From NCBI GenBank assembly GCA_002162095.1, contig CP021424.1, positions 1,674,001-1,738,000 on the forward strand: DNA of 64,000 nucleotides, given 5' to 3'. Below are positions 1 through 64,000 of this stretch, one piece after another. The notes beneath the pieces are model-generated. The model had not been told where the DNA came from, did no database searches, and was given only the letters and a program-made list of their open reading frames with translations. The first letter of the stretch is position 1; each line of letters begins with the position of its first letter. The translations under genes were made by a program, and so were the position numbers. Source of the stretch: Armatimonadetes bacterium Uphvl-Ar2 (GTDB lineage: Bacteria > Armatimonadota > Fimbriimonadia > Fimbriimonadales > Fimbriimonadaceae).

Positions 1-1
1 C

Positions 2-205
2 ATGCCGAGCGTGGCCCCTGGCGATCCGGTTGTCCACCTGGCGTACTGCCGCCGAGGGGAACTGCTGCGGGTGGAGCAGACCCTGGACGAACTCTCGGAC
101 GACAGCCTTTACGAGCGGCTGCGGGGAGAACTGGCCACCAACGTCACCGTCGTGGACTGGCACGACGATTTTGTGGTGGAAGAACTCCCCACCGAGCCCA
201 ATTAG
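2..205 (+). CDS. Hypothetical protein, possibly the 3' end of a gene cut by the window edge
   Basis: An open frame of 67 codons runs from the first base region to a TAG. The protein is acidic, ends EELPTEPN, and has no motif I recognise. The ATG at position 2 may be internal, so the true start could lie outside the window. Codon usage looks like that of neighbouring genes (GC-rich third positions). Its last 4 bases overlap the end of the convergent serine hydrolase gene. Confidence 0.35.
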   Translation: MPSVAPGDPVVHLAYCRRGELLRVEQTLDELSDDSLYERLRGELATNVTVVDWHDDFVVEELPTEPN

Positions 206-1242
206 CGCCCGCCACCCAAGCGACCACCGCCAAGCCCGGGGCGCGAGCCCCGACCCGTGCGGGAGTCCGGAGTCGGATCGGGCTGGCCGTAGACCCGGGT
301 AATGAACCCGACATCGCTCCACCGACGATCGGTGGGCAGCGTGGCCTGGTGCACGATGACGAGCTTCTGGCTCGGAACGATGTAAAGGCGCTGATTGCCA
401 GCCCCGGCGGCCATGAACATATCCCTAGGCACCCATGCTGCGGCAATTGGCGCCGCATTCACGGGCGTGCCCCCGCCGGTGGCGGGCAGGAAGAGCCAAC
501 AGGAGAGGCCGTAGCGCGGGTTGCTGGCGGCGGGCTTCACCAGTTCATCCCAGAGATCGGCGGGGATGATGGATTTGCCCTCCCACTGACCGCGTTGGAG
601 GATGAATTGGCCGTAAGTGGCCCAGTCGCGGGCGGTCATCTGGCCGCCGCCGCCCATTTGCGGGCGTCCGTCGTCGCAGCGCGTCCACTGCGCGGAGATG
701 CCGAGCGGCTTGAAGATGCGGCGGGTGAGGTACGCCTCGTAGCTCTCCGTTTGTAGCACCGCCTCAATCACCGCGCCAAAAGTGTTGAAGGGTGCCTGGC
801 CGTATTGGAACTTGGTGCCGGGCTCGGCCGTGAGTGGGTCGTCTAGCACGCTTTCCCAACTGGGGCCGCGCAAGCTGCCGCCGGTGGTGCCGAGGCCCGA
901 TTCGAGGCTCAAAAGTTGCCGGATGGTGGCCGTGGCTTTGTTGCCCTCGAGCCATTGCGGCAGATATTTGCCCACGGGGTCATCCAGATCAATCAGCCCG
1001 TCGGCCTGGGCGGCCAGAGCCACCACGCCATTGAAGGTTTTGGTGCCGCTGGCCAGGGGGTTCACGCTACGGGCGGTGTGAGGAGCTTTGTACTCCTCAA
1101 AGATCGTCTTGCCATCAGCCACCACAATCATCGAGTGGCCGCGCCGCTCGGTGGAGTAGGTGAAGGCCGCCTTCATATCTTCCGTCTTCGGCACAAACGG
1201 GGCCGGGGCGACGACCGCCGCCATGAGCAAATAGCTGAACAT
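202..1242 (-). CDS. Beta-lactamase family serine hydrolase (class C/esterase type), secreted
   Basis: A 346-residue protein of the serine beta-lactamase/penicillin-binding-like hydrolase family. A short hydrophobic N-terminus (about residues 1-15) suggests export. The nucleophile motif S-x-x-K is visible as S65-G-T-K68, followed by the family's typical GLIDLDDPVGKYLPQW and TIRQLLSLESG segments and a Tyr motif in FQYGQAPFN. The family includes esterases, D-aminopeptidases and penicillin-binding proteins; the substrate cannot be read from sequence. The C-terminal 20 residues are a Gly/Arg-rich tail of low complexity that is not typical, so the true end might be shifted by an indel. It is convergent with the small ORF at the window start and shows no operon partner. 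Confidence 0.85.
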   Translation of the reverse strand: MFSYLLMAAVVAPAPFVPKTEDMKAAFTYSTERRGHSMIVVADGKTIFEEYKAPHTARSVNPLASGTKTFNGVVALAAQADGLIDLDDPVGKYLPQWLEGNKATATIRQLLSLESGLGTTGGSLRGPSWESVLDDPLTAEPGTKFQYGQAPFNTFGAVIEAVLQTESYEAYLTRRIFKPLGISAQWTRCDDGRPQMGGGGQMTARDWATYGQFILQRGQWEGKSIIPADLWDELVKPAASNPRYGLSCWLFLPATGGGTPVNAAPIAAAWVPRDMFMAAGAGNQRLYIVPSQKLVIVHQATLPTDRRWSDVGFITRVYGQPDPTPDSRTGRGSRPGLGGGRLGGGR

Positions 1243-1299
1243 ACGAGCAGTGACGAGCCCCGCCTCTCATTGTTCAGCGGGTCTCATCTTTCTGGTGGA

Positions 1300-1878
1300 T
1301 TAGCTAGTGGCCTTTTCCTTCGGTTTGAACTTAAGGATGGTGCCGTTGATGCAGTATCGCAGTCCCGTCGGCGGCGGGCCATCTTCAAAAACGTGGCCGA
1401 GGTGGCCATCGCAGCGGGCGCAGAGCACCTCGATGCGCCGCATCCCGTAGCTAGTGTCCTGGCGGTACCACAGGTTGTTCTTGTTGAACGGCGACGTGTA
1501 GCTGGGCCAGCCGGAACCGGAATCGAACTTCTCGGTGGCGTTGAACAGAGGTAGGTCGCAGCCCACGCAGTGGTAAGCGCCTTCGCCCTTGGATTCGAGG
1601 TTCACGCCGCAGAACGCCGGCTCGGTACCGTGGTTGCGCAGGATCTTGTACTGCTCGGGCGTGAGTTTCTTCTTCCACTCGGCATCGGAGAGGATGAGGC
1701 GGTCTTCGCGCTCGGGCGGCGTGGTGCGGAAGGTGAGGCCCGTGGCCGGGTCCACTTGGGAGGTGTTCATGATTTGGGAGGACGATTGAGGAAGACTGCC
1801 GCGCACGCCATTAATGGCGAGACCGGCGGTGGCGGCCGCCGCCATGCCAAGCGCGATGCACTTGGTGATGAGATCCAT
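1300..1878 (-). CDS. msrB: Peptide-methionine (R)-S-oxide reductase MsrB, probably exported
   Basis: Reduces the R epimer of methionine sulfoxide in oxidised proteins. The 192-residue protein has a hydrophobic N-terminal segment (about residues 8-23), suggesting that it is exported or membrane-anchored, followed by a complete MsrB domain. The structural zinc cysteines are present as C104-x-x-C107 and C153-x-x-C156, the family signature GSGWPSYTSP follows at about residue 121, and the catalytic cysteine is C176 in RYCINGT. C90 could be the resolving cysteine. It lies downstream of nothing obvious and is divergent from the universal stress gene that starts 80 bases away. Confidence 0.95.
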   Translation of the reverse strand: MDLITKCIALGMAAAATAGLAINGVRGSLPQSSSQIMNTSQVDPATGLTFRTTPPEREDRLILSDAEWKKKLTPEQYKILRNHGTEPAFCGVNLESKGEGAYHCVGCDLPLFNATEKFDSGSGWPSYTSPFNKNNLWYRQDTSYGMRRIEVLCARCDGHLGHVFEDGPPPTGLRYCINGTILKFKPKEKATS

Positions 1879-1957
1879 ATCTGTATCAACGTTACCAGCA
1901 GCGAATTGGTGCCAATCTTCGGGTCTCTGCCCCCGCGGAAAGGGTTACACTGAAGGT

Positions 1958-2833
1958 ATGCGCGCATTGGTGGGAATCAAACCGGGCTCCGACGTGAACG
2001 CGGTCCTGGCATGGATGACGGCGTTGAGCTTCTCGACTCCGGAGATCGAAGTGCAGACCGTGGCCGAGCCCATTGCCTTCAGTTCCCCGGCGTACCTGGG
2101 GGCGGGGGCGACGGTACCGGTGGAAGTGATTGAAGCGCAGGAATCGGCAGCAAAAGCTGTTGCCGAATCTGCTCGCCAAACCCTGGACGCCAGTGCCGCC
2201 ACCATTGCCTACGGCGACCCCGCAAGCGAACTCCTGGCCCGGGCAGAGGCGACGCAAGCCGACTTGGTGGTGGCGCAGAGCGAACCCAAGTCGTGGTTCA
2301 ACAACATGTTTATGGGCAGCGTGACGCGCCGCCTGGCCATGGAAGGCGATACCAGCGCCCTGCTCATCAAGTCGGCCCCGGCGGACGGGGCGCATGTCGC
2401 CGTGTTTGCCAGCGATCTGAGCCCGTATAGCCAGAAGGCGTGGCAGCAGTTCGGACGAATGCAGGCACACGGCTTAAGCAAAGTGATTGCGGTGACAGTG
2501 GTGGATACGCGGCCGGTGGACTTCGGCCCGCTGCTACCGGACCCCACGCCCTTCATGCCGAACTTGCCGGTCTTGGATCGAGACGCGTTACTGCAACGGC
2601 TGAAGGAAGCCTGCCCTGCCCCCGCTGGCATGAACGTGGAGCACGTGATTGTAGACGGCACCCCGGCGGAATCCCTGGAACCCTACATGCAGTCCGTGGG
2701 CGCGGACCTGCTGGTGCTGGGCGCGCAGGGGCACACCTGGGCGGACCGAGTGGCCATCGGAAGCGTGGCGCTGCACATGACGATGTGGGGCAGTTCGACC
2801 CTGCTGTTGGTGCGTCCGCCCGCCGGTTCATGA
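1958..2833 (+). CDS. Universal stress protein, two tandem UspA domains
   Basis: A 291-residue protein with two UspA-like halves. The first starts MRALVGIKPGSD and the second begins near residue 145 (HVAVFASDLSPYS). Each half should form an adenine-nucleotide-binding Rossmann-like fold; the second ends with the ATP-loop-like pattern LLVLGAQGHTWADRVAIGSV, which is close to the family's G-2x-G-9x-G-S/T motif. I chose the ATG at 1958 rather than an in-frame upstream start because MRALVGIK matches how Usp domains start and AAGG lies just upstream. The stop overlaps the start of the next gene (ATGA), implying translational coupling to the membrane acyltransferase. Confidence 0.9.
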   Translation: MRALVGIKPGSDVNAVLAWMTALSFSTPEIEVQTVAEPIAFSSPAYLGAGATVPVEVIEAQESAAKAVAESARQTLDASAATIAYGDPASELLARAEATQADLVVAQSEPKSWFNNMFMGSVTRRLAMEGDTSALLIKSAPADGAHVAVFASDLSPYSQKAWQQFGRMQAHGLSKVIAVTVVDTRPVDFGPLLPDPTPFMPNLPVLDRDALLQRLKEACPAPAGMNVEHVIVDGTPAESLEPYMQSVGADLLVLGAQGHTWADRVAIGSVALHMTMWGSSTLLLVRPPAGS

Positions 2834-4251
2834 CGGCATCCCCCGCCCCGGATCCCGGGCGCGCCCTCGCGCTCGATGCCCTGCGGGGGCTGGCGCTGTT
2901 CGGCATGGCGCTGAGCGGGATGATCCCGTTCGGTGGGGTGCACGACCGGCACTTGCCGGACTGGATGTATCACGCCCAGATTCCGCCGCCCGCGTACAAG
3001 CTCGACCCCACGCGCTACGGCCTCACGTGGGTCGATCTGGTGTTTCCGTTCTTTCTGTTTGCCCTGGGCGCGGCCTTGCCCCTCGCCCAGGCGCGCTACG
3101 CCGAGAGCGGAGCGACAGGGAAAATCTGGGGGCGGGGAGTAGTTCGATACCTTGCCCTGGCCATGTTCGCCTACGTGGTAGAGCAGACCAAGCTCGGGCG
3201 ACTGCAACAGCCCGGGCAGCCGTACACGGTGCCGCAACTCTTGACCTGCCTCGGGCTGTTTGTTCTGATTGCGCTGGCCTGGGGGCGTTGGCCTCGGGGC
3301 TTGCCCGCGTGGGTGAACCCGGTGGGGCAGGGGGTGGGGGTGCTGGGCTTAGCGGCGGTGATCTGGCTGTATCCCTGGCCGGGCGGCCCGTTTGGATTCG
3401 TGCGGGTGGATGTGATCCTGCTGGTGCTGGCGAACATGGCTTTTTTCGGCACCGTGATTGCCTGGGCCACCCGCCGCCACCCCGCATGGTTGTGGGGCCT
3501 CACCCTGGCCGTGATGGTGCTCTTCACGATGGTGGCCGAAGGCTGGGCGTTCGGTCCGCAGCTCGGCGCGTGGACTCCGCTCAAGGAACTGTATCAGTTC
3601 AGCTACTTCAAGTATCTCGCGATTGTGCTACCGGGGGTGTGGGCGGGTTCGTTCTATCGGCAAGCCACGCACCGGGAGCCAGTGGATGGCTGGGGCGTGG
3701 TGGCGGTGGGGCTGGGTTTGCCGACCATCGCCTGGATATTGCTCTTGGATGGGCGAGATTGGTCAAAGACCACCCTCGCGATCCTCGCCTTAGCCGGAAT
3801 TGCCTACGCGCACAGCCTGCCGAGCGACGGGCGCATCCGGGCGTGGCTCCGTGCGGGCTGCATCTGCGTTTTGGTGGGATTGATGTGCCTTCCGCAGGGC
3901 GGCGGCATCCGCAAAGACTGGGCCACGCTGAGCTACTTCCCGATGACGGCCGGATTGAGCCTACTCACCCTCGCTGGCCTCGAAAGTCTTGCCACCATGC
4001 GCCCCGCCTGGGTGCGCCCGCTAGCGCTGGCCGGAATGAACGCGATGCTGGGCTACGTTGCCATCACGCACTTGGTGCCGGCCTTCATCCGTATCACCAA
4101 GTTGCACGACGGCATCGGTTGGGTGGTGTGGGATACGCCCCTGCGCGCCCAGGGGCTCGAGACCATGAGCGTGTACGGCTTTGCGCAGGCCGCTTTGGTG
4201 ATCGCGGTTGCGGCCCTGGGCACGCGGTTCCAGTGGTTTATGCGAAGCTGA
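2830..4251 (+). CDS. Multi-pass membrane protein, DUF5009/heparan-alpha-glucosaminide acetyltransferase-like
   Basis: A 473-residue protein with about ten hydrophobic segments. The N-terminal signature R-x-x-A-L-D-A-L-R-G-L-A and the following WVDLVFPFFLFALGAALPL are typical of bacterial DUF5009 proteins related to the lysosomal heparan-alpha-glucosaminide N-acetyltransferase, a family thought to move acyl groups across membranes onto sugars. The acceptor is unknown. The start ATG overlaps the stop of the universal stress gene by four bases, so the two form a coupled pair. Compared with the family, the protein appears full length. Confidence 0.8.
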   Translation: MTASPAPDPGRALALDALRGLALFGMALSGMIPFGGVHDRHLPDWMYHAQIPPPAYKLDPTRYGLTWVDLVFPFFLFALGAALPLAQARYAESGATGKIWGRGVVRYLALAMFAYVVEQTKLGRLQQPGQPYTVPQLLTCLGLFVLIALAWGRWPRGLPAWVNPVGQGVGVLGLAAVIWLYPWPGGPFGFVRVDVILLVLANMAFFGTVIAWATRRHPAWLWGLTLAVMVLFTMVAEGWAFGPQLGAWTPLKELYQFSYFKYLAIVLPGVWAGSFYRQATHREPVDGWGVVAVGLGLPTIAWILLLDGRDWSKTTLAILALAGIAYAHSLPSDGRIRAWLRAGCICVLVGLMCLPQGGGIRKDWATLSYFPMTAGLSLLTLAGLESLATMRPAWVRPLALAGMNAMLGYVAITHLVPAFIRITKLHDGIGWVVWDTPLRAQGLETMSVYGFAQAALVIAVAALGTRFQWFMRS

Positions 4252-4264
4252 CCGCGCGCGGAGA

Positions 4265-5425
4265 TTAGTCCGCGCGCCGGAACCAACCCGTCTTGAGATA
4301 CAGTGCTTCAGGGAACTGGATCGGGGCCGGGTGGTCAATATCCTGGATCGTCATGTGCTCCAAGTTCAGAATCACGTTCTTGTCGTTGGCGGCCAGTCGC
4401 ACCGTGTCCACCAGCATCGGCAGCGACATTTGGTACGTACACGCGCTGACGATGAGGGTGCCACCGGGCTTAAGCGCGGGGAGAGCATGGTACGCCAGCT
4501 TCCAAATCCCCCACTTCAGCGAGTCGCGCTTCTCGGCCGTCTTGGCGATGGCGGGCGGGTCCAGAAGAATCCAATCGTAGGTGCCGGGGGCTTCGCTGGG
4601 CAGGAATTCAAAGGCGTTGGCTTCCACCACCGGGAATTCGAGCCCGTTGAGGGCGGCGTCGGCGCGGGCCGTGTCCACGGCGAGCGGGTTCATGTCCACG
4701 GCGGTGGGCAAGGCCCCGGCCCGAGCGGCACGCATCGCAAACGCCCCGGTGTAAGAGAACACGTCCAGCACCTTATCGCCGGGCTTGAGGGCTGCTTCGA
4801 AGGCGCGGCGGGTTTGGCGCTGGTCTAAATAGAAGCCGGTCTTGAGGCCTTCCTTAATCAAAACCGTGTGCTTCAGCCCGTCCTCGTGCATCACCACGGT
4901 CTCCGGCACCGGGCCGAGAAGCTCGCCGGCATGGGGGCTCAGGCGTTCTTCGTTACGACCGGCCATGTCGCTGCGTTCGTAAACGCTGGCGGGCTTGAGA
5001 GCTTCCAGCAGGGCCGGGTACCAGAGGTCGCGGAGGCGCTCCATGCCCAGCGTGCGTACTTGCACCACGAGATGGTCGCCGTAACGGTCGATGATGAGGC
5101 CACTGAGTCCGTCACTCTCGCCGCCGCTCACGCGCCAGCTGTCCGTGTTTTGCAGGCGGGTGCGGCGAATCTGGTCGGCTTTGGCCAAGCGGCGAGCAAA
5201 CCAAGCCTGGTCGATCGGCTCTTCCTGAGTGGTGAGCATGCGCACCGGGAAGCGGCTAGCGGGGTTAAACGTACCGGTTCCGAGCGTGGCCCCGTCCATA
5301 TCGCGGACGCGCACCAGGCCGCCGGGTTCGCCTTCGCCGTGCTCAATTTCCCCGCGTTGCACCCACGGGTATCCATTGCGGATCTTCTTTTCGCGGCCTT
5401 TTTTCAGCCATACATCGTGGGGCAT
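4265..5425 (-). CDS. RlmI-like class I rRNA (cytosine-C5) methyltransferase
   Basis: A 386-residue protein with an N-terminal PUA domain (KKGREKKIRNGYPWVQRGEI) and a C-terminal Rossmann methyltransferase domain. SAM motif I is DKVLDVFSYTGAFAM near residue 205, and the motif IV region is WILLDPPAIAKT. This arrangement matches the RlmI family, which methylates C1962 of 23S rRNA. The family's catalytic-cysteine region near the C-terminus is represented by LIVSACTYQM. An alternative TTG start lies three codons upstream; the ATG (MPHDVWLKKG) fits the family better. The gene is convergent with the upstream acyltransferase gene. Confidence 0.88.
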   Translation of the reverse strand: MPHDVWLKKGREKKIRNGYPWVQRGEIEHGEGEPGGLVRVRDMDGATLGTGTFNPASRFPVRMLTTQEEPIDQAWFARRLAKADQIRRTRLQNTDSWRVSGGESDGLSGLIIDRYGDHLVVQVRTLGMERLRDLWYPALLEALKPASVYERSDMAGRNEERLSPHAGELLGPVPETVVMHEDGLKHTVLIKEGLKTGFYLDQRQTRRAFEAALKPGDKVLDVFSYTGAFAMRAARAGALPTAVDMNPLAVDTARADAALNGLEFPVVEANAFEFLPSEAPGTYDWILLDPPAIAKTAEKRDSLKWGIWKLAYHALPALKPGGTLIVSACTYQMSLPMLVDTVRLAANDKNVILNLEHMTIQDIDHPAPIQFPEALYLKTGWFRRAD

Positions 5426-5476
5426 GGGGCGCAAACTACCCGTTTCAGGGGAAGTTCGCCTGAGCCCGGTAAGGCC

Positions 5477-5953
5477 TTAAGGGAGCGGGATCGGGTTCTC
5501 GGTGGCCGCGTGGACCCGCAACATCATGGCCAAGAGGGTCTCGACTTCCTTCACCGAAAAATGCTGCCCAAAGACATGATGGATGGCGTGCAGTATAAAG
5601 GGACCGGCGGCTTCGCGGGCGGCGCGGCCCTCGTCGGTGAGGATGCAATAGATCCCGCGACGATCACGACCACACTTTTGCCGGCGCACGAGACCCTCGG
5701 CTGCGAGGCGATCGACCAGGCGAGTCAGCCCCGATCGGCTGTAGACCACCCGCTCGGCAAGTTCATTCATGCGGAGGGTGCTGTTCTCCGCCATTTCGAG
5801 CGTGACCAGCACGTCGTAATCCCGAATCGGGAGGGTGTTTGCACGCGCGAGGTACTCCTCCATTTGCATGGTGATGCGAGAATGCGCGACCAAACAGGCG
5901 TGAAACACCCGGACCTTGGGGTCCGATATCTGTGACTCTCCCGCAGAACTCAT
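5477..5953 (-). CDS. MarR-family transcriptional regulator
   Basis: A 158-residue winged helix-turn-helix protein. The core shows the family pattern: helix-rich N-terminus, LRMNELAERVVYSRSGLTRL as the recognition helix region (about residues 60-80), DRLAAEGLVRR leading into the wing with CGRDRRGIYC, and LTDEGRAARE beginning the C-terminal dimerisation helix. MarR proteins usually repress neighbouring genes and respond to phenolic or oxidative ligands. The cysteine in the wing (KCGRDRR) could make it redox-responsive, which is speculation. No inverted-repeat operator is obvious nearby. It follows a hairpin that ends the adjacent upstream gene. Confidence 0.9.
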   Translation of the reverse strand: MSSAGESQISDPKVRVFHACLVAHSRITMQMEEYLARANTLPIRDYDVLVTLEMAENSTLRMNELAERVVYSRSGLTRLVDRLAAEGLVRRQKCGRDRRGIYCILTDEGRAAREAAGPFILHAIHHVFGQHFSVKEVETLLAMMLRVHAATENPIPLP

Positions 5954-5982
5954 GGATTAGAAAGACAAGGACAAGGCGAAAG

Positions 5983-6012
5983 TTGTTCTGGGTTTGGGAA
6001 AACCCGGAACAA
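5983..6012 (-). terminator. Hairpin terminator after the outer-membrane-like gene
   Basis: Interrupted inverted repeat: TTGTTC-T-GGGTTT, loop GGGA, AAACCC-G-GAACAA. It sits 9 bases past the stop of the minus-strand gene ending at 6021 and before the MarR gene. The downstream T-run on the minus strand is short (TTT), so termination strength is uncertain. Confidence 0.6.
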
Positions 6013-6020
6013 CCACCAGC

Positions 6021-6698
6021 TTAGAACTGGAGTATCGAGGTGGTGTTAAAGAAGATCGACTTGTTCTGCACCCCGAACTGAGCGCGGAAGCGATCGTCAT
6101 GCACATACCGGACACCGAAGTTGAAGTTCTCCGAGTCGTACTCGCCAATCAGCGAGTACTGGTTGGGGAAGAGCAGCTCCGCGCCACCAAAGATGCGCTC
6201 TTGGAAGATGCCTGTGCCCACCCCGGCGTGCGCCTTCAGCGCAATGGGCGAACCGACGCGGCCGGTCGGATCCCAGTTCGGCGGCGTAAGGTCCACCGAG
6301 CCAACGAAGTACGCCGTCTGGTTGATGGCGTCCAGGGCGTCGATGACCCCAATGCCGACTTCGAAGTTACCGAAGTTTTGCGGGATGATCGTGACCTTGG
6401 CGTTGCCAATGAAGCGATTGCGGCCGTTGTCGCGGTCCACAAACCCACCGCCAACCTCGACGTAGCGTATGAGGCCGTAGTTGATGCTGGGCACCCGGAC
6501 GCCGTCGCCAAAACTGGTCCCAAAGGCCACTTGACCGGGGTCCGCCGTGTAGGCCGTAGGCACCGTCATCAGGCCGGTCGGACCAAAGAGGGAGTTCGAT
6601 TGGGTGAGCGCAGATCGGGTTCCGGTCAGGATCGGTTGCTTCTCCTTGGCGCTTGCAGAAGAGGCAAGCATCACGGACATTAGTGTCAGGGCACTCAT
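6021..6698 (-). CDS. Secreted glycine-rich beta-barrel-like protein (YjbH-like)
   Basis: About 225 residues with a signal peptide ending SSASA. The mature part begins with the FGPTGLMTVPTAYTADPGQ segment common to YjbH-like proteins, then alternates short amphipathic strands with glycine and aromatic residues (VAFGTSFGDG, VEVGGGFVDRD, GVRYVHDDRFRAQFGVQNK), ending in Phe. This is the look of an outer-membrane beta-barrel. YjbH proteins in other bacteria accompany exopolysaccharide genes, but none are seen here. The ORF can also start at a TTG two codons upstream; I prefer the ATG. Function is unassigned. Confidence 0.6.
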   Translation of the reverse strand: MSALTLMSVMLASSASAKEKQPILTGTRSALTQSNSLFGPTGLMTVPTAYTADPGQVAFGTSFGDGVRVPSINYGLIRYVEVGGGFVDRDNGRNRFIGNAKVTIIPQNFGNFEVGIGVIDALDAINQTAYFVGSVDLTPPNWDPTGRVGSPIALKAHAGVGTGIFQERIFGGAELLFPNQYSLIGEYDSENFNFGVRYVHDDRFRAQFGVQNKSIFFNTTSILQF

Positions 6699-6762
6699 AA
6701 TCAAGGGAATATACGGTTGAGGCTAGGCAAAGGATGCTGCTCCTTTCGCCGATCGCAGCCGG

Positions 6763-7077
6763 ATGGTAAGGAATGCCGTGGATAAGTTGCTTATGAACCA
6801 AGAATCCGAGTCAGAACTGCTGACGATTCTGCGGGAGCAGAACGAATTGCTGAAGGATCAAATCGAAGCCACCAAGAACTGGCGAGTGCGATTTGGGATG
6901 GGCGTGGCGCAGGGCTTTGGCACGATGATCGGCGCGACGGTGGTGATGTCGCTCCTCATCTACATGCTCAATCTGGCGACGAACTTTGACCCGCTGAAGC
7001 CTTACGCTTCCCGGATTGTGGAAGAGCTGGAGACCCGTCCGGGCCGCGCCGTCAACCCCCCTGCGGCCAGCCCTTAG
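6763..7077 (+). CDS. Small single-pass membrane protein, DUF5665-like
   Basis: A 104-residue protein, or 94 residues if translation starts at the second ATG at 6793. An N-terminal coiled-coil-like stretch (ESELLTILREQNELLKDQIE) is followed by a single membrane helix (MIGATVVMSLLIYMLNLA, about residues 56-74) and a short Pro-rich tail. The layout matches small DUF5665-type membrane proteins of unknown role. Its stop overlaps the stop of the convergent TfoX-like gene. Neither start has a convincing ribosome binding site. Confidence 0.6.
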   Translation: MVRNAVDKLLMNQESESELLTILREQNELLKDQIEATKNWRVRFGMGVAQGFGTMIGATVVMSLLIYMLNLATNFDPLKPYASRIVEELETRPGRAVNPPAASP

Positions 7078-7427
7078 GCTTTCTTCTTGCGGGGGCGAGC
7101 GGGCTTTTTGTTGGCCTCGGCCACGGCGATCGCTGCATCCATCCACACCCCGAGTTCCTCCGGGTCATTGAGAATGGCCGTTGGTAAGGGGTAGTAGCCC
7201 ATCGGGGCCGCCCCGGGCCAGGGCACAAAGGGCTCCATCCCGTGCGATTCGAAGTCAGCGCGGTTCGAATCGTCGACCTTAAAGTACAGGTGATTATCGT
7301 CGGCGAGGGCAAAGAAGATATCCCCCGCGTAGAAGCCGTGCCCCCCAAACATCGCCCGGGTGCGGACGGGTGTGTGCGCGTTCATTTGCGCCATCCACGC
7401 TTCGATTTGGGCTTTGTCATTCGGCAT
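7074..7427 (-). CDS. TfoX/Sxy N-terminal domain protein
   Basis: A 117-residue protein consisting of a single TfoX N-terminal domain: RAMFGGHGFYAGDIFFALA and LYFKVDDSNRADFESHGMEPF are typical core segments, and the C-terminus is a Lys/Arg-rich tail (KKPARPRKKKA). In gamma-proteobacteria the full-length TfoX/Sxy activates competence genes, but stand-alone N-terminal domain proteins are widespread with unknown roles. A GGTGAG ribosome binding site precedes the ATG. Any link with the ComM-type gene 35 kb away is speculative. Confidence 0.85.
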   Translation of the reverse strand: MPNDKAQIEAWMAQMNAHTPVRTRAMFGGHGFYAGDIFFALADDNHLYFKVDDSNRADFESHGMEPFVPWPGAAPMGYYPLPTAILNDPEELGVWMDAAIAVAEANKKPARPRKKKA

Positions 7428-7456
7428 AGCTCACCATACCGAATGACAGACCAGAC

Positions 7457-8920
7457 TTAGCCGACCGAGTGCTCGAGGCTGACGGCGAGAAGCTTTTGGG
7501 CTTCGACGGCGAACTCCATCGGCAGCTCGCGGAACACGTCCTTGCAGAAGCCGCTCACGATCATGTTGATGGCGTCCTCTTCGCTAATGCCGCGTTGAGC
7601 CAAGTAGAACAGCTGATCCTCACCAATCTTGCTGGTGGTGGCTTCGTGCTCCATCTTGGCGGTGTTGTTCTTCACCTCGATGTAGGGGAAGGTGTGTGCG
7701 CCGCAGTGGTCGCTCATCAGCATCGAGTCGCACACGCTGTAGTTGCGCGCGCCCTCGGCCCCGGCGTTGATCTTGACCAAGCCCCGGTACGTGTTTTGGC
7801 CGTACTCGGCGCTAATGCCCTTGCTGACGATGGTGGAGCGGCTGCGCTTGCCGATATGGACCATCTTGGTGCCCGTGTCGGCCTGCTGACGGCGGCTGGT
7901 GAGGGCCACGCTGTAGAACTCGCCCACGCTGTCGTCGCCCTTGAGGATGACGCTGGGGTACTTCCAGGTGATGGCCGAGCCGGTTTCAACTTGCGTCCAG
8001 GTGATGGTGCTGCGATCGCCCCGGCAGATGCCGCGCTTGGTGACGAAGTTGTAGATGCCGCCCTTGCCGTCCTTGTCGCCGGGGTACCAGTTCTGGACCG
8101 TACTGTACTTGATGGTGGCATCGGCCATGGCCACGAGTTCCACCACGGCGGCGTGAAGCTGGTTCTCGTCGCGCTTGGGGGCGGTGCAACCTTCCAAGTA
8201 GCTGACGTAAGCGCCTTCTTCAGCAATGATGAGCGTGCGCTCGAACTGACCTGTGTTCTGCTCGTTGATGCGGAAGTAGGTACTCAGCTCCATCGGGCAG
8301 CGCACCCCCTTGGGGATGTACACGAACGAGCCATCGGTGAAGACCGCCGTGTTGAGCGTGGCGAAATAGTTATCGCTGTAGGGCACCACGGAGCCCAGGT
8401 ACTCGCGGATGAGTTCGGGGTGGTCTTTGATGGCTTCGCTCATGGAGCAGAAGATCACGCCCGCTTCTCGCAGCTTGTCCTTGAAGGTGGTGACGACAGA
8501 GACGCTGTCAAAGACCGCATCCACGGCCACCCCGGCCAGGATCATCTGCTCGTGCAGGGGGATACCCAGCTTCTCGAACGTGCGGATGAGTTCCGGGTCG
8601 GCCTCGTCCAGGCTGTTGAGCTTGGGAAGCTTCTTGGGGGCGGAGTAGTACGAGATGGCCTGGAGGTCGGGAGCGGTGTGCTCCACGTTCGGCCACTTCG
8701 GGTAGGTCATGGTCTCCAAGTGGCGGAGCGCCTTGAGGCGGAACTCTAGCATCCACTCGGGCTCACCCTTGATGGCGGAAATCTTGCGGACGACGTCCTC
8801 GTTCAGTCCCGGCGGGAGCGTGTCGGCTTCCACATCGCTGACAAAGCCCCACTCGTAATCACGCTCGGCGTGATGTTGCAGCAACTCATCATCGTTGGAA
8901 ATTTCTACGGGATTCGACAT
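7457..8920 (-). CDS. sufB: Fe-S cluster assembly scaffold protein SufB
   Basis: A 487-residue SufB, the scaffold subunit that with SufC and SufD builds Fe-S clusters. Family segments are clear throughout: [38 protein letters not shown], and the C-terminal half with [36 protein letters not shown] and [14 protein letters not shown]. Start ATG at 8920 has GGAG just upstream; an in-frame ATG lies three codons earlier. Unusually, no sufC, sufD, sufS or sufU is adjacent: the neighbours are a TfoX-N gene downstream and the large propeller gene upstream, so this is a solitary sufB. Confidence 0.95.
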
Positions 8921-9000
8921 GGTCTCCATACTCGCTCAGTTCTCTACGATCATTTTGACAAGGAATCTGCACTTTCCTGTCGGGATTAAGGCGGGAGGCA

Positions 9001-9038
9001 AGAAAAAGGCCCCAAATGCGGAGTGCACTTGGGGCCTT
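9001..9038 (-). terminator. Rho-independent terminator of the large propeller gene
   Basis: Perfect 10-bp inverted repeat AAGGCCCCAA / TTGGGGCCTT with a 13-base loop, followed on the minus strand by TTTTTCT. It starts 11 bases after the stop codon of the minus-strand gene 9049-12552. Confidence 0.9.
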
Positions 9039-9048
9039 GAGGTCAGGT

Positions 9049-12000
9049 TTACCGAGCGACTTGGATGGTGGCCGTGTCGAGGTAAAGGAACGGTCGCGGC
9101 AGCTGCGGAACTTCGCGCGGGCTCGAGACCCGCATTCGAATTTCGCGCGTGCTCAAGTTCATGTGGTTCGCCACGTTCAGCGTGCCCGTGCGGACCGAGT
9201 CCGTTACTGCCGAGGGGGCTGCGAAGAGCAGTTCCCAGGCATTCGTGTTCCAGTTCCAAACATGGACCACGCAGGGCACCTTGCGGACGTCGCTGCGGAA
9301 CTCATACCGGTAGGTCAGGCTGCTGATGGACCCGGTGGGGGCCACGTAGCTGAAGACCGCCGTCGGGAGACCACTTTCGAAGCTTACGACGCGGAGGCCG
9401 TAACGAACGTCATCGCTCACGCGCAGATCGTTCAGGGTGCCGCCCACGTTCGAGAAATTCGTCAGCGTGGCCGTAGCCGGGATGAGCAGCGGCTCACCCA
9501 GCACGTTGAGGTTCATTTGAATCTCATCGCCAAGGTACTCCGCCGTGATGGTGCCGGAGTAATCCGACACATCGCTGGTCGTCGTGACATTGAACGTGGC
9601 CGAGGTTGCGCCCGCTGCCACCGTCACCGTCGCCGGGACCGTGATGAGCGGACTATTGTCGGTCAGGTTCACCACCAGGCCACCCGTCGGGGCCGGTCGC
9701 TTCAGCGTGAGCGTGGCCACACTGGTGTTGCCGCCCACCACCGGGTTCGGCACGGCCGAGAGGGTGTTGAGGATGTACGGCTCGATTTCGAGCTGCCACA
9801 TGCCGCGCCCAAACGTACCGGCTGTCAGTTGGCGGGTCACGCCGTTGATGACGAGCTCGTCCACTCGCACTCGGGGCAGGCCGCGCGGGGTCGTGATGTC
9901 CGTCCAAGTGGCACCGCCATTCTTGGTCATCCAAACACCGACGTCCATCGCGACGTACCAGGTGTTGTTCGGATCGTCCGGGTGGCGGACGATGGAGTTC
10001 GCCGGAATGTCCGGAAGGCCATTGCCCACCGGCGTCCAGACCGGAGTGGCCGCATCGATGTTGGTGCAGCGATAGACGTGTTGCGTGCCAGAGATGGAGA
10101 GCGTCACCACCACGTCCTGTTGGTTGGTGGGGTGGAACGCAATTTCCGTTACCACGCGGTTGGGCAAGCCATTGGCTTGACCTTGGCGGTCGATGCGCGC
10201 AAAGCTCACACCGAAGTCGGTGCTCATTTCGATGCGGCCGTCGCCACCCACGAGGATGCGGTTGGAGTTACCCGGCGCAATCGCAATCGAGTTGATCGAG
10301 TTCGTGTCGAGGGCTCGTCCGCCCAGTTGTAACGTCCAGGTTCCCGTGGCCCGGTTGAACCGGTTGAGCGAGGACGTATTGGCGTACAGGTATTGCCCGT
10401 TGTTCGGGTCCAGGCGAAGCAGACCGATGAACGGGATGCTGCTCTGGCCTGTGAACGTGCTACCGCCGTTGGCGATCGTCGTCTTAGAACCATATGCGTT
10501 CGTTGTCGCATAGATGTTTTGTCCTTGCGACGAGTCGTACTGCTGGTTGATGTTGAACGGGTTGATCGCGTTGCCCGAGCCGTCGCCCGCCCCGATGTTC
10601 GCCCAGTCGGCGATGTTGCCGAAGCTGTGCGGGGTCGAGTTGTCTTGCGTCCCGCCCATCACGTAGTTGCGATTGGTGGGGTGCTGGCTAATGCGATAGA
10701 ACTGCGTCACGCCCAGACGGCGATTGAGGTTGCCGTAGGTGATCGTGTCGTCGGTTTGGATCGTGTTGTTGATGTCGTTGAACGTCAGAAGATAAACGCC
10801 ACCATCGGTCCCCACCAGAATCCGGTTCGGATTGTTGGGGTCCACCGCCACATCGTGGTTGTCCTGGTGGACAATGGCGCTTCCGGTGTAGGCGGCTTGC
10901 CACACGCCGGAGCTGTTCTTGCCGCCGCCGATGCTGCGCCAACTCGCCCCGCCGTCCACTGATTGAACAATGTCGATGAGACCGGCATACAGCACGTCTT
11001 CGTTGCCCGAAGCCGTCGGGCGCGAAGAGCAGCGCAGGTACCAGTCGTACCAACTTTGCGACCAGTTGTAGGTCGCACCCAGGCTGGAGTTCCCGTTGGG
11101 GAAGCTCGTGGTGGTGTTGGTCCACGTCACACCGGCGTTGATCGACTTGTAGATCTGGCGGTCGCCCGTGCGCATCACGTAAACCGTGTCGGGGTTGACC
11201 GGAGACGCGGCCACGCCGATGTTGCCTGTCCCTGTGCCCGGGAGGGTAATAGCGGTCCAGGTTGCCCCTTGGTCTTGCGAACGGAAGAGCACCGGGGTGC
11301 TGCCGCTACCGCCGGCACCGGCCCAGATATTGCGACCGCCGGAGCGCGGGGCGCCCACAGCCAGTTCCGTCCAGCGCTGGCTATTGGCAAAAGCCACGTT
11401 CCAGGTCGCGCCCGCGTCGGTCGATCGGACTACGTTGCCCGTAGCCGTGGTTGCGTAGGCAATGTTGTTGTTATCCGGATCGAACGAGATGCGGCGAATG
11501 CGGGCCGATCCGAAGACCCCGGTCCCCGTGGAGGTCCAGGTGTTGCCCCCGTCGGCAGAGCGCATGATGCCGATTCCGGGCTTGGCGCCGCCGTTTAGGT
11601 CGCCCGTGCCGACCAAGATCACGTTCGGATCATTGGGCTTGTAGGCCAGAGCATTGACGCCCATGGTCGGCCACGCGTCGCCGAGTGGCGTCCAGTTCAC
11701 GCCCGCGTCGGTGGTGCGCCATACGCCGCCTTCGGCTCCGCCCGCAATGAATGTGTTGGGGTTGGTGGGGTGGAACGCGACGGCATTGATGCGCCCGTTC
11801 ACGGGGCTAAGACCGAAGTAGATGCGGTACGGCGCGTTGATGTCCGTGCCGCCGATATACGTCCAGGTCGGAGCCGCAGCGCCTTGGAAATTCGGGTTGA
11901 AACCGGGGCCCGTCAGGCGCTGCTGTCGCTCTCGGTTCTCACCGATGAAGCCTTCGTACTTGTTGTTCTGCTGAGCGATGTAATTGCGTGCCCAGTCATA

Positions 12001-12552
12001 GTAGGCACTCCCATCCCAGTCATCCGCCGGGTAGGCACGGATTTCCATGTACTGGAGGTAAGACTCGATATAGTCAAGGCCCGGGGTTTCATCCCCTTCT
12101 TCGCCTTCTTCCTTTCCTTCCTTGTCATCCTCTTCCCAGCCAATCGCCTCGCGGTACTCGGCGTAGGTTTCCCGGTACTCCTCAATCGCGTTGCGGAGGC
12201 CCTTAACGCTGCGGATCTGCAGGAAGATCGGGGCTTGCGGGGCGATGGGTTCGGCCTTCAGGACGTTGGCGCGCCCTTCAAGACGCTCCAGCGCTTCCTC
12301 GTAGGAAATCCCCTTATAGAGACGAATGACCACGTTGCCCTGGGGGTCGCGGTGCGTGACCGTACCGACCCCCTGAGCGAGCATGCCCACCGTATCCCAA
12401 AAACTAGCGGACTCACGAACGGTGATCGCGATGTCCTTATGGGTCGCAAAAGCCGAAGCCGGTGCCGCGACCGCCGAGGCCGTGCTGAATAGCGCCCCCG
12501 TGACCACCAAACCCGCGACCATTGCGGTGCGACTTAACTTAAAGAGATTCAT
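9049..12552 (-). CDS. Large secreted Asp-box (BNR/VPS10-like) beta-propeller protein
   Basis: A 1167-residue exported protein. Residues 1-30 form a signal peptide ending AVAA. A charged, acidic segment (EEDDKEGKEEGEEGDE, near residue 145) is followed by a long run of Asp-box repeats of type S/T-x-D-x-G-x-x-W: examples are WRTTDAGVNW, MRSADGGNTW, VRSTDAGATW, FRSQDQGATW, VQSVDGGASW and WMTKNGGATW. These are known from sialidases, VPS10/sortilin and photosystem assembly propellers. After about residue 945 comes an Ig-like/Calx-beta-like domain (VVGGNTSVATLTLKRPAPTG) and a C-terminal beta-rich domain. No glycosidase active-site residues can be assigned, so it is better viewed as an adhesin or binding protein. 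It is monocistronic, with its own promoter-like sequence and a strong terminator. Confidence 0.85.
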   Translation of the reverse strand: MNLFKLSRTAMVAGLVVTGALFSTASAVAAPASAFATHKDIAITVRESASFWDTVGMLAQGVGTVTHRDPQGNVVIRLYKGISYEEALERLEGRANVLKAEPIAPQAPIFLQIRSVKGLRNAIEEYRETYAEYREAIGWEEDDKEGKEEGEEGDETPGLDYIESYLQYMEIRAYPADDWDGSAYYDWARNYIAQQNNKYEGFIGENRERQQRLTGPGFNPNFQGAAAPTWTYIGGTDINAPYRIYFGLSPVNGRINAVAFHPTNPNTFIAGGAEGGVWRTTDAGVNWTPLGDAWPTMGVNALAYKPNDPNVILVGTGDLNGGAKPGIGIMRSADGGNTWTSTGTGVFGSARIRRISFDPDNNNIAYATTATGNVVRSTDAGATWNVAFANSQRWTELAVGAPRSGGRNIWAGAGGSGSTPVLFRSQDQGATWTAITLPGTGTGNIGVAASPVNPDTVYVMRTGDRQIYKSINAGVTWTNTTTSFPNGNSSLGATYNWSQSWYDWYLRCSSRPTASGNEDVLYAGLIDIVQSVDGGASWRSIGGGKNSSGVWQAAYTGSAIVHQDNHDVAVDPNNPNRILVGTDGGVYLLTFNDINNTIQTDDTITYGNLNRRLGVTQFYRISQHPTNRNYVMGGTQDNSTPHSFGNIADWANIGAGDGSGNAINPFNINQQYDSSQGQNIYATTNAYGSKTTIANGGSTFTGQSSIPFIGLLRLDPNNGQYLYANTSSLNRFNRATGTWTLQLGGRALDTNSINSIAIAPGNSNRILVGGDGRIEMSTDFGVSFARIDRQGQANGLPNRVVTEIAFHPTNQQDVVVTLSISGTQHVYRCTNIDAATPVWTPVGNGLPDIPANSIVRHPDDPNNTWYVAMDVGVWMTKNGGATWTDITTPRGLPRVRVDELVINGVTRQLTAGTFGRGMWQLEIEPYILNTLSAVPNPVVGGNTSVATLTLKRPAPTGGLVVNLTDNSPLITVPATVTVAAGATSATFNVTTTSDVSDYSGTITAEYLGDEIQMNLNVLGEPLLIPATATLTNFSNVGGTLNDLRVSDDVRYGLRVVSFESGLPTAVFSYVAPTGSISSLTYRYEFRSDVRKVPCVVHVWNWNTNAWELLFAAPSAVTDSVRTGTLNVANHMNLSTREIRMRVSSPREVPQLPRPFLYLDTATIQVAR

Positions 12553-12605
12553 CTGAACTCAGTTCCACGCGGCGCGCGATGTACGTGCCGCTTTAGGGTC
12601 CCAAA

Positions 12606-12634
12606 ATTATATCTCTTGGAACTTGCGGCAAGAC
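12606..12634 (-). promoter_or_regulatory. Promoter-like sequence upstream of the large propeller gene
   Basis: On the minus strand a perfect TATAAT (12611-12606) lies 54 bases before the ATG, with GTCTTG 17 bases further upstream as a weak -35. The -10 match is good, the -35 poor. Confidence 0.4.
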
Positions 12635-12748
12635 TAGCAAAAATACGGGGACGTGTGAAGAACCGCGACCTTACGGGGCCTCTCCTCCGGGATGTCCGAT
12701 TCTCGTTCGCGGGAATCGGGTAAATCAGTGCCTGCCAGGGAAGCACGC

Positions 12749-14935
12749 ATGGCTGCCGCCGTACAAACCGAAACCGTCGCGATCACGATCAACGACATTG
12801 AGCTGCACGTTCCCAAGGGTGAGCTCATTGTCGAGTCGGTGAAGCGACTGGGGTTAGAGATCCCCATCTTCTGCTACCACCCGCGCATGAAGCCGGTGGG
12901 CATGTGCCGTATGTGCTTGGTCGAGGTGGGCTTCAAGCAGCCTGACGGCTCCGTGCGCAAGATGCCGAAGCCGCAAGCGGGCTGCACCCTGCCGGCCAGC
13001 GAAGGCATGGTGGTCTACACCGACACCGAAATGGTGCACCGCGACCGCAAGGGCGTCCTGGAATTCCTGCTGATCAACCACCCGCTGGACTGCCCGATCT
13101 GCGACCGTGGCGGCGAATGCCCCTTGCAAAACAACACTTTGGCTTACGGGCCTTCCACTTCCCGCTTCCTGGAAGTCAAGCGCCACCTGCCCAAGGCGTA
13201 CCCGCTGAGCGAGTACGTCACCCTCGACCTTGAGCGATGCATCCAGTGCGGCCGATGCGTGCGCTTTACGGAAGAGATTTCGGGCGACAGTCAGCTCGCC
13301 TTCCGCTTCCGAGGGGCCTCGATGCAGCCCTCGACCTTCCAACTGACGGACTTCGAATCGCGCTTTAGCGGCAACGTGATCGAGATCTGCCCGGTGGGTG
13401 CGCTGACGAGCAGCAAGTACCGCTTCCGCGCCCGCCCCTGGGATTTGGAAACTCGACCCGGCCTCTGCACGCTCACGCCGTGCGGGACGAACGTGTTCTA
13501 CGACTACCGTTCGGGCCGCCTGGTGCGCATCAATGGTCGCACCAACGAGGACGTCAACGAGGAGTGGACGAGCGACACGACCAAGTTCGGCCACGACGCT
13601 CTTTATAACAACCCGAACCGCATTCAGGTGCCGCACGTCCGCGAGGGCGAGGCGTTCCGTGCGGTGGAATGGAGCGAAGCCTACGCGGCGGTTCTCGGTG
13701 CATGCGAAGGGAAGCGCACGGCGGTCCTCGCGGGCACCATGCTCTCCAACGAAGACTACTATGCCTGGCAGGCTCTGGCTCGCACCGCGCTGGCCACGAA
13801 CCACCTGGATTTGCGCTGGCAAAAGACGCTGCTGCCCGCGAGCCAAATGCTGAAGGCGCGCACCGGGCTGCCGGGAGTGCAATACGGCATCGCCGACCTG
13901 GAGAACGCTCTGGCGATCCTGGTCTTCGGCACCAACCTCGCCGCCGACCAGCCAATGAGCTATCTGCGCACCCGCAAGGCGTGGTTCCGCAACGGAGCCC
14001 GAGTGGTGGTGGCCCACCATGAAGCCAGCGAAGCCGAAAGCTTTGCCCACGTGGTGCTGCGCTACCGGCCGGGAACAGCCGCCGAATTGGCCGCCGGACT
14101 CGCCAACCTGCTGGCCCCCGAACTGGCCGACGCCACCCGCATTGCCACGCCGGAGTGGACGGAAGCCCAAACCGGCGTGCCGGCTGACCGCCTGCGCGAA
14201 GCGGCTGAGGCCCTGCGCGGAACCGAGTTCGCGGCGATTACGACCCACGGCCTCTTTGATGAAGCCAACGGGGTGACGGCCTACCAAACTCTGGCCCTGC
14301 TGACCAGCCACGCGGGAGGCAAGTTCAACGGCCTGGTCAACCACGCTAATGAGCAGGGTGGCCGCGAGATGGGCTTTGCGCCGGACCTCGGCCCGGGCGG
14401 GGAAGCCGTGACCGCCGGCATGAACACCGCCGAAATCCTGCAAGCCGCCGCCAAGGGTGAGATTGACACCTTGATCCTGGTGGGTTGCGACCCGATCCGC
14501 GACTTCCCCGATACGGCCCTTGCCACCCAGGCCTTGGAGAATGTGGCGAACCTGGTGTTGGTGGACAGTGCGCAAACCGAAGCCTGTGCCTACGCCAGTG
14601 CAATTTTGCCGATGGCACTCCCCGCCGAACGCGACGGAACCTACACCAGCAGTGAGCGCCGGGTGCAGCGCATGGAGCGCATCCTGAAGGCGCCGGGCGA
14701 GAGCAAGGCCCCGTGGCAGATTGCCATGGAACTTGGGCTGCGCGCCGGCTCCAGTGCGCCGTACTTCCACGCTCGCGACGTGATGGACGCCATCGCCGAG
14801 CAAGTGCCGGCCTACGCCGGGGCACGCTACCAAGACATTCCGGAAACGGGGGTTCGATTGGCGAACCCCGAAGGCCTTACGCGCTCCAACGACGCGGTGG
14901 TCCAGGCACTCCAATCCCTGCTAGGAGGCAGGTAA
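12749..14935 (+). CDS. nuoG: NADH-quinone oxidoreductase subunit G
   Basis: The large Fe-S subunit of complex I, about 728 residues. An N-terminal 2Fe-2S ferredoxin domain has ligands C42, C53, C56 and C79. Next is the His-box 4Fe-4S site H111-x3-C115-x2-C118-x5-C124, then the C164-x2-C167-x2-C170 ... C214 site of a further 4Fe-4S cluster, and a C-terminal degenerate molybdopterin-oxidoreductase domain. I start at the ATG at 12749, preceded by AGGGAAG; an in-frame ATG 19 codons upstream adds residues absent from the family. This is the first gene of an operon running to nuoN. nuoA-F, which usually precede it, are not in the window. Confidence 0.95.
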   Translation: MAAAVQTETVAITINDIELHVPKGELIVESVKRLGLEIPIFCYHPRMKPVGMCRMCLVEVGFKQPDGSVRKMPKPQAGCTLPASEGMVVYTDTEMVHRDRKGVLEFLLINHPLDCPICDRGGECPLQNNTLAYGPSTSRFLEVKRHLPKAYPLSEYVTLDLERCIQCGRCVRFTEEISGDSQLAFRFRGASMQPSTFQLTDFESRFSGNVIEICPVGALTSSKYRFRARPWDLETRPGLCTLTPCGTNVFYDYRSGRLVRINGRTNEDVNEEWTSDTTKFGHDALYNNPNRIQVPHVREGEAFRAVEWSEAYAAVLGACEGKRTAVLAGTMLSNEDYYAWQALARTALATNHLDLRWQKTLLPASQMLKARTGLPGVQYGIADLENALAILVFGTNLAADQPMSYLRTRKAWFRNGARVVVAHHEASEAESFAHVVLRYRPGTAAELAAGLANLLAPELADATRIATPEWTEAQTGVPADRLREAAEALRGTEFAAITTHGLFDEANGVTAYQTLALLTSHAGGKFNGLVNHANEQGGREMGFAPDLGPGGEAVTAGMNTAEILQAAAKGEIDTLILVGCDPIRDFPDTALATQALENVANLVLVDSAQTEACAYASAILPMALPAERDGTYTSSERRVQRMERILKAPGESKAPWQIAMELGLRAGSSAPYFHARDVMDAIAEQVPAYAGARYQDIPETGVRLANPEGLTRSNDAVVQALQSLLGGR

Positions 14936-14947
14936 AGTCCGAGAGGC

Positions 14948-16329
14948 ATGGAACAGGTGACCGCTTGGCTCGAAGGGGCTAGTAACAACGAGTTCACCAT
15001 CGCGGGCATGCCGGGCAGCACCTTTATGGCGCTGGTCCGAGTCATCCTCGTCATCCTTCCGATTCTCACCCTGGTGCCGGGCATCATTTGGTGGGAGCGC
15101 CGCCTGCTTTCGTGGATGCAAGACCGCATCGGCCCGAACCGCAGCGGCACCATCACCCTCCCCAACGGCCGGCAAATCCGCACTTTTGGTCTCATTCAGC
15201 CGCTGCTGGACGGGGTGAAGCTCTTCCTCAAGGAAGAGATTAAGCCGAGCGCCGTGGACCGCTTGATTTACGTCATCGCGCCGGCCCTGGCCCTGTTCCC
15301 GGCCTTTGCCCTGGGGCCACGCTCCCGTGGACCCCGCACACCGGATTCTGGGGTCACTTCTCCCCGGCCGCGAACGTGGATATCGGCATCCTTTGGGTGC
15401 TGGCCATCTCCAGTTTGGGTGCCTATGGCATCGTGTTGGCGGGTTACTCCAGCAACAACAAATACTCGCTGATGGGCGGCCTCCGCGCCAGCGCACAGTT
15501 GATTTCTTACGAACTCGCGATGGGCGTCTCGCTGGCGTGCATTGCCCTGGCCACCGGCTCTCTCAAGATGACCGACATGGTGGCTGAGCAGGAGAAGGCG
15601 CTGTGGGGCGTCATTCCGCAGGTGCAGAACTGGTTCCTGTTCACGCCGTTTGGTTTGCTCTCGGCGGTGATCTTCTTGATCGCGCTGGTGGCGGAAACCA
15701 ACCGCGCTCCGTTCGACCTTCCCGAAGCGGAAAACGAACTCATCGCCGGTTATCACACCGAATACTCGTCCATGAAGTTCGCCGTGTTCTTCATGGGTGA
15801 ATACGCGGCCATGTTCGTGTTCAGTGGCGTCTTTGCCGCCGTGTTCATGGGTGGTTATCACTTCATGCCGTTCAACTACGACGAACTGGCGGTGACCTTC
15901 CCGAGCCTGAGCTCCTTCTGGTACGCCCTGCGCGATCTCAACTACTGGCTCGGCCCCGCCGGGTTCTTGGTCAAGCAGGTCTTCATGCTGTCCTTCTTCA
16001 TCTGGCTGCGCGCCACGCTTCCGCGACTGCGCTACGACCAGCTGATGAACCTGGGCTGGAAGAGCCTGCTGCCGACCTCGGTCGCCAACTTCATCATCGT
16101 GGGCATCTGGATTGTGGCCACGGAGATGTACGGCGTGCTGGGTGGATGGGTGGCCTTCTTCGGCGCGGTGGCCCTCCTCGCGCTGCTCTACTTCAATCTG
16201 GTGTCGGCCTCGCGGAAGTCGCGCGAAGCCGAACAACGCCAAGCCATCTCGCTGGTGGATGGCACTGAACGACGTTCCATAACTCTCGTGGACCCGGCCC
16301 CGGCCTCTTCGAGTGGCAAAACCGTATGA
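14948..16329 (+). CDS. nuoH: NADH-quinone oxidoreductase subunit H, interrupted by a one-base frameshift
   Basis: The quinone-site membrane subunit of complex I. The first reading frame gives a normal NuoH start (MQDRIGPNRSG, FGLIQPLLDGVKLFLKEE) up to PAFALG, then runs into nonsense. The family sequence resumes in the +1 frame as NVDIGILWVLAISSLGAYG and continues to the end (AETNRAPFDLPEAENELIAG). Adding one G to the G4 run at 15313-15316 joins the frames as FALGATLPWTPHTGFWG and gives a 460-residue protein of normal family length. Because NuoH is essential to the complex and its neighbours are intact, an assembly error is more likely than a true pseudogene. The C-terminus carries a short extra charged tail. 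Confidence 0.9.
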
Positions 16330-16363
16330 AAACGCACTTCTCAAGGAATCTGGAGGCCGGTCG

Positions 16364-16863
<500 letters not shown>

Positions 16864-16864
<1 letters not shown>

Positions 16865-17241
16865 TGTTGCCTCTCGCAATGGCTCCGACCGGAATCGTCA
16901 GTGATGTCCCCATCGAGTGGTTTTTGCTACTCGGGGCGATGCTGTTTGCCCTCGGCGCGGTGGGCGTGGTGGTGCGCCGCAACCCCGTCACCGTGTTTAT
17001 GTGCATTGAGTTGATGCTCAATGCCGTCAACCTCACGTTTTTGACGTTCGCCCGCTACCAAAACGGGTGGGGCCTCAAGTACGAAAACGCCCAGCAGGCG
17101 GCCATGAACGGCCAAATGATGGTGATTTTCGTGATGGCCGTGGCCGCCGCCGAAGTGGCGGTCGGGCTCGGCATCATCATGGCCATCTTCCGCGCCCGCC
17201 GCGAAGTGGACGTCGACGACCTCAGTACGCTGAGGAACTAA
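16864..17241 (+). CDS. nuoK: NADH-quinone oxidoreductase subunit K
   Basis: A 125-residue three-helix proton-channel subunit homologous to MnhC/MrpC. Family landmarks are [20 protein letters not shown], the [11 protein letters not shown] helix carrying the functionally important Glu, and [17 protein letters not shown] with the second Glu. The GTG start is preceded by AGGAG at 16853-16857 and overlaps the last base of the nuoJ stop. An ATG five codons downstream is an alternative. The loop between helices 2 and 3 ([20 protein letters not shown]) is longer than in E. coli. Confidence 0.93.
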
Positions 17242-17251
17242 GGAGATCACG

Positions 17252-19429
17252 ATGGATTACAAGCTGATTTGGTGGGTTTTTGCCCTCCCGCTCTTCGGAT
17301 CTCTGTTCCAAGCCTTGGGCGGCAAGATCGTGGTGGACACGTTCGGCCCCAAGCTGGGCCGCCGCATCTGCGGGGCTCTGGGCGTGGCGCCGATTGCGCT
17401 GGCGTTCCTCATCGCGTTGCCGATGACCCTGCAGCTGATGCGCCAACCGGAATCGGAGCGAGCCGTGGTGCTCACTCTGTTTGAGTGGATTAGCACGCAG
17501 GCGATTTCGATCCCGTTTGAGTTCCGGGTGGACCCGCTCTCGATGACGATGGTGCTGGTCATCACTGGCATTGGTTCGCTCATCCACCTCTACTCCATCG
17601 GCTACATGGCGGAGGAGACCGATTTCCCCCGGTTCTTCACCTACCTCAACCTGTTTATCGCGTTGATGCTGGTGTTGGTGCTGGGCAACAACCTCGCCAT
17701 GCTGTTCATCGGCTGGGAAGGGGTTGGTCTGTGCTCCTATCTGCTCATCGGCTTTTGGTACAAGGACCTCAAGAACTCGGCGGCCGCCAACAAGGCGTTC
17801 ATCGTTAACCGCATTGGTGACGTCGGTCTCACGCTCGGGATGTTCTGGCTGGTCGTGCTGGCCGCGCAAAACAAGGATGCGCTTGGCATTGTCGATAGCC
17901 GCTGGCTGAGCTACGACGTGTTGCTCCCGCAAATCGGGCAACTCCTTGCGAGCAAGCCGTTTGATGCGACGATGATCGCGCTGCTGCTCTTTGTGGGCGC
18001 GTGCGGAAAGTCGGCGCAGTTCCCCCTCTTTGTGTGGTTGCCGGACGCTATGGCTGGCCCTACGCCGGTTTCGGCCCTCATCCACGCGGCGACGATGGTC
18101 ACCAGCGGCATCGTGCTGCTGAACCGCACTCAAGAGATTTTCCTCGCCTCGCCGTTCGCAATGAACGTGGTGGCGCTGGTGGGGGCGGCCACGGCCGTTT
18201 TGGGGGCGGGGATCGCCTTTGGCCATACGGACATCAAAAAGGTTTTGGCCTATTCCACCGTCTCGCAGCTGGGCTTTATGTTCATTGCGTGCGGCGTGGG
18301 CGCGTTCTATGCCGGGATGTTCCACGTCATCACCCACGCGTTCTTTAAGGCGCTATTGTTCCTGGGCTCGGGCGCGGTCATTCACGCGATGGCGCACGAC
18401 CAAGACATGCGCAACTACGGACGGCTGCAGAAGTATCTGCCCATCACCTATCTCACGATGGGAATTGGCTGGGCGGCCATTGCCGGGGTGCCCTTCCTGT
18501 TTAGCGGCTTCTGGAGTAAGGAAGCCGTGCTCTACAACGCGCTGAACATGCCGGACAAGATGTCCACGTTCACCATTGCAGGCCTCACCCCGGGCGCTTT
18601 TGCCGGCTGGGTGGGCTTGGCGGTGGCCGGGATGACGGCGTTCTATATGACGCGCATGATGGCGCTGACTTTCGGCACCGATAAGGAGCGCTGGCGCGAC
18701 CTCGCCCCGGCGCACCACGATGTGCACGCGCATCATGATGATCACCACGGGCACGACCACGCGCACGGCGATCATCACCACGGCGAAGACACCGAAGGTT
18801 TCTTCATGACCGATGAGGAGATGAACGCCCAGGTGCATGCGCATGAGCATCACCACGAGCTCGACCAAACCCACGAGCCGCACGAAGTCCCCTGGACGAT
18901 GTGGGCGCCGCTGGCGATCCTGGCCGTATTCTCGCTCGGCTTTGTGGGCTACGCCATGGAGGCGGGCCACTGGCTCAAGGATTGGCTGGCCCCGTGGGGT
19001 GCCACGGAGGTCAAGACGGCTAAGAACATCTCCCACGACATGCTGACCATCCTCAGCATCGTGGTCGGTACTACCGGCATTCTCGGAGCGTTGGTGGCCT
19101 ACCGCAAGCTCCCGAATTCGGAAGGCTTCGATCTCAGCAAGTGGAATCCCCTCCGCCGCGCCGCCGCCGCGTCGTTCTACACCGACTGGTATAGCAACAA
19201 GGGAAGCGGCATGCTGGCTTCGGGTGTGGGAGCGGTCGTCAAGCTGTTCGATGTCGGAATCATCGACAACATCGTCAAGGCCGTCGGCTCGATCTTCGGG
19301 GTCCTGCTCAGCGCGATCGGTAAGCGGTTCCAAACCGGCTACGTGCGCAACTACGCGCTCATGATGCTGGTGGGAGGCTCCGCCATCATCGTCTACGCCC
19401 TGGTTCAGGTGATGGGAGGCAAGTTCTAA
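17252..19429 (+). CDS. nuoL: NADH-quinone oxidoreductase subunit L, with a histidine-rich loop
   Basis: The distal antiporter-like subunit of complex I, 725 residues. Conserved features are the GWEGVGLCSYLLIGFW segment, the KAFIVNRIGDVGL helix, the ATMVTSGIVLL helix and the KKVLAYSTVSQLGFMF helix with its lysines. AAGGAG precedes the ATG by six bases. A soluble insertion at roughly residues 484-550 is extremely His/Asp/Glu-rich (blocks such as HHDDHHGHDHAHGDHHHG), which is not part of the usual family. It lies between two late membrane helices, so it would face one side of the membrane and could bind metal ions. The stop overlaps the nuoM start (TAATG). Confidence 0.95.
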   Translation: MDYKLIWWVFALPLFGSLFQALGGKIVVDTFGPKLGRRICGALGVAPIALAFLIALPMTLQLMRQPESERAVVLTLFEWISTQAISIPFEFRVDPLSMTMVLVITGIGSLIHLYSIGYMAEETDFPRFFTYLNLFIALMLVLVLGNNLAMLFIGWEGVGLCSYLLIGFWYKDLKNSAAANKAFIVNRIGDVGLTLGMFWLVVLAAQNKDALGIVDSRWLSYDVLLPQIGQLLASKPFDATMIALLLFVGACGKSAQFPLFVWLPDAMAGPTPVSALIHAATMVTSGIVLLNRTQEIFLASPFAMNVVALVGAATAVLGAGIAFGHTDIKKVLAYSTVSQLGFMFIACGVGAFYAGMFHVITHAFFKALLFLGSGAVIHAMAHDQDMRNYGRLQKYLPITYLTMGIGWAAIAGVPFLFSGFWSKEAVLYNALNMPDKMSTFTIAGLTPGAFAGWVGLAVAGMTAFYMTRMMALTFGTDKERWRDLAPAHHDVHAHHDDHHGHDHAHGDHHHGEDTEGFFMTDEEMNAQVHAHEHHHELDQTHEPHEVPWTMWAPLAILAVFSLGFVGYAMEAGHWLKDWLAPWGATEVKTAKNISHDMLTILSIVVGTTGILGALVAYRKLPNSEGFDLSKWNPLRRAAAASFYTDWYSNKGSGMLASGVGAVVKLFDVGIIDNIVKAVGSIFGVLLSAIGKRFQTGYVRNYALMMLVGGSAIIVYALVQVMGGKF

Positions 19430-20910
19430 TGGAAAACACGGGTCTGGGAATCCTCTCGCTTCTGCTGGCGGTGCCGGTGCTCGGGGCCATCTTCTTGATG
19501 TTCATCCCTGAGACCTTCGAGCGCGCGATAAAGGGCGCGAGCATGGTCTTCAGCCTAGTGGCCCTCGGGGTCGCTGCCACGGTGCTCAGTCAGTTCGATG
19601 GGCGGTCGTTCCACTTCCAAATGATGGAAGCGGTGCCGTTCCTGCCCAGCATTGGCGTGCAGTGGAAGGTCGGGGTGGATGGCATCAGCATCTGGCTGGT
19701 GGTGCTCACCACGTTCCTCACGGTCGTTGCTAACTGGTTTAGCTACTACATCAAGACGCGCGTCAAAACCTACTTTGTCCTCCTGCAGTTCCTGCAAATG
19801 GCGATGCTGGGCGTTTTCGTTTCGCTGGATCTGATCCTGTTCTATGCCTTCTTCGAGGCCTCGCTGGTGCCCATGGCGCTGCTGGTCTACATCTGGGGTG
19901 GCTCGGATCGCGCCTACGCCGCGCGCAAGTTCTTCATCTACACCTTCGGGGCCAGCATCTTCATGCTCATCGGCATGATTGCCCTGGCCATGCAGATGCA
20001 AAAGGTGACGGGCGCCATGACGTTTGATCTCGTTGCGATTCAGGCGCAGGTGGCCAACGGGGCGCTGTGGGCCAACGCCATGCAGATGCAAACCGTGGTG
20101 TTCTGGACCTTCGCGGTGGCCATGATGGTCAAGTGTCCGATGTTCCCGTTCCACACATGGTTGCCGGATGCGCACACGGAAGCGCCCACGGCCGGCTCGG
20201 TCATCCTGGCGGGCGTCTTGCTTAAGATGGGCACCTTCGGGTTCCTTCGCTTCTGCTTGCCGCTCTTCCCCGAGGCTATGCAGAACGCAGTGCCGATCTT
20301 GATGACCCTTTGTGTCATCGGCATCGTGTACGGAGCCATTGTGGCGACGATGCAGGACGACGTGAAGAAACTCGTCGCCTACTCCTCCGTGGCTCACATG
20401 GGCTTTGTCATGCTCGGCATCGTCTCGCTCTCTAGCAATGGTTTGCTGGGCGGGGCTTACCAGCAACTGAACCACGGGATCAGCACGGGCGCCTTGTTCT
20501 TGCTCATCGGTTTGCTCTATGAGCGCATCCACACGCGTAAGTTCGCGGATATGGGTGGCCTGAAGGCGCAGATGCCGATCTTTGCGGCGCTGTTCCTCAT
20601 CGTGATGTTCTCCAGTGTCGGCTTGCCCGGCACCAACGGGTTCATTGGCGAGTTCTTGGCCATGATGGGCGCGTTCCAGGCCGGGATGGCGGGGGCGTTT
20701 GGCCTCAACATCTGGCTGCCGGTGATTGCCGGGACGGGCGTGGTCTTTGCCGCGGTCTACCTGCTCAAGATGTTCATGCAGGTGTTCTACGGGCCGATCA
20801 CTAACCCCGATCTGCTCCGGCTCAAGGACATCAAGACGCACGAAATCGTGCTGGTGGGCATGTTCATCGTCCTCATCTTCTGGGTGGGATTTATCCCAAC
20901 ACCTTTATGA
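19429..20910 (+). CDS. nuoM: NADH-quinone oxidoreductase subunit M
   Basis: Antiporter-like proton-pumping subunit, 493 residues with about 14 helices. Recognisable features are GVDGISIWLVVLTTFLT, the FFEASLVPMALLVYIWGG helix with the key Glu, KCPMFPFHTWLPDAHTEAP with conserved Lys, and KKLVAYSSVAHMGFVMLG. The ATG overlaps the nuoL stop by one base, and the stop overlaps a small ORF by four bases. The protein is intact and of standard length. Confidence 0.95.
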   Translation: MENTGLGILSLLLAVPVLGAIFLMFIPETFERAIKGASMVFSLVALGVAATVLSQFDGRSFHFQMMEAVPFLPSIGVQWKVGVDGISIWLVVLTTFLTVVANWFSYYIKTRVKTYFVLLQFLQMAMLGVFVSLDLILFYAFFEASLVPMALLVYIWGGSDRAYAARKFFIYTFGASIFMLIGMIALAMQMQKVTGAMTFDLVAIQAQVANGALWANAMQMQTVVFWTFAVAMMVKCPMFPFHTWLPDAHTEAPTAGSVILAGVLLKMGTFGFLRFCLPLFPEAMQNAVPILMTLCVIGIVYGAIVATMQDDVKKLVAYSSVAHMGFVMLGIVSLSSNGLLGGAYQQLNHGISTGALFLLIGLLYERIHTRKFADMGGLKAQMPIFAALFLIVMFSSVGLPGTNGFIGEFLAMMGAFQAGMAGAFGLNIWLPVIAGTGVVFAAVYLLKMFMQVFYGPITNPDLLRLKDIKTHEIVLVGMFIVLIFWVGFIPTPL

Positions 20911-21143
20911 AGCCGATGGAGAGCAGCCTGGGCGCGGCCCGCATGATGGCCGTGAACCCGCAAGGCATGCGGCCGAGTTGGAGCGAACCGCTGCACGAGA
21001 TTGACCAAGACGGCAATCTGGTGCAGGTGCTGCCGCGAGCGGAAGGTGTGGCCCTGGGTGAATACACCGTGCAACAGCAGATCGCCCCGGCGAACCACCA
21101 CTTTGAAAATCTCCGCGAACCCGCCGAGGTGGCCCAACGATGA
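20907..21143 (+). CDS. Small hypothetical protein embedded between nuoM and nuoN
   Basis: A 78-residue, soluble, mildly acidic protein (MKPMESSLGAARMMAVNPQG...). It overlaps nuoM by four bases (ATGA) and its own stop overlaps the nuoN start by four bases, so it is translationally coupled on both sides and almost certainly translated. No membrane segment or cysteine motif is visible, so it is not a displaced NuoI. The segment RPSWSEPLHEIDQDGNLVQV has no family I know. It could be an accessory or assembly factor of complex I in this lineage, or a split-off C-terminal tail of NuoM. Confidence 0.7.
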   Translation: MKPMESSLGAARMMAVNPQGMRPSWSEPLHEIDQDGNLVQVLPRAEGVALGEYTVQQQIAPANHHFENLREPAEVAQR

Positions 21144-22633
21144 ACAATTACGTGATTCCCACCATTGACTGGACGGCGGCCATGCCGGTGATTGTGGTGT
21201 TCCTCACCGGGATCGCCGCGCTTTTGGTCGAGATGTTCCGCCCCCGGCAGAACAACAACGTCATCGTGGGCATCAGCCTCACGGGTTTGGCGGTGGCGGC
21301 TTACTTGCTGGCCTCCCAGGTCGGTATGCCGGCGATCGATACGTTTGCCGGGATGATCCGCCGCGACCATCTGGGCTTGATGTTGCAACTCCTGATGGTG
21401 GTGGCCTGCGGCCTGACGTTCCTGTTTGGCGAAAACTACCTGCGCGAACGCCGCATGGCCTACGGTGAGTTCTATCCGCTGGCGATCTGGTCAACAGCGG
21501 GCGGCATGATCATGGTGGGCACCGATCACCTGCTGATGATCTTCATTGGCCTGGAAGTGCTCTCCATCTCGCTCTACTGCATGGCGGGATTGGCGCGCGA
21601 AGAGCAGCGCTCGGCCGAATCGGCGCTCAAGTATTTCTTGCTCGGTTCCTTGGCCTCGGCGTTCTTGCTGTACGGCATTGCGTTCTTTTACGGCGCGACG
21701 GGCACGCTGAGCCTGACGCAAATCGGGATGAACGGCGCGCAGATGAACATGCAGATTTTGGCGACGGCCTTCGTCTTGATTGGCCTTGGCTTCAAAGCCT
21801 CGCTGTTCCCGTTCCACATGTGGACGCCGGACGTTTACCAAGGGGCGCCGACCAACGTCAGCGCGTTTTTGGCCACCGTCTCTAAGATTGCGGCCCTCGG
21901 CCTGATGGCGCGGATGTTGCCGGTGCTGGGTCAGACGCAAGATTTCTGGTTCCCGGTGCTGTTTTGGCTGTCGATGCTCACCATGACGGTGGGGAACGTC
22001 TCGGCCATCGGCCAAACGGACCTCAAGCGCATGCTCGGCTTCTCGTCCATCGCCCACGCGGGGTACGTGATGGTGGCGCTACTGGCGCACCTCAAGAACC
22101 CGAAGGTGGTGAGCCTGGACGCGATGGTGTTCTATCTCGCGGTCTACAGCGTGGCGACCATCGGTGCCTTTGCGGTGCTGACCCTGGCGGTACGCAATGC
22201 GCAAGAAGACGCGCGGGCCTCGGCTCTGCACGGGCTGTGGAAGCGCAACCGCTTCGCGGCCGGCGCGTTCATTGTGTTCCTCATCTCGCTCATTGGCATC
22301 CCGTTCACCGGGGGCTTCTTGGGCAAGCTGCTGATCTTCCAAGGGGCGTTGCAAGCCGATTTGCTGCCGCTCGCCATCGTGCTGGGCGTCAATTCGGCGA
22401 TCAGCGTGGCCTACTACCTCTTCATGGCCAAGGCCGTGTTTGTGGATGACGAAGAGCTGACCGGTGCCCGCGTGGGCCAAACCTCGGGCGGCCTTAAGCT
22501 GACCTGTGTGGTATGTGCGGCGGCGGTCTTTGGTTCGTGGTTCTTTGGCTCCACCCTGCAAAGCCTGCTGGGCGCCCCCAACGAGGCGGCCGTCAAGGTC
22601 GAGCGGCCGGTGGTCGCGCAAACTCAACGCTAA
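21140..22633 (+). CDS. nuoN: NADH-quinone oxidoreductase subunit N
   Basis: Antiporter-like membrane subunit, 497 residues. Landmarks include FIGLEVLSISLYCMAGLARE with the conserved Glu, SAESALKYFLLGSLASAFLL with the conserved Lys, GLGFKASLFPFHMWTPDVYQ, and KRMLGFSSIAHAGYVMVAL. It is the last gene of the operon and is followed by a strong hairpin at 22655-22690. The C-terminal region ends with a short soluble tail. The ATG overlaps the end of the preceding small ORF. Confidence 0.95.
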   Translation: MNNYVIPTIDWTAAMPVIVVFLTGIAALLVEMFRPRQNNNVIVGISLTGLAVAAYLLASQVGMPAIDTFAGMIRRDHLGLMLQLLMVVACGLTFLFGENYLRERRMAYGEFYPLAIWSTAGGMIMVGTDHLLMIFIGLEVLSISLYCMAGLAREEQRSAESALKYFLLGSLASAFLLYGIAFFYGATGTLSLTQIGMNGAQMNMQILATAFVLIGLGFKASLFPFHMWTPDVYQGAPTNVSAFLATVSKIAALGLMARMLPVLGQTQDFWFPVLFWLSMLTMTVGNVSAIGQTDLKRMLGFSSIAHAGYVMVALLAHLKNPKVVSLDAMVFYLAVYSVATIGAFAVLTLAVRNAQEDARASALHGLWKRNRFAAGAFIVFLISLIGIPFTGGFLGKLLIFQGALQADLLPLAIVLGVNSAISVAYYLFMAKAVFVDDEELTGARVGQTSGGLKLTCVVCAAAVFGSWFFGSTLQSLLGAPNEAAVKVERPVVAQTQR

Positions 22634-22654
22634 GGACAGGTTTCCTTTAGCTCG

Positions 22655-22690
22655 AAGAGCGTCTTGGTTTTCAAAGACCAGGACGCTCTT
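22655..22690 (+). terminator. Terminator of the nuo operon
   Basis: Stem AAGAGCGTC-TTGGT / ACCAG-GACGCTCTT with a short A/T-rich loop, 22 bases past the nuoN stop; followed by TTCCG, so the T-tract is short. Confidence 0.75.
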
Positions 22691-22742
22691 TCCGTTACCC
22701 GCTTATGGGCAAGGGAGAGGATCTGCAGAGGGTGATGGGCAG

Positions 22743-22785
22743 AAAAAGCTCGGCCTCTCGTCCCGGAGAGGGAAGGGAGGCCGAG
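22743..22785 (-). terminator. Terminator of the chemotaxis receptor gene
   Basis: Inverted repeat CTCGGCCTC / GAGGCCGAG around a 19-base loop, followed on the minus strand by a CTTTTTCT run. It lies 24 bases past the stop of the convergent minus-strand receptor gene. Confidence 0.75.
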
Positions 22786-22808
22786 GATTTGTTTCCGAGC
22801 GATCGGCT

Positions 22809-25322
22809 TTAGGCGGCGTGGCTAATTTGGTCGAAGGCGTGTGCCTCCAACTGGAATCGGTCCACCGCTTGTTGCAGACGGCTAGCCATGGCTTCGAGTT
22901 CCTCAGCAGAGCCGCGAATCTCGACGATGGCCGAAGTGGTGCTGCCGATGCCGTGATTCACTTGTTCCACGCTGGCGGAGACCTCTTGGGCGCTGGCGCT
23001 CATTTCCTGCGCCCCGGCCGCCGATTCCTGGGCCACCGAAGCCACCCCGGCAATCGCGTTTGTCACGCTGTCCACGTTGTTCACCATCTGAGTCAGGGCC
23101 GTAGAGTTGCTTTCGGCCACATCGCGCACTTCGGCGAGAGCGTTCAGCACTACGTCCACCTTCTCGGTCACACCTTCGGCAAACTCAGCCACTTGTTCGA
23201 CCTCGTCGGCACTGGCGCGCATCACGTTCACGGTGGCGGCCACGTCGGATCGCACATCGCCAATCAGCGTCGCAATCTCTCGGGTTGCGCTTTGGGAGCG
23301 TTCGGCCAGCTTGCGGACTTCTTCGGCAACCACGGAGAAGCCTCGGCCGGCTTCACCGGCGCGGGCCGCTTCGATGGCGGCATTGAGGGCCAGCAGGTTG
23401 GTTTGCTCGGCGATGTCTTCGATCGCCTGCACAATGCTGCCAATTTGCTCGCTCTTTTCACCCAGGCGCTCGGCTTGACTGGCCGCTGAACCGATCTGCT
23501 CACGCACCTTACGGGTGCCGGTGATGGCGCGGTTCATTGCTTCGGCAGCGTCCTTCATGCCGGATTCCGTCTCGTCAATGGCGGCGTCTTGCTTAACCGA
23601 TCCGCTGCGGATCAGGTCCATCGCGCGCTGCAGTTCGTCGGCGTCTTGCGCCACCATGCTCGCGTTTTGGGCCAGCTGCTCGCTGCCGCGGGCGATTTCC
23701 ATCGCACTGCGAGTGGATTCACTGATCGCTTGCGTGACCTGCTCCACCGATTCGCCCATGTCTTGGGCGACAGCGGCCACGGTGCCGGAAGTGGCCTTCA
23801 GTGATTGGCTGTTGCCCTTCACTTCGATCGCACTCTGGCGGATTTCGCTGACCACGGAGCGCAGGTTGCCAATCATGTTGCTGAGAGCGTGGCCCAGGGC
23901 GTCATTGGCGCTGCGAGGCGTGATGTTCGCGTTCAGGTCACCCTGCCCGAGCCGGCCGGCCACGTCGCTGACGTTGCGGAGGCTGTGGACCATCCCGTTG
24001 AGGCTCGTGCCGAGCACATCCTTCTCGCTGGCCAGTTCCACATGGACCGAGGTGTCACCCTCGGCGACCTTTTCAGCCACGAAGGCCTTCTCTTGCAAGT
24101 AGGTCTTCATGGCCCGGCAGGCGTCGCTGGCTTCACCCAGTTCATCCTGGCTGACGTGCGTAATCTCGAAGTCGAGGTCACCTTGAGCCACCGTTTGGAG
24201 GCCGTTAGTGAGTGCAATGATCGGAGTGGTGAGCTTCTTGGCAAAGGCCCGACCAACGAGGAAGATAACAATCACACCCGCCGCGAGGAAGATGTACATC
24301 ATCTTGAGAATTCCGCCGTACTTGGCAAAGTATTGGGCCGCGGAGATGCGAATACCCACGCTCCAGCCCAGACCCGGATAACCCAGGGCACCGTTGGACT
24401 TGGCGATGGCCCCGGCTTGGTGATGGGATTCGCCGCGATTGCCGCCGACTTCCGAGTTGATTCTAGGCGCAAGCGTGCCAGCGGGCTTAAGACCCTTGAT
24501 CAGCTCTTGCATTTCGTCATTGGCGGCCGGGTCCTTTTCGGCCCAGTTCACGAACTTGGATTCGTTGCCTTCGAGATAGGCGTTGAACAGCAGTTGGCCG
24601 TTAGCTCCGAATAGCGTCAGTTCGCTATCGGTGAATCCTTCACTAGCCATGGAGCCGAGGTTGGACTCGAAAATGCCCTGAATCACGGCCGGGCGGGCAT
24701 AGTTTCGCCATACGCCAATCACATTGCCGGCTGCATCCTTGACGGGAGCAGTATAGCAAAGGGCATAGCCGTCGTTGCCAAGTGTTTCCGCAACGTAGTC
24801 GTATTTTTGGAAGTCGTCCACCCAGGTGCCGGTGAGGGCATCTGAATCCACGAACTTGCCACTCATGGCGTTCTGGAACCATTCTTCCTTGGCGAAGCTC
24901 TTGCTGTAGATTGACTTGGTATTGGCAGGCTTGCCATCCCAGGTGACGCTACTCACGGCCGCGACCTTCCCAGTCTTGTCCACAAACACCATCAGGTCGT
25001 AGACCGGGGTGTAGGTGGCCATATAGCTGTTCATGACGGTCACCAGTCGGTTTGTGCCGTCCGTCTTGTACCATGACTCGCGGTCTTGAACCACGGTGTT
25101 CAAGCCAAACGCTTGGACGTCACCGTACCGTTCGAATAAGTTTCGCTCGATAACCTCCATGATATTGGAAGACTTGGTGACAAGTTGGTTGTGAGCTGCA
25201 TCTTCGGACTGCTGCACGCCCTGCTTTACGATCGCGAGGCCCACCAGGATCGGGATGATCCCGAAGAGGCCCAGCATCAGGAGGACTCGTTGCTGAATTC
25301 GGAGTCGCTTCAAAATTTTCAT
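22809..25322 (-). CDS. Methyl-accepting chemotaxis protein with periplasmic Cache sensor and HAMP repeats
   Basis: About 837 residues. Membrane helix 1 is at about residues 15-35 ([20 protein letters not shown]), followed by a roughly 280-residue periplasmic Cache-type sensor, membrane helix 2 ([20 protein letters not shown]), a HAMP domain and at least one further HAMP-like unit ([20 protein letters not shown]). The cytoplasmic coiled coil has the highly conserved tip [19 protein letters not shown]. The start is set at [10 protein letters not shown]; an upstream in-frame start adds a non-hydrophobic leader. No che genes adjoin, so it would feed an array encoded elsewhere. No C-terminal pentapeptide tether for CheR/CheB is evident. 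Confidence 0.95.
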
Positions 25323-25393
25323 GTCGATTTCGCCCGGCGCACGGCCGTCACCTAGCATTCTTGGCAGGCGAAACTCGAATCTTTACGGGGATT

Positions 25394-25430
25394 AAAAAAA
25401 AGAAACCGGACATTCTTGAAGCAGGTCCGG
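25394..25430 (-). terminator. Terminator of the rpmG-rpmF pair
   Basis: Stem CCGGAC / GTCCGG with a 13-base loop, followed on the minus strand by TTTCTTTTTTTT. It lies 28 bases past the L32 stop. Confidence 0.85.
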
Positions 25431-25457
25431 CTCCTTCGTCGCGAGACGTTTGCGAGG

Positions 25458-25646
25458 TTAAGCCTTGTCCTTGAAGCCCGGCAGCCGGCGGCCCTTGTAG
25501 TAGCCATCGGGCGAGGCGCAGTGGTTCATGCGGAACGGTTCGCCCTGCACGTTGCGGGTGGAGACCACTTCCGGCAGGTCGGTGGTCCAGTGGGTGCGCC
25601 GCTTGGTGGTGCGGGAGTGCGAGAATTTACGCTTCGGGTTCGGCAT
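25458..25646 (-). CDS. rpmF: 50S ribosomal protein L32
   Basis: 62 residues with the classic start MPNPKRKFSHSRTTKRRTHW. It has only one cysteine, so it lacks the zinc ribbon found in many L32 proteins and represents the zinc-independent form. It is the second gene of a two-gene unit, 12 bases after the L33 gene, and is followed by a clear terminator. Confidence 0.95.
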   Translation of the reverse strand: MPNPKRKFSHSRTTKRRTHWTTDLPEVVSTRNVQGEPFRMNHCASPDGYYKGRRLPGFKDKA

Positions 25647-25658
25647 CTGACTTCTTCC

Positions 25659-25826
25659 TTACTTTTCGCGGTGCAAGGTCACCTTGCGCAGGGTCGGGTT
25701 GTACTTGTTCAGTTCCAACTTCGCCTTGGTGTTATCGCGATTCTTGGTGGTGGTCACGTAATGCTTCCCGTCTTCCGTGCAGATCAAACGGATGATTTGG
25801 CGCTTTTCACCTTTCTTCTTGGCCAT
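25659..25826 (-). CDS. rpmG: 50S ribosomal protein L33
   Basis: 55 residues starting [20 protein letters not shown] and continuing with the family segment [19 protein letters not shown]. The paired CxxC motifs of the zinc form are absent (a single Cys remains), so this is the zinc-free type, matching its partner L32. An upstream in-frame start nine codons earlier is less likely because MAKK is how L33 begins. It is co-transcribed with rpmF. Confidence 0.95.
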
Positions 25827-25953
25827 GGACTGGAAACCTCGTGGTACGCCCAAGCGGGCGGACGTTCATTATGTCGGTCGAGGAGCCGAATCTGCAACCC
25901 AGGTCCCAGACCTGGGATGGTTCGGGATAGGCTATTCTGAGAGCCGCACCCTT

Positions 25954-26036
25954 GCCCGGGTGGCGAAATGGTAGACGCAGGGGACTTAAAATCCCTTGGT
26001 AGCAATACCGTGTGGGTTCGAGTCCCACCCCGGGCA
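25954..26036 (+). tRNA. tRNA-Leu (anticodon TAA)
   Basis: Acceptor GCCCGGG/CCCGGGC, anticodon loop CTTAAAA, a class II long variable arm and T-loop TTCGAGT are all visible. The 3' CCA is not encoded. Confidence 0.95.
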
Positions 26037-26056
26037 CCCCTATTTGAGAGCGCGTC

Positions 26057-27726
26057 TCAGGCCCATCGGACCTTGGTCCCCAAGAGCGTGCGGGCGTTGG
26101 CACGGGCCTCCTCGGCAATCTGCTCTCCGGCGAGCATGCGGGCGATTTCGTCCACGCGGTCCTCGCCTATGAGCTCTCGCACTTGGGTGAGCGTACGGCC
26201 TTCGTGTTCGGCCTTTTCGATGTGCAAGTGGGTGTCGGCGCGGGCCGCCATTTGCGGCAGGTGGCTGATCACCAGCACCTGGGCGTGGGCGCTGAACTCT
26301 TCAATCTTCTTGGCCACGCGAGCGGCCGCTTTTCCGCTCAGGCCGGTGTCAATTTCGTCGAAGACCACGGTCGGCACCCCGGCGCGACCGGCACTGGCGA
26401 CCTTGATGGCCAGCATGATGCGGGCGAGTTCGCCACCACTGGCGACCTTGGCGAGGGGCGGGGTTCCTCCCCAGCGTTGGCCGTGAAGTCGAACTGCACG
26501 ATGTCCGCCCCCGTCGGACTGATGGCCACGGGCTCGACGCGCACGATGAACTGCGTGCGGTCCAGGCCGAGCTCGTGAAGTTGTTCCTGCACGCGGGTGG
26601 CAAAGCGGGGCGCGGCTTCGGTGCGGATGCTGGTGAGCGCAGCGGCCTGTTGGTCCAGGGCGGTACGGGCTTCGGCTTCGGCAGCGCGCAGGCGGGTTTC
26701 GTCGGCCTCGGCGTTCTCGATGTTCAGCAGTTCCTGGGCGGCGGCGTCGCGGTAGGCCAGCACGGCTTCATCCGTTTCGCCGTATTTGCGGTGGAGATTG
26801 CGGATCAGGTCGCGGCGCTCCTGGGCTTGTTCCAGGCTGGCCGGGTCCGTATCGAGGTCGCGGGAGTAGGCGTAGAGCAGGCGCGTGGCCTCCCGCAGGG
26901 CGGTTTGGCTCTCTTCCAGCATCGCCAGGGGTTCGGTCAGCGTGTCGTCCAATTGGGCGGCGGACTCGAGGGCACTCTTCGCGCTTGCCATTGAGGTCTG
27001 CGCGTTGACTTCATCATCCGCAAGCTGGCCCAAGGCCCCCTGGATGGATTCGGCGATGCGCTGGGCGTGCTGCAGGCGGCGGTAGAGGGTCTCGATCCGC
27101 TCGTGCTCACCCACGGTTAGGGCCGCGTCGTCTATCTCCTGCACTTGGAAACGCAACAGGTCCACGCGCTGGGCGCGTTCTCGTTCATTGCGTTGCTGGT
27201 GTCTTAGGCGGTCGCGGGCGGCTTCCCAATGGGCGAAGGCTTCGGCAACGGCCTCCCGGGCCTGGTGGGCGGGCTCGCCAATCCAGTCATCCAAGAACTG
27301 CACAGGGCCAAGCGGGTCCAGCAGGGCTTGGTGGTCGTGCTGGCCGTGCAGGTCCACCAAGAGACGCCCGATTTGCTTCAGTTGCCCGGCGGTGCAGGGT
27401 TGGCCATTCACGCGGGCTTGGCTGCGGCCTTCGCGGGTGACTTCGCGCTGCAGGATGAGCGTGTCTTCGTCGGGCGAGAACCCCATGCCCCGCAGCGTCT
27501 CGGCCAAAGCGGGGCCGACTTCGACCTCCAACACCACGGTGGCGCGATGGGCGCCGGTGCGGATCATGGTCGCGTCCGCGCGCCCCCCCATTGCCAGGCC
27601 GATGGCATCAATGAGAAGCGATTTGCCCGCGCCGGTTTCGCCCGTGAGGGCGGTGAACCCAGGTGCCCAATTTACGCTGACCCGGGCCAGCGTCGCCAAA
27701 TCGGTCACTTGCAAGGCACGAATCAT
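26057..27726 (-). CDS. recN: DNA repair protein RecN, interrupted by a one-base frameshift
   Basis: SMC-like ATPase for double-strand break repair. The N-terminal half has Walker A G29-E-T-G-A-G-K-S36 and GQHDHQALLDP; a coiled coil follows. The frame breaks after FTANAGEEPRP; the expected signature (SGGELARIMLAI) and Walker B (VVFDEIDTGLSG) continue in another frame to the end. Inserting one base in the GGGG run at 26455-26458 (CCCC on the coding strand) restores LAKVASGGELARI and a 556-residue protein, the normal RecN size. An assembly error is therefore the best explanation. Start ATG 27726 begins MIRALQVTDLATL; longer in-frame extensions upstream are read-through of non-coding sequence. 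Confidence 0.9.
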
Positions 27727-27807
27727 GGAAGCTCTGGAATACCAGACGAATGACGAGGGGTTAAGGCCGCGCCCAGGCCGGACGGTGGGCCTCGTCATAA
27801 TGGGTTT

Positions 27808-29631
27808 ATGAGTGCGCCCGTGGCCTCCTATTCGTCGCAAGGACACCGATGGAATCTCCAATCTCTCTACAACGGGATTGAGGATCCGCGTCTGGATTCG
27901 GACTTTGCGGAGTCCGTGGCCGAGGCCGATGCCTTCGCCGCCGCCTACCGGGGCCGCATTGAATCGGGCCAGATCACGGCCGCTGAATTGGCCGAAGCCA
28001 TCGCCAAACTCGAGGCCTTGGTGGAGAAGTCCAGCAAGCCGGGCCTCTACGCCAGCCTGATGCACGCCGGGGACACTCAGAACCCCGCCCACGGCGCACT
28101 TTACGCCGAAACCATGGAGCGCGGTAGCGAAATCCGCGTGCGCATCATGTTCTTCTCGCTGGAGCTGCAAGCCATGGACGACGCGAAGATGGACGCCTTG
28201 ATGGCCGACCCCGCGCTGGCCAAGTACCGCCACTACCTGCAGGTCACACGCGCTTTCCGCCCCTACAAGCTCAGCGAAACCGAAGAGACTCTGCTGGAAC
28301 GCACCGCCAACACCGGGGTGCGCGCCTGGCAGCGCCTGCACGATGAACTGACAGCGGCGCACGTGTTCCACTACAAGGACCCCGCCACTGGCGAAACGGA
28401 AGAGCTGGCCCTGGAGCAAGTCGTGAACCGCCTGCGCGAAGCCAACCGCGACGTGCGCGTGGCCGCCGCTGCTGCCCTAACCGAGGGCCTGAAGGAATTG
28501 GAAAAGACCATCGCCTTCACCTACAACACCATCCTGGCGGACAAGAAGCTGGAAGACGAACTGCGCGGGTTTGCCACGCCGGAAGCCAGCCGCCATCTGG
28601 AGAACGAACTGGAAGCGGAGACGGTGGCCATCGTCACCGACCTGTGCCAAGAGCGCAGCGACCTGGTGGCCCGGTTCTACAAGACGAAGCGCCAACTGCT
28701 GGGCCTGGACGAGCTGACCCACGTGGACCGCTACGCCCCGCTCTTTGAAGCCGAAGAGCGGATTAGCTACGAAGCTGCCCGCACGATGGTGGTGGATGCC
28801 TTTGCCGCCTTCCACCCCGAGATGGGTGCGCGCGCGGACGAGTTCTTTGCCAAGAACTGGATTGATGCGGAGGCCCGCCACGGCAAGACGGGCGGCGCGT
28901 TCTGCAGCTACAACACCACCGACACCCACCCCGTGGTGCTGATGACGTACCTGGACAAGATGGGCGATGTCGGCACGCTGGCGCACGAACTGGGGCACGG
29001 GGTGCACGCCTCGCTCAGCCGCGCGCAGAGCTATGTCAACTTCCACGGCACCCTGCCGCTGGCCGAACTGGCGAGCATCTTTGGCGAAATGCTGGTGTTC
29101 GAACGGCTGGTGGCGGAAGCCAGTGACCGCGACAAGCTGGCCCTCTACGCCGAGAAGCTGGAAGGCATGTTTGCCAGCGTGCACCGCCAGGCGGCGTTCT
29201 ACCGCTTTGAGCAGACCTGCCACCGCCTGCGCCGGGAGGAAGGGGAGATCAGTGCGGAGACGTTCCGCGACCTCTACCAGGCCGAACTGCAGAGCATGTT
29301 CGAGGACGGGCTGACGCTGGGCGACGACCACAAGGTGTGGTGGACGTACATTGGCCACTTCTTCTTTGCGCCGTTCTACGTGTACGCCTACGCTTTTGGG
29401 GAACTGCTGACGCTGGCGATCTACCAGATGGCCAAGAGTGAAGGCCCCGGCTTTGCGGAGAAGTACGTGGACGTGCTGCAGCGCGGTGGTAGCGAGACGC
29501 CCGCCGAACTGATGGCGCACCTGGGCGTGGACCTGGCGTCGCCGGCGTTCTGGCAAGGCGGCTTTGCCGCGATGGAGGCCATGGTGGAGGAATTCGAAGC
29601 TCTGGCCCAGAAAGTCGGCACCAGCGCCTAA
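27808..29631 (+). CDS. M3 family oligoendopeptidase F-like metallopeptidase
   Basis: A 607-residue zinc peptidase. The active site is H393-E-L-G-H397 in LAHELGHGVHASLS, followed by the downstream Glu in ELASIFGEMLVFE. The N-terminal region (HRWNLQSLYNGIEDP) matches the PepF/oligoendopeptidase F branch, which degrades short peptides in the cytoplasm. No signal peptide is seen. It lies divergent from recN and 45 bases before pyruvate kinase, which it may share a transcript with. Confidence 0.93.
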   Translation: MSAPVASYSSQGHRWNLQSLYNGIEDPRLDSDFAESVAEADAFAAAYRGRIESGQITAAELAEAIAKLEALVEKSSKPGLYASLMHAGDTQNPAHGALYAETMERGSEIRVRIMFFSLELQAMDDAKMDALMADPALAKYRHYLQVTRAFRPYKLSETEETLLERTANTGVRAWQRLHDELTAAHVFHYKDPATGETEELALEQVVNRLREANRDVRVAAAAALTEGLKELEKTIAFTYNTILADKKLEDELRGFATPEASRHLENELEAETVAIVTDLCQERSDLVARFYKTKRQLLGLDELTHVDRYAPLFEAEERISYEAARTMVVDAFAAFHPEMGARADEFFAKNWIDAEARHGKTGGAFCSYNTTDTHPVVLMTYLDKMGDVGTLAHELGHGVHASLSRAQSYVNFHGTLPLAELASIFGEMLVFERLVAEASDRDKLALYAEKLEGMFASVHRQAAFYRFEQTCHRLRREEGEISAETFRDLYQAELQSMFEDGLTLGDDHKVWWTYIGHFFFAPFYVYAYAFGELLTLAIYQMAKSEGPGFAEKYVDVLQRGGSETPAELMAHLGVDLASPAFWQGGFAAMEAMVEEFEALAQKVGTSA

Positions 29632-29676
29632 AGCCTGCGCTGAATCGGTGGGGGCAAACGTCCGAAGATGTGACGT

Positions 29677-31074
29677 ATGCCCCGCCGAACCAAGATTGTG
29701 GCCACCCTCGGCCCCGCCACGCAGAATGCCGCCACCGTGCGGGCATTGATTAAAGCGGGCGTGAATGTGGTGCGCCTGAACTGCTCTCACGGTGACTGGG
29801 AGAGCAAGGCCGAGGCCGTGGAGTGGGTGCGCGAGGCGAACCCGGCGGTGGCCCCGGTGGCGGTGATGGCCGACCTGCAAGGCCCCAAGCACCGGCTGGA
29901 GCAACTGGCCGCCAGCCCCCTGATGGTGAAAGCCGGCCAGATGCTGCGCATGGGGCCGGACGGGCAAGGCTACGAACTCCCCATTGACGAACCGGATGTG
30001 CTGAACAGCCTGGCCGTGGGCGACAAGATCCTGGTGGGCGACGGCGATGTGGCCCTGCGGGTGCGCGCGGCGGAAGGGCAAGTTTTTGAAGTCGAAGTCC
30101 TGACCAGCGGGGCCATCAAGTCGAGGCAGGGCGTGACGGTAGCGGGGAAGTCGTTCCAAGGGTCGTGCCTGACCGACAAGGACAAGTACGACGTTTTTGA
30201 AGCGGCCAAGATGGGCGTGGACTACATCGCCCTGAGCTACGTGAAGAGCGCCAGCGACATGCTGGAACTGCGCCGCCTGGTGGATCAATACGACCCCGGC
30301 ATCCGGCTGGTGGCCAAGATCGAAACCAAGGAAGCCCTGCGCGATATTGACCAGATTCTGCAGGCCAGCGACGTGGTGATGGTGGCCCGGGGCGACCTGG
30401 GGCTACAGCTTCCGATTGAGGACGTGCCGGTGGCGCAAAAGCGAATCATCGCTCGGGCCAACGCGATGGGCAAGCCGGTGATTACGGCCACCCAGATGCT
30501 GGAAAGCATGATTGTGAACGCCCGCCCCACCCGCGCCGAAGCGACGGACGTGGCGAACGCGATTCTGGATGGCACTGACGCGGTGATGCTAAGCGGGGAG
30601 ACCGCGGCGGGGCAATATCCGGTGGAAGCCGTGAAAACCATGGCTCGCATCGCCGAGAAGGCGGAGAGCCTGGGCCAAGACGAAGCCCCGCGCCCTGCAC
30701 CCGTGAAGAATCAAGACTGCACCGAAGCCGTGGCCCACGCCGCCGTGGAGGTGGCCGAGAGCCTGCGCGCCCGCGCGATTGTGACCAGCAGCACCAGCGG
30801 CGCCACGCCCCGGTGGGTGCGCAAATTCCGGCCGGATGTGCCGATCCTCTGCGCCACCTGGGATGAGCGGGTGCAACGCCAACTGGCGATGGTGGGCGGC
30901 GTGATGGCGGCCCTCATCCCCTCGCCCGAGACCACCGACGAAGCGATTGGGCTTTCGATCGAGGCGTTTTTGAAGGCGAAAGAGCTGAAAATGGGTGACC
31001 AAGTGGTGCTGACGTGCGGGGTTCCGCCCGGGGTGGCGGGCAACACCAACCTGATTTTGGTGCGAACTGTGTAA
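29677..31074 (+). CDS. pyk: Pyruvate kinase
   Basis: Converts phosphoenolpyruvate and ADP to pyruvate and ATP. The 465-residue protein starts RRTKIVATLGPAT, has the substrate-binding NCSHGDWE, the metal/lysine segment LVAKIETKEAL, MVARGDLGLQ and the diagnostic ATQMLESMI. The C-terminal allosteric-type domain is present (AIVTSSTSGATPRWVRKFRP). It lacks the extra C-terminal PEP-utiliser domain of some Gram-positive enzymes. Placed between the M3 peptidase and a small FtsB-like gene. Confidence 0.95.
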   Translation: MPRRTKIVATLGPATQNAATVRALIKAGVNVVRLNCSHGDWESKAEAVEWVREANPAVAPVAVMADLQGPKHRLEQLAASPLMVKAGQMLRMGPDGQGYELPIDEPDVLNSLAVGDKILVGDGDVALRVRAAEGQVFEVEVLTSGAIKSRQGVTVAGKSFQGSCLTDKDKYDVFEAAKMGVDYIALSYVKSASDMLELRRLVDQYDPGIRLVAKIETKEALRDIDQILQASDVVMVARGDLGLQLPIEDVPVAQKRIIARANAMGKPVITATQMLESMIVNARPTRAEATDVANAILDGTDAVMLSGETAAGQYPVEAVKTMARIAEKAESLGQDEAPRPAPVKNQDCTEAVAHAAVEVAESLRARAIVTSSTSGATPRWVRKFRPDVPILCATWDERVQRQLAMVGGVMAALIPSPETTDEAIGLSIEAFLKAKELKMGDQVVLTCGVPPGVAGNTNLILVRTV

Positions 31075-31108
31075 AATGCGGGTGTCGCCCAGGAGGGGTG
31101 ATCCCAAG

Positions 31109-31363
31109 ATGACAAGGATGATGCAGGGTGCCCTGGTGGCGGTGGCCATTGTAATGGGCATTGGAGCCAGCTATGGCCGCTGGGAAAATGTGAAGGCCGA
31201 GCGCCGCGCCACCCAGCAAACTCGCGCCGAATTTAAGGAGTACCAGGCGGACCGTGTGCGCCTGACCCAAATGCGTGCGCGCACAGAGAATCCGATCCAA
31301 CGAGAACGTTTGGCCCGCGAGCGGGGATACATTCCGCGCGGCGAAACGTTAATGACGGAGTGA
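31109..31363 (+). CDS. Small single-pass protein, septum-formation-initiator (FtsB/DivIC)-like
   Basis: 84 residues: a single N-terminal membrane helix (ALVAVAIVMGIGASYGRW), a heptad-like charged stretch, and the ending ENPIQRERLARERGYIPRGE. This ending resembles the FtsB/DivIC pattern of NP-x3-E-R-x-AR-E-x-x-G-x-x-x-P-GE. Such proteins are part of the division septum complex. Start chosen at 31109 because AGGAGGGG lies ten bases upstream. The coiled coil is short, so the assignment is tentative. Its stop overlaps the next gene's GTG start. Confidence 0.6.
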   Translation: MTRMMQGALVAVAIVMGIGASYGRWENVKAERRATQQTRAEFKEYQADRVRLTQMRARTENPIQRERLARERGYIPRGETLMTE

Positions 31364-32028
31364 TTGCTGCGCTTTTCGCCTTGATGGTCGCCGCGCCGCC
31401 GCTGGAGTATCAGTGGCCGGCCGGGCGAGCGCAATCCTACGCCGTGACCGTGGCGTGGGGGGAAGGCGATGACCAAGAGACCACCCGCGAGCGGTGGGTG
31501 CTGCGCGTGGTGGAGCCTTCCTCGGCGGAGCAAAGCGCCTTGTTGAGCTGGACGCGGCAATTGCTGGCCCTCGAAGTCGGAGGCGTGCGAGTGCCGCTGG
31601 AGAGCGAGAATGCCCTGACCCTGACCGAGCGCCGCGATGCGCGCGGCCGCGTGAGTGAGCGGCAACCTTATCCGAATGAGCCGCTGGCTTATGGCCGACT
31701 GTTGCGGTTTTTGGATGTGGAACTGCCGGGGCGGGAAGTGGCCCCGGGGGGAGTGTGGGAGTATGCAGTACCGGCGGATGATGTGATGGGGGCGCTGGAG
31801 TGGCGGTATGCGGTGGTGGATGTGACGGCGGAGCGCGTGACGGTGCGCGGGGAAGCGCGGCTTGAAGGGGCGGTGGTGGCGACGGCGACCTGGGAATTGG
31901 AACCGGCGACGGGCTGGGCGCGGCGCAGCACCGTGCGCGCCGAGGGGCTGGTGATGCCGGGGGATGAAGAAGGCCAGCCAATGCCCGTGACGGTGCGGCT
32001 GGAAGCCGTGTCTGCACCGAAGCTGTAA
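31360..32028 (+). CDS. Secreted hypothetical protein, beta-rich
   Basis: 222 residues starting at a GTG that overlaps the preceding stop (GTGA). A short hydrophobic start (IAALFALMVAAPP) suggests export. The rest is a beta-strand-like lipocalin or DUF-type pattern (LSLRVVEP-like, GVWEYAVPADDV, MPVTVRLEAV). I do not recognise a family. The last bases (GAAGCTGTAACCCC) and the following 100 bases match the end of the third B gene of the cassette array, so the repeated DNA begins within this gene's 3' end. Confidence 0.6.
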   Translation: MIAALFALMVAAPPLEYQWPAGRAQSYAVTVAWGEGDDQETTRERWVLRVVEPSSAEQSALLSWTRQLLALEVGGVRVPLESENALTLTERRDARGRVSERQPYPNEPLAYGRLLRFLDVELPGREVAPGGVWEYAVPADDVMGALEWRYAVVDVTAERVTVRGEARLEGAVVATATWELEPATGWARRSTVRAEGLVMPGDEEGQPMPVTVRLEAVSAPKL

Positions 32029-32198
32029 CCCCGGGCGGGGCAGGCGCGTCTGCAAGGCAGATTGCGGTGAGAAGTGCAATTTTGGGGGAAAGGATTGACC
32101 TTTTACATCGAACTGTCCACACTAAGCGCATGAGAGGCTGGTCAGTCTGGCTTTTGGTGTTGACCTTGGTGGGCTGTGTGAGCCTGGGGCTCGCGCAG
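32018..32198 (+). repeat. Cassette-array repeat, left boundary copy (promoter plus A signal peptide only)
   Basis: Shares with the later copies the stop-codon region GAAGCTGTAACCCC, the leader TCTGC-AAG-GCAGA, the ATTGCG/TGCAAT pair, the TTGAC box and the first 23 codons of the A gene (MRGWSVWLL...LAQ). It lacks the B-gene part found in the internal copies and so marks the left edge of the duplicated block. Confidence 0.8.
32095..32129 (+). promoter_or_regulatory. Promoter of A1, apparently leaderless
   Basis: TTGACC (32095-32100), 17-base spacer, CACACT (32118-32123), then 6 bases to the ATG. The -10 is a poor match to consensus, but its place is conserved in all four copies. With normal spacing, transcription would start at or next to the ATG. 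No Shine-Dalgarno sequence exists. Upstream lie a TCTGC-AAG-GCAGA mini-hairpin and ATTGCG-N8-TGCAAT (32061-32080). Confidence 0.5.
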
Positions 32199-33479
32199 CC
32201 CGGAGGGCCAGGTAGACCTGGTGGCTCCGGAGGTACGGAAGAGCAGAACTTCCCGGGGACGTGGCCGTTTTCCGGCAGGGCAACCGGATCACATGATGGT
32301 ATGTCATGGACGGTCATACTCAGAGCCAGTGTGAACTGTGTCTACAGTGTCAATGGAAGCGCGCCACGCTACATCTCAGGAGGCAATAACCACGTAAAAG
32401 TCGTTGGTTTTGAACCAAAATCAGTTCCTTCGGCCCTTGAGTTCAAGATTATCAAACTTGAGATGAAGATTGGGGGGAACCTCATCACACAATGGGCGCC
32501 GATGTTGCCTGCTCAACATGGCGATCCGAATCAGTACAAAGCTGTCCGATTCACATCGGCAATATTTGCCCATGACACAAATATTGTAGTTGAAGTGAAA
32601 GCAAGATTCCTAGTCCGCCGAACTGACGTGATCGGGAGTCAGTGGTCAGGGGAATTACAAGTTGTCGCAACTGAGACGGTTAGGGCCTACAACGTTGGCC
32701 TCAATTGGCAGACCTCGACAGACCAAGAAGGGGTAATCATGACCGCACCCCGGTCATACGCTGACCAGGCGCAGGAAGCAGGCGCTGGACAACGAACAAT
32801 CCTTGGCACCATGAATCATCGAGTGGAAATGCCTAGTCCGATGTCAGCCACCGCCGCACAAATTCTTCAGATATACATCGGTCGAGCCACCCTTTTGGTG
32901 CCAAACACGCATGGGGACATTGAAAAGTCCTACCTATTTGACAGTTATCAAAACGGAGCTTTATACGCGACAATGACTGCAAAGCGAGATGAGGCTGTAG
33001 CCAATGGCTTTCCCAAGGCAAACATGGCGCTGCTAATGGCCTCCTGGACGGGGCGACCATTGCATGATGTCCTGGCGGGTACGCCCGAGTTCGTAAATCT
33101 GGGTACGGGCGGAATCCTTTGGAGTCTTGCCTATGCCGACACGGCATCCGATGAAGTGTCAGCTTTGCCTCCCCATCGCCCGATCTCTGAACTGTATATT
33201 GAAGCCACGAGGCAAATGGCCGAGGGTCGCTTTGCGAATGAAATTCCGGCATTGTCCGAAGTTGCTTCAGGTTCCACCTATACGGGAGTGTATGCAAAGG
33301 ATCCCGAAAGTGACGCCTACTGGTGGATTCCGAGGAACCTTGAGTTCTTTGGCGATGGGAATCAACGTTTAGGGCACGTCTATATGGACCGCGAGCAACG
33401 AATGAACTTTGAAAACCGAAACGCGGATACAAGGTTGTGGTATCTGGTGCTTGACCCGAACGATCTGCGAGGCGAATGA
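32130..33479 (+). CDS. Cassette protein A1: secreted, caspase/gingipain (C25)-like fold, catalytic Cys replaced
   Basis: 449 residues. The signal peptide MRGWSVWLL...GLAQ has both a lipobox-like LVGC (C16) and a possible signal peptidase I site after GLA. A Gly/Pro linker (PGGPGRPGGSGG) follows. A conserved beta-rich domain (EFKIIKLEMKIGG) precedes the putative catalytic region: TLLVPNTHG (H261), and about 43 residues later LLMASWTG, where other family members have GCFS; the expected Cys is S305. After it come GTGGILWSLAY and EFFGDGNQRLGHVYM, like the GDP motif late in C25 peptidases. This copy may therefore be an inactive paralogue. The fold is inferred, not shown. The stop overlaps the B1 start. 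Confidence 0.75.
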   Translation: MRGWSVWLLVLTLVGCVSLGLAQPGGPGRPGGSGGTEEQNFPGTWPFSGRATGSHDGMSWTVILRASVNCVYSVNGSAPRYISGGNNHVKVVGFEPKSVPSALEFKIIKLEMKIGGNLITQWAPMLPAQHGDPNQYKAVRFTSAIFAHDTNIVVEVKARFLVRRTDVIGSQWSGELQVVATETVRAYNVGLNWQTSTDQEGVIMTAPRSYADQAQEAGAGQRTILGTMNHRVEMPSPMSATAAQILQIYIGRATLLVPNTHGDIEKSYLFDSYQNGALYATMTAKRDEAVANGFPKANMALLMASWTGRPLHDVLAGTPEFVNLGTGGILWSLAYADTASDEVSALPPHRPISELYIEATRQMAEGRFANEIPALSEVASGSTYTGVYAKDPESDAYWWIPRNLEFFGDGNQRLGHVYMDREQRMNFENRNADTRLWYLVLDPNDLRGE

Positions 33480-34663
33480 TGACGAGTTTTTTGTTACTTA
33501 CGGCCTTGGTCAGTTCTGGCGAACCAGGCGTAAGCCCGGACCTCGAGCGTATAGACGGCATTGCAGATCGCCTGCTAAGATGGTACGGCATTGAGGCAGG
33601 GTTAGGCAGCCCCCGGGAATTGGATACAGGTCCGTACCGCGCTATGATGCCTAGGATATTCGGACCGGAGGGAATGAGTCGTATCGAGCCGAGCCCGGAG
33701 TGGAAGTCGTTTGCCAGAAGTTCGAAGATGACCTTTGCGTCAGGAGAGGCTGTGTACCAAGACCTCATGTACTCTTGGAACGTCAATAGGCCATTTCTGA
33801 GAACAGTTAGTGTGGGGTTATTGAACGATCCTGACCGCCGCCACAACATGCAGGATCCGAAGTCGTGGCGGTTTGAGGACCTGGATGCCGCTCGGGGCCA
33901 TGCCTGGAGTGTGGTGGATATGCTGCAGGTTTACGGCAAGTCGTGGGACATAGTTCTTTTTAACGAAAACTCACGATATGAAGATCCAACCCCTTCCTAC
34001 CAGTTCGGTGTGAACTGGAACGGCTTCGTCGGCATCTGGGGGTTTGGCTTCGTCGTCCACCGCACCACCGGCCTGATCTCGAATCTGAGCTTCCAGGGTC
34101 CGTTGCTGGATGAGCCGCCGCAAGGCGAGCCCATGGAGGAGGCGGACGCCAAGTACCTGGCCAACAACGAGGTGCGCCGGCACATCTTCAAGCCCCTGAT
34201 GCTGGTGGGAAGCCGCAAGATATTGAGCCCCTACAACCCGGTGGACGCGGAGGGCAATGTGCGCTTCCTCGCCGTGCCGGTCTACGAGTTCCAATACGTT
34301 GAGCTGACGGAAGACGGGCAGAGAAATCCGGAAGGAGGTCGCTACCTTGCTTCGGTGGACGCCATTAGCCAGAAGGTACTGGGCGTCAACCTGATTGAAG
34401 GCAGTGCGGGCGTGCTGCGCAACCCGGCCCCCTTGCCCGCGTTTACGTTCAACGTGGCCTACGGGGAACTCCAACTGCGCGAACGGAAGGTGAACCTGCT
34501 GGCTTGCACCCCCCTCACCAAGCTGACGGCCAAGCCGGACCGCACGGGCTGGTACAGCCAGGGCGACTTCCTTTTCCCCGTGGCCTACAACGAAGCCACC
34601 GGCGAAATGGAGATCCGCACCCCGGACCAAGTGCGCTACTACCGCCTGCCACCCACGCCCTGA
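33476..34663 (+). CDS. Cassette protein B1: partner of A1, possible PepSY/YcdB-like repeats
   Basis: 395 residues, start overlapping the A1 stop (ATGATGA), so the pair is translationally coupled. A short hydrophobic N-terminus (SFLLLTALVSS) suggests export. Residues up to about 120 are specific to this copy; from RRHNMQDPKSWRFED onward the protein is nearly identical in all four copies. Two segments end in strand-TG-strand patterns (FGFVVHRTTGLISNLSF and RYLASVDAISQKVLGVNLI) that resemble PepSY/YcdB-type repeats, often found in peptidase propeptides; this is a weak inference. No catalytic motif is visible. Ends LPPTP because a 30-bp insertion supplies an early TGA. Confidence 0.75.
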   Translation: MMTSFLLLTALVSSGEPGVSPDLERIDGIADRLLRWYGIEAGLGSPRELDTGPYRAMMPRIFGPEGMSRIEPSPEWKSFARSSKMTFASGEAVYQDLMYSWNVNRPFLRTVSVGLLNDPDRRHNMQDPKSWRFEDLDAARGHAWSVVDMLQVYGKSWDIVLFNENSRYEDPTPSYQFGVNWNGFVGIWGFGFVVHRTTGLISNLSFQGPLLDEPPQGEPMEEADAKYLANNEVRRHIFKPLMLVGSRKILSPYNPVDAEGNVRFLAVPVYEFQYVELTEDGQRNPEGGRYLASVDAISQKVLGVNLIEGSAGVLRNPAPLPAFTFNVAYGELQLRERKVNLLACTPLTKLTAKPDRTGWYSQGDFLFPVAYNEATGEMEIRTPDQVRYYRLPPTP

Positions 34664-34665
34664 GG

Positions 34666-34690
34666 GGGCGGGCACCTTCTGTTCCCGCCC
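34666..34690 (+). terminator. GC hairpin after B1, within a 30-bp insertion
   Basis: GGGCGGG / CCCGCCC with an 11-base loop just after the B1 TGA, identical after B2 and absent after B3 and B4. No T-tract follows, so it may reduce read-through or stabilise the mRNA end. Confidence 0.4.
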
Positions 34691-34768
34691 GCGAAGATGT
34701 AACCCGGGGCGAGGGAGGCGCGTCTGCAAGGCAGATTGCAGTAAGAAGTGCAATTTTCGGGGAAAGGA

Positions 34769-34804
34769 TTGACTTTTTTTTTCAGACCTGTCCAAACTAA
34801 GCGC
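34769..34804 (+). promoter_or_regulatory. Promoter of A2 with T9 tract
   Basis: TTGACT (34769-34774), spacer of 18 including a run of nine T (34774-34782), CAAACT (34793-34798), 6 bases to the ATG. Upstream inverted repeat ATTGCA-N8-TGCAAT (34735-34754) may be an operator, and TCTGC-AAG-GCAGA precedes it. Confidence 0.5.
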
Positions 34805-36088
34805 ATGAGAGGCTGGTCAGTCTGGCTTTTGATGTTGACTATGGTGGGGTGTGTGAGCCTGGGGCTCGCGCAACCAAGCCCGCCGGGCGTCCGGACGTTC
34901 GTGAACACGGCATCCGGTGAACATAACGGCGTGAATTGGAATGTCGAGTTAACCGGTGAGATGGACTATGTGACCACAACAGGCCTTATCTCAGGTGGCA
35001 ACAATCATGTGCGGGTGGTGGAATTTGAGTACGGCTCAAGTCCGAATTCCCTTGCATTCGAGATCGTGAGGCTCGAAATGAAGATCGGTGGGATAAGCGT
35101 TGACCAATGGGCTCCAGCTGACCCGGATGACTGGAAGGACATCAACAAGTACTTTCCCGTTCGTTTTGCTTCGGCTAAATTTGCCCATGGGGCCGCCGTC
35201 CCGGTCGAGATCAAGGCTAGATTCAAAGTTCGGCTGGCGAATCCAATCAACAGCCCGTGGTCTCCCGAAGCCGAAGTCACGGCGACTACGAGTGTGACGG
35301 CTCACAACGTTGCGCTGAACTGGCAGACGACTGTAAACGCGTATGGTAATACTGTCACTGGAATCAACAGCTATCCCGGTCAAGCACAAGCTGCCGGCAA
35401 CGGCCAGCGTCCTCTTCTTGGCTCAATGAAGCACCGTGTGGATATGCCAAATCCCACAAATGCTACAGCTTCCGGAATTCTACAATTTTGGATGGGTCAG
35501 ACGACATTTTTGGTTCCCAATACGCATGGTTGGGCACAGGGGCTTTGGGACAGTACGACTAACGACGTTTTCTTGACTGCAATGGCCGCAGAAAGGTCGG
35601 CTGCTGTGGCGGCGGGTTATCCTCGGGCCAACATGGCATTGGTGATGGGGTGCTTTTCCGATCAGCCTCTCGCAAGCCATTTGTTGGGAAGTCCGGAGTT
35701 TGCAAATTTTGGAACTCATGGTCTACTCTGGAGCCTGAGCTACTCGAACTCGGCGCCAGCGACCGCGTCGGATGTTCATCCTACACGGCCAACATCTTCA
35801 CTATATATTTCGGCAGTCAAACTGATGGCCGATGGTGCGTTCGCGGATGAAGTACCTGATCGCACAGAAACTCGCACGAAGTCGACCTTTACTGAAAACT
35901 TGGAGTGGGATGAACTAACCGAGGAGGGGTGGTGGATTCCAATTAACCTGCAACTGCATGGTAGCGAGACTCAGCGTCCGAATCATGTATTTATGGACGA
36001 TGTGCAGCGACAGCACTTCTATAACATTCAAGCGAGTACAGCACTTTGGTACTTGGTTGTCGACCCAACGAATTTGCGAGGGCAATAA
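34805..36088 (+). CDS. Cassette protein A2: secreted, putative C25/caspase-like cysteine enzyme
   Basis: 427 residues. Signal peptide as in A1 with LVGC-type C16, but the linker is short (QPSPPGVRTF) and lacks the Gly-rich run. The first 170 residues are very close to A3. The putative dyad is H241 in TTFLVPNTHG and C283 in MALVMGCFSDQPL, separated by 42 residues, followed by FGTHGLLWSLSY, which in CHAT/C25 proteins corresponds to the strand after the Cys loop. The late motif is degraded (LQLHGSETQRPNHVFM). Substrate unknown. TAATG overlap with B2. Confidence 0.75.
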   Translation: MRGWSVWLLMLTMVGCVSLGLAQPSPPGVRTFVNTASGEHNGVNWNVELTGEMDYVTTTGLISGGNNHVRVVEFEYGSSPNSLAFEIVRLEMKIGGISVDQWAPADPDDWKDINKYFPVRFASAKFAHGAAVPVEIKARFKVRLANPINSPWSPEAEVTATTSVTAHNVALNWQTTVNAYGNTVTGINSYPGQAQAAGNGQRPLLGSMKHRVDMPNPTNATASGILQFWMGQTTFLVPNTHGWAQGLWDSTTNDVFLTAMAAERSAAVAAGYPRANMALVMGCFSDQPLASHLLGSPEFANFGTHGLLWSLSYSNSAPATASDVHPTRPTSSLYISAVKLMADGAFADEVPDRTETRTKSTFTENLEWDELTEEGWWIPINLQLHGSETQRPNHVFMDDVQRQHFYNIQASTALWYLVVDPTNLRGQ

Positions 36089-37272
36089 TGACAAGTCTTA
36101 CACTAGTGGCAGTTTTGGCGCTTGGCCAAGCCGAGATTGCGAGTTCTGATATCGAACGGATTGATGCCATGTCTAGCCGAATGCTGACTTGGTATGGTTC
36201 AGAAGCTGGTCTGGGGAAGTTGCGCAACTTCGAACAGGGGCCATTTCGAGCCCTAGAGCCACAGATTTTTGGTTCTGAGGGAATGAGTCATGGTTCACCA
36301 AGCGTTGAATGGCAGCTGTTTGCCCGTAGCTCGTTGAGCAAGTTTGACACTGGGGAGCCAGTCTTCCAACAGATGATCTGTTCATGGGTTGGCACTAGGC
36401 CGTACCTGAGGTCGATGCGAACTGGATCGCCAAATGATTTTGACCGGCGCCACAACATGCAAGACCCCAAATCGTGGCGATTTGAGGACCTCGAAGCCGC
36501 CCGGGGCCATGCCTGGAGCGTCGTGGATATGCTTCAGGTCTACGACAAGTCGTGGGACATCGTGCTTTTCAATGAAAGCGCACGCTACGAGAACCCGATG
36601 GCCTCGTACCAATTTGGTGTGAACTGGAAGGGCTTCTCTGGCATCTGGGGGTTTGGCTTCGTCGTCCACCGCACCACCGGCCTGATCTCGAATCTGAGCT
36701 TCCAAGGTCCGTTGCTGGATGAGCCGCCCCATGGCGAGCCCATGGAGGAAGCGGACGCCAAGTACCTGGCCAACAATGAGGTGCGCCGGCACATCTTCAA
36801 GCCGCTGATGCTGGTGGGCAGCCGCAAGATTCTGAGCCCCTACAATCCGGTGGACGCCGAGGGCAATGTGCGATTCCTCGCGGTGCCCGTTTACGAATTC
36901 CAGTACGTTGAGCTGACGGAAGACGGACTGAGAAATCCGGAAGGAGATCGCTACCTCGCCTCGGTGGACGCCATCAGCCAGAAGGTGCTGGGCGTCAACC
37001 TGATCGAAGGCAGTGCGGGTGTGCTGCGCAACCCGGCCCCCTTGCCCGCGTTTACGTTCAACATGGCGTACGGGGAGATCCACCTGCGCGAACGGAAGGT
37101 GAACCTGCTGGCCTGCACCCCCCTCACCAAGCTGACGGCCAAGCCGGACCGCACGGGCTGGTACAGCCAGGGCGACTTCCTTTTCCCCGTGGCCTACAAC
37201 GAAGCCACCGGCGAAATGGAGATCCGCACCCCGGACCAAGTGCGCTACTACCGCCTGCCACCCACGCCCTGA
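36088..37272 (+). CDS. Cassette protein B2: partner of A2
   Basis: 394 residues starting MTSLTLVAVLALGQAEIA, a short export signal. The N-terminal third (for example SSRMLTWYGSEAGLGKLRNF) is related to but distinct from the other copies; from RRHNMQDPKSWRFEDLEAARG the sequence is almost invariant. At positions corresponding to residues 165-180 it reads RYENPMASYQFGVNW like B3, whereas B1 and B4 read RYEDPTPSYQFGVNW, so the copies are patchworks. The end LPPTP and the 30-bp hairpin insertion are shared with B1. Likely secreted with A2. Confidence 0.75.
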   Translation: MTSLTLVAVLALGQAEIASSDIERIDAMSSRMLTWYGSEAGLGKLRNFEQGPFRALEPQIFGSEGMSHGSPSVEWQLFARSSLSKFDTGEPVFQQMICSWVGTRPYLRSMRTGSPNDFDRRHNMQDPKSWRFEDLEAARGHAWSVVDMLQVYDKSWDIVLFNESARYENPMASYQFGVNWKGFSGIWGFGFVVHRTTGLISNLSFQGPLLDEPPHGEPMEEADAKYLANNEVRRHIFKPLMLVGSRKILSPYNPVDAEGNVRFLAVPVYEFQYVELTEDGLRNPEGDRYLASVDAISQKVLGVNLIEGSAGVLRNPAPLPAFTFNMAYGEIHLRERKVNLLACTPLTKLTAKPDRTGWYSQGDFLFPVAYNEATGEMEIRTPDQVRYYRLPPTP

Positions 37273-37274
37273 GG

Positions 37275-37299
37275 GGGCGGGCACCTTCTGTTCCCGCCC
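37275..37299 (+). terminator. GC hairpin after B2, within a 30-bp insertion
   Basis: Identical to the hairpin after B1 (GGGCGGG / CCCGCCC). No T-tract follows. Confidence 0.4.
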
Positions 37300-37377
37300 G
37301 CGAAGATGTAACCCGGGGCGAGGGAGGCGCGTCTGCAAGGCAGATTGCAGTGAGAAGTGCAATTTTCGGGGAAAGGA

Positions 37378-37415
37378 TTGACTTTTTTTTTTTCAGACCT
37401 GTCCACACTAGGCGT
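37378..37415 (+). promoter_or_regulatory. Promoter of A3 with T11 tract
   Basis: TTGACT (37378-37383), spacer of 20 including a run of eleven T (37383-37393), CACACT (37404-37409), 6 bases to the ATG. The spacer is longer than optimal for a housekeeping sigma factor, so this copy may be weak compared with A1, A2 and A4. Confidence 0.5.
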
Positions 37416-38702
37416 ATGAGAGGCTGGTCAGTCTGGCTTTTGATGTTGACCCTGGTGGGGTGTGTGAGCCTTGGGCTCGCGCAACCAAGCCCGCCGGGCG
37501 TCCGGACGTTCGTGAACACGGCATCCGGCGACCATAACGGCGTGAGTTGGAATGTCGAGTTGACCGGTGAAATGGACTATGTGACCACCACCGGTCTTAT
37601 CTCGGGCGGCAACAACCATGTGCGCGTGGTGAACTTTGCAACTGGGTCAAGTCCGAATTCCCTTGCATTCGAGATCGTGAAGCTCGAGATGAAGATCGGT
37701 GGGATCAGCGTTGACCAATGGGCGCCAACTGACTCTGCTGATTGGAAAGACATCAACAAGTACTTTCCCGTTCGTTTTGCTTCGGCTAAATTTGCGCACG
37801 GGGCTGCAGTGCCAGTCGAAATCAAGGCTAGATTTAAGGTGAGGCTTGCAGATCCGATTAACAGTCCGTGGTCTCCCGAAGCCGAGGTCACGGCTACCAC
37901 AAGCGCGACAGCGCATAATGTGGCGCTAAACTGGCAGACGACAGTCGATGACGAAGGATTGCCCGCCTTCGGCATCAACAGTTATCCTGGGCAAGCCCAA
38001 GCAGCTGGAACTGGTCAAAGATCTCGTTTGTCCGCAATGAAGCATCGAGTCGACATGCCAAACCCGACAAGCGCAACGGCCGCAGGAATCCTTGACCCTT
38101 GGATGCCGCAAACGACTTTCCTTGTGCCAAACACTCATGGTTGGTCAGCTGGACTTTGGGATAGTGCGTCAGGGATGGTGCAGTTTACTGGAATGGCCGC
38201 TGCAAGATCGGGAGGGGTTGCTAATGGGTATCCCCGCGCAAATATGGCTTTGATCATGTCTTGCTTCTCAAATGTTGCGCTTGGAGGGACGATATCTGGC
38301 ACTCCGGAGTTCGCAAATTTCGGTACTCCAGGGATACTCTGGAGCCTTAGTTACGTGCATACTGCTCCTGTCGTTGCTTCCAATATTCATCCGACTAGGC
38401 CGACTTCAAGAATTTATACTCAAGCCGTAAAGCTTATGGGTGATGGCTATTTCGCTGATGAAGTGCGTGATGATAGTGAAGCGTTGGCAGGATCAACTAT
38501 AACTCAAAATCTTTCCTACTTTCCGGGTAGTAATACCGGATGGTGGATACCAGCTGACCTCGAACTATATGGCGATTCCAATCAACGCCCAATGCATGTG
38601 TATATGCTAGAGGCTGAGCGAAACTTTATGGCTAACGCGAACTTGAGTACCGCACTGTGGTACCTAGTTATTGAGCCTGGAGACTATAGAGGTCAATCAT
38701 GA
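37416..38702 (+). CDS. Cassette protein A3: secreted, putative C25/caspase-like cysteine enzyme
   Basis: 428 residues, closest to A2 in the first 170 residues and then diverging. Signal peptide with C16. Putative dyad H241 (TTFLVPNTHG) and C283 (MALIMSCFSNVAL), then FGTPGILWSLSY and LELYGDSNQRPMHVYM. The part of the gene after about 38,000 is AT-richer: the 60 bases at 38401-38460 are 42% GC, against 68% at 39721-39780 in the conserved B3 end. Stop overlaps the B3 start (ATGA). Confidence 0.75.
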   Translation: MRGWSVWLLMLTLVGCVSLGLAQPSPPGVRTFVNTASGDHNGVSWNVELTGEMDYVTTTGLISGGNNHVRVVNFATGSSPNSLAFEIVKLEMKIGGISVDQWAPTDSADWKDINKYFPVRFASAKFAHGAAVPVEIKARFKVRLADPINSPWSPEAEVTATTSATAHNVALNWQTTVDDEGLPAFGINSYPGQAQAAGTGQRSRLSAMKHRVDMPNPTSATAAGILDPWMPQTTFLVPNTHGWSAGLWDSASGMVQFTGMAAARSGGVANGYPRANMALIMSCFSNVALGGTISGTPEFANFGTPGILWSLSYVHTAPVVASNIHPTRPTSRIYTQAVKLMGDGYFADEVRDDSEALAGSTITQNLSYFPGSNTGWWIPADLELYGDSNQRPMHVYMLEAERNFMANANLSTALWYLVIEPGDYRGQS

Positions 38703-39892
38703 CAAGCCTGCTTCTTTTCACATCATTTCTTGTTGCTGGTGATTCCGGACTTCAAGCGGACCTTGATCGAACGAATGCAATCGCCACTCGCATGTTGGAG
38801 TGGTACGGCACAGAGTCTGGTGGCGGGTCACTGCTTGGCTTGGAGCGAGGACCGTACCGCGCTCACGTTCCCAGAATCTATGGGCCTGAAGGGATGAGTT
38901 TTGCTGAGCCTAGCAGAGACTGGCAGAGGTTTGCTGTTAGTAGCCAGGGGTCATTTGACCGGGGAGAGCCGGTCTTTCAACAGCAGTTATTCTCTTGGGT
39001 CGAAGATCGTCCTTTCATGACATCCATTTCAACAGGCAATCCTGGAAAGGTTGACCTGCGCCACAATATGCAAGACCCGAAGTCGTGGCGGTTTGAGAGC
39101 CTGGATGCGGCCCGGGGCCATGCCTGGAGCGTGGTTGACATGCTTCAAGTCTACGACAAGTCGTGGGACATCGTGCTCTTCAATGAAAGCGCAAGCTACG
39201 AGAACCCGATGGCCTCCTACCAGTTCGGCGTGAACTGGCGTGGCTTTGTAGGTATCTGGGGGTTTGCCTTCGTCGTCCACCGCACCACCGGCCTCATCTC
39301 CAACCTAGGCTTCCAAGGTCCGTTGCTGGATGAGCCGCCCCATGGCGAGCCCATGGAGGAAGCGGACGCCAAGTACCTGGCCAACAATGAGGTACGTCGG
39401 CACATCTTCAAACCCCTAATGCTGGTGGGCAGCCGCAAGATTTTGAGCCCGTACAATCCGGTGGACGCCGAGGGCAATGTGCGATTCCTCGCGGTGCCCG
39501 TTTACGAATTCCAGTACGTTGTACTGACAGAAGATGGACAAAGGACAACGGAAGGAGATCGCTACCTCGCCACGGTGGACGCCATTAGCCAGAAGGTACT
39601 GGGCGTCAACCTGATCGAAGGCAGTGCGGGTGTGCTGCGCAACCCGGCCCCCTTGCCCGCGTTTACGTTCAACATGGCCTACGGGGAGATCCACCTGCGC
39701 GAACGGAAGGTGAACCTGCTGGCCTGCACCCCGCTCACCAAGATGACGGACAAGCCGGACCGCACGGGCTGGTACAGCCAAGGCGACTTCCTCTTCCCCG
39801 TGGCCTACAACGAAGCCACCGGCGAAATGGAGATCCGCACCCCTGACCAAGTGCGCTACTACCGCCTGCCTCCCACGCCCGCGAAGCTGTAA
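38699..39892 (+). CDS. Cassette protein B3: partner of A3
   Basis: 397 residues starting MTSLLLFTSFLVAGDSG, a likely export signal. Copy-specific to about residue 120 (MLEWYGTESGGGSLLGLERG), then the conserved block from LRHNMQDPKSWRFESLDAARG. It ends LPPTPAKL followed by TAACCCC and lacks the 30-bp insertion seen after B1 and B2; this is probably the ancestral end, because the same GAAGCTGTAACCCC stands before A1. No enzymatic motif is seen. Confidence 0.75.
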   Translation: MTSLLLFTSFLVAGDSGLQADLDRTNAIATRMLEWYGTESGGGSLLGLERGPYRAHVPRIYGPEGMSFAEPSRDWQRFAVSSQGSFDRGEPVFQQQLFSWVEDRPFMTSISTGNPGKVDLRHNMQDPKSWRFESLDAARGHAWSVVDMLQVYDKSWDIVLFNESASYENPMASYQFGVNWRGFVGIWGFAFVVHRTTGLISNLGFQGPLLDEPPHGEPMEEADAKYLANNEVRRHIFKPLMLVGSRKILSPYNPVDAEGNVRFLAVPVYEFQYVVLTEDGQRTTEGDRYLATVDAISQKVLGVNLIEGSAGVLRNPAPLPAFTFNMAYGEIHLRERKVNLLACTPLTKMTDKPDRTGWYSQGDFLFPVAYNEATGEMEIRTPDQVRYYRLPPTPAKL

Positions 39893-40063
39893 CCCCAGGC
39901 GGGGGCGGGGCGTCTGCAAGGCAGATTGCGGGGAGAAGTGCAATTTTGGGGGAAAGGATTGACTTTTTTTTTCAGACCTGTCCACACTAGGTGTATGAGA
40001 GGCTGGTCAGTCTGGCTTTTGATGTTGACCCTGGTGGGGTGTGTGAGCCTGGGGCTCGCGCAG
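39059..40063 (+). repeat. Cassette-array repeat copy 3 (B3 3' part, intergenic region, A4 signal peptide)
   Basis: Third internal copy. Its intergenic part lacks the 30-bp hairpin insertion and is closer to the region before A1 (AATTTTGGGGGAAAGG). Confidence 0.85.
39959..39994 (+). promoter_or_regulatory. Promoter of A4 with T9 tract
   Basis: TTGACT (39959-39964), spacer of 18 including a run of nine T (39964-39972), CACACT (39983-39988), 6 bases to the ATG. Confidence 0.5.
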
Positions 40064-41314
40064 CCCGGAGGGCCGGGTGGATCCGGAGGAACTGGTGGTC
40101 AGAACTTGCCTGGAGTCAAGACTTTTCAAGCAACTGTTTCAGGGATCCACGATGGGATTGGGTGGTCTGTTGATCTAATCGCGGAATTGGATTACGAAAC
40201 CGATCCTGGAGGATTGATTTCTGGTGGAAAAAACCATGTGCGTCTCGTCGACTTTAAAACAACATCTGACCCAGAGGCACTCGAGTTTGAGATCACGAAG
40301 TTAGAGATGAAGATTGGTGGGAACGAAATCACTCAATGGCCACCATCGAACCCAGCCGATAAGAAGGACATTACCAAGTACTTTCCAGTAAGATTTACAT
40401 CTGCAAAATTTGCACATGCATCGGCCGTAAATATAGTAATCAAAGCTACGTTTAAAGTTCGGCGAGTGACAATCATCAACAGCCCCTGGTCTGGGGAGTT
40501 TGAAATCTCAGCCACTAGGACGGTTACTGCTCACAACGTAGCGCTGAACTGGCAAACAACTGTAGATGATCAAGGATTATCGCAAACACATCCTAACAGC
40601 TATCCAAAGCAGGCCCAGTTTGCTGGCAGCAATCAGCGGCCGATTCTTGCCAACATGAAGCACCAGGTCGACATGCCCAATCCTACGACCGCAACTGCAG
40701 GCAATATTACCCAGAGTTGGATGACGAAGACAACTTTCCTCGTTCCAAATACGCACGGTTGGCCTCAGGGTTTGTGGGATAGCCAAACGGGAACTATCAC
40801 GCTATCGGACATGTTGGCCGCGCGCGCCGCAGGAGTTGCAGCTGGGTGGCCACGTGCTAACATGGCTCTTGTGATGGGATGTTTCTCCGACCAACCCTTA
40901 GGAGGAACTCTCGTTGGCACTCCTGAGTTTGCAAATTTCGGTACTCATGGCGTCCTTTGGAGCCTAAGTTATGCCAGGACTGTACCGAATGCGGAGTCAA
41001 GTAACCGCCCTACAAGGCCAACATCAGCTCTGTATATAGAGGCAGTTAGGCTAATGGCAGATGGTTACTTTGCCGACCAGATTCCCGGGCAGTCGGAAGT
41101 TGTCTCAGGTTCTACATACACACGAAACATTTGGTATGATGCGGACTCTGACGAAGGGTCGTGGATACCGATAAATCTTTCACTGTTTGGTGATCCGAAT
41201 CAACGACTGAAACACGTCTACATGAATGCAACCGAACGCATGTTTGTTTACCCCAACAACAACAAGTCGCTGTGGTATCTCGTTGTCGAGCCTGGTAACT
41301 ATAGAGGAAACTAA
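39995..41314 (+). CDS. Cassette protein A4: secreted, putative C25/caspase-like cysteine enzyme
   Basis: 439 residues. Signal peptide with LVGC (C16), then a Gly-rich linker PGGPGGSGGTGGQ like that of A1. This copy shows the proposed fold most clearly: H254 in TTFLVPNTHGW, a short TGTITLSDMLAAR helix, C296 in MALVMGCFSDQPL, then FGTHGVLWSLSYART, RPTSALYIEAVRLMADG and a good late motif LSLFGDPNQRLKHVYM. This order (HG, C, GV-SL, lfGDP) is that of C25 gingipain/CHAT-type cysteine peptidases. Cargo or substrate is unknown. Stop overlaps the B4 start (TAATG). Confidence 0.78.
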   Translation: MRGWSVWLLMLTLVGCVSLGLAQPGGPGGSGGTGGQNLPGVKTFQATVSGIHDGIGWSVDLIAELDYETDPGGLISGGKNHVRLVDFKTTSDPEALEFEITKLEMKIGGNEITQWPPSNPADKKDITKYFPVRFTSAKFAHASAVNIVIKATFKVRRVTIINSPWSGEFEISATRTVTAHNVALNWQTTVDDQGLSQTHPNSYPKQAQFAGSNQRPILANMKHQVDMPNPTTATAGNITQSWMTKTTFLVPNTHGWPQGLWDSQTGTITLSDMLAARAAGVAAGWPRANMALVMGCFSDQPLGGTLVGTPEFANFGTHGVLWSLSYARTVPNAESSNRPTRPTSALYIEAVRLMADGYFADQIPGQSEVVSGSTYTRNIWYDADSDEGSWIPINLSLFGDPNQRLKHVYMNATERMFVYPNNNKSLWYLVVEPGNYRGN

Positions 41315-42513
41315 TGGTCTGTGCATTAATATTTAGCTCGATCTTCTTATCGCCTTCTAGCGCTTGGGATCAGGATATTGAGCGAGCCAAAAGCATCTCG
41401 AGTCGGCTCATGACCTGGTATGGGAGTGAGGCTGGGTTAGGTTTGCCAAAGCAACTTGGGAAAACTCAGTTCGAGGCAATGTATCCGGCAGGCCTTGGCA
41501 GTGCGGGATTGAGGTTCGACCAGCCAGCAAGGGATTGGAAGAGTTTCACAATCAATCGACTTGTGTCGTACGATAGAGGCGAGCCAGTTATTGTGCGCGC
41601 TTGGCTGATTTCGTATGATACACGCGCATCGTTGGATTCCGTGACTGTGGGCGAGCCATTTAGATTCGATCTGCGCCACAACTTGCAAGATCCTAAGTCG
41701 TGGCGATTTGAGGACCTCGAAGCCGCCCGGGGCCACGCCTGGAGCGTCGTGGATATGCTGCAGGTCTACGACAAGTCATGGGACATCGTTCTATTCAACG
41801 AGAGCTCACGATATGAAGATCCAACCCCTTCGTACCAGTTCGGTGTGAACTGGAACGGCTTCGTTGGCATTTGGGGCTTTGGTTTCATGGTCCACCGCAC
41901 TACTGGTCTTATCTCAAATCTGAGCTTCCAAGGTCCGTTGCTGGATGAGCCGCCCCACGGCGAGCCCATGGAGGAGGCGGACGCCAAATACCTGGCCAAC
42001 AACGAGGTACGCCGCCACATCTTCAAACCGCTGATGCTGGTGGGCAGCCGCAAGATTTTGAGCCCGTACAACCCGGTGGACGCCGACGGCAATGTGCGCT
42101 TCCTCGCGGTGCCGGTCTACGAATTCCAATACGTTGAGCTGACTGAAGGCGGACAGAGGAATCCGGAAGGAAGTCGCTACCTCGCCTCGGTGGATGCCAT
42201 CAGCCAGAAGGTGCTGGGCGTCAACCTGATTGAAGGCAGTGCGGGTGTGCTGCGCAACCCAGCCCCCTTGCCCGCGTTTACATTCAACGTGGCCTACGGA
42301 GAAATCCACCTGCGCGAGCGGAAGGTGAACCTGCTGGCCTGCACACCGCTCACCAAGCTTACGGAAAAGCCGGACCGCACGGGCTGGTATAGCCAGGGCG
42401 ACTTCCTCTTCCCCGTGGCCTACAACGAGGCCACCGGCGAAATGGAGATCCGCACCCCGGGCCAAGTGCGCTACTATCGTCTGCCACCCGGAACGCAAGC
42501 TCAAGCCCGCTAA
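41314..42513 (+). CDS. Cassette protein B4: partner of A4
   Basis: 399 residues. The start MVCALIFSSIFLSPSSAW is a likely signal peptide and differs from the MTS start of B1-B3. The N-terminal third is the most divergent of the four (RLMTWYGSEAGLGLPKQLGK then FEAMYPAGLGSAG). The conserved block starts at LRHNLQDPKSWRFEDLEAARG; at RYEDPTPSYQFGVNWNGF it matches B1 rather than B2/B3. The C-terminus ends LPPGTQAQAR, unlike the others. This is the last cassette; no promoter-signal-peptide unit follows, only the ComM-type gene 50 bases on. Confidence 0.75.
   Translation: MVCALIFSSIFLSPSSAWDQDIERAKSISSRLMTWYGSEAGLGLPKQLGKTQFEAMYPAGLGSAGLRFDQPARDWKSFTINRLVSYDRGEPVIVRAWLISYDTRASLDSVTVGEPFRFDLRHNLQDPKSWRFEDLEAARGHAWSVVDMLQVYDKSWDIVLFNESSRYEDPTPSYQFGVNWNGFVGIWGFGFMVHRTTGLISNLSFQGPLLDEPPHGEPMEEADAKYLANNEVRRHIFKPLMLVGSRKILSPYNPVDADGNVRFLAVPVYEFQYVELTEGGQRNPEGSRYLASVDAISQKVLGVNLIEGSAGVLRNPAPLPAFTFNVAYGEIHLRERKVNLLACTPLTKLTEKPDRTGWYSQGDFLFPVAYNEATGEMEIRTPGQVRYYRLPPGTQAQAR
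41674..42513 (+). repeat. Cassette-array repeat copy 4, right boundary (B4 3' part only)
   Basis: Conserved block from CGCCACAAC to the region of the B4 stop. The intergenic promoter and A signal peptide are missing, so this is the right edge of the duplicated block. Confidence 0.8.
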
Positions 42514-42562
42514 GGAGCCGGGCATCTTCCGTCCAAGCCCTCGGGGGCGGTACGCTCCGGTC

Positions 42563-44071
42563 ATGGTCGCCCAAGCGGAAGCCGCCACCCTGGTGGGAAT
42601 CGAGGCGGTGCCCGTCATGGTCGAAGTGGACCTGCGCCGGGGTGCCCCGGATTTCCACCTCGTCGGCCTGCCCGATAAGGCGGTGATGGAGTGCCGCGAG
42701 CGCGTCCGCAGCGCCATCCAGAACTCCGACCTCACCTTCCCCAATGGCAAGGTGGTGTGCAATCTCGCCCCCGGGGACGTGCGCAAGGAGGGCACCTCGC
42801 TCGATCTCCCCATTGCGCTCACCATCCTGGCCGTGAGCGGGCAAGTGCCGGCCAGCGAGCTCGCCCACACCGTCATCTTGGGCGAGCTGGGCCTGGATGG
42901 GCGGGTGCGCCCGGTGAATGGCTGCCTCAACGCCGCCATTGCTGCCAGCCAGCGCGGCGTGCGGCGCCTCATCGTCCCTAAGGAGGACGCCCCCGAGGCC
43001 GCCGTGGTGCCAGGGCTGGACGTCTACGGTGTGGACACCCTGCTGGCGGCGGTGGAGATCCTGAACGGCGACCTGAGCCACCAGCCGGTGGATGCCGCCC
43101 TGGCCACGGCCGGTGAAGACACGCAGTGGCCGGTGGACTTTAGTGATGTGAAGGGCCAGAGCCACGCCCTGCGCGCCCTGGAAGTGGCGGCGGCGGGCAA
43201 CCACAACGTGCTGATGACCGGCCCCCCGGGGAGCGGCAAAACCATGCTGGCCCGGCGGCTACCCACCATTCTCCCGCCCCTGGGGCTCGAGGAAGCGGTG
43301 GAGGTCACCCGGGTTTACAGCGCGGCGGGCGAGCGCAACGGCCGCAACGGGCTGGTGTGGGCGCGGCCTTTCCGTTCGCCGCACCACACCACGTCTTACG
43401 CGGCGCTGGTAGGCGGCGGCAAGACTCCCAAGCCGGGCGAGGTGTCGCTGGCGCACTTTGGGGTGCTGTTCTTGGACGAGATGCCGGAGTTCGACCGGGA
43501 CGTGCTGGAGGCGCTGCGGCAACCGCTGGAAGACGGCATTGTCACGGTGAGCCGGGTGAGCGCGACGCAGGAATTCCCGGCCCGGTGCCTGCTGGTGGGG
43601 GCGATGAATCCGTGCCCGTGCGGTTTCCGGGGGTACCCCGAGGCCAAGTGCGTGGGGGCTTCGGCCTGCGAGCGGTACGCCGGGCGGCTGAGCGGTCCGC
43701 TGATGGACCGCATTGATCTGCACATCACGGTGCCGCGCCTGCGGCCGAATGAGCTGACCGATGCCCCGCCGGGGGAGACCAGCGCCGTGATTCGGGCGCG
43801 GGTGCAGAGTGCGCGGGCGCGCCAGACGGCGCGGCTGGGGCCTGGGGGCACCAACGGGCACATGTCGCCGCGCCAAGTGCGGGAGACGGCGGAGCTGGAT
43901 GAGACGGAACGAGCGTTTATGACGAAGGCGGCCTCGCGGCTGAGCCTGAGCGGGCGGGGTTACGACCGGATATTGAAGGTGGCGCGCACTCTGGCGGATT
44001 TGGCCGATGAGGACCGGATTCGGGTGGAGCACCTGGCCGAGGCCGTGCAGTTCCGCGCGCCGCAGGAGTAA
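42563..44071 (+). CDS. comM: YifB/ComM-type Mg chelatase-like AAA+ ATPase
   Basis: A 502-residue protein with the three usual parts: an N-terminal Lon-protease-like domain (ATLVGIEAVPVMVEVDLRRG, LVGLPDKAVMECRERV), a central AAA+ domain with Walker A GPPGSGKT near residue 220 and Walker B VLFLDEMPEF, and a C-terminal Mg-chelatase-like domain with a Cys cluster (NPCPCGFRGYPEAKC). ComM promotes branch migration during natural transformation; family members occur in most bacteria. It follows the cassette array by 50 bases. Whether recombination of imported DNA has shaped the array is an open idea. Confidence 0.93.
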   Translation: MVAQAEAATLVGIEAVPVMVEVDLRRGAPDFHLVGLPDKAVMECRERVRSAIQNSDLTFPNGKVVCNLAPGDVRKEGTSLDLPIALTILAVSGQVPASELAHTVILGELGLDGRVRPVNGCLNAAIAASQRGVRRLIVPKEDAPEAAVVPGLDVYGVDTLLAAVEILNGDLSHQPVDAALATAGEDTQWPVDFSDVKGQSHALRALEVAAAGNHNVLMTGPPGSGKTMLARRLPTILPPLGLEEAVEVTRVYSAAGERNGRNGLVWARPFRSPHHTTSYAALVGGGKTPKPGEVSLAHFGVLFLDEMPEFDRDVLEALRQPLEDGIVTVSRVSATQEFPARCLLVGAMNPCPCGFRGYPEAKCVGASACERYAGRLSGPLMDRIDLHITVPRLRPNELTDAPPGETSAVIRARVQSARARQTARLGPGGTNGHMSPRQVRETAELDETERAFMTKAASRLSLSGRGYDRILKVARTLADLADEDRIRVEHLAEAVQFRAPQE

Positions 44072-44112
44072 GTCCGCAGGATTAAGTGCCCCAAAAACCG
44101 AGGGCGACAAAC

Positions 44113-44146
44113 AAAAAATGTAGTCCCCGCACCAGGTGCGAGGACT
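44113..44146 (-). terminator. Terminator of the PEP-CTERM protein gene
   Basis: Stem AGTCC-C-CGCACC / GGTGCG-A-GGACT with a one-to-two-base loop, followed on the minus strand by ATTTTTTG, 25 bases after the stop codon. Confidence 0.85.
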
Positions 44147-44170
44147 GCGGGATGATCAGCCTAAGTCGGC

Positions 44171-44794
44171 TTACTTTGCCTTGCGTCGGCGGATGGCGGC
44201 GAGGGCGCCAAGAGCCAAAACCGAAAGGGTCGCGGGCTCCGGAACCGGCGTCGCCGTTCCTTGGATGATGTGATCGAGCTGCACCCAGTTAGCGATCCCC
44301 GCCGAGCTTGCCGTGAAAGTCGCCGTCGTGATCGTCACGGTGGAGTCGGCCCACCCGATGAACTGCTCACCGCCGGTGACATCAACTACCGTATTGGCGC
44401 CGTTGCTGAGGTTCAGGGTGACTTGACCCGGGATGAAGCCACCGTCGACGTCGGTGTTGGCAACACGAGCGCCAAAGGCCGTGGTGGGGTTGCCCGTCAG
44501 GGTCAACGTGATCGGGTCATCGGCGACGTTTGTCGACAGTGCGCCAATGTTGGACCAGAGACCAAGGGACGCCGCCGCATCAAAGCCAAAGCCGTTCCCG
44601 CCCGGGGCAGACCAAGTTGTTTGAGAGCCATCGAGCGGGTTGCCGAAGCTTGTGAAGTTGTTGAAATCTTCCGTGTAGTTGGGGCCAACCGTGGCCGCGA
44701 GGAAAGCTGCCTCGCTCGTATACCAAGTTGCGTTTGCAGAAGCAACCAACATGGCACTTGCAGCAAGTGCCAAAATTTTATTAGTGGATTTCAT
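44171..44794 (-). CDS. PEP-CTERM sorting-domain protein
   Basis: 207 residues: signal peptide MKSTNKILALAASAMLVASANA, a beta-rich extracellular domain (about residues 25-180; EDFNNFTSFGNPL and SNGANTVVDVTGG), and a C-terminal sorting tail VPEPATLS-hydrophobic helix-RRRKAK. PEP-CTERM proteins are cut and sorted by an exosortase, usually in bacteria with exopolysaccharide. No exosortase is in this window. Single Cys-free mature domain. It has its own terminator and lies alone on the minus strand. The 270 bases upstream to the tRNA hold no other recognised feature. Confidence 0.93.
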   Translation of the reverse strand: MKSTNKILALAASAMLVASANATWYTSEAAFLAATVGPNYTEDFNNFTSFGNPLDGSQTTWSAPGGNGFGFDAAASLGLWSNIGALSTNVADDPITLTLTGNPTTAFGARVANTDVDGGFIPGQVTLNLSNGANTVVDVTGGEQFIGWADSTVTITTATFTASSAGIANWVQLDHIIQGTATPVPEPATLSVLALGALAAIRRRKAK

Positions 44795-45064
44795 GGTGAT
44801 CCTATACCTTTTGATTCCGACGTCCTTCTCACAGAAAGCATGACGTGGATGACGCGACCCTACCTTTGGCCACTTCTAGAAGTCAAGTTTGAACCGAGAA
44901 GATGCTACAACCTGGCATTTCTGGCAGGTGGTTCTTGTCGATCCCAGATCCTCCCGCATCACGGGGAAGCGCGGGAGTCGGCCGATAGTGCCTGGATTCG
45001 AGGAGAGCAGCTGACGAACTGCTACCGCTCCATTCACCGCAGGAGCAGGGGGGCAAACAAAACT

Positions 45065-45141
45065 TGGTCGGGATGAGAGGATTCGAACCTCCGACCTCCT
45101 CGTCCCGAACGAGGCGCTCTACCAAGCTGAGCCACATCCCG
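45065..45141 (-). tRNA. tRNA-Pro (anticodon CGG)
   Basis: Reverse complement folds as acceptor CGGGATG/CATCCCG, anticodon stem CCTCG/CGAGG around TTCGGGA, and T-loop TTCGAAT; discriminator A and encoded CCA are present. Confidence 0.95.
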
Positions 45142-45306
45142 ACGCGGCAACGCGCATTGTACCAAAAACGAGCCGCGTGCGCACCGGGCCGTCCGCCCCG
45201 GCGGGTTCTCTTGAGCGGCTTTACATTCCGTTAACCAGAAGTTTATGGATCGTTAAACGAACGTTCACGCCGCCTTAACCCGCGCGTCGAACACTAGGAG
45301 GCGCTC

Positions 45307-46227
45307 ATGCATGGAGCAAATATCATGACTCGTCGTGCCTTCACTCTTATCGAACTCCTGGTCGTCATCGCCATCATCGCGATTCTCGCGGCCATCCTCT
45401 TCCCGGTTTTCGCGCAGGCCAAGCTTGCCGCCAAGAAGACCCAAGCCCTCTCCCAGGTCAAGCAGATCGGAACGTCGTGGCAGATTTACGCCACCGACTA
45501 CGATGACCGCGCCGTGATGGTCTCCTCCGGTGGCCCGCAGGGTGTGCACCGCACCGACTTCTGGGTGGTGATGATGCCGTACGTCAAGAACGTACCCATC
45601 TTCTTCAGCAGCGAGCGCACCGAAAAGGGTTGCTACTACCACAACTCCAGCGACCGCCTGAACACGCCGTGGGGTCGTGCCATCTACGATATGAACCCGG
45701 AAGGCCGCTGCCTGGGCTACGGCTACAACTGGGGCCCGCAGATCTACGCCGGTGGTGGCGTGCTCGATCGTGAGCAGTTCATCAACGGTGTCGATGGCAG
45801 CGCTGGCACCACGCAGCCGGGTCGCTCGCTGACCTCGTTTGACGAACCGGCCAACCTGTTCGTGTTTGGCGACACCTACGACACGCCGCGCCCGACGATT
45901 GGCATGTTCCCCAACAGCGCCGGCGGCAAAGCTTGGATCCTGGATACGTTCCCGGTGACGGCCAACACGCGCCAGAGCCAGTTCCGCTTCGGGGGCCGCT
46001 TCAACATGGCTTACGCCGATGGACACGCTAAGAACGTGAAGTTCCGCGGGGGTCTCACCACGGGCGTCGGTTACGTTTACGTGCCGAGCCAGCTGAACGA
46101 CCGCCTGGCCTACTGCGCCAGCCCGAGCGAACTGCTGGACGGTAGCCGCTTCGGTCTGGGCAACATCGCCTGCCAAGACTTCGTGAACATTCCCTACACC
46201 GGCACCACCGTGTGGTCGCCGGAATAG
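45307..46227 (+). CDS. Prepilin-type N-terminal cleavage/methylation protein (type II pseudopilin-like)
   Basis: 306 residues. A type IV prepilin leader RRAFTLIELLVVIAIIAILA with the cleavage/methylation pattern F/TLIEL is followed by AAILFPVFAQAK and a large domain with the H-x9-DG-like C-terminal element (NMAYADGHAKNVKF). Such proteins are strikingly multiplied in Planctomycetes and Armatimonadota and are exported and assembled by the type II/IV pilus machinery. AGGAGG at 45296-45301 precedes the ATG at 45307; an internal ATG (MTRRAF) is an alternative. No pilus genes adjoin. A small lipoprotein follows directly. Confidence 0.93.
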   Translation: MHGANIMTRRAFTLIELLVVIAIIAILAAILFPVFAQAKLAAKKTQALSQVKQIGTSWQIYATDYDDRAVMVSSGGPQGVHRTDFWVVMMPYVKNVPIFFSSERTEKGCYYHNSSDRLNTPWGRAIYDMNPEGRCLGYGYNWGPQIYAGGGVLDREQFINGVDGSAGTTQPGRSLTSFDEPANLFVFGDTYDTPRPTIGMFPNSAGGKAWILDTFPVTANTRQSQFRFGGRFNMAYADGHAKNVKFRGGLTTGVGYVYVPSQLNDRLAYCASPSELLDGSRFGLGNIACQDFVNIPYTGTTVWSPE

Positions 46228-46229
46228 TC

Positions 46230-46460
46230 ATGGCGCGATTCCTCAAAATGCTGATCGCCACCTTCTCGGTGGCCTTCATCATCGGGTGCAGCGGCGGAGA
46301 GGGCGCGAATCTCGAAACGACGGCGGAACAACCTCCGGCTGATCTCGAAGCCGGAAAGAACGCCAACACATTGGAGGAATGGTCAGCGGCCAATCCGAAC
46401 AATGGTGCCCCGGGTCACGGGGACATGGGTGCGGGGCAGCGGGCCAACACCGATAAGTGA
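46230..46460 (+). CDS. Small putative lipoprotein
   Basis: 76 residues: hydrophobic N-terminus MARFLKMLIATFSVAFIIGC with lipobox IIGC, then a short acidic, Asn/Gly/Pro-rich mature part (NPNNGAPGHGDMGAGQRANT) with no fold I can name. It starts two bases after the prepilin-like gene stop, so the two probably form a unit; such small lipoproteins often follow H-x9-DG pseudopilin genes in this group. An upstream GTG in-frame start is less likely. Confidence 0.7.
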   Translation: MARFLKMLIATFSVAFIIGCSGGEGANLETTAEQPPADLEAGKNANTLEEWSAANPNNGAPGHGDMGAGQRANTDK

Positions 46461-46522
46461 CGAACAGAGCGGGGGCAAGAGAGGATGCCCCCGCTCGCCC
46501 GCTTCAGATTTCCCCTGGGCGT

Positions 46523-46879
46523 ATGAGTCAAACTGTTCCCATGGTCCGCATCACGGCGTACATCAAGCCGTTTCAGCTTGAAGACGTGAAGACGGCCCTC
46601 GGCAACCTCAATCTCGGCGGCATGACCATCGGCGAAGCCCGGGGCCGAGGGGACAACCCCGAACAGGCCGTGCAATTGGCGGGTCACGAATATCTCATCG
46701 CCATGCCCCTGCGTAGCCGGGTGGAGCTGGTGGTGACCGAGGCCGACCAAGAACGCGTGATCCAGGCCATTTCGGACGCCGTGCGCACCGAAACAGCGGG
46801 ATCGGGAAAGATTTTTGTCGAGCGTGTGACGGACGCAATCAGAATTCGTACCGGAGAATCGGGCACTGATGCGGTCTGA
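46523..46879 (+). CDS. P-II family (GlnB-like) protein lacking the T-loop tyrosine
   Basis: 118 residues. It starts (M)VRITAYIKPFQLEDVKTAL like GlnB and has the B-loop/C-terminal segments GSGKIFVERVTDAIRIRTGE typical of P-II nitrogen sensor proteins that bind ATP/ADP and 2-oxoglutarate. The T-loop (GEARGRGDNPEQAVQLAGHE) has no Tyr at the usual modification site, so classical uridylylation is unlikely; the 2-oxoglutarate and effector interplay might differ. The ATG at 46523 or at 46541 could be the start; neither has a clear ribosome binding site. No amtB or glnA neighbour. Confidence 0.88.
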   Translation: MSQTVPMVRITAYIKPFQLEDVKTALGNLNLGGMTIGEARGRGDNPEQAVQLAGHEYLIAMPLRSRVELVVTEADQERVIQAISDAVRTETAGSGKIFVERVTDAIRIRTGESGTDAV

Positions 46880-46930
46880 CGAAACGTATACTCCCCGGGC
46901 GCGTCATAATTGCGCAAGGGGCAAGGCCCT

Positions 46931-48604
46931 ATGAGCATGAAGAGAAGGATTGGTTTGAGTGTTTGGATGGCATTGACGGCCCCGTGGGCCCTTGCCGCCC
47001 CGATGACGTTGGAGTTGAGCCACAAGGATGGCGACACGATCAGTGGGGATGTTCAGTTTACGGCGCGGGTGCGAAGCGAAGCCTTGGTTACCAGCGTGGA
47101 GTTCTATATCGGCGATAACCTGCGGGAAACCGACCAGAGCACGCCGTACCAGTTCAATATCGACACGCTCACGGAGGATGACGGACCGTTTTCGGTAACG
47201 TTCGCGGCCTACAACTCCGAAGGGGGCAGCGTCAAGAAGACGCTCCGCCTGAAAATTGACAACGGCCTGAACAAGGGTGTGGGCTACCACGTCGGCATTG
47301 CCAACGAAGCTCTGCAAGAGAGCCAGTGGGCCAAAGCCATTCTCCACGGCCGCACGGCCCTGCGCATTGATGGCAACGACAACTCCGCCCGCTTGGTGCT
47401 GGCCCGCGCCAACCTGGGCGCCGGCGTGTTGGACCTAGCCCAGAAGTTTGCCGAAGACATCGTGGCGAGCGACCCGGCCAACGTGCCGGCCCGCCAACTG
47501 CTGAGCGGCATCAACCTGCGCCGCGCCTTTTTGGCGCTGGAACGCGGCACCAGCGACAACGCCACCTTGCTTGGCACGCTGACCGAAGCCTTCCGCTCCG
47601 CCGCCACCAACCAAAACGCCGCCAACGCCGCCCGCATTGACGCGATGGGCGAGCCGACCGACGAAACTCTGCCGGCGTACGCGGATGCCCTGCTGGATAT
47701 CCGCCGCTTTAACGATGCGGCCCGCCGCCTGGCCCCGGTGTTCGCCAAGGACCCGAGCAAGATCGGCCACGGCAACCGCCTGATCTACGCTTACCTGCGC
47801 TCTGCCCGCCTGAAGGATGCTGCCGAAGCCATTGACCTGGCCCGCCGCAGCAACACGATGGACGCGGAAACCTACGCGCTGGCCGCGTGCTTCCACGCCT
47901 ACATCGGCGAAACCGAGAAGGCTTCGGCCGCAATGAAGGAAGCTCTGCTGCTAGACCCCAGCCGCAACACCGTGGTGACGGCGCAGATCTTCACCAGCCT
48001 GCGCGCCGGCAACCTGAACGGTATGGGCCAGGTGCTGCAACAGTACCGCCAGAGCAACGGCGACCCGACGCTGACCGGTTACTACCAGTCGGTGTTGCTG
48101 CAACAGGCCCGCCGCCCGGATGAAGCCCGCATCGCCTTTGAGAACGCGATTCTCACCGACGCCGCCAGCTACGAGCTACTGACCGAGCGCGCGATCCAGG
48201 CCTACACCTATTCGTTCAACGAGTCGCTGTCTTCGGAGCAAGTGGATCGTCAACGCGGCATCGCTAAGGCGTTGCTAGAAGCCGCCATCGAAGCCCGACC
48301 GGATTCGTTTGAAGCCCTCACCGCTCTGGCCATGTTGGCCATGCAAGACGGCAACAAGGACGACACCATGAAGTGGGCCCGCGCCGCCGTGGGAGCCGCG
48401 CCGGAATACGCCGGTGCGCAATACGCCCTGGCCGGTGCCCTGCAGATGATGCAGCGCCCTAGCGAAGCCCGCAAGGCCATGGAAGCCGCCGGTGCGATTG
48501 ACCGCACTCTGGTGGGTGTCCCCGCGCCGGGTTCGGCCGTGGACCTGCTGCGGTACCTGTACAGCAAGGGCCGCACGCCCTGGCTGGCCGCGCCGGGCCG
48601 CTAA
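46931..48604 (+). CDS. Exported Ig-like plus TPR-repeat protein
   Basis: 557 residues. The signal peptide ends LAA, an Ig-like/bacterial domain (about residues 24-108, DGDTISGDVQFTARV, KTLRLKIDNG) follows, and the rest is helical tetratricopeptide-type repeats (for example AKAILHGRTALRIDGNDNSA and EALTALAMLAMQDGNKDDTM) to the C-terminus. TPR proteins in the envelope usually scaffold multi-protein complexes, but no partner is suggested by neighbours. A ribosome binding site-like GGGGCAAGG lies upstream of the ATG. A strong hairpin follows the stop. Confidence 0.85.
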   Translation: MSMKRRIGLSVWMALTAPWALAAPMTLELSHKDGDTISGDVQFTARVRSEALVTSVEFYIGDNLRETDQSTPYQFNIDTLTEDDGPFSVTFAAYNSEGGSVKKTLRLKIDNGLNKGVGYHVGIANEALQESQWAKAILHGRTALRIDGNDNSARLVLARANLGAGVLDLAQKFAEDIVASDPANVPARQLLSGINLRRAFLALERGTSDNATLLGTLTEAFRSAATNQNAANAARIDAMGEPTDETLPAYADALLDIRRFNDAARRLAPVFAKDPSKIGHGNRLIYAYLRSARLKDAAEAIDLARRSNTMDAETYALAACFHAYIGETEKASAAMKEALLLDPSRNTVVTAQIFTSLRAGNLNGMGQVLQQYRQSNGDPTLTGYYQSVLLQQARRPDEARIAFENAILTDAASYELLTERAIQAYTYSFNESLSSEQVDRQRGIAKALLEAAIEARPDSFEALTALAMLAMQDGNKDDTMKWARAAVGAAPEYAGAQYALAGALQMMQRPSEARKAMEAAGAIDRTLVGVPAPGSAVDLLRYLYSKGRTPWLAAPGR

Positions 48605-48619
48605 GTTCAGGCTAGTCCG

Positions 48620-48654
48620 TACCCGGGCCGCCCGCGCGGTGGTCCGGGTATATT
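48620..48654 (+). terminator. Terminator of the TPR protein gene
   Basis: Near-perfect stem TACCCGGGCC / GGTCCGGGTA around a 10-base GC-rich loop, then TATTT. 15 bases after the stop codon. Confidence 0.7.
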
Positions 48655-48666
48655 TGTGCCTCGGTT

Positions 48667-48742
48667 CGGGGCGTAGCGCAGTTTGGTAGCGCGCTTCTCT
48701 GGGGGGAAGAGGTCCCGGGTTCAAATCCCGGCGCTCCGACCA
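48667..48742 (+). tRNA. tRNA-Pro (anticodon GGG), with a G-run probably one base short
   Basis: Acceptor CGGGGCG/CGCTCCG, D-stem GCGC/GCGC, T-stem CCGGG/CCCGG, discriminator A and encoded CCA are clear. The anticodon arm pairs poorly as given (CTTCT, loop, GAAGA). With seven rather than six G (run at 48701-48706) the stem becomes CTTCT/GGAAG (four pairs plus one G-U) with loop CTGGGGG and the variable loop AGGTC, a normal tRNA. This suggests a missing G in the assembly. Confidence 0.85.
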
Positions 48743-48870
48743 TTTCCGAACCTTTGATTTTTGCTTACTATGGGCATGCCGTTCCGAGCAACGAATGTTT
48801 TCAGTTGCAATCAGAGGGCAACAAATGCTTTTGACCCTGGTTTAACAATTGAGGGGGTATCTCAATCCCC

Positions 48871-49737
48871 ATGGTTTCTCTCATTCTTGCAGCCAACATG
48901 GCCACGGCTCCTGTCTCCTTTCGAGCCATGAGCTTCAATATCTGGGTGGGCGGCACGCAGTCTCAGCCCTTAGAGAAGACCATCGAGGTCATACAATTCT
49001 CGAAAGCCGATATCGTTGGGGTCCAAGAGCCGGGGCCGAACCTCCCCAAGATTGCTGCAGGCTTGAAGTGGAACCGCAGCGACGACGCCTCGATCGTCAC
49101 CAAGTTTGAAATCGTGGAAGAGTGGAAAGTCGAGGGCAACCGATGGGGCGGGGCTAAGTTGAAGCTCGCCGACGGCTCGCACGTCCTCGTCTTCAACGAT
49201 CATTTCAACCCCTATCCTTACGGCCCCTATGAGGTGCGCGACAAAAAGGCGACCACGGCGGCCCAGGCGATCGCAGTGGAAGAGAACGCCGGGCGCGTGG
49301 ATCAGATGAAGCGCGTGCTGGCCAACCTGGCGGCGCGGCCCGACCGCAACTTGCCGGTCATCTTCACGGGCGACTTCAACACTCCCTCTCACCTGGATTG
49401 GGTGCGTTCCACGCAAGAGCGGAACTTCGGGTTGGTGGTGAGCTGGCCGGTGACCCGGCTGGCGGCGGAGGCTGGGTTTAAGGATGGCTTCCGGACCGTG
49501 CACTCCGATCCCCTGCGCAAGCCGGGATTCACCTGGAGCCCGGGCTATCCGGTGGGCAAGTTGGAGGCCAATGATGTGGTGGACCGCATTGACTTCGTGC
49601 TCTTTCGGGGAGCCTTGCGTCCGAAGAATGCATGGGTGGTGGGGGAGACGGGGCCGGTTTCGGACCTGGCCTTTGATCCTTGGCCGTCCGACCACCGGGC
49701 GGTGGCCGTCGAGTTTGAGGTCGAGGGTAGCCGCTGA
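48871..49737 (+). CDS. Endonuclease/exonuclease/phosphatase family protein
   Basis: 288 residues. The EEP fold motifs are visible: MSFNIWVGG at the start, IVGVQEPG with the metal-binding Glu, VIFTGDFNTPSHLDW near residue 165, and SDHRAVAVEFE at the end. The family includes sphingomyelinases, inositol phosphatases and nucleases. A short hydrophobic N-terminus (SLILAANMATA) could be a weak signal peptide. The substrate cannot be read. A strong terminator follows. Confidence 0.9.
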   Translation: MVSLILAANMATAPVSFRAMSFNIWVGGTQSQPLEKTIEVIQFSKADIVGVQEPGPNLPKIAAGLKWNRSDDASIVTKFEIVEEWKVEGNRWGGAKLKLADGSHVLVFNDHFNPYPYGPYEVRDKKATTAAQAIAVEENAGRVDQMKRVLANLAARPDRNLPVIFTGDFNTPSHLDWVRSTQERNFGLVVSWPVTRLAAEAGFKDGFRTVHSDPLRKPGFTWSPGYPVGKLEANDVVDRIDFVLFRGALRPKNAWVVGETGPVSDLAFDPWPSDHRAVAVEFEVEGSR

Positions 49738-49794
49738 GGGGCTGGGGTCGCGGGTGGCGCGCCGCCGCCGCAAGTAAGAGCAGAGGTTGGCCGG

Positions 49795-49840
49795 AAGCGC
49801 GTGGGGATTCCGGATTGGGGTCCGCACGCGCTTTTGCTTT
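49795..49840 (+). terminator. Terminator of the EEP family gene
   Basis: Stem AAGCGCGTG / CACGCGCTT with a 21-base loop, followed by TTGCTTT; 58 bases past the stop. Confidence 0.75.
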
Positions 49841-49963
49841 GCGCACTCTGTGCCTTCTCACTGAGAGTCGATCCTATCGGCCCCGCAACTCCCGTTTCAT
49901 AGTTTGCGTTTGACAAGTAGTGGAAGGGGCTGGTTGCAGATTCCGGCCAACAGTGGGAGTGCC

Positions 49964-50377
49964 ATGCCAGTGACGCCGAGAGAAAAGCGAGTGAAGTCGG
50001 ATCCGTGGGTTGCCTCTGAATCTAGGCTGTTCCTGGTGTTTTTGGCGAGCTTATCAGCTCTGGGGTTGTTTCTCGGCCCGGCGGCTATCGAGAACGAGGG
50101 CGTGACGGCTTTGTCCTGCCTTCTGTGCGTGTATGGCATTGCCCATTTCTTCCTTATGCAAACGAGTATCGCCGGGATGTATGATCCGCCTCAGCGGGTG
50201 TTGTGGGGACCGAACAGATGGGTTCGGATTCACTGGTATTTGTCAATACCGGTCGTTCAATTGTTTCCGGAGTCCCAACTGTATCGTCGCCTGTTCAATG
50301 AGGTAGCTCGCAACCAAACCTTGCTTCGAGAAACACACGCCAAATATACTCACGGGGACAAAGGGGGCCGACACTGA
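49964..50377 (+). CDS. Hypothetical membrane protein
   Basis: 137 residues with two hydrophobic segments (LFLVFLASLSALGLFLG and GVTALSCLLCVYGIAHFFL), a soluble C-terminal part and His/Lys-rich tail. No recognised family. GGGAG lies eight bases before the ATG at 49964; an upstream in-frame ATG adds a non-hydrophobic 20-residue lead. It overlaps the next small ORF by four bases (CTGA), suggesting a coupled membrane-protein pair. Base composition is somewhat less GC-rich than the flanking housekeeping genes. Confidence 0.6.
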   Translation: MPVTPREKRVKSDPWVASESRLFLVFLASLSALGLFLGPAAIENEGVTALSCLLCVYGIAHFFLMQTSIAGMYDPPQRVLWGPNRWVRIHWYLSIPVVQLFPESQLYRRLFNEVARNQTLLRETHAKYTHGDKGGRH

Positions 50378-50604
50378 GCAAAGAGAAAAAGCATATCTGG
50401 CGTTCATATCTCCTTGCCGCTGGGTTGGCCATTGCTGCCGGCGCACTTCGAGTTCTCGGAAGGAGATTGGCAGACAATGGTTTGCTTAGCAGGGGCTTTG
50501 CCGAAGCCTTAGAGTGGATTGTAATGGTGGCGTGCATCATAGCTGCAAGTTGGATCGGGGCGAACTTGAAAGCCCTCGAACCTGGCAAGGCTAGTCCGGA
50601 GTAG
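50374..50604 (+). CDS. Small two-helix membrane protein, probable CTG start
   Basis: 76 residues following directly on the previous gene. There is no ATG, GTG or TTG at the proper place; a CTG at 50374 overlaps the previous TGA (CTGA) with GGGGG seven bases upstream. The protein reads SKEKKHIWRSYLLAAGLAIA with a first hydrophobic segment and a second (LEWIVMVACIIAASWIGA). This looks like a translated small membrane protein. The CTG start is unusual; a TTG at 50428 would give a truncated form. Confidence 0.5.
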   Translation: MSKEKKHIWRSYLLAAGLAIAAGALRVLGRRLADNGLLSRGFAEALEWIVMVACIIAASWIGANLKALEPGKASPE

Positions 50605-50673
50605 ACAGTCAAGACGGGGAAAATTGTGAAGCGTTGATCGAACAGAAGCGGCCCTATCTACGAAAAGGACCCT

Positions 50674-50739
50674 GGCATCCTCGATCCCCACGCTCAGCCG
50701 CAGCATCGTCAGTTGGATTCCGTGCACAACGCGCTGCGC
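50674..50739 (-). pseudogene. Fragment of a trans-sulfuration enzyme gene
   Basis: 66 bases align without gaps to the 3' part of the intact gene at 52192-53331 (region 52239-52304), with 57 identical by eye. Translation keeps the frame (TMLRLSVGIEDA). It is only a fragment in a 200-base gap with no other coding signs, so it is a remnant of a duplication or recombination scar. Confidence 0.7.
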
Positions 50740-50808
50740 CCCTGGTCATTCTCGAATGTTGGAGGCAGAGGTTTCCAATCCTGCTTTGAGGTACGTTGAG
50801 GTTCTTCA

Positions 50809-51159
50809 ATGAAGATTGTCACTTCCGGCGGATTCGAGCATTACGGAAGGCCTGCCGGCCGAACCTATCTGGCCATGGCGGGTGGCAATGAACTCAAAGA
50901 CGGTGAACTCGGGTATGCAAATTGGTTCGCCGCTGACTTCGGGGAGATATGCATCGAGAACTTTGAATTCGTGCAGTGCGAGTTTTCAACCGCTGACTTT
51001 TCGCGAGCTACCCTGACCAACGTGACGTTTCGGCAGTGCCTGCTGGTGGGGGCGCAGATGCCTGCAGCGGAGAGGATGACGAACGTCTCGTACCAGGAAT
51101 GCGTTTTCGACTTGAGGACCGTTCCTCCCTGGATGGATCACAAACCTGAGTTGCCATGA
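50809..51159 (+). CDS. Hypothetical protein with pentapeptide-like segment
   Basis: 116 residues, soluble. A central stretch (NFEFVQCEFSTADFSRATLT) resembles pentapeptide repeats (A/C-D/N-L/F-x-x), which form a right-handed beta-helix. Otherwise unassigned. It is the first of three small genes in the same orientation between the small membrane genes and the trans-sulfuration gene, two with this beta-helix-like flavour, so immunity-type proteins are possible but not shown. Confidence 0.55.
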   Translation: MKIVTSGGFEHYGRPAGRTYLAMAGGNELKDGELGYANWFAADFGEICIENFEFVQCEFSTADFSRATLTNVTFRQCLLVGAQMPAAERMTNVSYQECVFDLRTVPPWMDHKPELP

Positions 51160-51258
51160 CATGCGTCTCCACACACGAACCGCGGATTTGCGCACATGGA
51201 GGGATTGTAAGTTGATGAGTTCATCAGCAAGTGTTGTCTGCGTGAAGAGGTGCTGCAA

Positions 51259-51696
51259 ATGAAGACGGACTCCGCATTCGAAGCATTAAAGGAGCGATTC
51301 GGACATCAGTTCCTTGATGGTCGCAGCATAGAAGGGTTCAGAACTCTCGAAGCTCATGCACCGAATGGAAATCTAACCAAACCCCTGCAATTGGTATTCG
51401 GAGAGACTATCGAAGTGCACTGGGAGTTCGGCTATTTCTGTGACTTCATGTGGAGCACTGATGCGGAATGCGGGCGCAAAGATGCAGACGCTTGGGTGGC
51501 AGAGCTTTCCGAATTCCTGCGGGAAGTGATGACTGACCAGGTGCTCTGCCTGGGAGTATTTAGGGATGATCAATGTGTAGGTGGTGGCCCCGTCCGCGAA
51601 GACGAGATCGATGAAATTCTGACTCATTCGGAGCAAAACTCCACGGTACGCGTTATCTCTTGGTCAGGTAAATGTGATGCGATTCATTTCCTCTAG
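51259..51696 (+). CDS. Hypothetical protein
   Basis: 145 residues, acidic, no signal peptide or membrane segment. ATG at 51259 is preceded by GAGG at a suitable distance; a GTG three codons earlier is an alternative. Features: aromatic-rich VHWEFGYFCDFMWSTDAECG and C-terminal RVISWSGKCDAIHFL. No known family recognised. In a small-gene cluster with two pentapeptide-like neighbours. Confidence 0.5.
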   Translation: MKTDSAFEALKERFGHQFLDGRSIEGFRTLEAHAPNGNLTKPLQLVFGETIEVHWEFGYFCDFMWSTDAECGRKDADAWVAELSEFLREVMTDQVLCLGVFRDDQCVGGGPVREDEIDEILTHSEQNSTVRVISWSGKCDAIHFL

Positions 51697-51734
51697 AGCG
51701 GTTTACCGGCCCAACTGAGGCAACGTGATCCAGA

Positions 51735-52151
51735 GTGCAGTGCTACGAAGTAGGATTGGATGATCGCATGGAGCCAAGATTCGCAATGGAAGTCCGGTCC
51801 GGAGAACAGTGGGCGAAGTTCTTAAGCCAACCTGCTCCCGATCTTCGGAACTCCTTCATTAGCCACGTGACTGTCGATTTTGATCAGATCCCTAGCGGGG
51901 CCATTGAGATGGTCGAGTTTCACGACTGCATCGTGACAATCCACGCCGATGACATCTTCATGAGGGATGTGCTCTTCAAGAACCGCAACCTGGATGTCAG
52001 GGTCGAAGCCGGCCTCATCAATCGCGTTGTGTTCGATTCATGCACGTTCCGCACATTGAGCGTACAAGGGACGATCAGGAAGTCAGCGTTTGTCAATTGC
52101 GTCCTTGAGGAGCCGGCATCCTTGCCCGCCGCAGGGTTTGAGTGGACCTGA
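51735..52151 (+). CDS. Hypothetical protein with pentapeptide-like repeats
   Basis: 138 residues from a GTG start, or 127 from the ATG at 51768. The middle has alternating short strands with pentapeptide-like residues (MVEFHDCIVTIHADDIFMRD, VVFDSCTFRTLSVQGTIRKS). It is similar in style to the gene at 50809. Function unknown. The trans-sulfuration gene converges 40 bases downstream. Confidence 0.5.
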   Translation: MQCYEVGLDDRMEPRFAMEVRSGEQWAKFLSQPAPDLRNSFISHVTVDFDQIPSGAIEMVEFHDCIVTIHADDIFMRDVLFKNRNLDVRVEAGLINRVVFDSCTFRTLSVQGTIRKSAFVNCVLEEPASLPAAGFEWT

Positions 52152-52191
52152 TGGTGCGGGTCTTCAACTGTAGGGCAGGACGTGAGGGCGC

Positions 52192-53331
52192 TTAGCCCCC
52201 AATTGCCTGCAACAAGTCCTCAATGAGGTCGTCGGCGTCCTCGATCCCCACGCTTAGCCGCAGCATCGTCGGCAGGATCCCGCGCTCCACGCGCTGCGCT
52301 TCCGTCATCGTCGCGTGCGACATCAGCGGCGGGTAGGCAATCAAGCTCTCCACCCCGCCCAGGGATTCCGCCAGCAGGAACACCTGCGTCCCCTCGGCCA
52401 CGCGGCGGGCCGTGGCTTCGTCGTGGAACTCCACCGCCAGCATGCCCCCGAAGCCGCCGTTCATTTGCCGCTTCGCCACCTCGTGGTCCGGGTGCGACGG
52501 GAGCCCTGGATACGACACGCTGCGCACCGCCGGGTGCCCCAGCAGCGCCTCGGCCACCCGCTGCGCATTCGCGCAGTGCCGCTCCATCCGCACGCTCAGC
52601 GTCCGCAGCCCGCGCAGCGATAGCCAGCAGTCGAACGGCGACGGCGTCGCCCCGTAGGCCTTGTTCCACTCGTAAATGGTGTGCGCCAATTCGTCGTTGG
52701 CCGACACCACGCACCCGCCTAGCACGTCGCTGTGGCCGCTGATGTACTTGGTGGTGCTGTGCACCACGAGGTCCACGCCCAGGGCGATGGGGTTCTGCAG
52801 GGCCGGGCTGGCAAAGGTGTTGTCGAACACCACAATCAGGCCGTGGCGCTTGGCTTCGGCGACCACCGCTGCAATGTCGCACACGCGCAGGGTCGGGTTG
52901 GCCGGGGTTTCGAAGATCAGCATCCGGCTGGCGGGGGTCACGGCCGCCGCGATGGTCTCCGGGCGGTGCGCGTCGAAAACGCTGTGCGAGATGCCCTGCT
53001 GCGGCAGGTATTGCTCCACCATGCGGAAGGTGCCGCCGTAAATGTCGGTCGCCATCAGCAGGTGGTCGCCCTGCTTCAGCAGCGAGAAGCACGCCGCAAT
53101 GGCCGCCATGCCGCTGCTCGTGAGGGTGCAGCCCGCGCCGCCTTCCAGGCTGGCGATGACCTCTTCCAGCATCTGCCGGTTGGGGTTTTGGCAGCGGGTG
53201 TAGTCAATCTTGGGGATGTCGTCCAGGCTCGCCCACGCAAAGGTGGTGGATTGATAGAGCGGGGGCACCACGGCCCGGAAGGTGGCGTCGGGTTCTTGCC
53301 CCACCCGCAGGGCCTTGGTTGCAAATCGCAT
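52192..53331 (-). CDS. Trans-sulfuration PLP enzyme (cystathionine gamma-synthase/lyase or related)
   Basis: 379 residues of the Cys/Met metabolism PLP family. Visible motifs: YTRCQNPNRQMLEEVIASLE, GCTLTSSGMAAIAA, the aldimine lysine in HSTTKYISGHSDVLGG and the C-terminal RLSVGIEDADDLIEDLLQA. The reaction (gamma-synthase, gamma-lyase or beta-lyase) cannot be decided by eye. The start MRFATKALRVG is chosen because upstream residues do not belong to the family. A TATAAT on the minus strand 8 bases before the ATG region is a candidate -10. A degraded copy of its 3' end lies at 50674-50739. Confidence 0.92.
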   Translation of the reverse strand: MRFATKALRVGQEPDATFRAVVPPLYQSTTFAWASLDDIPKIDYTRCQNPNRQMLEEVIASLEGGAGCTLTSSGMAAIAACFSLLKQGDHLLMATDIYGGTFRMVEQYLPQQGISHSVFDAHRPETIAAAVTPASRMLIFETPANPTLRVCDIAAVVAEAKRHGLIVVFDNTFASPALQNPIALGVDLVVHSTTKYISGHSDVLGGCVVSANDELAHTIYEWNKAYGATPSPFDCWLSLRGLRTLSVRMERHCANAQRVAEALLGHPAVRSVSYPGLPSHPDHEVAKRQMNGGFGGMLAVEFHDEATARRVAEGTQVFLLAESLGGVESLIAYPPLMSHATMTEAQRVERGILPTMLRLSVGIEDADDLIEDLLQAIGG

Positions 53332-53416
53332 GGCCTGAATTATATAAGAATCGGAGTCAGGGCCCATGATAAAGGAACCACTACCTCCGAATCTTAGGCT
53401 ATGGGGCTGGCACGCC

Positions 53417-53959
53417 TTAAAGCATGCAGCCGCGCACCATAGATTGCGGCCATTTGCTCCAGTTCACGCTGGGGACCGAGTGACCGTAGCCCCGGATGAT
53501 GTTCAGGATTTCGGTGGCGCTTTGGCGGCTGGTGCCCTCCCAAATCTTGGTGAACACGGCCTGCCGCCTGGAGCCAACCCCGGTGAGATCGAAGCTGCGC
53601 TTGGCCCCGAAGCCCTTGATGATGGTCTTCTGCGGGTCGGGGATGATCGGGAACTGGATGGAGTGTTCGGCCACCTGCTTGCGCACGCTGGCGAGGTCCG
53701 AATCCATGATTCCGACCACGTCCACCTTGCCCTTGAGCTGGGCGGCGAGGTCATTCACCAGCGGCACGCCCGCTTTGTTGCTCGGGCAGCCATCCATCAG
53801 GAAGACAATGATCGTCGGCCGCTGAATGAAGGATTGGGCCGTGTAGGTTTTGCCGTCGGTGGCGGTGGCGCTGAACGTGGGCACATTTGTGGCACTGCCG
53901 AGCGCGGCCAGGCCGAGGGCGGCCAAGGGGAAGGCGAACTTAGAGAAGGCTCGAATCAT
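53417..53959 (-). CDS. Exported redoxin/AhpC-TSA-like protein
   Basis: About 180 residues with a signal peptide MIRAFSKFAFPLAALGLAAL. The thioredoxin-like part reads NVPTFSATATDGKTYTAQSF, IIVFLMDGCPSNKAG and VDVVGIMDSDLASVRKQ. The usual peroxiredoxin/thioredoxin active site is represented by a single Cys (GCPSN), so a CxxC oxidoreductase is ruled out. It could be a 1-Cys peroxidase or redox sensor. It starts at 53959; an upstream ATG at 53986 is possible. Confidence 0.75.
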   Translation of the reverse strand: MIRAFSKFAFPLAALGLAALGSATNVPTFSATATDGKTYTAQSFIQRPTIIVFLMDGCPSNKAGVPLVNDLAAQLKGKVDVVGIMDSDLASVRKQVAEHSIQFPIIPDPQKTIIKGFGAKRSFDLTGVGSRRQAVFTKIWEGTSRQSATEILNIIRGYGHSVPSVNWSKWPQSMVRGCML

Positions 53960-54005
53960 GGGGTTCCTGCGGATGAGTGACCTCACTCCTCCTGATCTCC
54001 CGAGA

Positions 54006-54929
54006 CTACTTCAAAGAATGCGCTTGCCAGCCCAAACGAATCAGGGTTTCCACCTTGCGGCGGCGGCTGGTGCGGGCGCGGCCCTGGAACACATCGTAAT
54101 CCTTGCGCTCGATTTCATCCAGGATGGCGGCGTAGAGATCGCGGGCCAGGCGGATGGCGAGGCGGCCCTGGGCCGGAATGAGGTGCATGCCGGCATCGGC
54201 CTGGCGGTAGAGCTCCCGGGTCCGCTCGATCTCGAACTTCATCAGATCCACAAAGGCGGGCGTCAGTCTGCGCTGGGCAATGTCCTCGGTGGTCACACCA
54301 AAGCGGCCCATATCTTCCAGTGGCAGGTAAAGGCGTCCGCGCTCCCAGTCTTCGGCCACATCGCGCAAGAAGTTGGTCATCTGCATCGCGTTGCCCAGAG
54401 CGACGGCGGCGCGGTTGGCTTCCTTGCTGGGCGGCATGCCCAGGATGCGGCACATCATCAGCCCGACGGCGGCGGCGCTGCCGCGCATGTAGCGTTCTAG
54501 GTCGGCGTAGGTGCGGTATCGGGTCTGGCTGAGGTCCATCTCCATGGCGTCCAGGAACAAGAGCGCTTCATCCAGCGGCACATGGCCCGACCGCACGGAG
54601 CCCACGAAGGGCCTCAAAACGGGGTGCGAGGGGCACTCCCCTTCCACTCCCCGCACCAATTGTTGCCGATAGTCTTGCAGGCGGCGCGCAATCTCGGGCC
54701 GGGGCGCATCGGGGTTGTCCACCCATTCATCGGGCACGCGGACAAAGCCGTAGAGAGCATCCACCCGGTCGCGAATCTCACGCGGGAACCGGCGACTGGC
54801 AAAGTAATACGTGGTGCCGAACTTGCGGTGCAAGGCCCGGCAGATGGCCAAATCGCCCGGTTGCACGAACGCGCCTTTCGGTGCGCACGGTGCCAACCAG
54901 CCCGGCCAGTAAGGTCCACGAATTGCCAT
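54006..54929 (-). CDS. crtB: Phytoene/squalene synthase
   Basis: 307 residues of the trans-isoprenyl diphosphate head-to-head synthase family. The two Asp-rich motifs D67-E-W-V-D71 and D190-V-A-E-D194 are present, along with TTYYFASRRFP and NAMQMTNFLRDV. It condenses two geranylgeranyl diphosphates to phytoene in carotenoid synthesis; squalene synthase activity cannot be excluded by eye, but the neighbouring crtI and cruF favour phytoene. The N-terminus has about 20 extra residues. It follows the acyltransferase gene on the same strand by 40 bases. Confidence 0.93.
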   Translation of the reverse strand: MAIRGPYWPGWLAPCAPKGAFVQPGDLAICRALHRKFGTTYYFASRRFPREIRDRVDALYGFVRVPDEWVDNPDAPRPEIARRLQDYRQQLVRGVEGECPSHPVLRPFVGSVRSGHVPLDEALLFLDAMEMDLSQTRYRTYADLERYMRGSAAAVGLMMCRILGMPPSKEANRAAVALGNAMQMTNFLRDVAEDWERGRLYLPLEDMGRFGVTTEDIAQRRLTPAFVDLMKFEIERTRELYRQADAGMHLIPAQGRLAIRLARDLYAAILDEIERKDYDVFQGRARTSRRRKVETLIRLGWQAHSLK

Positions 54930-54969
54930 CCCGCTTTAGATTAGCGTTCGATATGACCAATCGTCGGCA

Positions 54970-55653
54970 CTAGCGGCCAACTTTGCCGTACTTTGCACGA
55001 AAATCCCATCGTTCATTCACATCTGGGGTGCCGGGCACCAGCAAGTGGCTCTGCTCGGGGCGGCGCAGAAAGAGGTGGGCTTCGCGCGCCAAGATCTCGA
55101 CGGCGGTGTGGGTGCGGCCGCGCAGGTGGGCGCCGGGGGTCATGGGTTCGCCGGTCCAGATGGCGGCGACGGGCCGCTCGTGCACGCCCATTCGGTAGAC
55201 GATGGCGACGGGCACCACGGTCACGTTCGGCACCTTTTTGAGAACGAGATCGAGGGCCTCGCCGACCTCCCAGGCGTCACCTTCCGGGCGCAAAATGCCG
55301 TCGGCAAATTGGACGAGGGAGCAGGATTCGGCCCGCATCCGGCGGATGGTCTCGCGGATGGTGGCCACGCGGCGGTGAGGTTCGCCGGGCGGGAAGGGCA
55401 TCGCCCCGATCTTGCGGAACAAGGGGAAGGCATCGAATTCGGCCACCCAATCCAGGCTGGGGATGCCGAGCCGGGTGACGAGGTGGAACATCAGGTAGCC
55501 ATCGTGCCAGCCCGTGTGGTTGCACGCCCACACCACGGGGCCCTGCAGCGGCGTGTGCGGCAAGCGCGCATAAACCGAGTGGAAGGACTTGCGCACGGAC
55601 CGCCGGATCATGCCGCCCACCAGCCTCCCGGCGATGCCTTCTTCTTGCCTCAC
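54970..55653 (-). CDS. 1-acylglycerol-3-phosphate acyltransferase-like (PlsC family)
   Basis: 227 residues with the catalytic H46-x4-D51 in ACNHTGWHDG and a downstream FPPGEPHRR (motif II-like) region. Starts at a GTG. In carotenoid clusters such acyltransferases attach acyl chains to the glycosylated or hydroxylated carotenoid (as in staphyloxanthin-like or saproxanthin-type pigments), and its tight spacing with crtB supports this; a role in phospholipid synthesis is the alternative. Confidence 0.85.
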   Translation of the reverse strand: MRQEEGIAGRLVGGMIRRSVRKSFHSVYARLPHTPLQGPVVWACNHTGWHDGYLMFHLVTRLGIPSLDWVAEFDAFPLFRKIGAMPFPPGEPHRRVATIRETIRRMRAESCSLVQFADGILRPEGDAWEVGEALDLVLKKVPNVTVVPVAIVYRMGVHERPVAAIWTGEPMTPGAHLRGRTHTAVEILAREAHLFLRRPEQSHLLVPGTPDVNERWDFRAKYGKVGR

Positions 55654-55689
55654 GCGTGCAGTCTATCCGGGTTGAGGTAACACGCCCGG

Positions 55690-57165
55690 ATGCGTAGCGC
55701 ATTGGTGCTGGCCGGTTTGGTCTTGAGCGGGGTGGCGGTGGCCCGCGACCCGAACGTGATTTTGATCCTGGCGGATGACCTGGGCTACGGTGAACTAGGC
55801 TCTTACGGCCAAACCAAAATCAAGACCCCGCACCTGGACAAGATGGCCGACCAGGGCATGCGGTTTACGCAGTTCTATTCCAGCAGCCCGGTGTGCGCGC
55901 CCACTCGCGCCTCGCTGCTGACAGGGAGGCACCAGGGGCACGCCAGCATCCGGGGGAATTCGGAAGTCGGTGGCTGGGGGCTGAACGAAGGAGAAGGCCA
56001 ACTGCCGCTCCCCGCCCGTGAGGAAACGTTGGCCGAAGCGCTGAAGGCCCGGGGGTACGCCACCGGCGCCTTTGGCAAATGGGGGCTGGGCGGCCCGGGC
56101 AGCGAGGGTCACCCTCTCAACCAGGGGTTCGATACCTTTGTGGGTTACCTGTGCCAGCGCTGGGCGCACAACTTCTATCCCACCCACCTGTGGAACGGTC
56201 ACCAGGTGCACATCCTAGAGCAGAACACCTACTTCAACCCGCACACCCGCCTGGCCCCTGACACCACCGATTCGGCGGCGTTCGAGCGGTTCATCGGCAA
56301 GCAGTATTCGCCGCAAGTCATGCGTGACGAGGCGTTGAAATTCATTCACAAGAATAAGGACAAGCCGTTTTTCTTGTATTTCCCCACGCCGATCCCGCAT
56401 GCGTCTTTGCAAGCTCCGGCGGAGTGGGTGGACCGCTACCCGCGCGAATGGGATACGGTGCCGTACTTCGGGCAGAACGGCTACACGCCCAACCTGCGCC
56501 CCCGCGCCACCTACGCGGCGATGATCTCCTATATGGATGACAGCATTGGGCAGATGCTAGACCGCGTGCAGGCGCTGGGGTTGGAAGACGACACGATTGT
56601 CATCTTCACCAGCGACAACGGCACGACCTTTAATGGCGGGGTGGACCGCGAGTTCTTTAATTCTCTGCCGGGTCTGCGGGGATACAAAACGCAGATGTGG
56701 GAGGGGGGCATCCGGGTGCCGACGATTGTGAAGTTCCCGGGGCGGGTGCCGGCGGGCACGGTCTCCAAGCAAGTGGGGGTGACGCACGACCTTTTCAATA
56801 CGGTGCTGGCGGCCACCGGTGGACGGACGCGGCGCGTGGATAGCGTGAACCTGTGGCCGGCCTTCACGGATGCCAGCCGGGTGGTGGCGCGCCCGCACAT
56901 CTATTGGGAGTTCCCCGAGGGGCCGGGGTGGCAGGCGGTGCTGCTGGAAGGGCGGTACAAGGGTATCCGCCCGAACTTGCGGAACCGGGGCTTGGCGCTG
57001 GAGCTCTATGACCTGCAAGCCGACCCGATGGAGACGACGAACATTGCGGCGCAGCGGCCCGACTTGGTGCGGAAGGTTGAGGGGCTGATGCGGAGTGAGC
57101 GGGTGCCGAATCCGCGCTTCCCGCTGTGGGTGATTGACCGGCCCGTGCCACCCCCTGCGAACTAG
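55690..57165 (+). CDS. Arylsulfatase, Cys-type sulfatase family
   Basis: 491 residues with signal peptide MRSALVLAGLVLSGVAVA. Metal site D29-D30 in LILADDLGYG, and the signature C69-A-P-T-R-A-S-L-L-T-G in which the Cys must be converted to formylglycine. Further motifs GKWGLGGPG and TSDNGTTFNGG agree. It would hydrolyse sulfate esters of sugars or aryl groups outside the cytoplasm. Its necessary maturation enzyme lies 2.2 kb downstream on the other strand. It faces the carotenoid acyltransferase gene divergently. Confidence 0.95.
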   Translation: MRSALVLAGLVLSGVAVARDPNVILILADDLGYGELGSYGQTKIKTPHLDKMADQGMRFTQFYSSSPVCAPTRASLLTGRHQGHASIRGNSEVGGWGLNEGEGQLPLPAREETLAEALKARGYATGAFGKWGLGGPGSEGHPLNQGFDTFVGYLCQRWAHNFYPTHLWNGHQVHILEQNTYFNPHTRLAPDTTDSAAFERFIGKQYSPQVMRDEALKFIHKNKDKPFFLYFPTPIPHASLQAPAEWVDRYPREWDTVPYFGQNGYTPNLRPRATYAAMISYMDDSIGQMLDRVQALGLEDDTIVIFTSDNGTTFNGGVDREFFNSLPGLRGYKTQMWEGGIRVPTIVKFPGRVPAGTVSKQVGVTHDLFNTVLAATGGRTRRVDSVNLWPAFTDASRVVARPHIYWEFPEGPGWQAVLLEGRYKGIRPNLRNRGLALELYDLQADPMETTNIAAQRPDLVRKVEGLMRSERVPNPRFPLWVIDRPVPPPAN

Positions 57166-57197
57166 TCTGGTATGGGTCTAAATACCTATAACTAGAT

Positions 57198-57208
57198 GGG
57201 GGGGGGGG
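57198..57208 (+). repeat. G11 homopolymer before the cassette A5 gene
   Basis: Eleven consecutive G between TATAAC (57187-57192, a -10-like box) and the A5 ATG at 57218. Homopolymers of this length slip during replication. An upstream ATG at 57196 lies directly before the tract: with 10 or 13 G it would be in frame with A5. Confidence 0.9.
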
Positions 57209-57217
57209 TATGGCAAT

Positions 57218-58543
57218 ATGAGAGATATGGGCAAGTTCTTGGCGGTTCTCGTCACCTGGCTGATGGTCCTTGTGGCCCTGGCTCAGGGCGGGCCGGGTGG
57301 ACCCGGAGGTCCAGGTGGGCAACCCACCCTCTCGGCGCAATTCAATCTGAACGATTGGATGGTGAACGAACCTGCGACGGATAAGAACCACTTTCCGGAT
57401 CAACTTCCCGCGGTTGAGGGCAACACCATTACCGTTGTCTATGACAAGGGCGGATCCGCTCAAGTTCAGCTGTTTTTTAGGAACAACAATCCGCAGCAGG
57501 CCTTTGTAGGACAATTGATTGTTGAGGATGCGCGGTACATCCATGACACTGCGCCGTTGCCGGTGCCCTGGGGTTCGCCGCCCCCGGTGACGATTCCGGA
57601 CACCATCCTGAGTGCTCCCACGGTCTACCTGAACGTTGCAAGTCTGGCAACGGCCCCGACGACGCTCACGATTTCGGGATTGCCCGCCTTCGTTACCAAG
57701 GGTCATATCCAGTTGCAGATGAGGGCAGAAGGCAACTTTGGTGCGCAAGTTGCGGGAAGCCAAAGCTTGGTGCCTTGGAGTGGAGGGCTAACGTCGCAGA
57801 AGGTACTGATCACTTATGCCCCGCCGACGGGTGTGATGGTCCCGGTTTGGACGGAGGTTGCGGAGTTATCTTGCACGATGGCACAAGGGGAAAGTACCCT
57901 CTTTGACGTCAATAGAGAATTAGTGAAGGGTTTGTACTTTGGCAATCTGTTCGCCTATAATCTAGGTACTGCTACAGCAAACTACTACAGCTCCCAAAAG
58001 TTCAAGCTAAAGAAATTTCTAAACCATACCATGCCAAGCGGTCCTGGTCCCGGCACACCGGCGCCTGGAAACTGCTTTGATGTTAACAGCTTTTTAATTA
58101 TCCTTCACCAATCTCAAGGCATCTCTGCATCAGGCCATCGAGTTCGAATGGGTCCAATGGGTGACGCGTTTGTAACAAATCTCTTCTGTCCGATTGGGTC
58201 AGACCCAATGGATAACACACTATTCGTTCGAGTCTACTTCATACTACATTTTCAGTGCATTGTTTCAGGAACTGTCAATGACGCTGCGATTGGATATTGG
58301 AACGATCTTGCTGGTCAAGTCTACAGAAATCCCGCGTGGGCATGGTTTGATACACCAAGCTGGCAAGTAATCAACGGTATGGAAGCATACGGGCTCACGT
58401 TACGAAGAAGACTTGCAGAGGATACAGATGTTCCACACCCGTTTCATCCCTTTACAGTTGCAAGCCTGTCGAATCTAGATCCAATGCAGGAGCCCAGGTT
58501 GTCGGAAGGTGTAGTGCGGACAGGACTATTGGTAGGTGATTGA
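57218..58543 (+). CDS. Cassette protein A5: secreted, transglutaminase-like
   Basis: 441 residues. A signal peptide ends VALAQ, directly followed by GGPGGPGGPGG, exactly the linker style of A1 and A4. The C-terminal half shows a transglutaminase-like order: Cys in GNCFDVNSFLIILHQSQG (C286), His in FILHFQCIV (H344) and Asp in TVNDAAIGYW (D355), which is the Cys-His-Asp triad pattern of that superfamily, though spacing is unusual. The N-terminal half is beta-rich. GC drops inside the gene (48% in 58141-58200). It is distantly or not at all homologous to A1-A4 outside the N-terminus. Start at 57218; 57227 is an alternative. Confidence 0.6.
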   Translation: MRDMGKFLAVLVTWLMVLVALAQGGPGGPGGPGGQPTLSAQFNLNDWMVNEPATDKNHFPDQLPAVEGNTITVVYDKGGSAQVQLFFRNNNPQQAFVGQLIVEDARYIHDTAPLPVPWGSPPPVTIPDTILSAPTVYLNVASLATAPTTLTISGLPAFVTKGHIQLQMRAEGNFGAQVAGSQSLVPWSGGLTSQKVLITYAPPTGVMVPVWTEVAELSCTMAQGESTLFDVNRELVKGLYFGNLFAYNLGTATANYYSSQKFKLKKFLNHTMPSGPGPGTPAPGNCFDVNSFLIILHQSQGISASGHRVRMGPMGDAFVTNLFCPIGSDPMDNTLFVRVYFILHFQCIVSGTVNDAAIGYWNDLAGQVYRNPAWAWFDTPSWQVINGMEAYGLTLRRRLAEDTDVPHPFHPFTVASLSNLDPMQEPRLSEGVVRTGLLVGD

Positions 58544-58546
58544 GAG

Positions 58547-59407
58547 ATGCTAGTGTTTCTGCTGATGTCGAGCCAGACAAGTTCGGCCCCGTTCGACGCT
58601 CTTTTCTCAGAAAGGGAATTCGCTATCGTCTCGGAAAACGAGGGCGACTACAGCCAAGACTCAGACGCGTATGGCCGTACCTCTAGCTTTGTACTGCTGT
58701 CCGAGAAAAATCGACTGAAGCTATCGCTAGAAACTACAGAATCGACGCGCGAGCCCCTTGCAGAACATGTCTCCCGCTTGGAGTCGTGTTCGCAGAATCC
58801 ATACAGAAATGCAAGTGGTGAGGCATTTGGGTTCATTGATCGCAATCCAATTGGTACTGTTGGAAGTCCCAGTGCTGACTCCATTTTCTTGCGGCTAAAA
58901 GGTTTTCGGGAGGGAGCGACCGCAGAATTGGAAGCGGGATCATGGTTTGTTGGTAGTGGATTGGTTACTGAGTTTTCTTGGATGCCAGTTGGCAATATCG
59001 GACGAAATGCCGATTGGGGCGAAACAAAGGCGAATTGGTTGGTTTTCCAAGGTGCTTTAATGCGTTGGCATCATAGCAAGATGGCAGGCTCATGGTTATA
59101 CTCAGACAACATCCAGCGCGTAGCCGGGAGAGAGATGGTCACCAAGGTGGATAAGAACCAGAACGTCTACGTGGACATGAACGAGCTGAGCCGCCACCGG
59201 GGCTGGACCTTCACCATCAGCCTGGAGCCCGCCCGCGCAGACGTCCGTATCGGCAACGATCACATCAAGATCTATCCCGGCGCGGACCGCATCCACATCA
59301 ACGACGAACTCGTCACTCTACCGGGCACCGTCCCCACTCAAGGCTACGGCGTCTACCTCCCGCTCCGGCTACTGCAAGAACGGGGTTACTTGCCCGCGGA
59401 GGGCTGA
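58547..59407 (+). CDS. Cassette protein B5: partner of A5, with a copper-amine-oxidase-N-like end
   Basis: 286 residues, 3 bases after A5. Short hydrophobic start (LVFLLMSSQTSSA). The N-terminal two thirds are AT-richer (45% GC at 58921-58980) and unrelated to anything I know. The end, from about residue 205 (NQNVYVDMNELSRHRGW) with VRIGNDHIKIYPGADRIHIN and YLPLRLLQERGY, resembles the copper-amine-oxidase N-terminal-like stalk domain, and its DNA is GC-rich (62% at 59161-59220). This mosaic copies the pattern of B1-B4. The end overlaps the convergent FGE gene by 22 bases. Confidence 0.6.
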   Translation: MLVFLLMSSQTSSAPFDALFSEREFAIVSENEGDYSQDSDAYGRTSSFVLLSEKNRLKLSLETTESTREPLAEHVSRLESCSQNPYRNASGEAFGFIDRNPIGTVGSPSADSIFLRLKGFREGATAELEAGSWFVGSGLVTEFSWMPVGNIGRNADWGETKANWLVFQGALMRWHHSKMAGSWLYSDNIQRVAGREMVTKVDKNQNVYVDMNELSRHRGWTFTISLEPARADVRIGNDHIKIYPGADRIHINDELVTLPGTVPTQGYGVYLPLRLLQERGYLPAEG

Positions 59408-60414
59408 GAACCGCCCGGCTCGGGCCGCTTGATACACCGGAACCCGATGTGGGCCGACCCCGTATCGGGGGAGGTCTTCATCCGGGCCGTGGGGCGATAC
59501 CCCTCGCAGTACCCCCGTGCGCAAAGGAAGCTCCCACCGCGTACCACGCGCTTGCCGACCTCGGGTTCGCTGGGGTCCCAGGGTTCGGTGGGCGGGGCGG
59601 GCCGCAGCCGCCGCAAGCTCACGTAGGCATCGGCGCGGTACCAATCCTCGCACCACTCCCACACGTTGCCCTCCATATCGTAGAGGCCATTGGCCGCCAC
59701 CGGGAAGCTCTTGACCGGGGCCACCCCGCCGAACCCGTCTTCTAACAGATCCTGAGCGGGGAAGTCACCGTTCCAAATGTTGGCGTGGGGGCCTTTCGCA
59801 TCGGGAAGAGGGTCGCCCAGGGCGCGGGTGCCCACGCTCCCGCGCCGGGCCGCCAGCTCCCATTCCGCCTCGGTGGGCAGCGATTTGCCCGCCCAGCGGC
59901 AATAGGCCAGGGCGTCTTCGTAAGCCACGTGCACCACGGGGTCATCGCCCGGGGTGATCTCGGTGGCGGTGCCACCCCGGGGCCGCCGCCAACTGGCGCC
60001 GTCGACGTACTTCCACTGGTTGGTGCCTTCGTGCTTCACCCACACCAGGCTGCCCGGGGGTACGGCGGCTCCGGTCGGGCTCTTATCGGGGGGGATGCCT
60101 CGTTCGGCCACCGTGACGTACTTGGTGGCGGCCACGAATTCGGCAAACTGGCGCGTGGTGACCTCGGTGGTGTCCATCCAGAACCCATCAAGGTAGACCA
60201 GCCGCACGGGCTGCTCGTCCATCTGCCCCTCTTTGTTGCCAATGAACATCTGCCCGCCCGGCACCCAGGTCATGCCAGACGGGGTTGGACCTGGCTCCTT
60301 GACGATGAGTGCGGCGGTGACAAGCGGATGGCGCTCGGCCTCGGCTTTCGGGCTGGGTTGGCAGGCGCTGGCAAGAACCAGCCCGCTCGCGATGCCCCAC
60401 AGTACCGCCCGCAT
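59386..60414 (-). CDS. Formylglycine-generating enzyme (sulfatase-modifying factor) family protein
   Basis: 342 residues: signal or lipoprotein leader ending LASAC, then an FGE-sulfatase domain (MTWVPGGQMFIGNKEGQMDE, RLPTEAEWE-like SLPTEAEWELAARRG, NVWEWCEDWY, RVVRGGSFLCARGYCEGYRP). The two catalytic cysteines are C298 and C303, five apart as in human FGE (C336/C341), so this one looks active in making formylglycine. The obvious client is the Cys-type sulfatase 2.2 kb away. Export of FGE is common in bacteria with periplasmic sulfatases. Tail-to-tail overlap with B5. Confidence 0.92.
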   Translation of the reverse strand: MRAVLWGIASGLVLASACQPSPKAEAERHPLVTAALIVKEPGPTPSGMTWVPGGQMFIGNKEGQMDEQPVRLVYLDGFWMDTTEVTTRQFAEFVAATKYVTVAERGIPPDKSPTGAAVPPGSLVWVKHEGTNQWKYVDGASWRRPRGGTATEITPGDDPVVHVAYEDALAYCRWAGKSLPTEAEWELAARRGSVGTRALGDPLPDAKGPHANIWNGDFPAQDLLEDGFGGVAPVKSFPVAANGLYDMEGNVWEWCEDWYRADAYVSLRRLRPAPPTEPWDPSEPEVGKRVVRGGSFLCARGYCEGYRPTARMKTSPDTGSAHIGFRCIKRPEPGGSQPSAGK

Positions 60415-60435
60415 AGCGGGATTATGGCCTCAAAA

Positions 60436-61886
60436 CTAGCCGAGATAGCCGGCGTCACCGATGCGTTGCTCCACCAGTTCCGCGCCGATCAGCACCATGG
60501 GCAGGCCGTTGCCCGGCGTGGTGCTGGCCCCCACGTAGAACAGGTGCGGGTTCGACCGGCTGCGGTTGGAGGGCCGGAAGCACACGCTCTGCATAAAGTC
60601 GTGGCTGAGCCCGAACGCCGCGCCCTTGTCCAGGTTCAGGTCGCCCGCCCAATCTTGCGGGCCGTAGGTGCGTTGCGCTTGGATGTTCGCGGGGTCGAAG
60701 CCCGCCACTTCGCACAGTCGCTCGGCCACCAGGCTCTGCATCTGCTGCTCGTCTTGCGCCGTCATCTTGTAATCAAGATTCGGGCACGGAACCAGCACAA
60801 AAATGTTCTCGTGGCCGGCCGGAGCGCGGTCTGGCTGGGTTCGGTTGCTCAGCGCCACGTAAAAGGCAGGATCTTGCGGCATTCTCAACGGATGCTGGAA
60901 GATCGCGTCAAGATTCGAGCGGAAATCTGCACCAAAGAAGACGTTGTGATGCAGCAGATTCGGCAACGCGCCTTGGTAGTCGATGTACATTAGGTAGGCC
61001 GAGCACGAGGTGCGCCGCTCCTTGGCCGGGCGCTTCTCGAGTTCCCGCTCCACATAGGGGAGGTCGGCGTTGGCGATGATGAGGTCGGCGGTGCGTTCGG
61101 TGCCGTCTTGCATCCGCACCCGGTTGCCTTCGATACTCGCCACGCTTTGCCCGAGCTCAATCGTCGCGCCCCGGGCGGTGGCGAGGTCGGCCACCACTTC
61201 GCTGACGCGGGGCAGGCCACCTTGCGGATACCAAATGCCCTCGCCGTATTCCATGTAGGTCAGAACGCCGTACACCCAGGGGGCGTCGTAGGGGCTCAGC
61301 CCGAGGTACATGGTCTGGAAGGTGAACAGCATCCGCAGGCGGGGGTCGTCCACGTACTTCTCCATTCGCCGGGCCAGATTGCTGAGCATGTGGTGCTTGA
61401 ACACCGCCTGGATATCCCGGGGCCGGGCGAGGTCCAGCACGCTGCGATAGTTGCGCCGGACGAACTGGGGCACCGAAACCCGGTACAGCTCGGCGAGGTC
61501 GCCCAGGAGCTTGCCGTACCGTTCGGCTTCGCGGCGGCCGGCGAGGTCCTCGATCTGCTTCACCATCTGGGCGACGTTGGGGGTGCCATCCAGGGTGGTG
61601 CCATCGCGATAGAACACGCGGTACGAGGGGTCGCAAAGGGTGATGGGGAGGTGATCCTCCATGCGTTCGCCGAGATCGTTGAAAAGACGCTCGAAGGGCT
61701 CGCGCATCATCAGCAGGGTGGGGCCGCCGTCAAAATCGCACTCACCCACGCGCACGCGGCGGTTGCGCCCGCCGATCTGGTCAGTCTTTTCCAGCACCGT
61801 GACTTGCACACCGCGATGGGCCAGGCGCGCGGCGGTGGCTAATCCCCCAGGCCGGCCCCAATGACAATCGCGGTCTTCGCTTTCAC
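60436..61886 (-). CDS. crtI: Phytoene desaturase CrtI, interrupted by a one-base frameshift in the FAD motif
   Basis: The flavin-dependent carotenoid desaturase. From HRGVQVTVLEKTDQIGGRN to the C-terminal VGASTTPGNGLPMVLIGAE the protein is intact (about 460 residues). The start should read KAKTAIVIGAGLGGLATAAR, which is found on the minus strand from a GTG at 61886, but the G-run (CCCCC at 61844-61848 on the plus strand) has five bases where six are needed; as given the frame stops at TAG. Restoring the base yields 483 residues, normal for CrtI. The long open frame upstream of 61886 is not part of the gene. Belongs with crtB and cruF. Confidence 0.9.
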
Positions 61887-61928
61887 TCTCTCGCCTACGA
61901 GGTGGCAGGGGCCATGGTTCGATGCGAC

Positions 61929-62612
61929 CTAAACGCCACCGCGCAACGCCCCCACGACCCAAAGGAACACGCCGAACGTGATGAGAACCACCCAGCCCAC
62001 GTGGCCGCGACGGTGGGCACGTTCGTCTTCGTATGTCCGGGCTGTCCAGAGAGAGGCGGCGATGGTGGCCGTGAGCCACCAGCCAAAGAAGTTCAAAATC
62101 GGGGCACCACCGGGCAGCGGGCCGGGTTCTAGCCACTTCCAGTAGCCCAGTGGTCCCGCCAGCACCGGCTCCATCCCGAGGTCAAAGAGGGCGGCCAGCA
62201 GACCCGCGAGCGGGGCTAGCATGGTGCGGTTCCAGCGCCCCGAGCGCACCACCACAAAGCACGCGCCCGCCAGCATCAGCCAGGCGAAGGGCAACGGCAC
62301 GGGGAAGGGCGAGCCCCCCGGCCCGGGCACGCTGGGCCACCACCGGCCGGTGTATTCATAGCGCCCGAAGGGCAACCCGGTGGCGAGGCCGACCCACTCG
62401 GCGGCGAACCCCACGCCCAGCGCGGCGATCCATCGCCAGGGGGCCACGCCCAGCGTTTGCAGCACGGCCGCGACGCCGCAACCGACCATGAGGAGGCTGA
62501 CAGTACGTTCAATGAAGACCGGCGCCGGGCCGACGAAGCGCTCGGCAAACGTGCCCAGCACACCAAAAATCGCCAACCCGACGTACACCCGGAGGGCGAA
62601 GGGCCAATCCAA
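61929..62612 (-). CDS. cruF: Carotenoid biosynthesis protein CruF-like (DUF422), membrane
   Basis: 227 residues with six or seven hydrophobic segments. The GLPFGRYEYTGRWWP stretch and the loops GYWKWLEPGPLPGGAPILNFFGWW are characteristic of DUF422 proteins such as CruF, the 1',2'-hydratase that adds water to psi-ends of carotenoids, and bisanhydrobacterioruberin hydratase. Start at TTG 62612; no ATG/GTG lies in frame upstream. It is 42 bases upstream of crtI in the same direction, and so begins the carotenoid unit. Confidence 0.88.
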   Translation of the reverse strand: MDWPFALRVYVGLAIFGVLGTFAERFVGPAPVFIERTVSLLMVGCGVAAVLQTLGVAPWRWIAALGVGFAAEWVGLATGLPFGRYEYTGRWWPSVPGPGGSPFPVPLPFAWLMLAGACFVVVRSGRWNRTMLAPLAGLLAALFDLGMEPVLAGPLGYWKWLEPGPLPGGAPILNFFGWWLTATIAASLWTARTYEDERAHRRGHVGWVVLITFGVFLWVVGALRGGV

Positions 62613-62709
62613 TTTTTGAGTGCCTGCCGGGCCCGAAAGACCATCAGTCCGTCCTTACATGCTGATGATGACATTCTTGCGGGCCAACAATGCTAGAATG
62701 AAGGCTCGC

Positions 62710-62799
62710 GGACAGATGGCCGAGCGGCTTAAGGCGCCCGCCTGCTAAGCGGGTTGAGGTGATCACCTCTCCCGGGTTCGAATCCCGGTCTGTCCGCCA
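62710..62799 (+). tRNA. tRNA-Ser (anticodon GCT)
   Basis: Acceptor GGACAGA/TCTGTCC, anticodon loop CTGCTAA with stem CCCGC/GCGGG, long class II variable arm, T-loop TTCGAAT, G73 and encoded CCA. Confidence 0.95.
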
Positions 62800-62817
62800 C
62801 CTGTTTTCGAGGTGGAA

Positions 62818-63861
62818 ATGAAATTTGGCATCGTTATGGGTTGGTTAGCCCTTGTAGCCACGGCTACAGCGGCTCCATCGTTCGATGACTACCTCGCGCT
62901 ACGCCGCCAGCACGGGGTTGCCATTTCCGCCAGCCAAGAAGCCCTGGAGACCTTTGTGGGTTCGCGCGTTATGGAAGTCCGCGGGATCGTGAAGGGTTCC
63001 ATCGGCTCCGGCGACACCCGCTCGCTCTTGCTGGAAACCAAAGAAGGCCGCACGCTCAACATCAAAGCCGCCGGGGCCCCGGATTGGGTGACCTATCCCA
63101 ACACCACCGCCCGCCTGTTGGTGAAAGCCGAGCGCCGCACCGAATTGGGCTTGCTTCGCGCTGAACTCCTGGGGGCCGCCTCGGAAGATCAGATGCTGAA
63201 GTTCGAGGCCGCCGAGAACGCCCGCCTGGAGCAGCAGCGCCAAGCCGCATTGGCCCGCCAACAGGCCGCCGAGCGTAACCAGCGCGGGGGCACCACCAGC
63301 CGGGGAGGCCGTCCGCCCGCCCTGCCGGGGAACATCCCTTCGCTTAGCGTGGCGACGCGCACGAACCTCGCGCCGGAACTGAACAATGTGCTGGGCGCCT
63401 ATGCCGGATTCATTCGATCTCGCAATAGCCGCCTGAGCGTCGCCCAAGCCACCGATATTGCCGCCAAGATTCTGGAGCACAGCGCCCGCTTTGGCGTGGA
63501 CGCCCGCCTCATCATGGCGATCGTCTTGGTGGAAAGCAATTTCAATCCGAACGCGGTGAGCCATGCCGGCGCCCGCGGCCTGGGGCAGCTGATGCCGGGC
63601 ACCGCGCGCGGGCTGGGCGTTAGTAACGTATTTGACACGGACCAGAACCTGATGGGGACGGCCAAGCTGATTACGCAGCACCTCAGCACCTATAGCCGCA
63701 ACAACGATGAAATCGAAGCGCTGGTGCTGTCGCTGGCAGCTTATAACGCCGGGCCGGGGGCTGTGCGCCGCTTTGGGGGTGTGCCGCCGTACCGCGAAAC
63801 CCAGAACTACGTGAAGAAAGTGATGAGCACCTACCGCCAGTTGTGCGGTCAGCCGGGCTAG
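62818..63861 (+). CDS. Lytic transglycosylase (SLT/GH23 type)
   Basis: 347 residues. Signal peptide up to ATATAAP, a variable region with a coiled coil (about residues 120-155, rich in Gln/Arg/Ala), and a C-terminal SLT domain with the catalytic Glu E239 in IVLVESNFNPNAVS, GARGLGQLMPGTARGLG and LAAYNAGPGAVRRFGG. It would cleave the peptidoglycan glycan strand between MurNAc and GlcNAc. Start ATG with GAGGTGG just upstream. Between the tRNA and the window end; no operon partner. Confidence 0.93.
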   Translation: MKFGIVMGWLALVATATAAPSFDDYLALRRQHGVAISASQEALETFVGSRVMEVRGIVKGSIGSGDTRSLLLETKEGRTLNIKAAGAPDWVTYPNTTARLLVKAERRTELGLLRAELLGAASEDQMLKFEAAENARLEQQRQAALARQQAAERNQRGGTTSRGGRPPALPGNIPSLSVATRTNLAPELNNVLGAYAGFIRSRNSRLSVAQATDIAAKILEHSARFGVDARLIMAIVLVESNFNPNAVSHAGARGLGQLMPGTARGLGVSNVFDTDQNLMGTAKLITQHLSTYSRNNDEIEALVLSLAAYNAGPGAVRRFGGVPPYRETQNYVKKVMSTYRQLCGQPG

Positions 63862-63867
63862 TTTTCG

Positions 63868-64000
63868 TCAGTCAAAAAGACTCGCCTGCCCGGTGCGCAG
63901 GAGTTCGGCTCCGGCCAAAGAATCCGCCACGCGCCCATCCGGCGTGATGTGCCGCACCAGCAGCCCGCGCGCCTCCAGGGCCGGGGTCAGCAGCCGCCCG
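63868..64000 (-). CDS. C-terminal end of a protein cut by the window edge
   Basis: An open frame enters from the right edge and ends at TGA (63870-63868). The end reads RLLTPALEARGLLVRHITPD and GRVADSLAGAELLRTGQASL FD. It carries no motif I can place. Convergent with the transglycosylase gene, with an intergenic gap of about 6 bases. Confidence 0.55.
   Translation of the reverse strand, partial: GRLLTPALEARGLLVRHITPDGRVADSLAGAELLRTGQASLFD

What the first reader, a model, noticed from the sequence alone, without database searches (positions are those of the whole stretch)
32030..42513. Four tandem copies of an overlapping two-gene secreted-protein cassette
Seen directly: A1-B1, A2-B2, A3-B3 and A4-B4 are in the same orientation, A genes all start with the same MRGWSVWLL signal peptide, B starts overlap A stops by 1-4 bases, and A starts are spaced 2675, 2611 and 2578 bases. 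No transposase, integrase or repeat-borne mobile function is present. I know of no named system with this layout. It could be a locus for producing alternative surface or secreted enzymes with their partners.
Basis: seen in the sequence. Interest (0 to 1): 0.92.

Follow-up and report, generated by a model that had tools for sequence, protein, structure and literature searches.

The report
Tandem caspase-like protein and partner cassettes
This bacterium carries four side-by-side copies of an undescribed gene pair, predicted to encode a secreted caspase-like protein and a secreted partner that resembles protease propeptides, in which the business ends differ sharply between copies while the joints between copies are kept nearly identical.

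Summary
In detail: four same-strand A-B cassettes at 32130-42513, with A and B overlapping by 1 or 4 bases. They do not look like an assembly artefact: the variable parts are strongly diverged, and a sister species (G001) carries a deletion scar of the same array. A and B match no Pfam, NCBIfam or PDB sequence. A is a predicted secreted two-domain protein with a beta-sandwich and a caspase/CHAT-like domain; its His-Cys pair is kept in nearly all relatives, but A1 has Ser for Cys. B looks like a repeated PepSY-type protein, the fold of protease propeptides. All 16 A loci examined outside the array have a B-like ORF at the A stop, and tandem A-B arrays occur in other genera, so the pair is a family-wide unit in Armatimonadota. 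The main new point is the mosaic: A's body and B's first ~118 codons are synonymously saturated between copies, whereas the hinge (B C-terminus, upstream region, A signal peptide) is homogenised. A similar mosaic recurs in another genus and at a second locus of this genome. Best reading: protease-like effector plus propeptide-like inhibitor/chaperone cassettes, diversified around shared hinges. Proteolysis and inhibition are untested.

The parts
32030..32205 (+). hinge 0: upstream region with candidate promoter plus A1 signal-peptide codons
   Evidence: copy of the sequence repeated before A2-A4; 86% identical to the query 37300-37420; TTGACC-17-CACACT-6-ATG
32130..33479 (+). A1: signal peptide, beta-sandwich domain, caspase-like domain; presumed catalytic Cys replaced by Ser (TLLVPNTHG ... 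NMALLMASWTG)
33476..34663 (+). B1: PepSY-like partner; overlaps A1 by 4 nt
32206..33829 (+). variable module 1 (A1 body + B1 codons 1-118)
   Evidence: saturated pS, pN 0.3-0.5, GC about 0.52
33830..34880 (+). hinge 1 (B1 C-terminus, intergenic, A2 signal peptide), homogenised
34805..36088 (+). A2: caspase-like, His241 and Cys283 intact
36088..37272 (+). B2; overlaps A2 by 1 nt
34881..36441 (+). variable module 2
36442..37491 (+). hinge 2
37416..38702 (+). A3: caspase-like, His and Cys intact; first ~150 codons closer to A2, catalytic part diverged
38699..39892 (+). B3; overlaps A3 by 4 nt
37492..39052 (+). variable module 3
39053..40070 (+). hinge 3
39995..41314 (+). A4: caspase-like, His and Cys intact
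41314..42513 (+). B4; overlaps A4 by 1 nt; the tail from about 42393 is what survives in G001
40071..41670 (+). variable module 4
41671..42513 (+). terminal constant segment (B4 C-terminus)

Best explanation
Each cassette encodes an exported caspase-like protein A and, overlapping it and so probably translationally coupled, an exported PepSY-type partner B that folds, restrains or protects against A, much as propeptides and dedicated inhibitors do for other secreted proteases. B's variable N-terminal segment is the most likely contact with its own A, and its constant C-terminal repeats the shared scaffold. The array grew by tandem duplication within the genus. Homologous recombination (gene conversion or unequal crossing over) keeps the hinges alike and in register, while the middle (A body plus B N-terminus) diverges, giving a small repertoire of specificities, one of them (A1) probably inactive or altered. 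Shown: array, overlap, family-wide pairing, conserved His/Cys columns, mosaic divergence, tandem arrays elsewhere, loss in G001. Inferred: proteolysis, inhibition/chaperoning by B, A-B contact, recombination as the cause of the mosaic, biological role.
For: Pairing: all 16 A loci examined outside the array have a 230-480 aa B-like ORF at the A stop (start -28 to +14, one at +104), and every B-profile hit in the own genome lies in an A locus. A: strand-THG / strand-C arrangement with His in 43 and Cys in 42 of 45 aligned rows; the AlphaFold2 model's N-domain is confident and its catalytic core fair; the best structural neighbours of the C-domain are SAVED-CHAT (Z 8.7), caspases (about 8.0-8.5) and MALT1 (8.3). 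B: the B-family profile's best PDB matches are M4 propeptides (pro-elastase, Mcp02; E 0.014-0.035), and relatives hit PepSY (best 1.1e-4) and DUF4901 (best 7.1e-6); the PepSY scores shown and most DUF4901 scores are below curated cut-offs. Mosaic: 4-fold-site differences 57-86% in A body and B-N versus 19-30% in B-C, Fisher p 4e-20 to 6e-14 for all six pairs. Similar mosaics elsewhere: G040's tandem pair (A codons 1-140 and last ~25 B codons alike, middle saturated) and the own second locus, whose two B's share only the last ~70 codons. Array A's plus G002's A form one clade (SH-aLRT 100, quick tree).
Against: No Pfam or NCBIfam hit for any window protein. The A model is weak beyond residue 282, Foldseek alone gave no match at E <= 0.001, and the VIA Z values are only just above the stated background. 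The B model failed (pLDDT 37). A1 lacks the Cys, as does truncated G002 A (Tyr). A and B-N give different nearest-copy patterns (A: 2-3 closest; B-N: copy 4 the outlier), so strict A-B co-divergence is not shown. Positive selection is not shown, because dS is saturated. The constant B C-terminus could also reflect purifying selection in part, though its low synonymous divergence argues for homogenisation.
Confidence: 0.55

Rival explanations
1. A is not a protease but a caspase-fold adhesin or surface-structure protein (or pseudoenzyme), and B is its periplasmic chaperone or anchor; copies diversify as surface antigens or recognition proteins.
For: A1 (Ser) and G002 A (Tyr) lack the Cys; a beta-sandwich N-domain; B's of G040 end in a transmembrane-like segment; constant ends with a variable middle are also seen in surface-variable proteins (general knowledge).
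Against: His and Cys are kept in essentially all other members across many genera despite very low overall identity; PepSY-like partners are best known from proteases and other lytic enzymes (general knowledge).
Confidence: 0.2
2. Effector-immunity array: A's are exported toxins against competitors and B's their cognate immunity proteins, with modules swapped by recombination at the hinges.
For: Paired, overlapping, variable A and B-N modules between constant hinges; lower-GC variable modules (0.49-0.53 versus 0.61 for the window); a similar mosaic at other loci.
Against: Array A's form one clade, so no imported modules are seen; no toxin or immunity profile match; A looks like a plain Sec-type exported protein; no PADLOC match beyond chance.
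Confidence: 0.15
3. Ordinary tandem paralogue expansion of nutrient-scavenging secreted enzymes; the mosaic is only the passive result of gene conversion fading where copies had already diverged.
For: Monophyletic copies, multi-copy A genes across the family, hinge homogenisation expected for tandem repeats.
Against: Does not by itself explain why variable segments cover the catalytic part of A plus adjoining B sequence, or why G040 breaks near the A interdomain linker; but it is compatible with the best explanation on enzyme function.
Confidence: 0.3
4. Assembly or duplication artefact.
For: Single assembly; reads were not available.
Against: Copies differ too much to be false duplicates; G001 carries an independent scar.
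Confidence: 0.02

Closest known systems
Bacteroides btp/bti clusters (C10 proteases with staphostatin-like inhibitors; PMC3462683)
   Same: Secreted cysteine proteases with transcriptionally coupled small partner genes a few bases away, clustered paralogues, and one member (BtpZ) that has lost the catalytic Cys, as A1 has.
   Different: Papain-fold proteases and small staphostatin-like inhibitors, not a predicted caspase-like fold with PepSY-like ~390 aa partners; in the passages read, no constant-hinge/variable-module pattern is described.
Staphopain-staphostatin and SpeB-Spi operons (as described in PMC3462683)
   Same: Secreted cysteine protease followed by its own inhibitor gene, co-transcribed.
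   Different: Different folds on both sides; those inhibitors are thought to act in the cytoplasm, whereas B-family proteins start with a predicted export signal.
SleB-YpeB operon of Bacillus (PMC6660665)
   Same: Exported lytic enzyme and a PepSY-repeat partner from one operon; YpeB's N-terminal part inhibits SleB in vitro while regions beyond the first PepSY domain are needed for stability and may form dimers, a precedent for B's variable-N/constant-C split.
   Different: SleB is a peptidoglycan-degrading enzyme, not caspase-like; spore-specific.
M4 metalloprotease propeptides (PepSY/FTP)
   Same: Best PDB profile matches of the B family; the chaperone/inhibitor role of propeptides is general knowledge.
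   Different: Propeptides are part of the protease chain and serve metalloproteases.
Caspase / CHAT / MALT1 (clan CD)
   Same: Predicted fold neighbours and His-Gly ... Cys order.
   Different: No sequence family match; exported, with an N-terminal beta-sandwich and a PepSY-like partner.

Membership tests
Clan CD (caspase-like) peptidases | caspase-haemoglobinase fold | tested here: inconclusive
   VIA-align Z about 8.0-8.7 to CHAT, caspases and MALT1; model weak after residue 282; Foldseek alone had no match at E <= 0.001
Clan CD (caspase-like) peptidases | His-Gly after one core strand and Cys after the next | tested here: met
   A2-A4: THG / MGC or MSC; 43/45 His and 42/45 Cys in the family. 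A1 has Ser.
Clan CD (caspase-like) peptidases | cysteine peptidase activity | not testable with these tools
   needs purified protein
Pfam C14, C25, CHAT families | match to the curated profile | tested here: not met
   no such hit for any A, window or relatives
PepSY (PF03413) | score above the Pfam cut-off | tested here: not met
   no hit in window B's; relatives up to 22.9 bits versus cut-off 24
PepSY-like proteins (fold level) | repeated PepSY-type alpha/beta units | tested here: inconclusive
   recurring V.VDA.TG.VL signature, weak PepSY/DUF4901 hits and M4 propeptide matches; B model unusable
Protease-inhibitor operon (staphopain/staphostatin type) | papain-fold protease plus staphostatin | tested here: not met
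   no papain or staphostatin profile match; A's fold neighbours listed are clan CD
Protease-inhibitor operon (staphopain/staphostatin type) | partner gene immediately downstream | tested here: met
   overlap in the array; 16/16 other A loci have a B-like ORF at the A stop; co-transcription itself not tested

The most novel reading that the evidence does not exclude
A dedicated diversification system: arrays of paired caspase-like effectors and cognate PepSY-like partners whose constant hinges (B C-terminus, upstream region, A signal peptide) guide in-frame recombination, so that modules of A body plus partner are gained, lost and diverged as units in many Armatimonadota.
Probability: 0.25. Interest if true: 0.85.

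Novelty: new variant of a known kind. Interest (0 to 1): 0.6.

Why it matters
It describes an unannotated, phylum-wide pair of secreted proteins in a poorly studied phylum, gives a testable function (caspase-like protein with a PepSY-like partner), and shows a repeating constant-end/variable-middle pattern that would be an unusual way for bacteria to diversify secreted effectors together with their partners. Bacterial caspase-like proteins are mostly discussed in cell death and phage defence; an exported, partnered branch would widen that picture.

Tried and rejected
Pfam, NCBIfam and PHROGs scans of the window A and B proteins, and a PADLOC scan of the A family: no meaningful match. PDB sequence search with A profiles: nothing. 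AlphaFold2 of B with 8 sequences: pLDDT 37, not used. A family-wide A profile was too diverse for the search for related loci; a narrower one gave only five named loci. Plasmids: no tblastn match to one family member. Lipoprotein reading of A (LVGC) not preferred: several family members share a Gln right after a signal peptidase I-like site (alignment). The standard sigma-70 promoter scan did not list the A upstream sites. Papers: one paper held both 'PepSY' and 'caspase-like', with one mention of each, and is about Leptospira cleavage of host junction proteins.

Full report
What is there. The window lies in a single-contig 2.63 Mb genome, 99.66% complete. Relatives found by name are Fimbriimonadaceae and other Armatimonadota MAGs. 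Between a small gene (31360-32028) and a comM/yifB-like gene (42563-44071) lie four A-B cassettes on the + strand. A's start with the same signal peptide and B's start inside or at the A stop (overlap 4, 1, 4, 1 nt). Copies share 52-74% (A) and 76-81% (B) identity with copy 2.

Reality of the array. The copies are too different to be false duplicates. A congener, G001, has flanks at 91-94% nucleotide identity and lacks the array, but retains a B tail of about 120 bp fused just after the stop of the upstream gene, with only a few bases of homology at the join (window 32035 to about 42393). The tail continues into B4-specific sequence, so the simplest reading is that the ancestor had the array, or at least its last cassette, and G001 lost it.

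The family. A matches no Pfam, NCBIfam or PDB entry by sequence. A profile of A found 29 of 85 family genomes and 42 of 291 phylum genomes. All 16 A loci examined outside the array have a B-like ORF starting between -28 and +14 nt of the A stop (one at +104 after a truncated A). In the own genome there are seven A-profile places: the four array copies, one at 2.29 Mb followed by two B's, one at 1.66 Mb followed by a B-like ORF, and a fragment at 1.46 Mb; the B profile hits only B's next to A's. Tandem A-B arrays occur in G040 and G123 (A-B-A-B), and G026 has three pairs within about 10 kb.

What A is. Across 45 aligned rows the motif strand-THG ... strand-C is near invariant (His 43, Cys 42; two of the rows look like wrong-frame ORFs), followed by a conserved GD...RL..VY near the end. 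The AlphaFold2 model of A2 has a confident N-terminal beta-sandwich (about residues 28-175) and a fair catalytic core, but poor confidence after residue 282. VIA-align places the C-domain nearest SAVED-CHAT, caspases and MALT1 (Z about 8.0-8.7) and the N-domain near arrestin-type beta-sandwiches; Foldseek alone was not significant. I conclude a secreted caspase-like protein, with moderate confidence. A1 has Ser at the Cys position; the truncated G002 A has Tyr.

What B is. B-family proteins carry a recurring V.VDA.TG.VL signature. Relatives score weakly against PepSY and DUF4901, and the family profile's best PDB matches are M4 propeptides. The structure prediction failed, so PepSY-like repeats are a sequence inference.

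The mosaic. Sliding synonymous divergence falls into two regimes. The A body and B codons 1-118 are mostly saturated (mean pS about 0.7-0.9, pN 0.2-0.5). The B C-terminus falls from pS about 0.5 to below 0.2 near its end with pN around 0.03, and the upstream region and A signal peptide are similarly close. Four-fold-site tests are significant for all six pairs (p <= 6e-14). Quartet patterns are clustered along the cassette more than in shuffles (p 2e-4), consistent with conversion between copies, for example copies 2-3 in the first ~150 codons of A. GC is 0.49-0.53 in variable modules and 0.60-0.62 in constant ones. Similar cases: in G040 the upstream region, A codons 1-140 and the last ~25 B codons are alike and the rest saturated; at the own 2.29 Mb locus the two B's share only the last ~70 codons; the G123 tandem pair is diverged throughout and shows no such pattern. 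In G040 the break falls near the A interdomain linker. The array A's plus G002's A form one clade in a quick tree (SH-aLRT 100; the careful search did not finish), so the modules look diverged in place rather than imported.

Mechanism. I think each cassette makes an exported caspase-like effector with its own propeptide-like partner, probably coupled in translation, and that recombination in the hinges lets whole modules be gained, lost or diverge while keeping genes in frame. Precedents: clustered btp/bti protease-inhibitor genes, including a member without the catalytic Cys, and YpeB, whose N-terminal part inhibits SleB while regions beyond its first PepSY domain serve stability. Proteolysis, inhibition and A-B contact are inferred, not shown.

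Limits. Read data, other strains with the array, and a co-fold were not available. Many of the comparison loci come from MAGs. Co-divergence of A with its own B is not demonstrated: A and B-N suggest different nearest copies.

Noticed in passing
window 32070-32129, 34745-34804, 37354-37415, 39935-39994: Upstream of each A: TTGACC/T, spacer of 17, 18, 20 or 18 nt, CACACT/CAAACT, 6 nt, ATG. The spacer differences lie in a poly-T run (9, 11, 9 in copies 2-4; 4 in copy 1). It could be a leaderless promoter with a length-variable T tract; the standard promoter scan did not list it.
   Followed up: partly
window 31360-32028 and 39880-39990: The end of the small upstream gene (GAAGCTGTAACCCC) and the end of B3 share sequence that runs into the hinge, so the upstream flank carries a hinge-like copy.
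   Followed up: no
L033 7893-9757: G002 (same genus) has one diverged A-B pair beside ribosomal protein genes, with A lacking its N-terminal domain and the Cys.
   Followed up: partly
L045 5284-7025: A of the MAG TGS_ARM4 appears frameshifted while its B ORF is intact.
   Followed up: no
window 44171-44794 (-): A short secreted protein with a PEP-CTERM-like tail (VPEPATLSVLALGALAAIRRRKAK).
   Followed up: no

What the first reader, a model, noticed from the sequence alone, without database searches (positions are those of the whole stretch)
57218..59407. A second, diverged cassette carries a different cysteine-enzyme type
A5-B5 copies the architecture: signal peptide ending LAQ, Gly-Pro-Gly linker, coupled second secreted gene, GC-rich start of A and end of B with an AT-richer middle. 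But A5 looks transglutaminase-like (C286, H344, D355) and B5 ends in a copper-amine-oxidase-N-like stalk domain. This suggests a general scheme in which different secreted thiol enzymes are paired with different partner proteins.
Basis: partly seen in the sequence, partly recalled or inferred. Interest (0 to 1): 0.75.

Follow-up and report, generated by a model that had tools for sequence, protein, structure and literature searches.

The report
Switchable secreted enzyme and partner genes
In a little-known phylum of bacteria, a secreted transglutaminase-like enzyme is encoded next to its own exported partner, and a slippery run of one repeated base in front of the pair looks like a genetic on/off switch of the kind known from pathogens.

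Summary
A5 (57218-58543) belongs to an uncatalogued family. Profile-profile comparison places it next to the transglutaminase core, with C-C, H-H and D-D in register. B5 (58547-59407) ends in a copper-amine-oxidase-N domain. In the same order, 30 of 31 A genes are followed directly by a partner gene (the other is at a contig end). Paralogues in one genome share A's N-domain while the catalytic domain and partner diverge, so the pair changes as a module. Window A1-A4 are an unrelated, caspase-like family with an unrelated partner, yet have the same layout.

New: mononucleotide runs of 8 or more bases sit at the 5' end of 28 of 72 such genes, 44-fold above the rest of the DNA examined. In the whole genome a palindrome, TATAGGT-N6-ACCTATA, occurs six times, each 5-7 nt before such a run; A5 and A6 are two of the six. 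I read this as phase-variable, exchangeable, exported enzyme-partner pairs, most likely enzyme-inhibitor or toxin-immunity. Switching, enzyme activity and B's role are not shown. AlphaFold models failed.

The parts
57171..57190 (+). Palindrome TATGGGT-CTAAAT-ACCTATA, 7 nt upstream of the G run; proposed operator or promoter element
   Evidence: Only match (<=2 mismatches) of TATAGGTN6ACCTATA in the window, 0 in 100 shuffles; one of six in the 2.63 Mb genome, all six next to a G/C run
57198..57208 (+). G11 run upstream of A5; proposed phase-variation tract
   Evidence: One of five mononucleotide runs of 8 or more in the window, four of which precede A-type genes; enrichment
57218..58543 (+). 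A5: signal peptide, Gly-Pro-Gly linker, N-terminal domain (about residues 36-200), transglutaminase-like domain (about 200-400) with C286, H344, D355
58073..58282 (+). Stretch holding the predicted catalytic codons Cys286 (58073), His344 (58247), Asp355 (58280)
58547..59407 (+). B5: exported partner; variable N-domain (to about residue 182) and copper-amine-oxidase-N stalk domain (residues 201-278, nt about 59147-59380)
34774..34782 (+). T9 run in front of A2, between TTGAC and CAAACT
37383..37393 (+). T11 run in front of A3
39964..39972 (+). T9 run in front of A4
32067..42513 (+). A1-B1 to A4-B4: four tandem pairs of the unrelated caspase-like family, same layout (compared here, not re-examined in full)

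Best explanation
A5-B5 is one cassette of a phase-variable set of exported enzyme-partner pairs. Shown by sequence: A5 is a divergent member of the transglutaminase-like (papain-fold) thiol enzymes behind a Sec-type signal and a separate N-domain, and B5 is its regular neighbour. Shown by comparison: paralogues in one genome keep A's N-domain nearly identical while the catalytic domain and partner diverge together, so the catalytic-domain-plus-partner module is exchanged or diversified against constant ends. Inferred from position and sequence: the G11 run, next to a genome-specific palindrome in front of A5, changes length by slippage and so switches or tunes expression of the pair. Inferred: A5 is a secreted protease or transamidase that acts on other cells or on cell surfaces. 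B5's N-domain is the cognate inhibitor or immunity protein that protects the producer's own envelope, held there by the stalk domain.
For: Enzyme: the catalytic triad is invariant. hhalign against Transglut_core members of 26 relatives gives score 34.4, P 1.5e-4, C/H/D in register; 0 of 450 column or block shuffles reach it (largest 22.0), and four unrelated profiles score 10-15. Pair: 30 of 31 loci in the order have the partner directly downstream, the other being at a contig end; 25 of the 30 match the B profile. Partners follow in other classes too. Asymmetry: extra or A-less B genes exist (B7, B8; A-B-B at L005, L039, L044, and L169), whereas no A with room downstream was found without a partner. 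Modularity: A5/A6 nucleotide identity is 0.74-0.99 in the N-domain windows after the linker, 0.38-0.67 in the catalytic domain, 0.27-0.54 in B's N-domain and 0.81-0.91 in the stalk. The constant-N, variable-C pattern recurs in G028, G011, G183 and G211, while the near-identical between-species pair G183_1/G180_1 is uniform at 0.94-1.0 apart from one A window at 0.83. Co-variation: catalytic domain with B given the N-domain, partial rho 0.31, permutation p 0.001, n=29. Switch: 28 of 72 A-type 5' ends carry a run of 8 or more, 1.06 per kb against 0.024 per kb elsewhere. 8 of 11 G/C runs of 8 or more in the genome precede a secreted-protein gene. Six of six genome-wide palindromes adjoin a run. 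The only G9-or-longer runs in G001 and G002 are at such pairs.
Against: No activity, toxicity, binding or switching is shown. Neither AlphaFold run gave a usable model (mean pLDDT 34 and 31). No profile or Pfam search identified A5 directly, and hhalign probability is only 51.5%. 44 of 72 A-type 5' ends have no run of 8 or more. The consensus scan found no promoter at A1 or A5. Tract-length variation is seen only between paralogues and between species, not within a strain. Co-variation is modest, and B also correlates with A's N-domain (partial rho 0.157, p 0.013). In the G180_1/G180_2 and G090_1/G090_2 comparisons all parts are diverged. Partners at three loci (L045, L046, L054) lack the stalk. 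The third pair family's first protein has no cysteine, which fits a toxin reading poorly.
Confidence: 0.5

Rival explanations
1. B5 is not an inhibitor but a structural partner or anchor. A is a surface enzyme, B its stalk-bearing scaffold or assembly partner, and phase variation serves surface change against phages, predators or competitors.
For: B5 ends in a stalk-type domain. The same palindrome-plus-run module precedes non-thiol pairs and a gene followed by a pilin-like gene (Pfam N_methyl, E 1.8e-5). Phase variation is classically a feature of surface proteins (recalled; the search listings show such papers).
Against: The stalk is absent from three partners. B-only genes exist without an A. 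B's variable part is its N-domain, which co-varies with A's catalytic domain.
Confidence: 0.27
2. A is a housekeeping secreted protease or transamidase for nutrition or envelope crosslinking, and B is its folding chaperone, propeptide in trans or substrate.
For: Known pairs place a protease next to a propeptide-like or lipocalin-like inhibitor (SpeB-Spi, staphopain-staphostatin; PMC2873492, passages). A1-A4 partners look PepSY-like (one weak Pfam hit, E 0.0099).
Against: Patchy distribution: 23 of 113 genomes of the order, 38 of 291 of the phylum. Within-genome diversification of catalytic domain and partner, and 5' runs, are not expected of housekeeping enzymes.
Confidence: 0.15
3. The 5' runs have no regulatory role; they are a mutational by-product of duplicated leaders, and the pairs are ordinary operons.
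For: A1-A4 leaders are near-identical copies, as are c1-c3, so some runs share descent. No within-strain length data exist.
Against: Runs of G, C and T occur in unrelated leaders, in front of two unrelated A families, in several families of the phylum, both in promoter-like spacers and inside 5' coding sequence. Enrichment is 44-fold.
Confidence: 0.08

Closest known systems
MafB-MafI polymorphic toxin-immunity pairs of Neisseria (PMC4287609, passages)
   Same: Sec-exported first protein with a conserved N-domain and variable C-terminal domain, a specific partner gene immediately downstream, extra cassettes, C-domain and partner change together
   Different: A5 has a transglutaminase-like domain retained in all copies, B5 is itself exported and has a stalk, and operator-plus-G-run switching is inferred here; no toxicity is shown
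Polymorphic toxins with Tox-TGase or caspase-like domains (PMC3482391, passages)
   Same: Papain-fold transglutaminase and caspase-like domains used as C-terminal effector domains; arrays and extra immunity genes
   Different: A5 is a small two-domain protein with no RHS, filamentous or release-peptidase parts recognised; no listed immunity family matched B5 in Pfam
Secreted thiol protease with adjacent inhibitor: SpeB-Spi, staphopain-staphostatin, Bacteroides C10 proteases with Bfi (PMC2873492, passages)
   Same: Secreted papain-fold enzyme with a small, fast-changing partner gene alongside, in some cases exported
   Different: No sequence relation detected; A5's catalytic domain diversifies between paralogues; runs at the 5' end
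Transglut_core (PF01841) proteins
   Same: Cys-His-Asp in register over 66 aligned columns
   Different: No member passes a Pfam threshold; signal plus separate N-domain plus paired gene
Promoter-tract phase variation such as Neisseria porA (poly-G in the promoter; PMC3639595, abstract start in the listing)
   Same: A mononucleotide run in a promoter-like spacer
   Different: Here the run precedes enzyme-partner pairs in bacteria of another phylum; switching is not demonstrated

Membership tests
Transglutaminase-like (papain-fold) enzymes | Cys, His, Asp triad in that order | tested here: met
   Invariant in 29 of 29; in register with Transglut_core
Transglutaminase-like (papain-fold) enzymes | Recognised by a family model | tested here: not met
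   0 of 29 members match any transglutaminase-core model in Pfam at E<=5; no PDB profile hit to a transglutaminase
Transglutaminase-like (papain-fold) enzymes | Fold | tested here: inconclusive
   AlphaFold mean pLDDT 34 and 31; low-confidence secondary structure has a helix from residue 286 and strands holding H344 and D355
Transglutaminase-like (papain-fold) enzymes | Protease or transamidase activity | not testable with these tools
   No assay
Cu_amine_oxidN1 stalk domain (in B5) | Family model match | tested here: inconclusive
   B5 E 4.9e-4, 20.4 bits against cut-off 24.2; 13 of 17 B proteins match; PDB profile hit E 1.5e-5
Polymorphic toxin-immunity system | Exported first protein with constant N-part and variable C-terminal effector part | tested here: met
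Polymorphic toxin-immunity system | Cognate partner gene directly downstream, extra partner genes without the effector | tested here: met
Polymorphic toxin-immunity system | Toxicity neutralised by the partner | not testable with these tools
   No experiment
Polymorphic toxin-immunity system | Known delivery or immunity domain | tested here: not met
   No Pfam or NCBIfam delivery or immunity domain in A5 or B5; PADLOC and PHROGs were not searched
Phase-variable (contingency) locus | Hypermutable-type repeat at promoter or 5' coding end | tested here: met
   G11 at A5; 28 of 72 A-type 5' ends, 44-fold enriched
Phase-variable (contingency) locus | Tract length varies within a population and changes expression | not testable with these tools
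   Only paralogue and between-species differences seen

The most novel reading that the evidence does not exclude
Armatimonadota carry a phylum-wide class of contingency loci made of exported two-gene pairs: at least two unrelated thiol-enzyme families, plus non-thiol families, each with its own partner. In the window's genome the same operator-plus-poly-G module switches several of these families as one regulon, and catalytic domain and partner are exchanged as a module. The result would be a switchable, combinatorial repertoire of secreted effector-antidote or self-recognition proteins in environmental bacteria.
Probability: 0.35. Interest if true: 0.9.

Novelty: new variant of a known kind. 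Interest (0 to 1): 0.74.

Why it matters
Phase variation is known mostly from host-associated pathogens (recalled). Here the signature appears in a poorly studied phylum, on paired exported enzyme-partner genes of unrelated families under one apparent cis module. If confirmed, it would give a new uncatalogued transglutaminase-like family with a built-in partner (useful for finding specific enzyme inhibitors), a case of stochastic switching of effector-antidote pairs, and a simple genome signature (palindrome plus run) for finding more of them. It also makes direct predictions: tract-length heterogeneity in deep reads and cognate-specific A-B binding.

Tried and rejected
A5 as a diverged copy of A1-A4: rejected, no homology. 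Linker as the family mark: rejected. Phage origin: one IMG/VR scan with A5 found no relative; the phage and plasmid collections were not searched. Direct family identification of A5: Pfam, NCBIfam and PDB profile searches gave nothing relevant. The caspase-like family gave only a weak PDB hit (DUF4347, E 0.81). Fetching more A genes through the search for related loci failed because the alignments were too diverse. A consensus promoter scan found nothing at A1 or A5. Literature searches with Armatimonad and Fimbriimonas terms showed no paper on such pairs or on phase variation in this phylum (listings only). In one search the 5' anchor was the profile start, not hand-picked starts; the 72 5' ends include fragments, and an earlier count with hand-set starts was 23 of 52. 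One sequence in a wrong frame (L124) was dropped from the 30 Transglut_core loci before the hhalign test. The co-variation test used 29 pairs with readable A and B; other A loci were left out because A was broken, cut by a contig end, or not added.

Full report
What was checked. The window is G000:C1:1674001-1738000 of a 2.63 Mb, one-contig genome. Named relatives that carry the gene are Armatimonadetes bacterium Uphvl-Ar1, Fimbriimonadaceae bacterium ACE_ARM1 and Chthonomonas sp. UBA2017, so I place it in Armatimonadota, probably Fimbriimonadaceae. A5 and B5 are real ORFs at the stated places, three bases apart. A second pair, A6-B6, lies just beyond the window (A6 68% identical, B6 55%; A6 stop and B6 start overlap), and two further B genes, B7 and B8, stand in tandem without an A.

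A5 is a transglutaminase-like enzyme by sequence. No family model recognises it. A 29-member alignment has six invariant columns: W211, Y247, C286, G301, H344, D355. The same C, G, H, D are kept in 29 of 29 A genes of complete pairs, a set that includes genomes outside the order. I compared the A5 catalytic region with 29 Transglut_core (PF01841) proteins from 26 relatives. hhalign aligned 66 columns with the three catalytic residues in register: score 34.4, P 1.5e-4, probability 51.5%. None of 450 shuffled profiles reached it (largest 22.0), and four unrelated profiles scored 10-15. The AlphaFold models are unusable, so the fold itself is unproven.

B5 and the pair. B5 has a variable N-domain and a C-terminal copper-amine-oxidase-N domain. 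In the order, A relatives occur in 23 of 113 genomes. At 31 A loci examined, 30 have a partner gene directly downstream on the same strand, 25 of them matching the B profile; the 31st is at a contig end. Three of the five partners without a profile match lack the stalk. In the phylum, 38 of 291 genomes match. Outside the order the partner again follows wherever I could read it, often with an SGxPxG-like motif (part of the output was cut). Extra partners occur (A-B-B at L005, L039, L044, L169; B7 and B8), while no A gene with room downstream was found without one.

The pair changes as a module. Between A5-B5 and A6-B6, nucleotide identity in 30-codon windows is 0.74-0.99 over A's N-domain after the linker, 0.38-0.67 over the catalytic domain, 0.27-0.54 over B's N-domain and 0.81-0.91 over the stalk (dS is mostly saturated in the middle and 0.16-0.74 in most of the outer parts). 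DNA outside the genes is largely dissimilar. Constant N-domain with diverged catalytic domain recurs within G028, G011, G183 and G211, and the stalk is conserved in G000 and G028 and less so in G011; in G183 the whole partner is diverged. The near-identical between-species pair G183_1/G180_1 shows no such step: all windows are 0.94-1.0 except one A window at 0.83. G161_1/G163_1 is more uniform than the paralogues but, apart from the differently called start, dips to 0.68-0.74 in two A windows. Across 29 pairs, similarity of the catalytic domain predicts similarity of B beyond the N-domain (partial rho 0.31, p 0.001); the N-domain also has a weaker partial correlation (0.157, p 0.013).

A general scheme. 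Window A1-A4 carry a His-Gly ... Cys pattern like caspase-fold enzymes (15-member alignment; window A1 and L070 lack the Cys). They are not related to A5, nor their partners to B5. Relatives occur in 15 of 113 genomes, and 17 of 17 non-window loci have a partner, three of them behind a broken A or after a gap. One partner has a weak PepSY hit (E 0.0099). I recall PepSY as a protease-propeptide domain; that is a lead, not a test.

The unexpected part: mononucleotide runs. In the 64 kb window only five runs of 8 or more exist, and four stand directly in front of A2, A3, A4 and A5. Using profile starts as neutral anchors, 28 of 72 A-type 5' ends (21 of 51 transglutaminase-like, 7 of 21 caspase-like) have such a run within -250 to +120 nt. 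That is 1.06 per kb against 0.024 per kb in the other 288 kb (7 runs), Poisson p 7e-36. Three settings appear. In the first the run lies between a TTGAC hexamer and a -10-like hexamer (A2-A4, L165, L167, L174, L077, d1, d2). By my count from the printed sequence, A1-A4 give spacers of 17, 18, 20 and 18. In the second the run lies 5-7 nt after the palindrome TATAGGT-N6-ACCTATA (A5, A6, c1-c3, L198). In the third the run lies inside the 5' coding sequence (for example L031, L033, L039, L170, L178), where slippage would shift the frame. Lengths differ between otherwise similar leaders: T9, T11 and T9; G9, G10 and G8; T6 against T8 at the close G183/G180 orthologues.

A genome-wide cis module. The 2.63 Mb genome has 11 G/C runs of 8 or more. 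Eight precede secreted-protein genes: A5, A6, three copies of a third pair family in a 1.7 kb-period array, two copies of a fourth, and a 119-aa gene followed by pilin-like genes (N_methyl). Three lie inside other genes. The palindrome (up to 2 mismatches) occurs at six places in the genome, and all six adjoin one of these runs (the reversed control pattern gave two matches on each strand). In the window it occurs once, against 0 in 100 shuffles. In the same genus, the single G9-or-longer run of G001 is at the third pair family and that of G002 (G13) is at the A5 relative. G028 has many more runs; of nine G028 loci viewed, three are caspase-like A genes by eye and the rest were not assigned.

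How it most likely works. Tract slippage changes promoter spacing, leader or reading frame, so that a cell switches a given pair; cells of one population then export different subsets. A5 acts outside the cytoplasm as a thiol protease or transamidase. B5's exported N-domain neutralises it at the producer's envelope. Recombination at the constant ends swaps catalytic-domain-plus-partner modules. The module, pairing, triad and run enrichment are shown by sequence; slippage, switching, activity and neutralisation are inferred. The cysteine-free first protein of the third family and the pilin-like neighbour argue that the regulon is not only toxin-antidote, which is why the surface-protein rival keeps real weight.

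Known relatives. Polymorphic toxins include transglutaminase and caspase-like effector domains (PMC3482391, passages). MafB-MafI of Neisseria has the same constant-N, variable-C plus partner logic (PMC4287609, passages). Secreted thiol proteases with adjacent inhibitors are known (PMC2873492, passages). A classification of papain-like families has no occurrence of 'armatimonad' (PMC10318531, term search). A5-B5 meets architectural marks of these kinds but no functional mark could be tested, so I file it as a new variant that works like them, not as a proven member.

Noticed in passing
L196:4639-9706 (G000:C1 about 2302638-2307705): Three-copy array of a third kind of pair: small secreted protein of 184-191 aa (no cysteine in the copy read in full), palindrome and G9/G10/G8 run upstream, overlapping 340-399 aa partner ('FPGGTGKEAAAW'); no convincing Pfam match.
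   Followed up: partly
L199:684-4031 and L200:1187-2848: Fourth kind of pair ('YIGSxPxxGC', 156-161 aa) with a C8 run (G8 on the gene strand) between TTGACA and a -10-like hexamer, a 390-396 aa partner, and at L199 a further partner-like gene.
   Followed up: partly
L198:2045-3945: Palindrome plus C8 run upstream of a 119-aa secreted Cys-rich protein, followed by genes with a pilin N-methylation motif.
   Followed up: partly
32127-33476 (A1) and L070: A1 and the G002 relative lack the Cys that other caspase-like members have; A1 is also the only one of the four window copies without a long T run.
   Followed up: no
L018:11403-13198: Two tandem B genes without an A directly behind a DUF1552-like gene (name recalled); possible orphan immunity genes.
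   Followed up: partly
L203:2422-6500: Fifth caspase-like A in the genome with a partner and a second partner-like ORF downstream.
   Followed up: no
58541-58549: A5 stop and B5 start are in the same frame (TGA GAG ATG), so read-through would fuse the two; not conserved in A6-B6.
   Followed up: no
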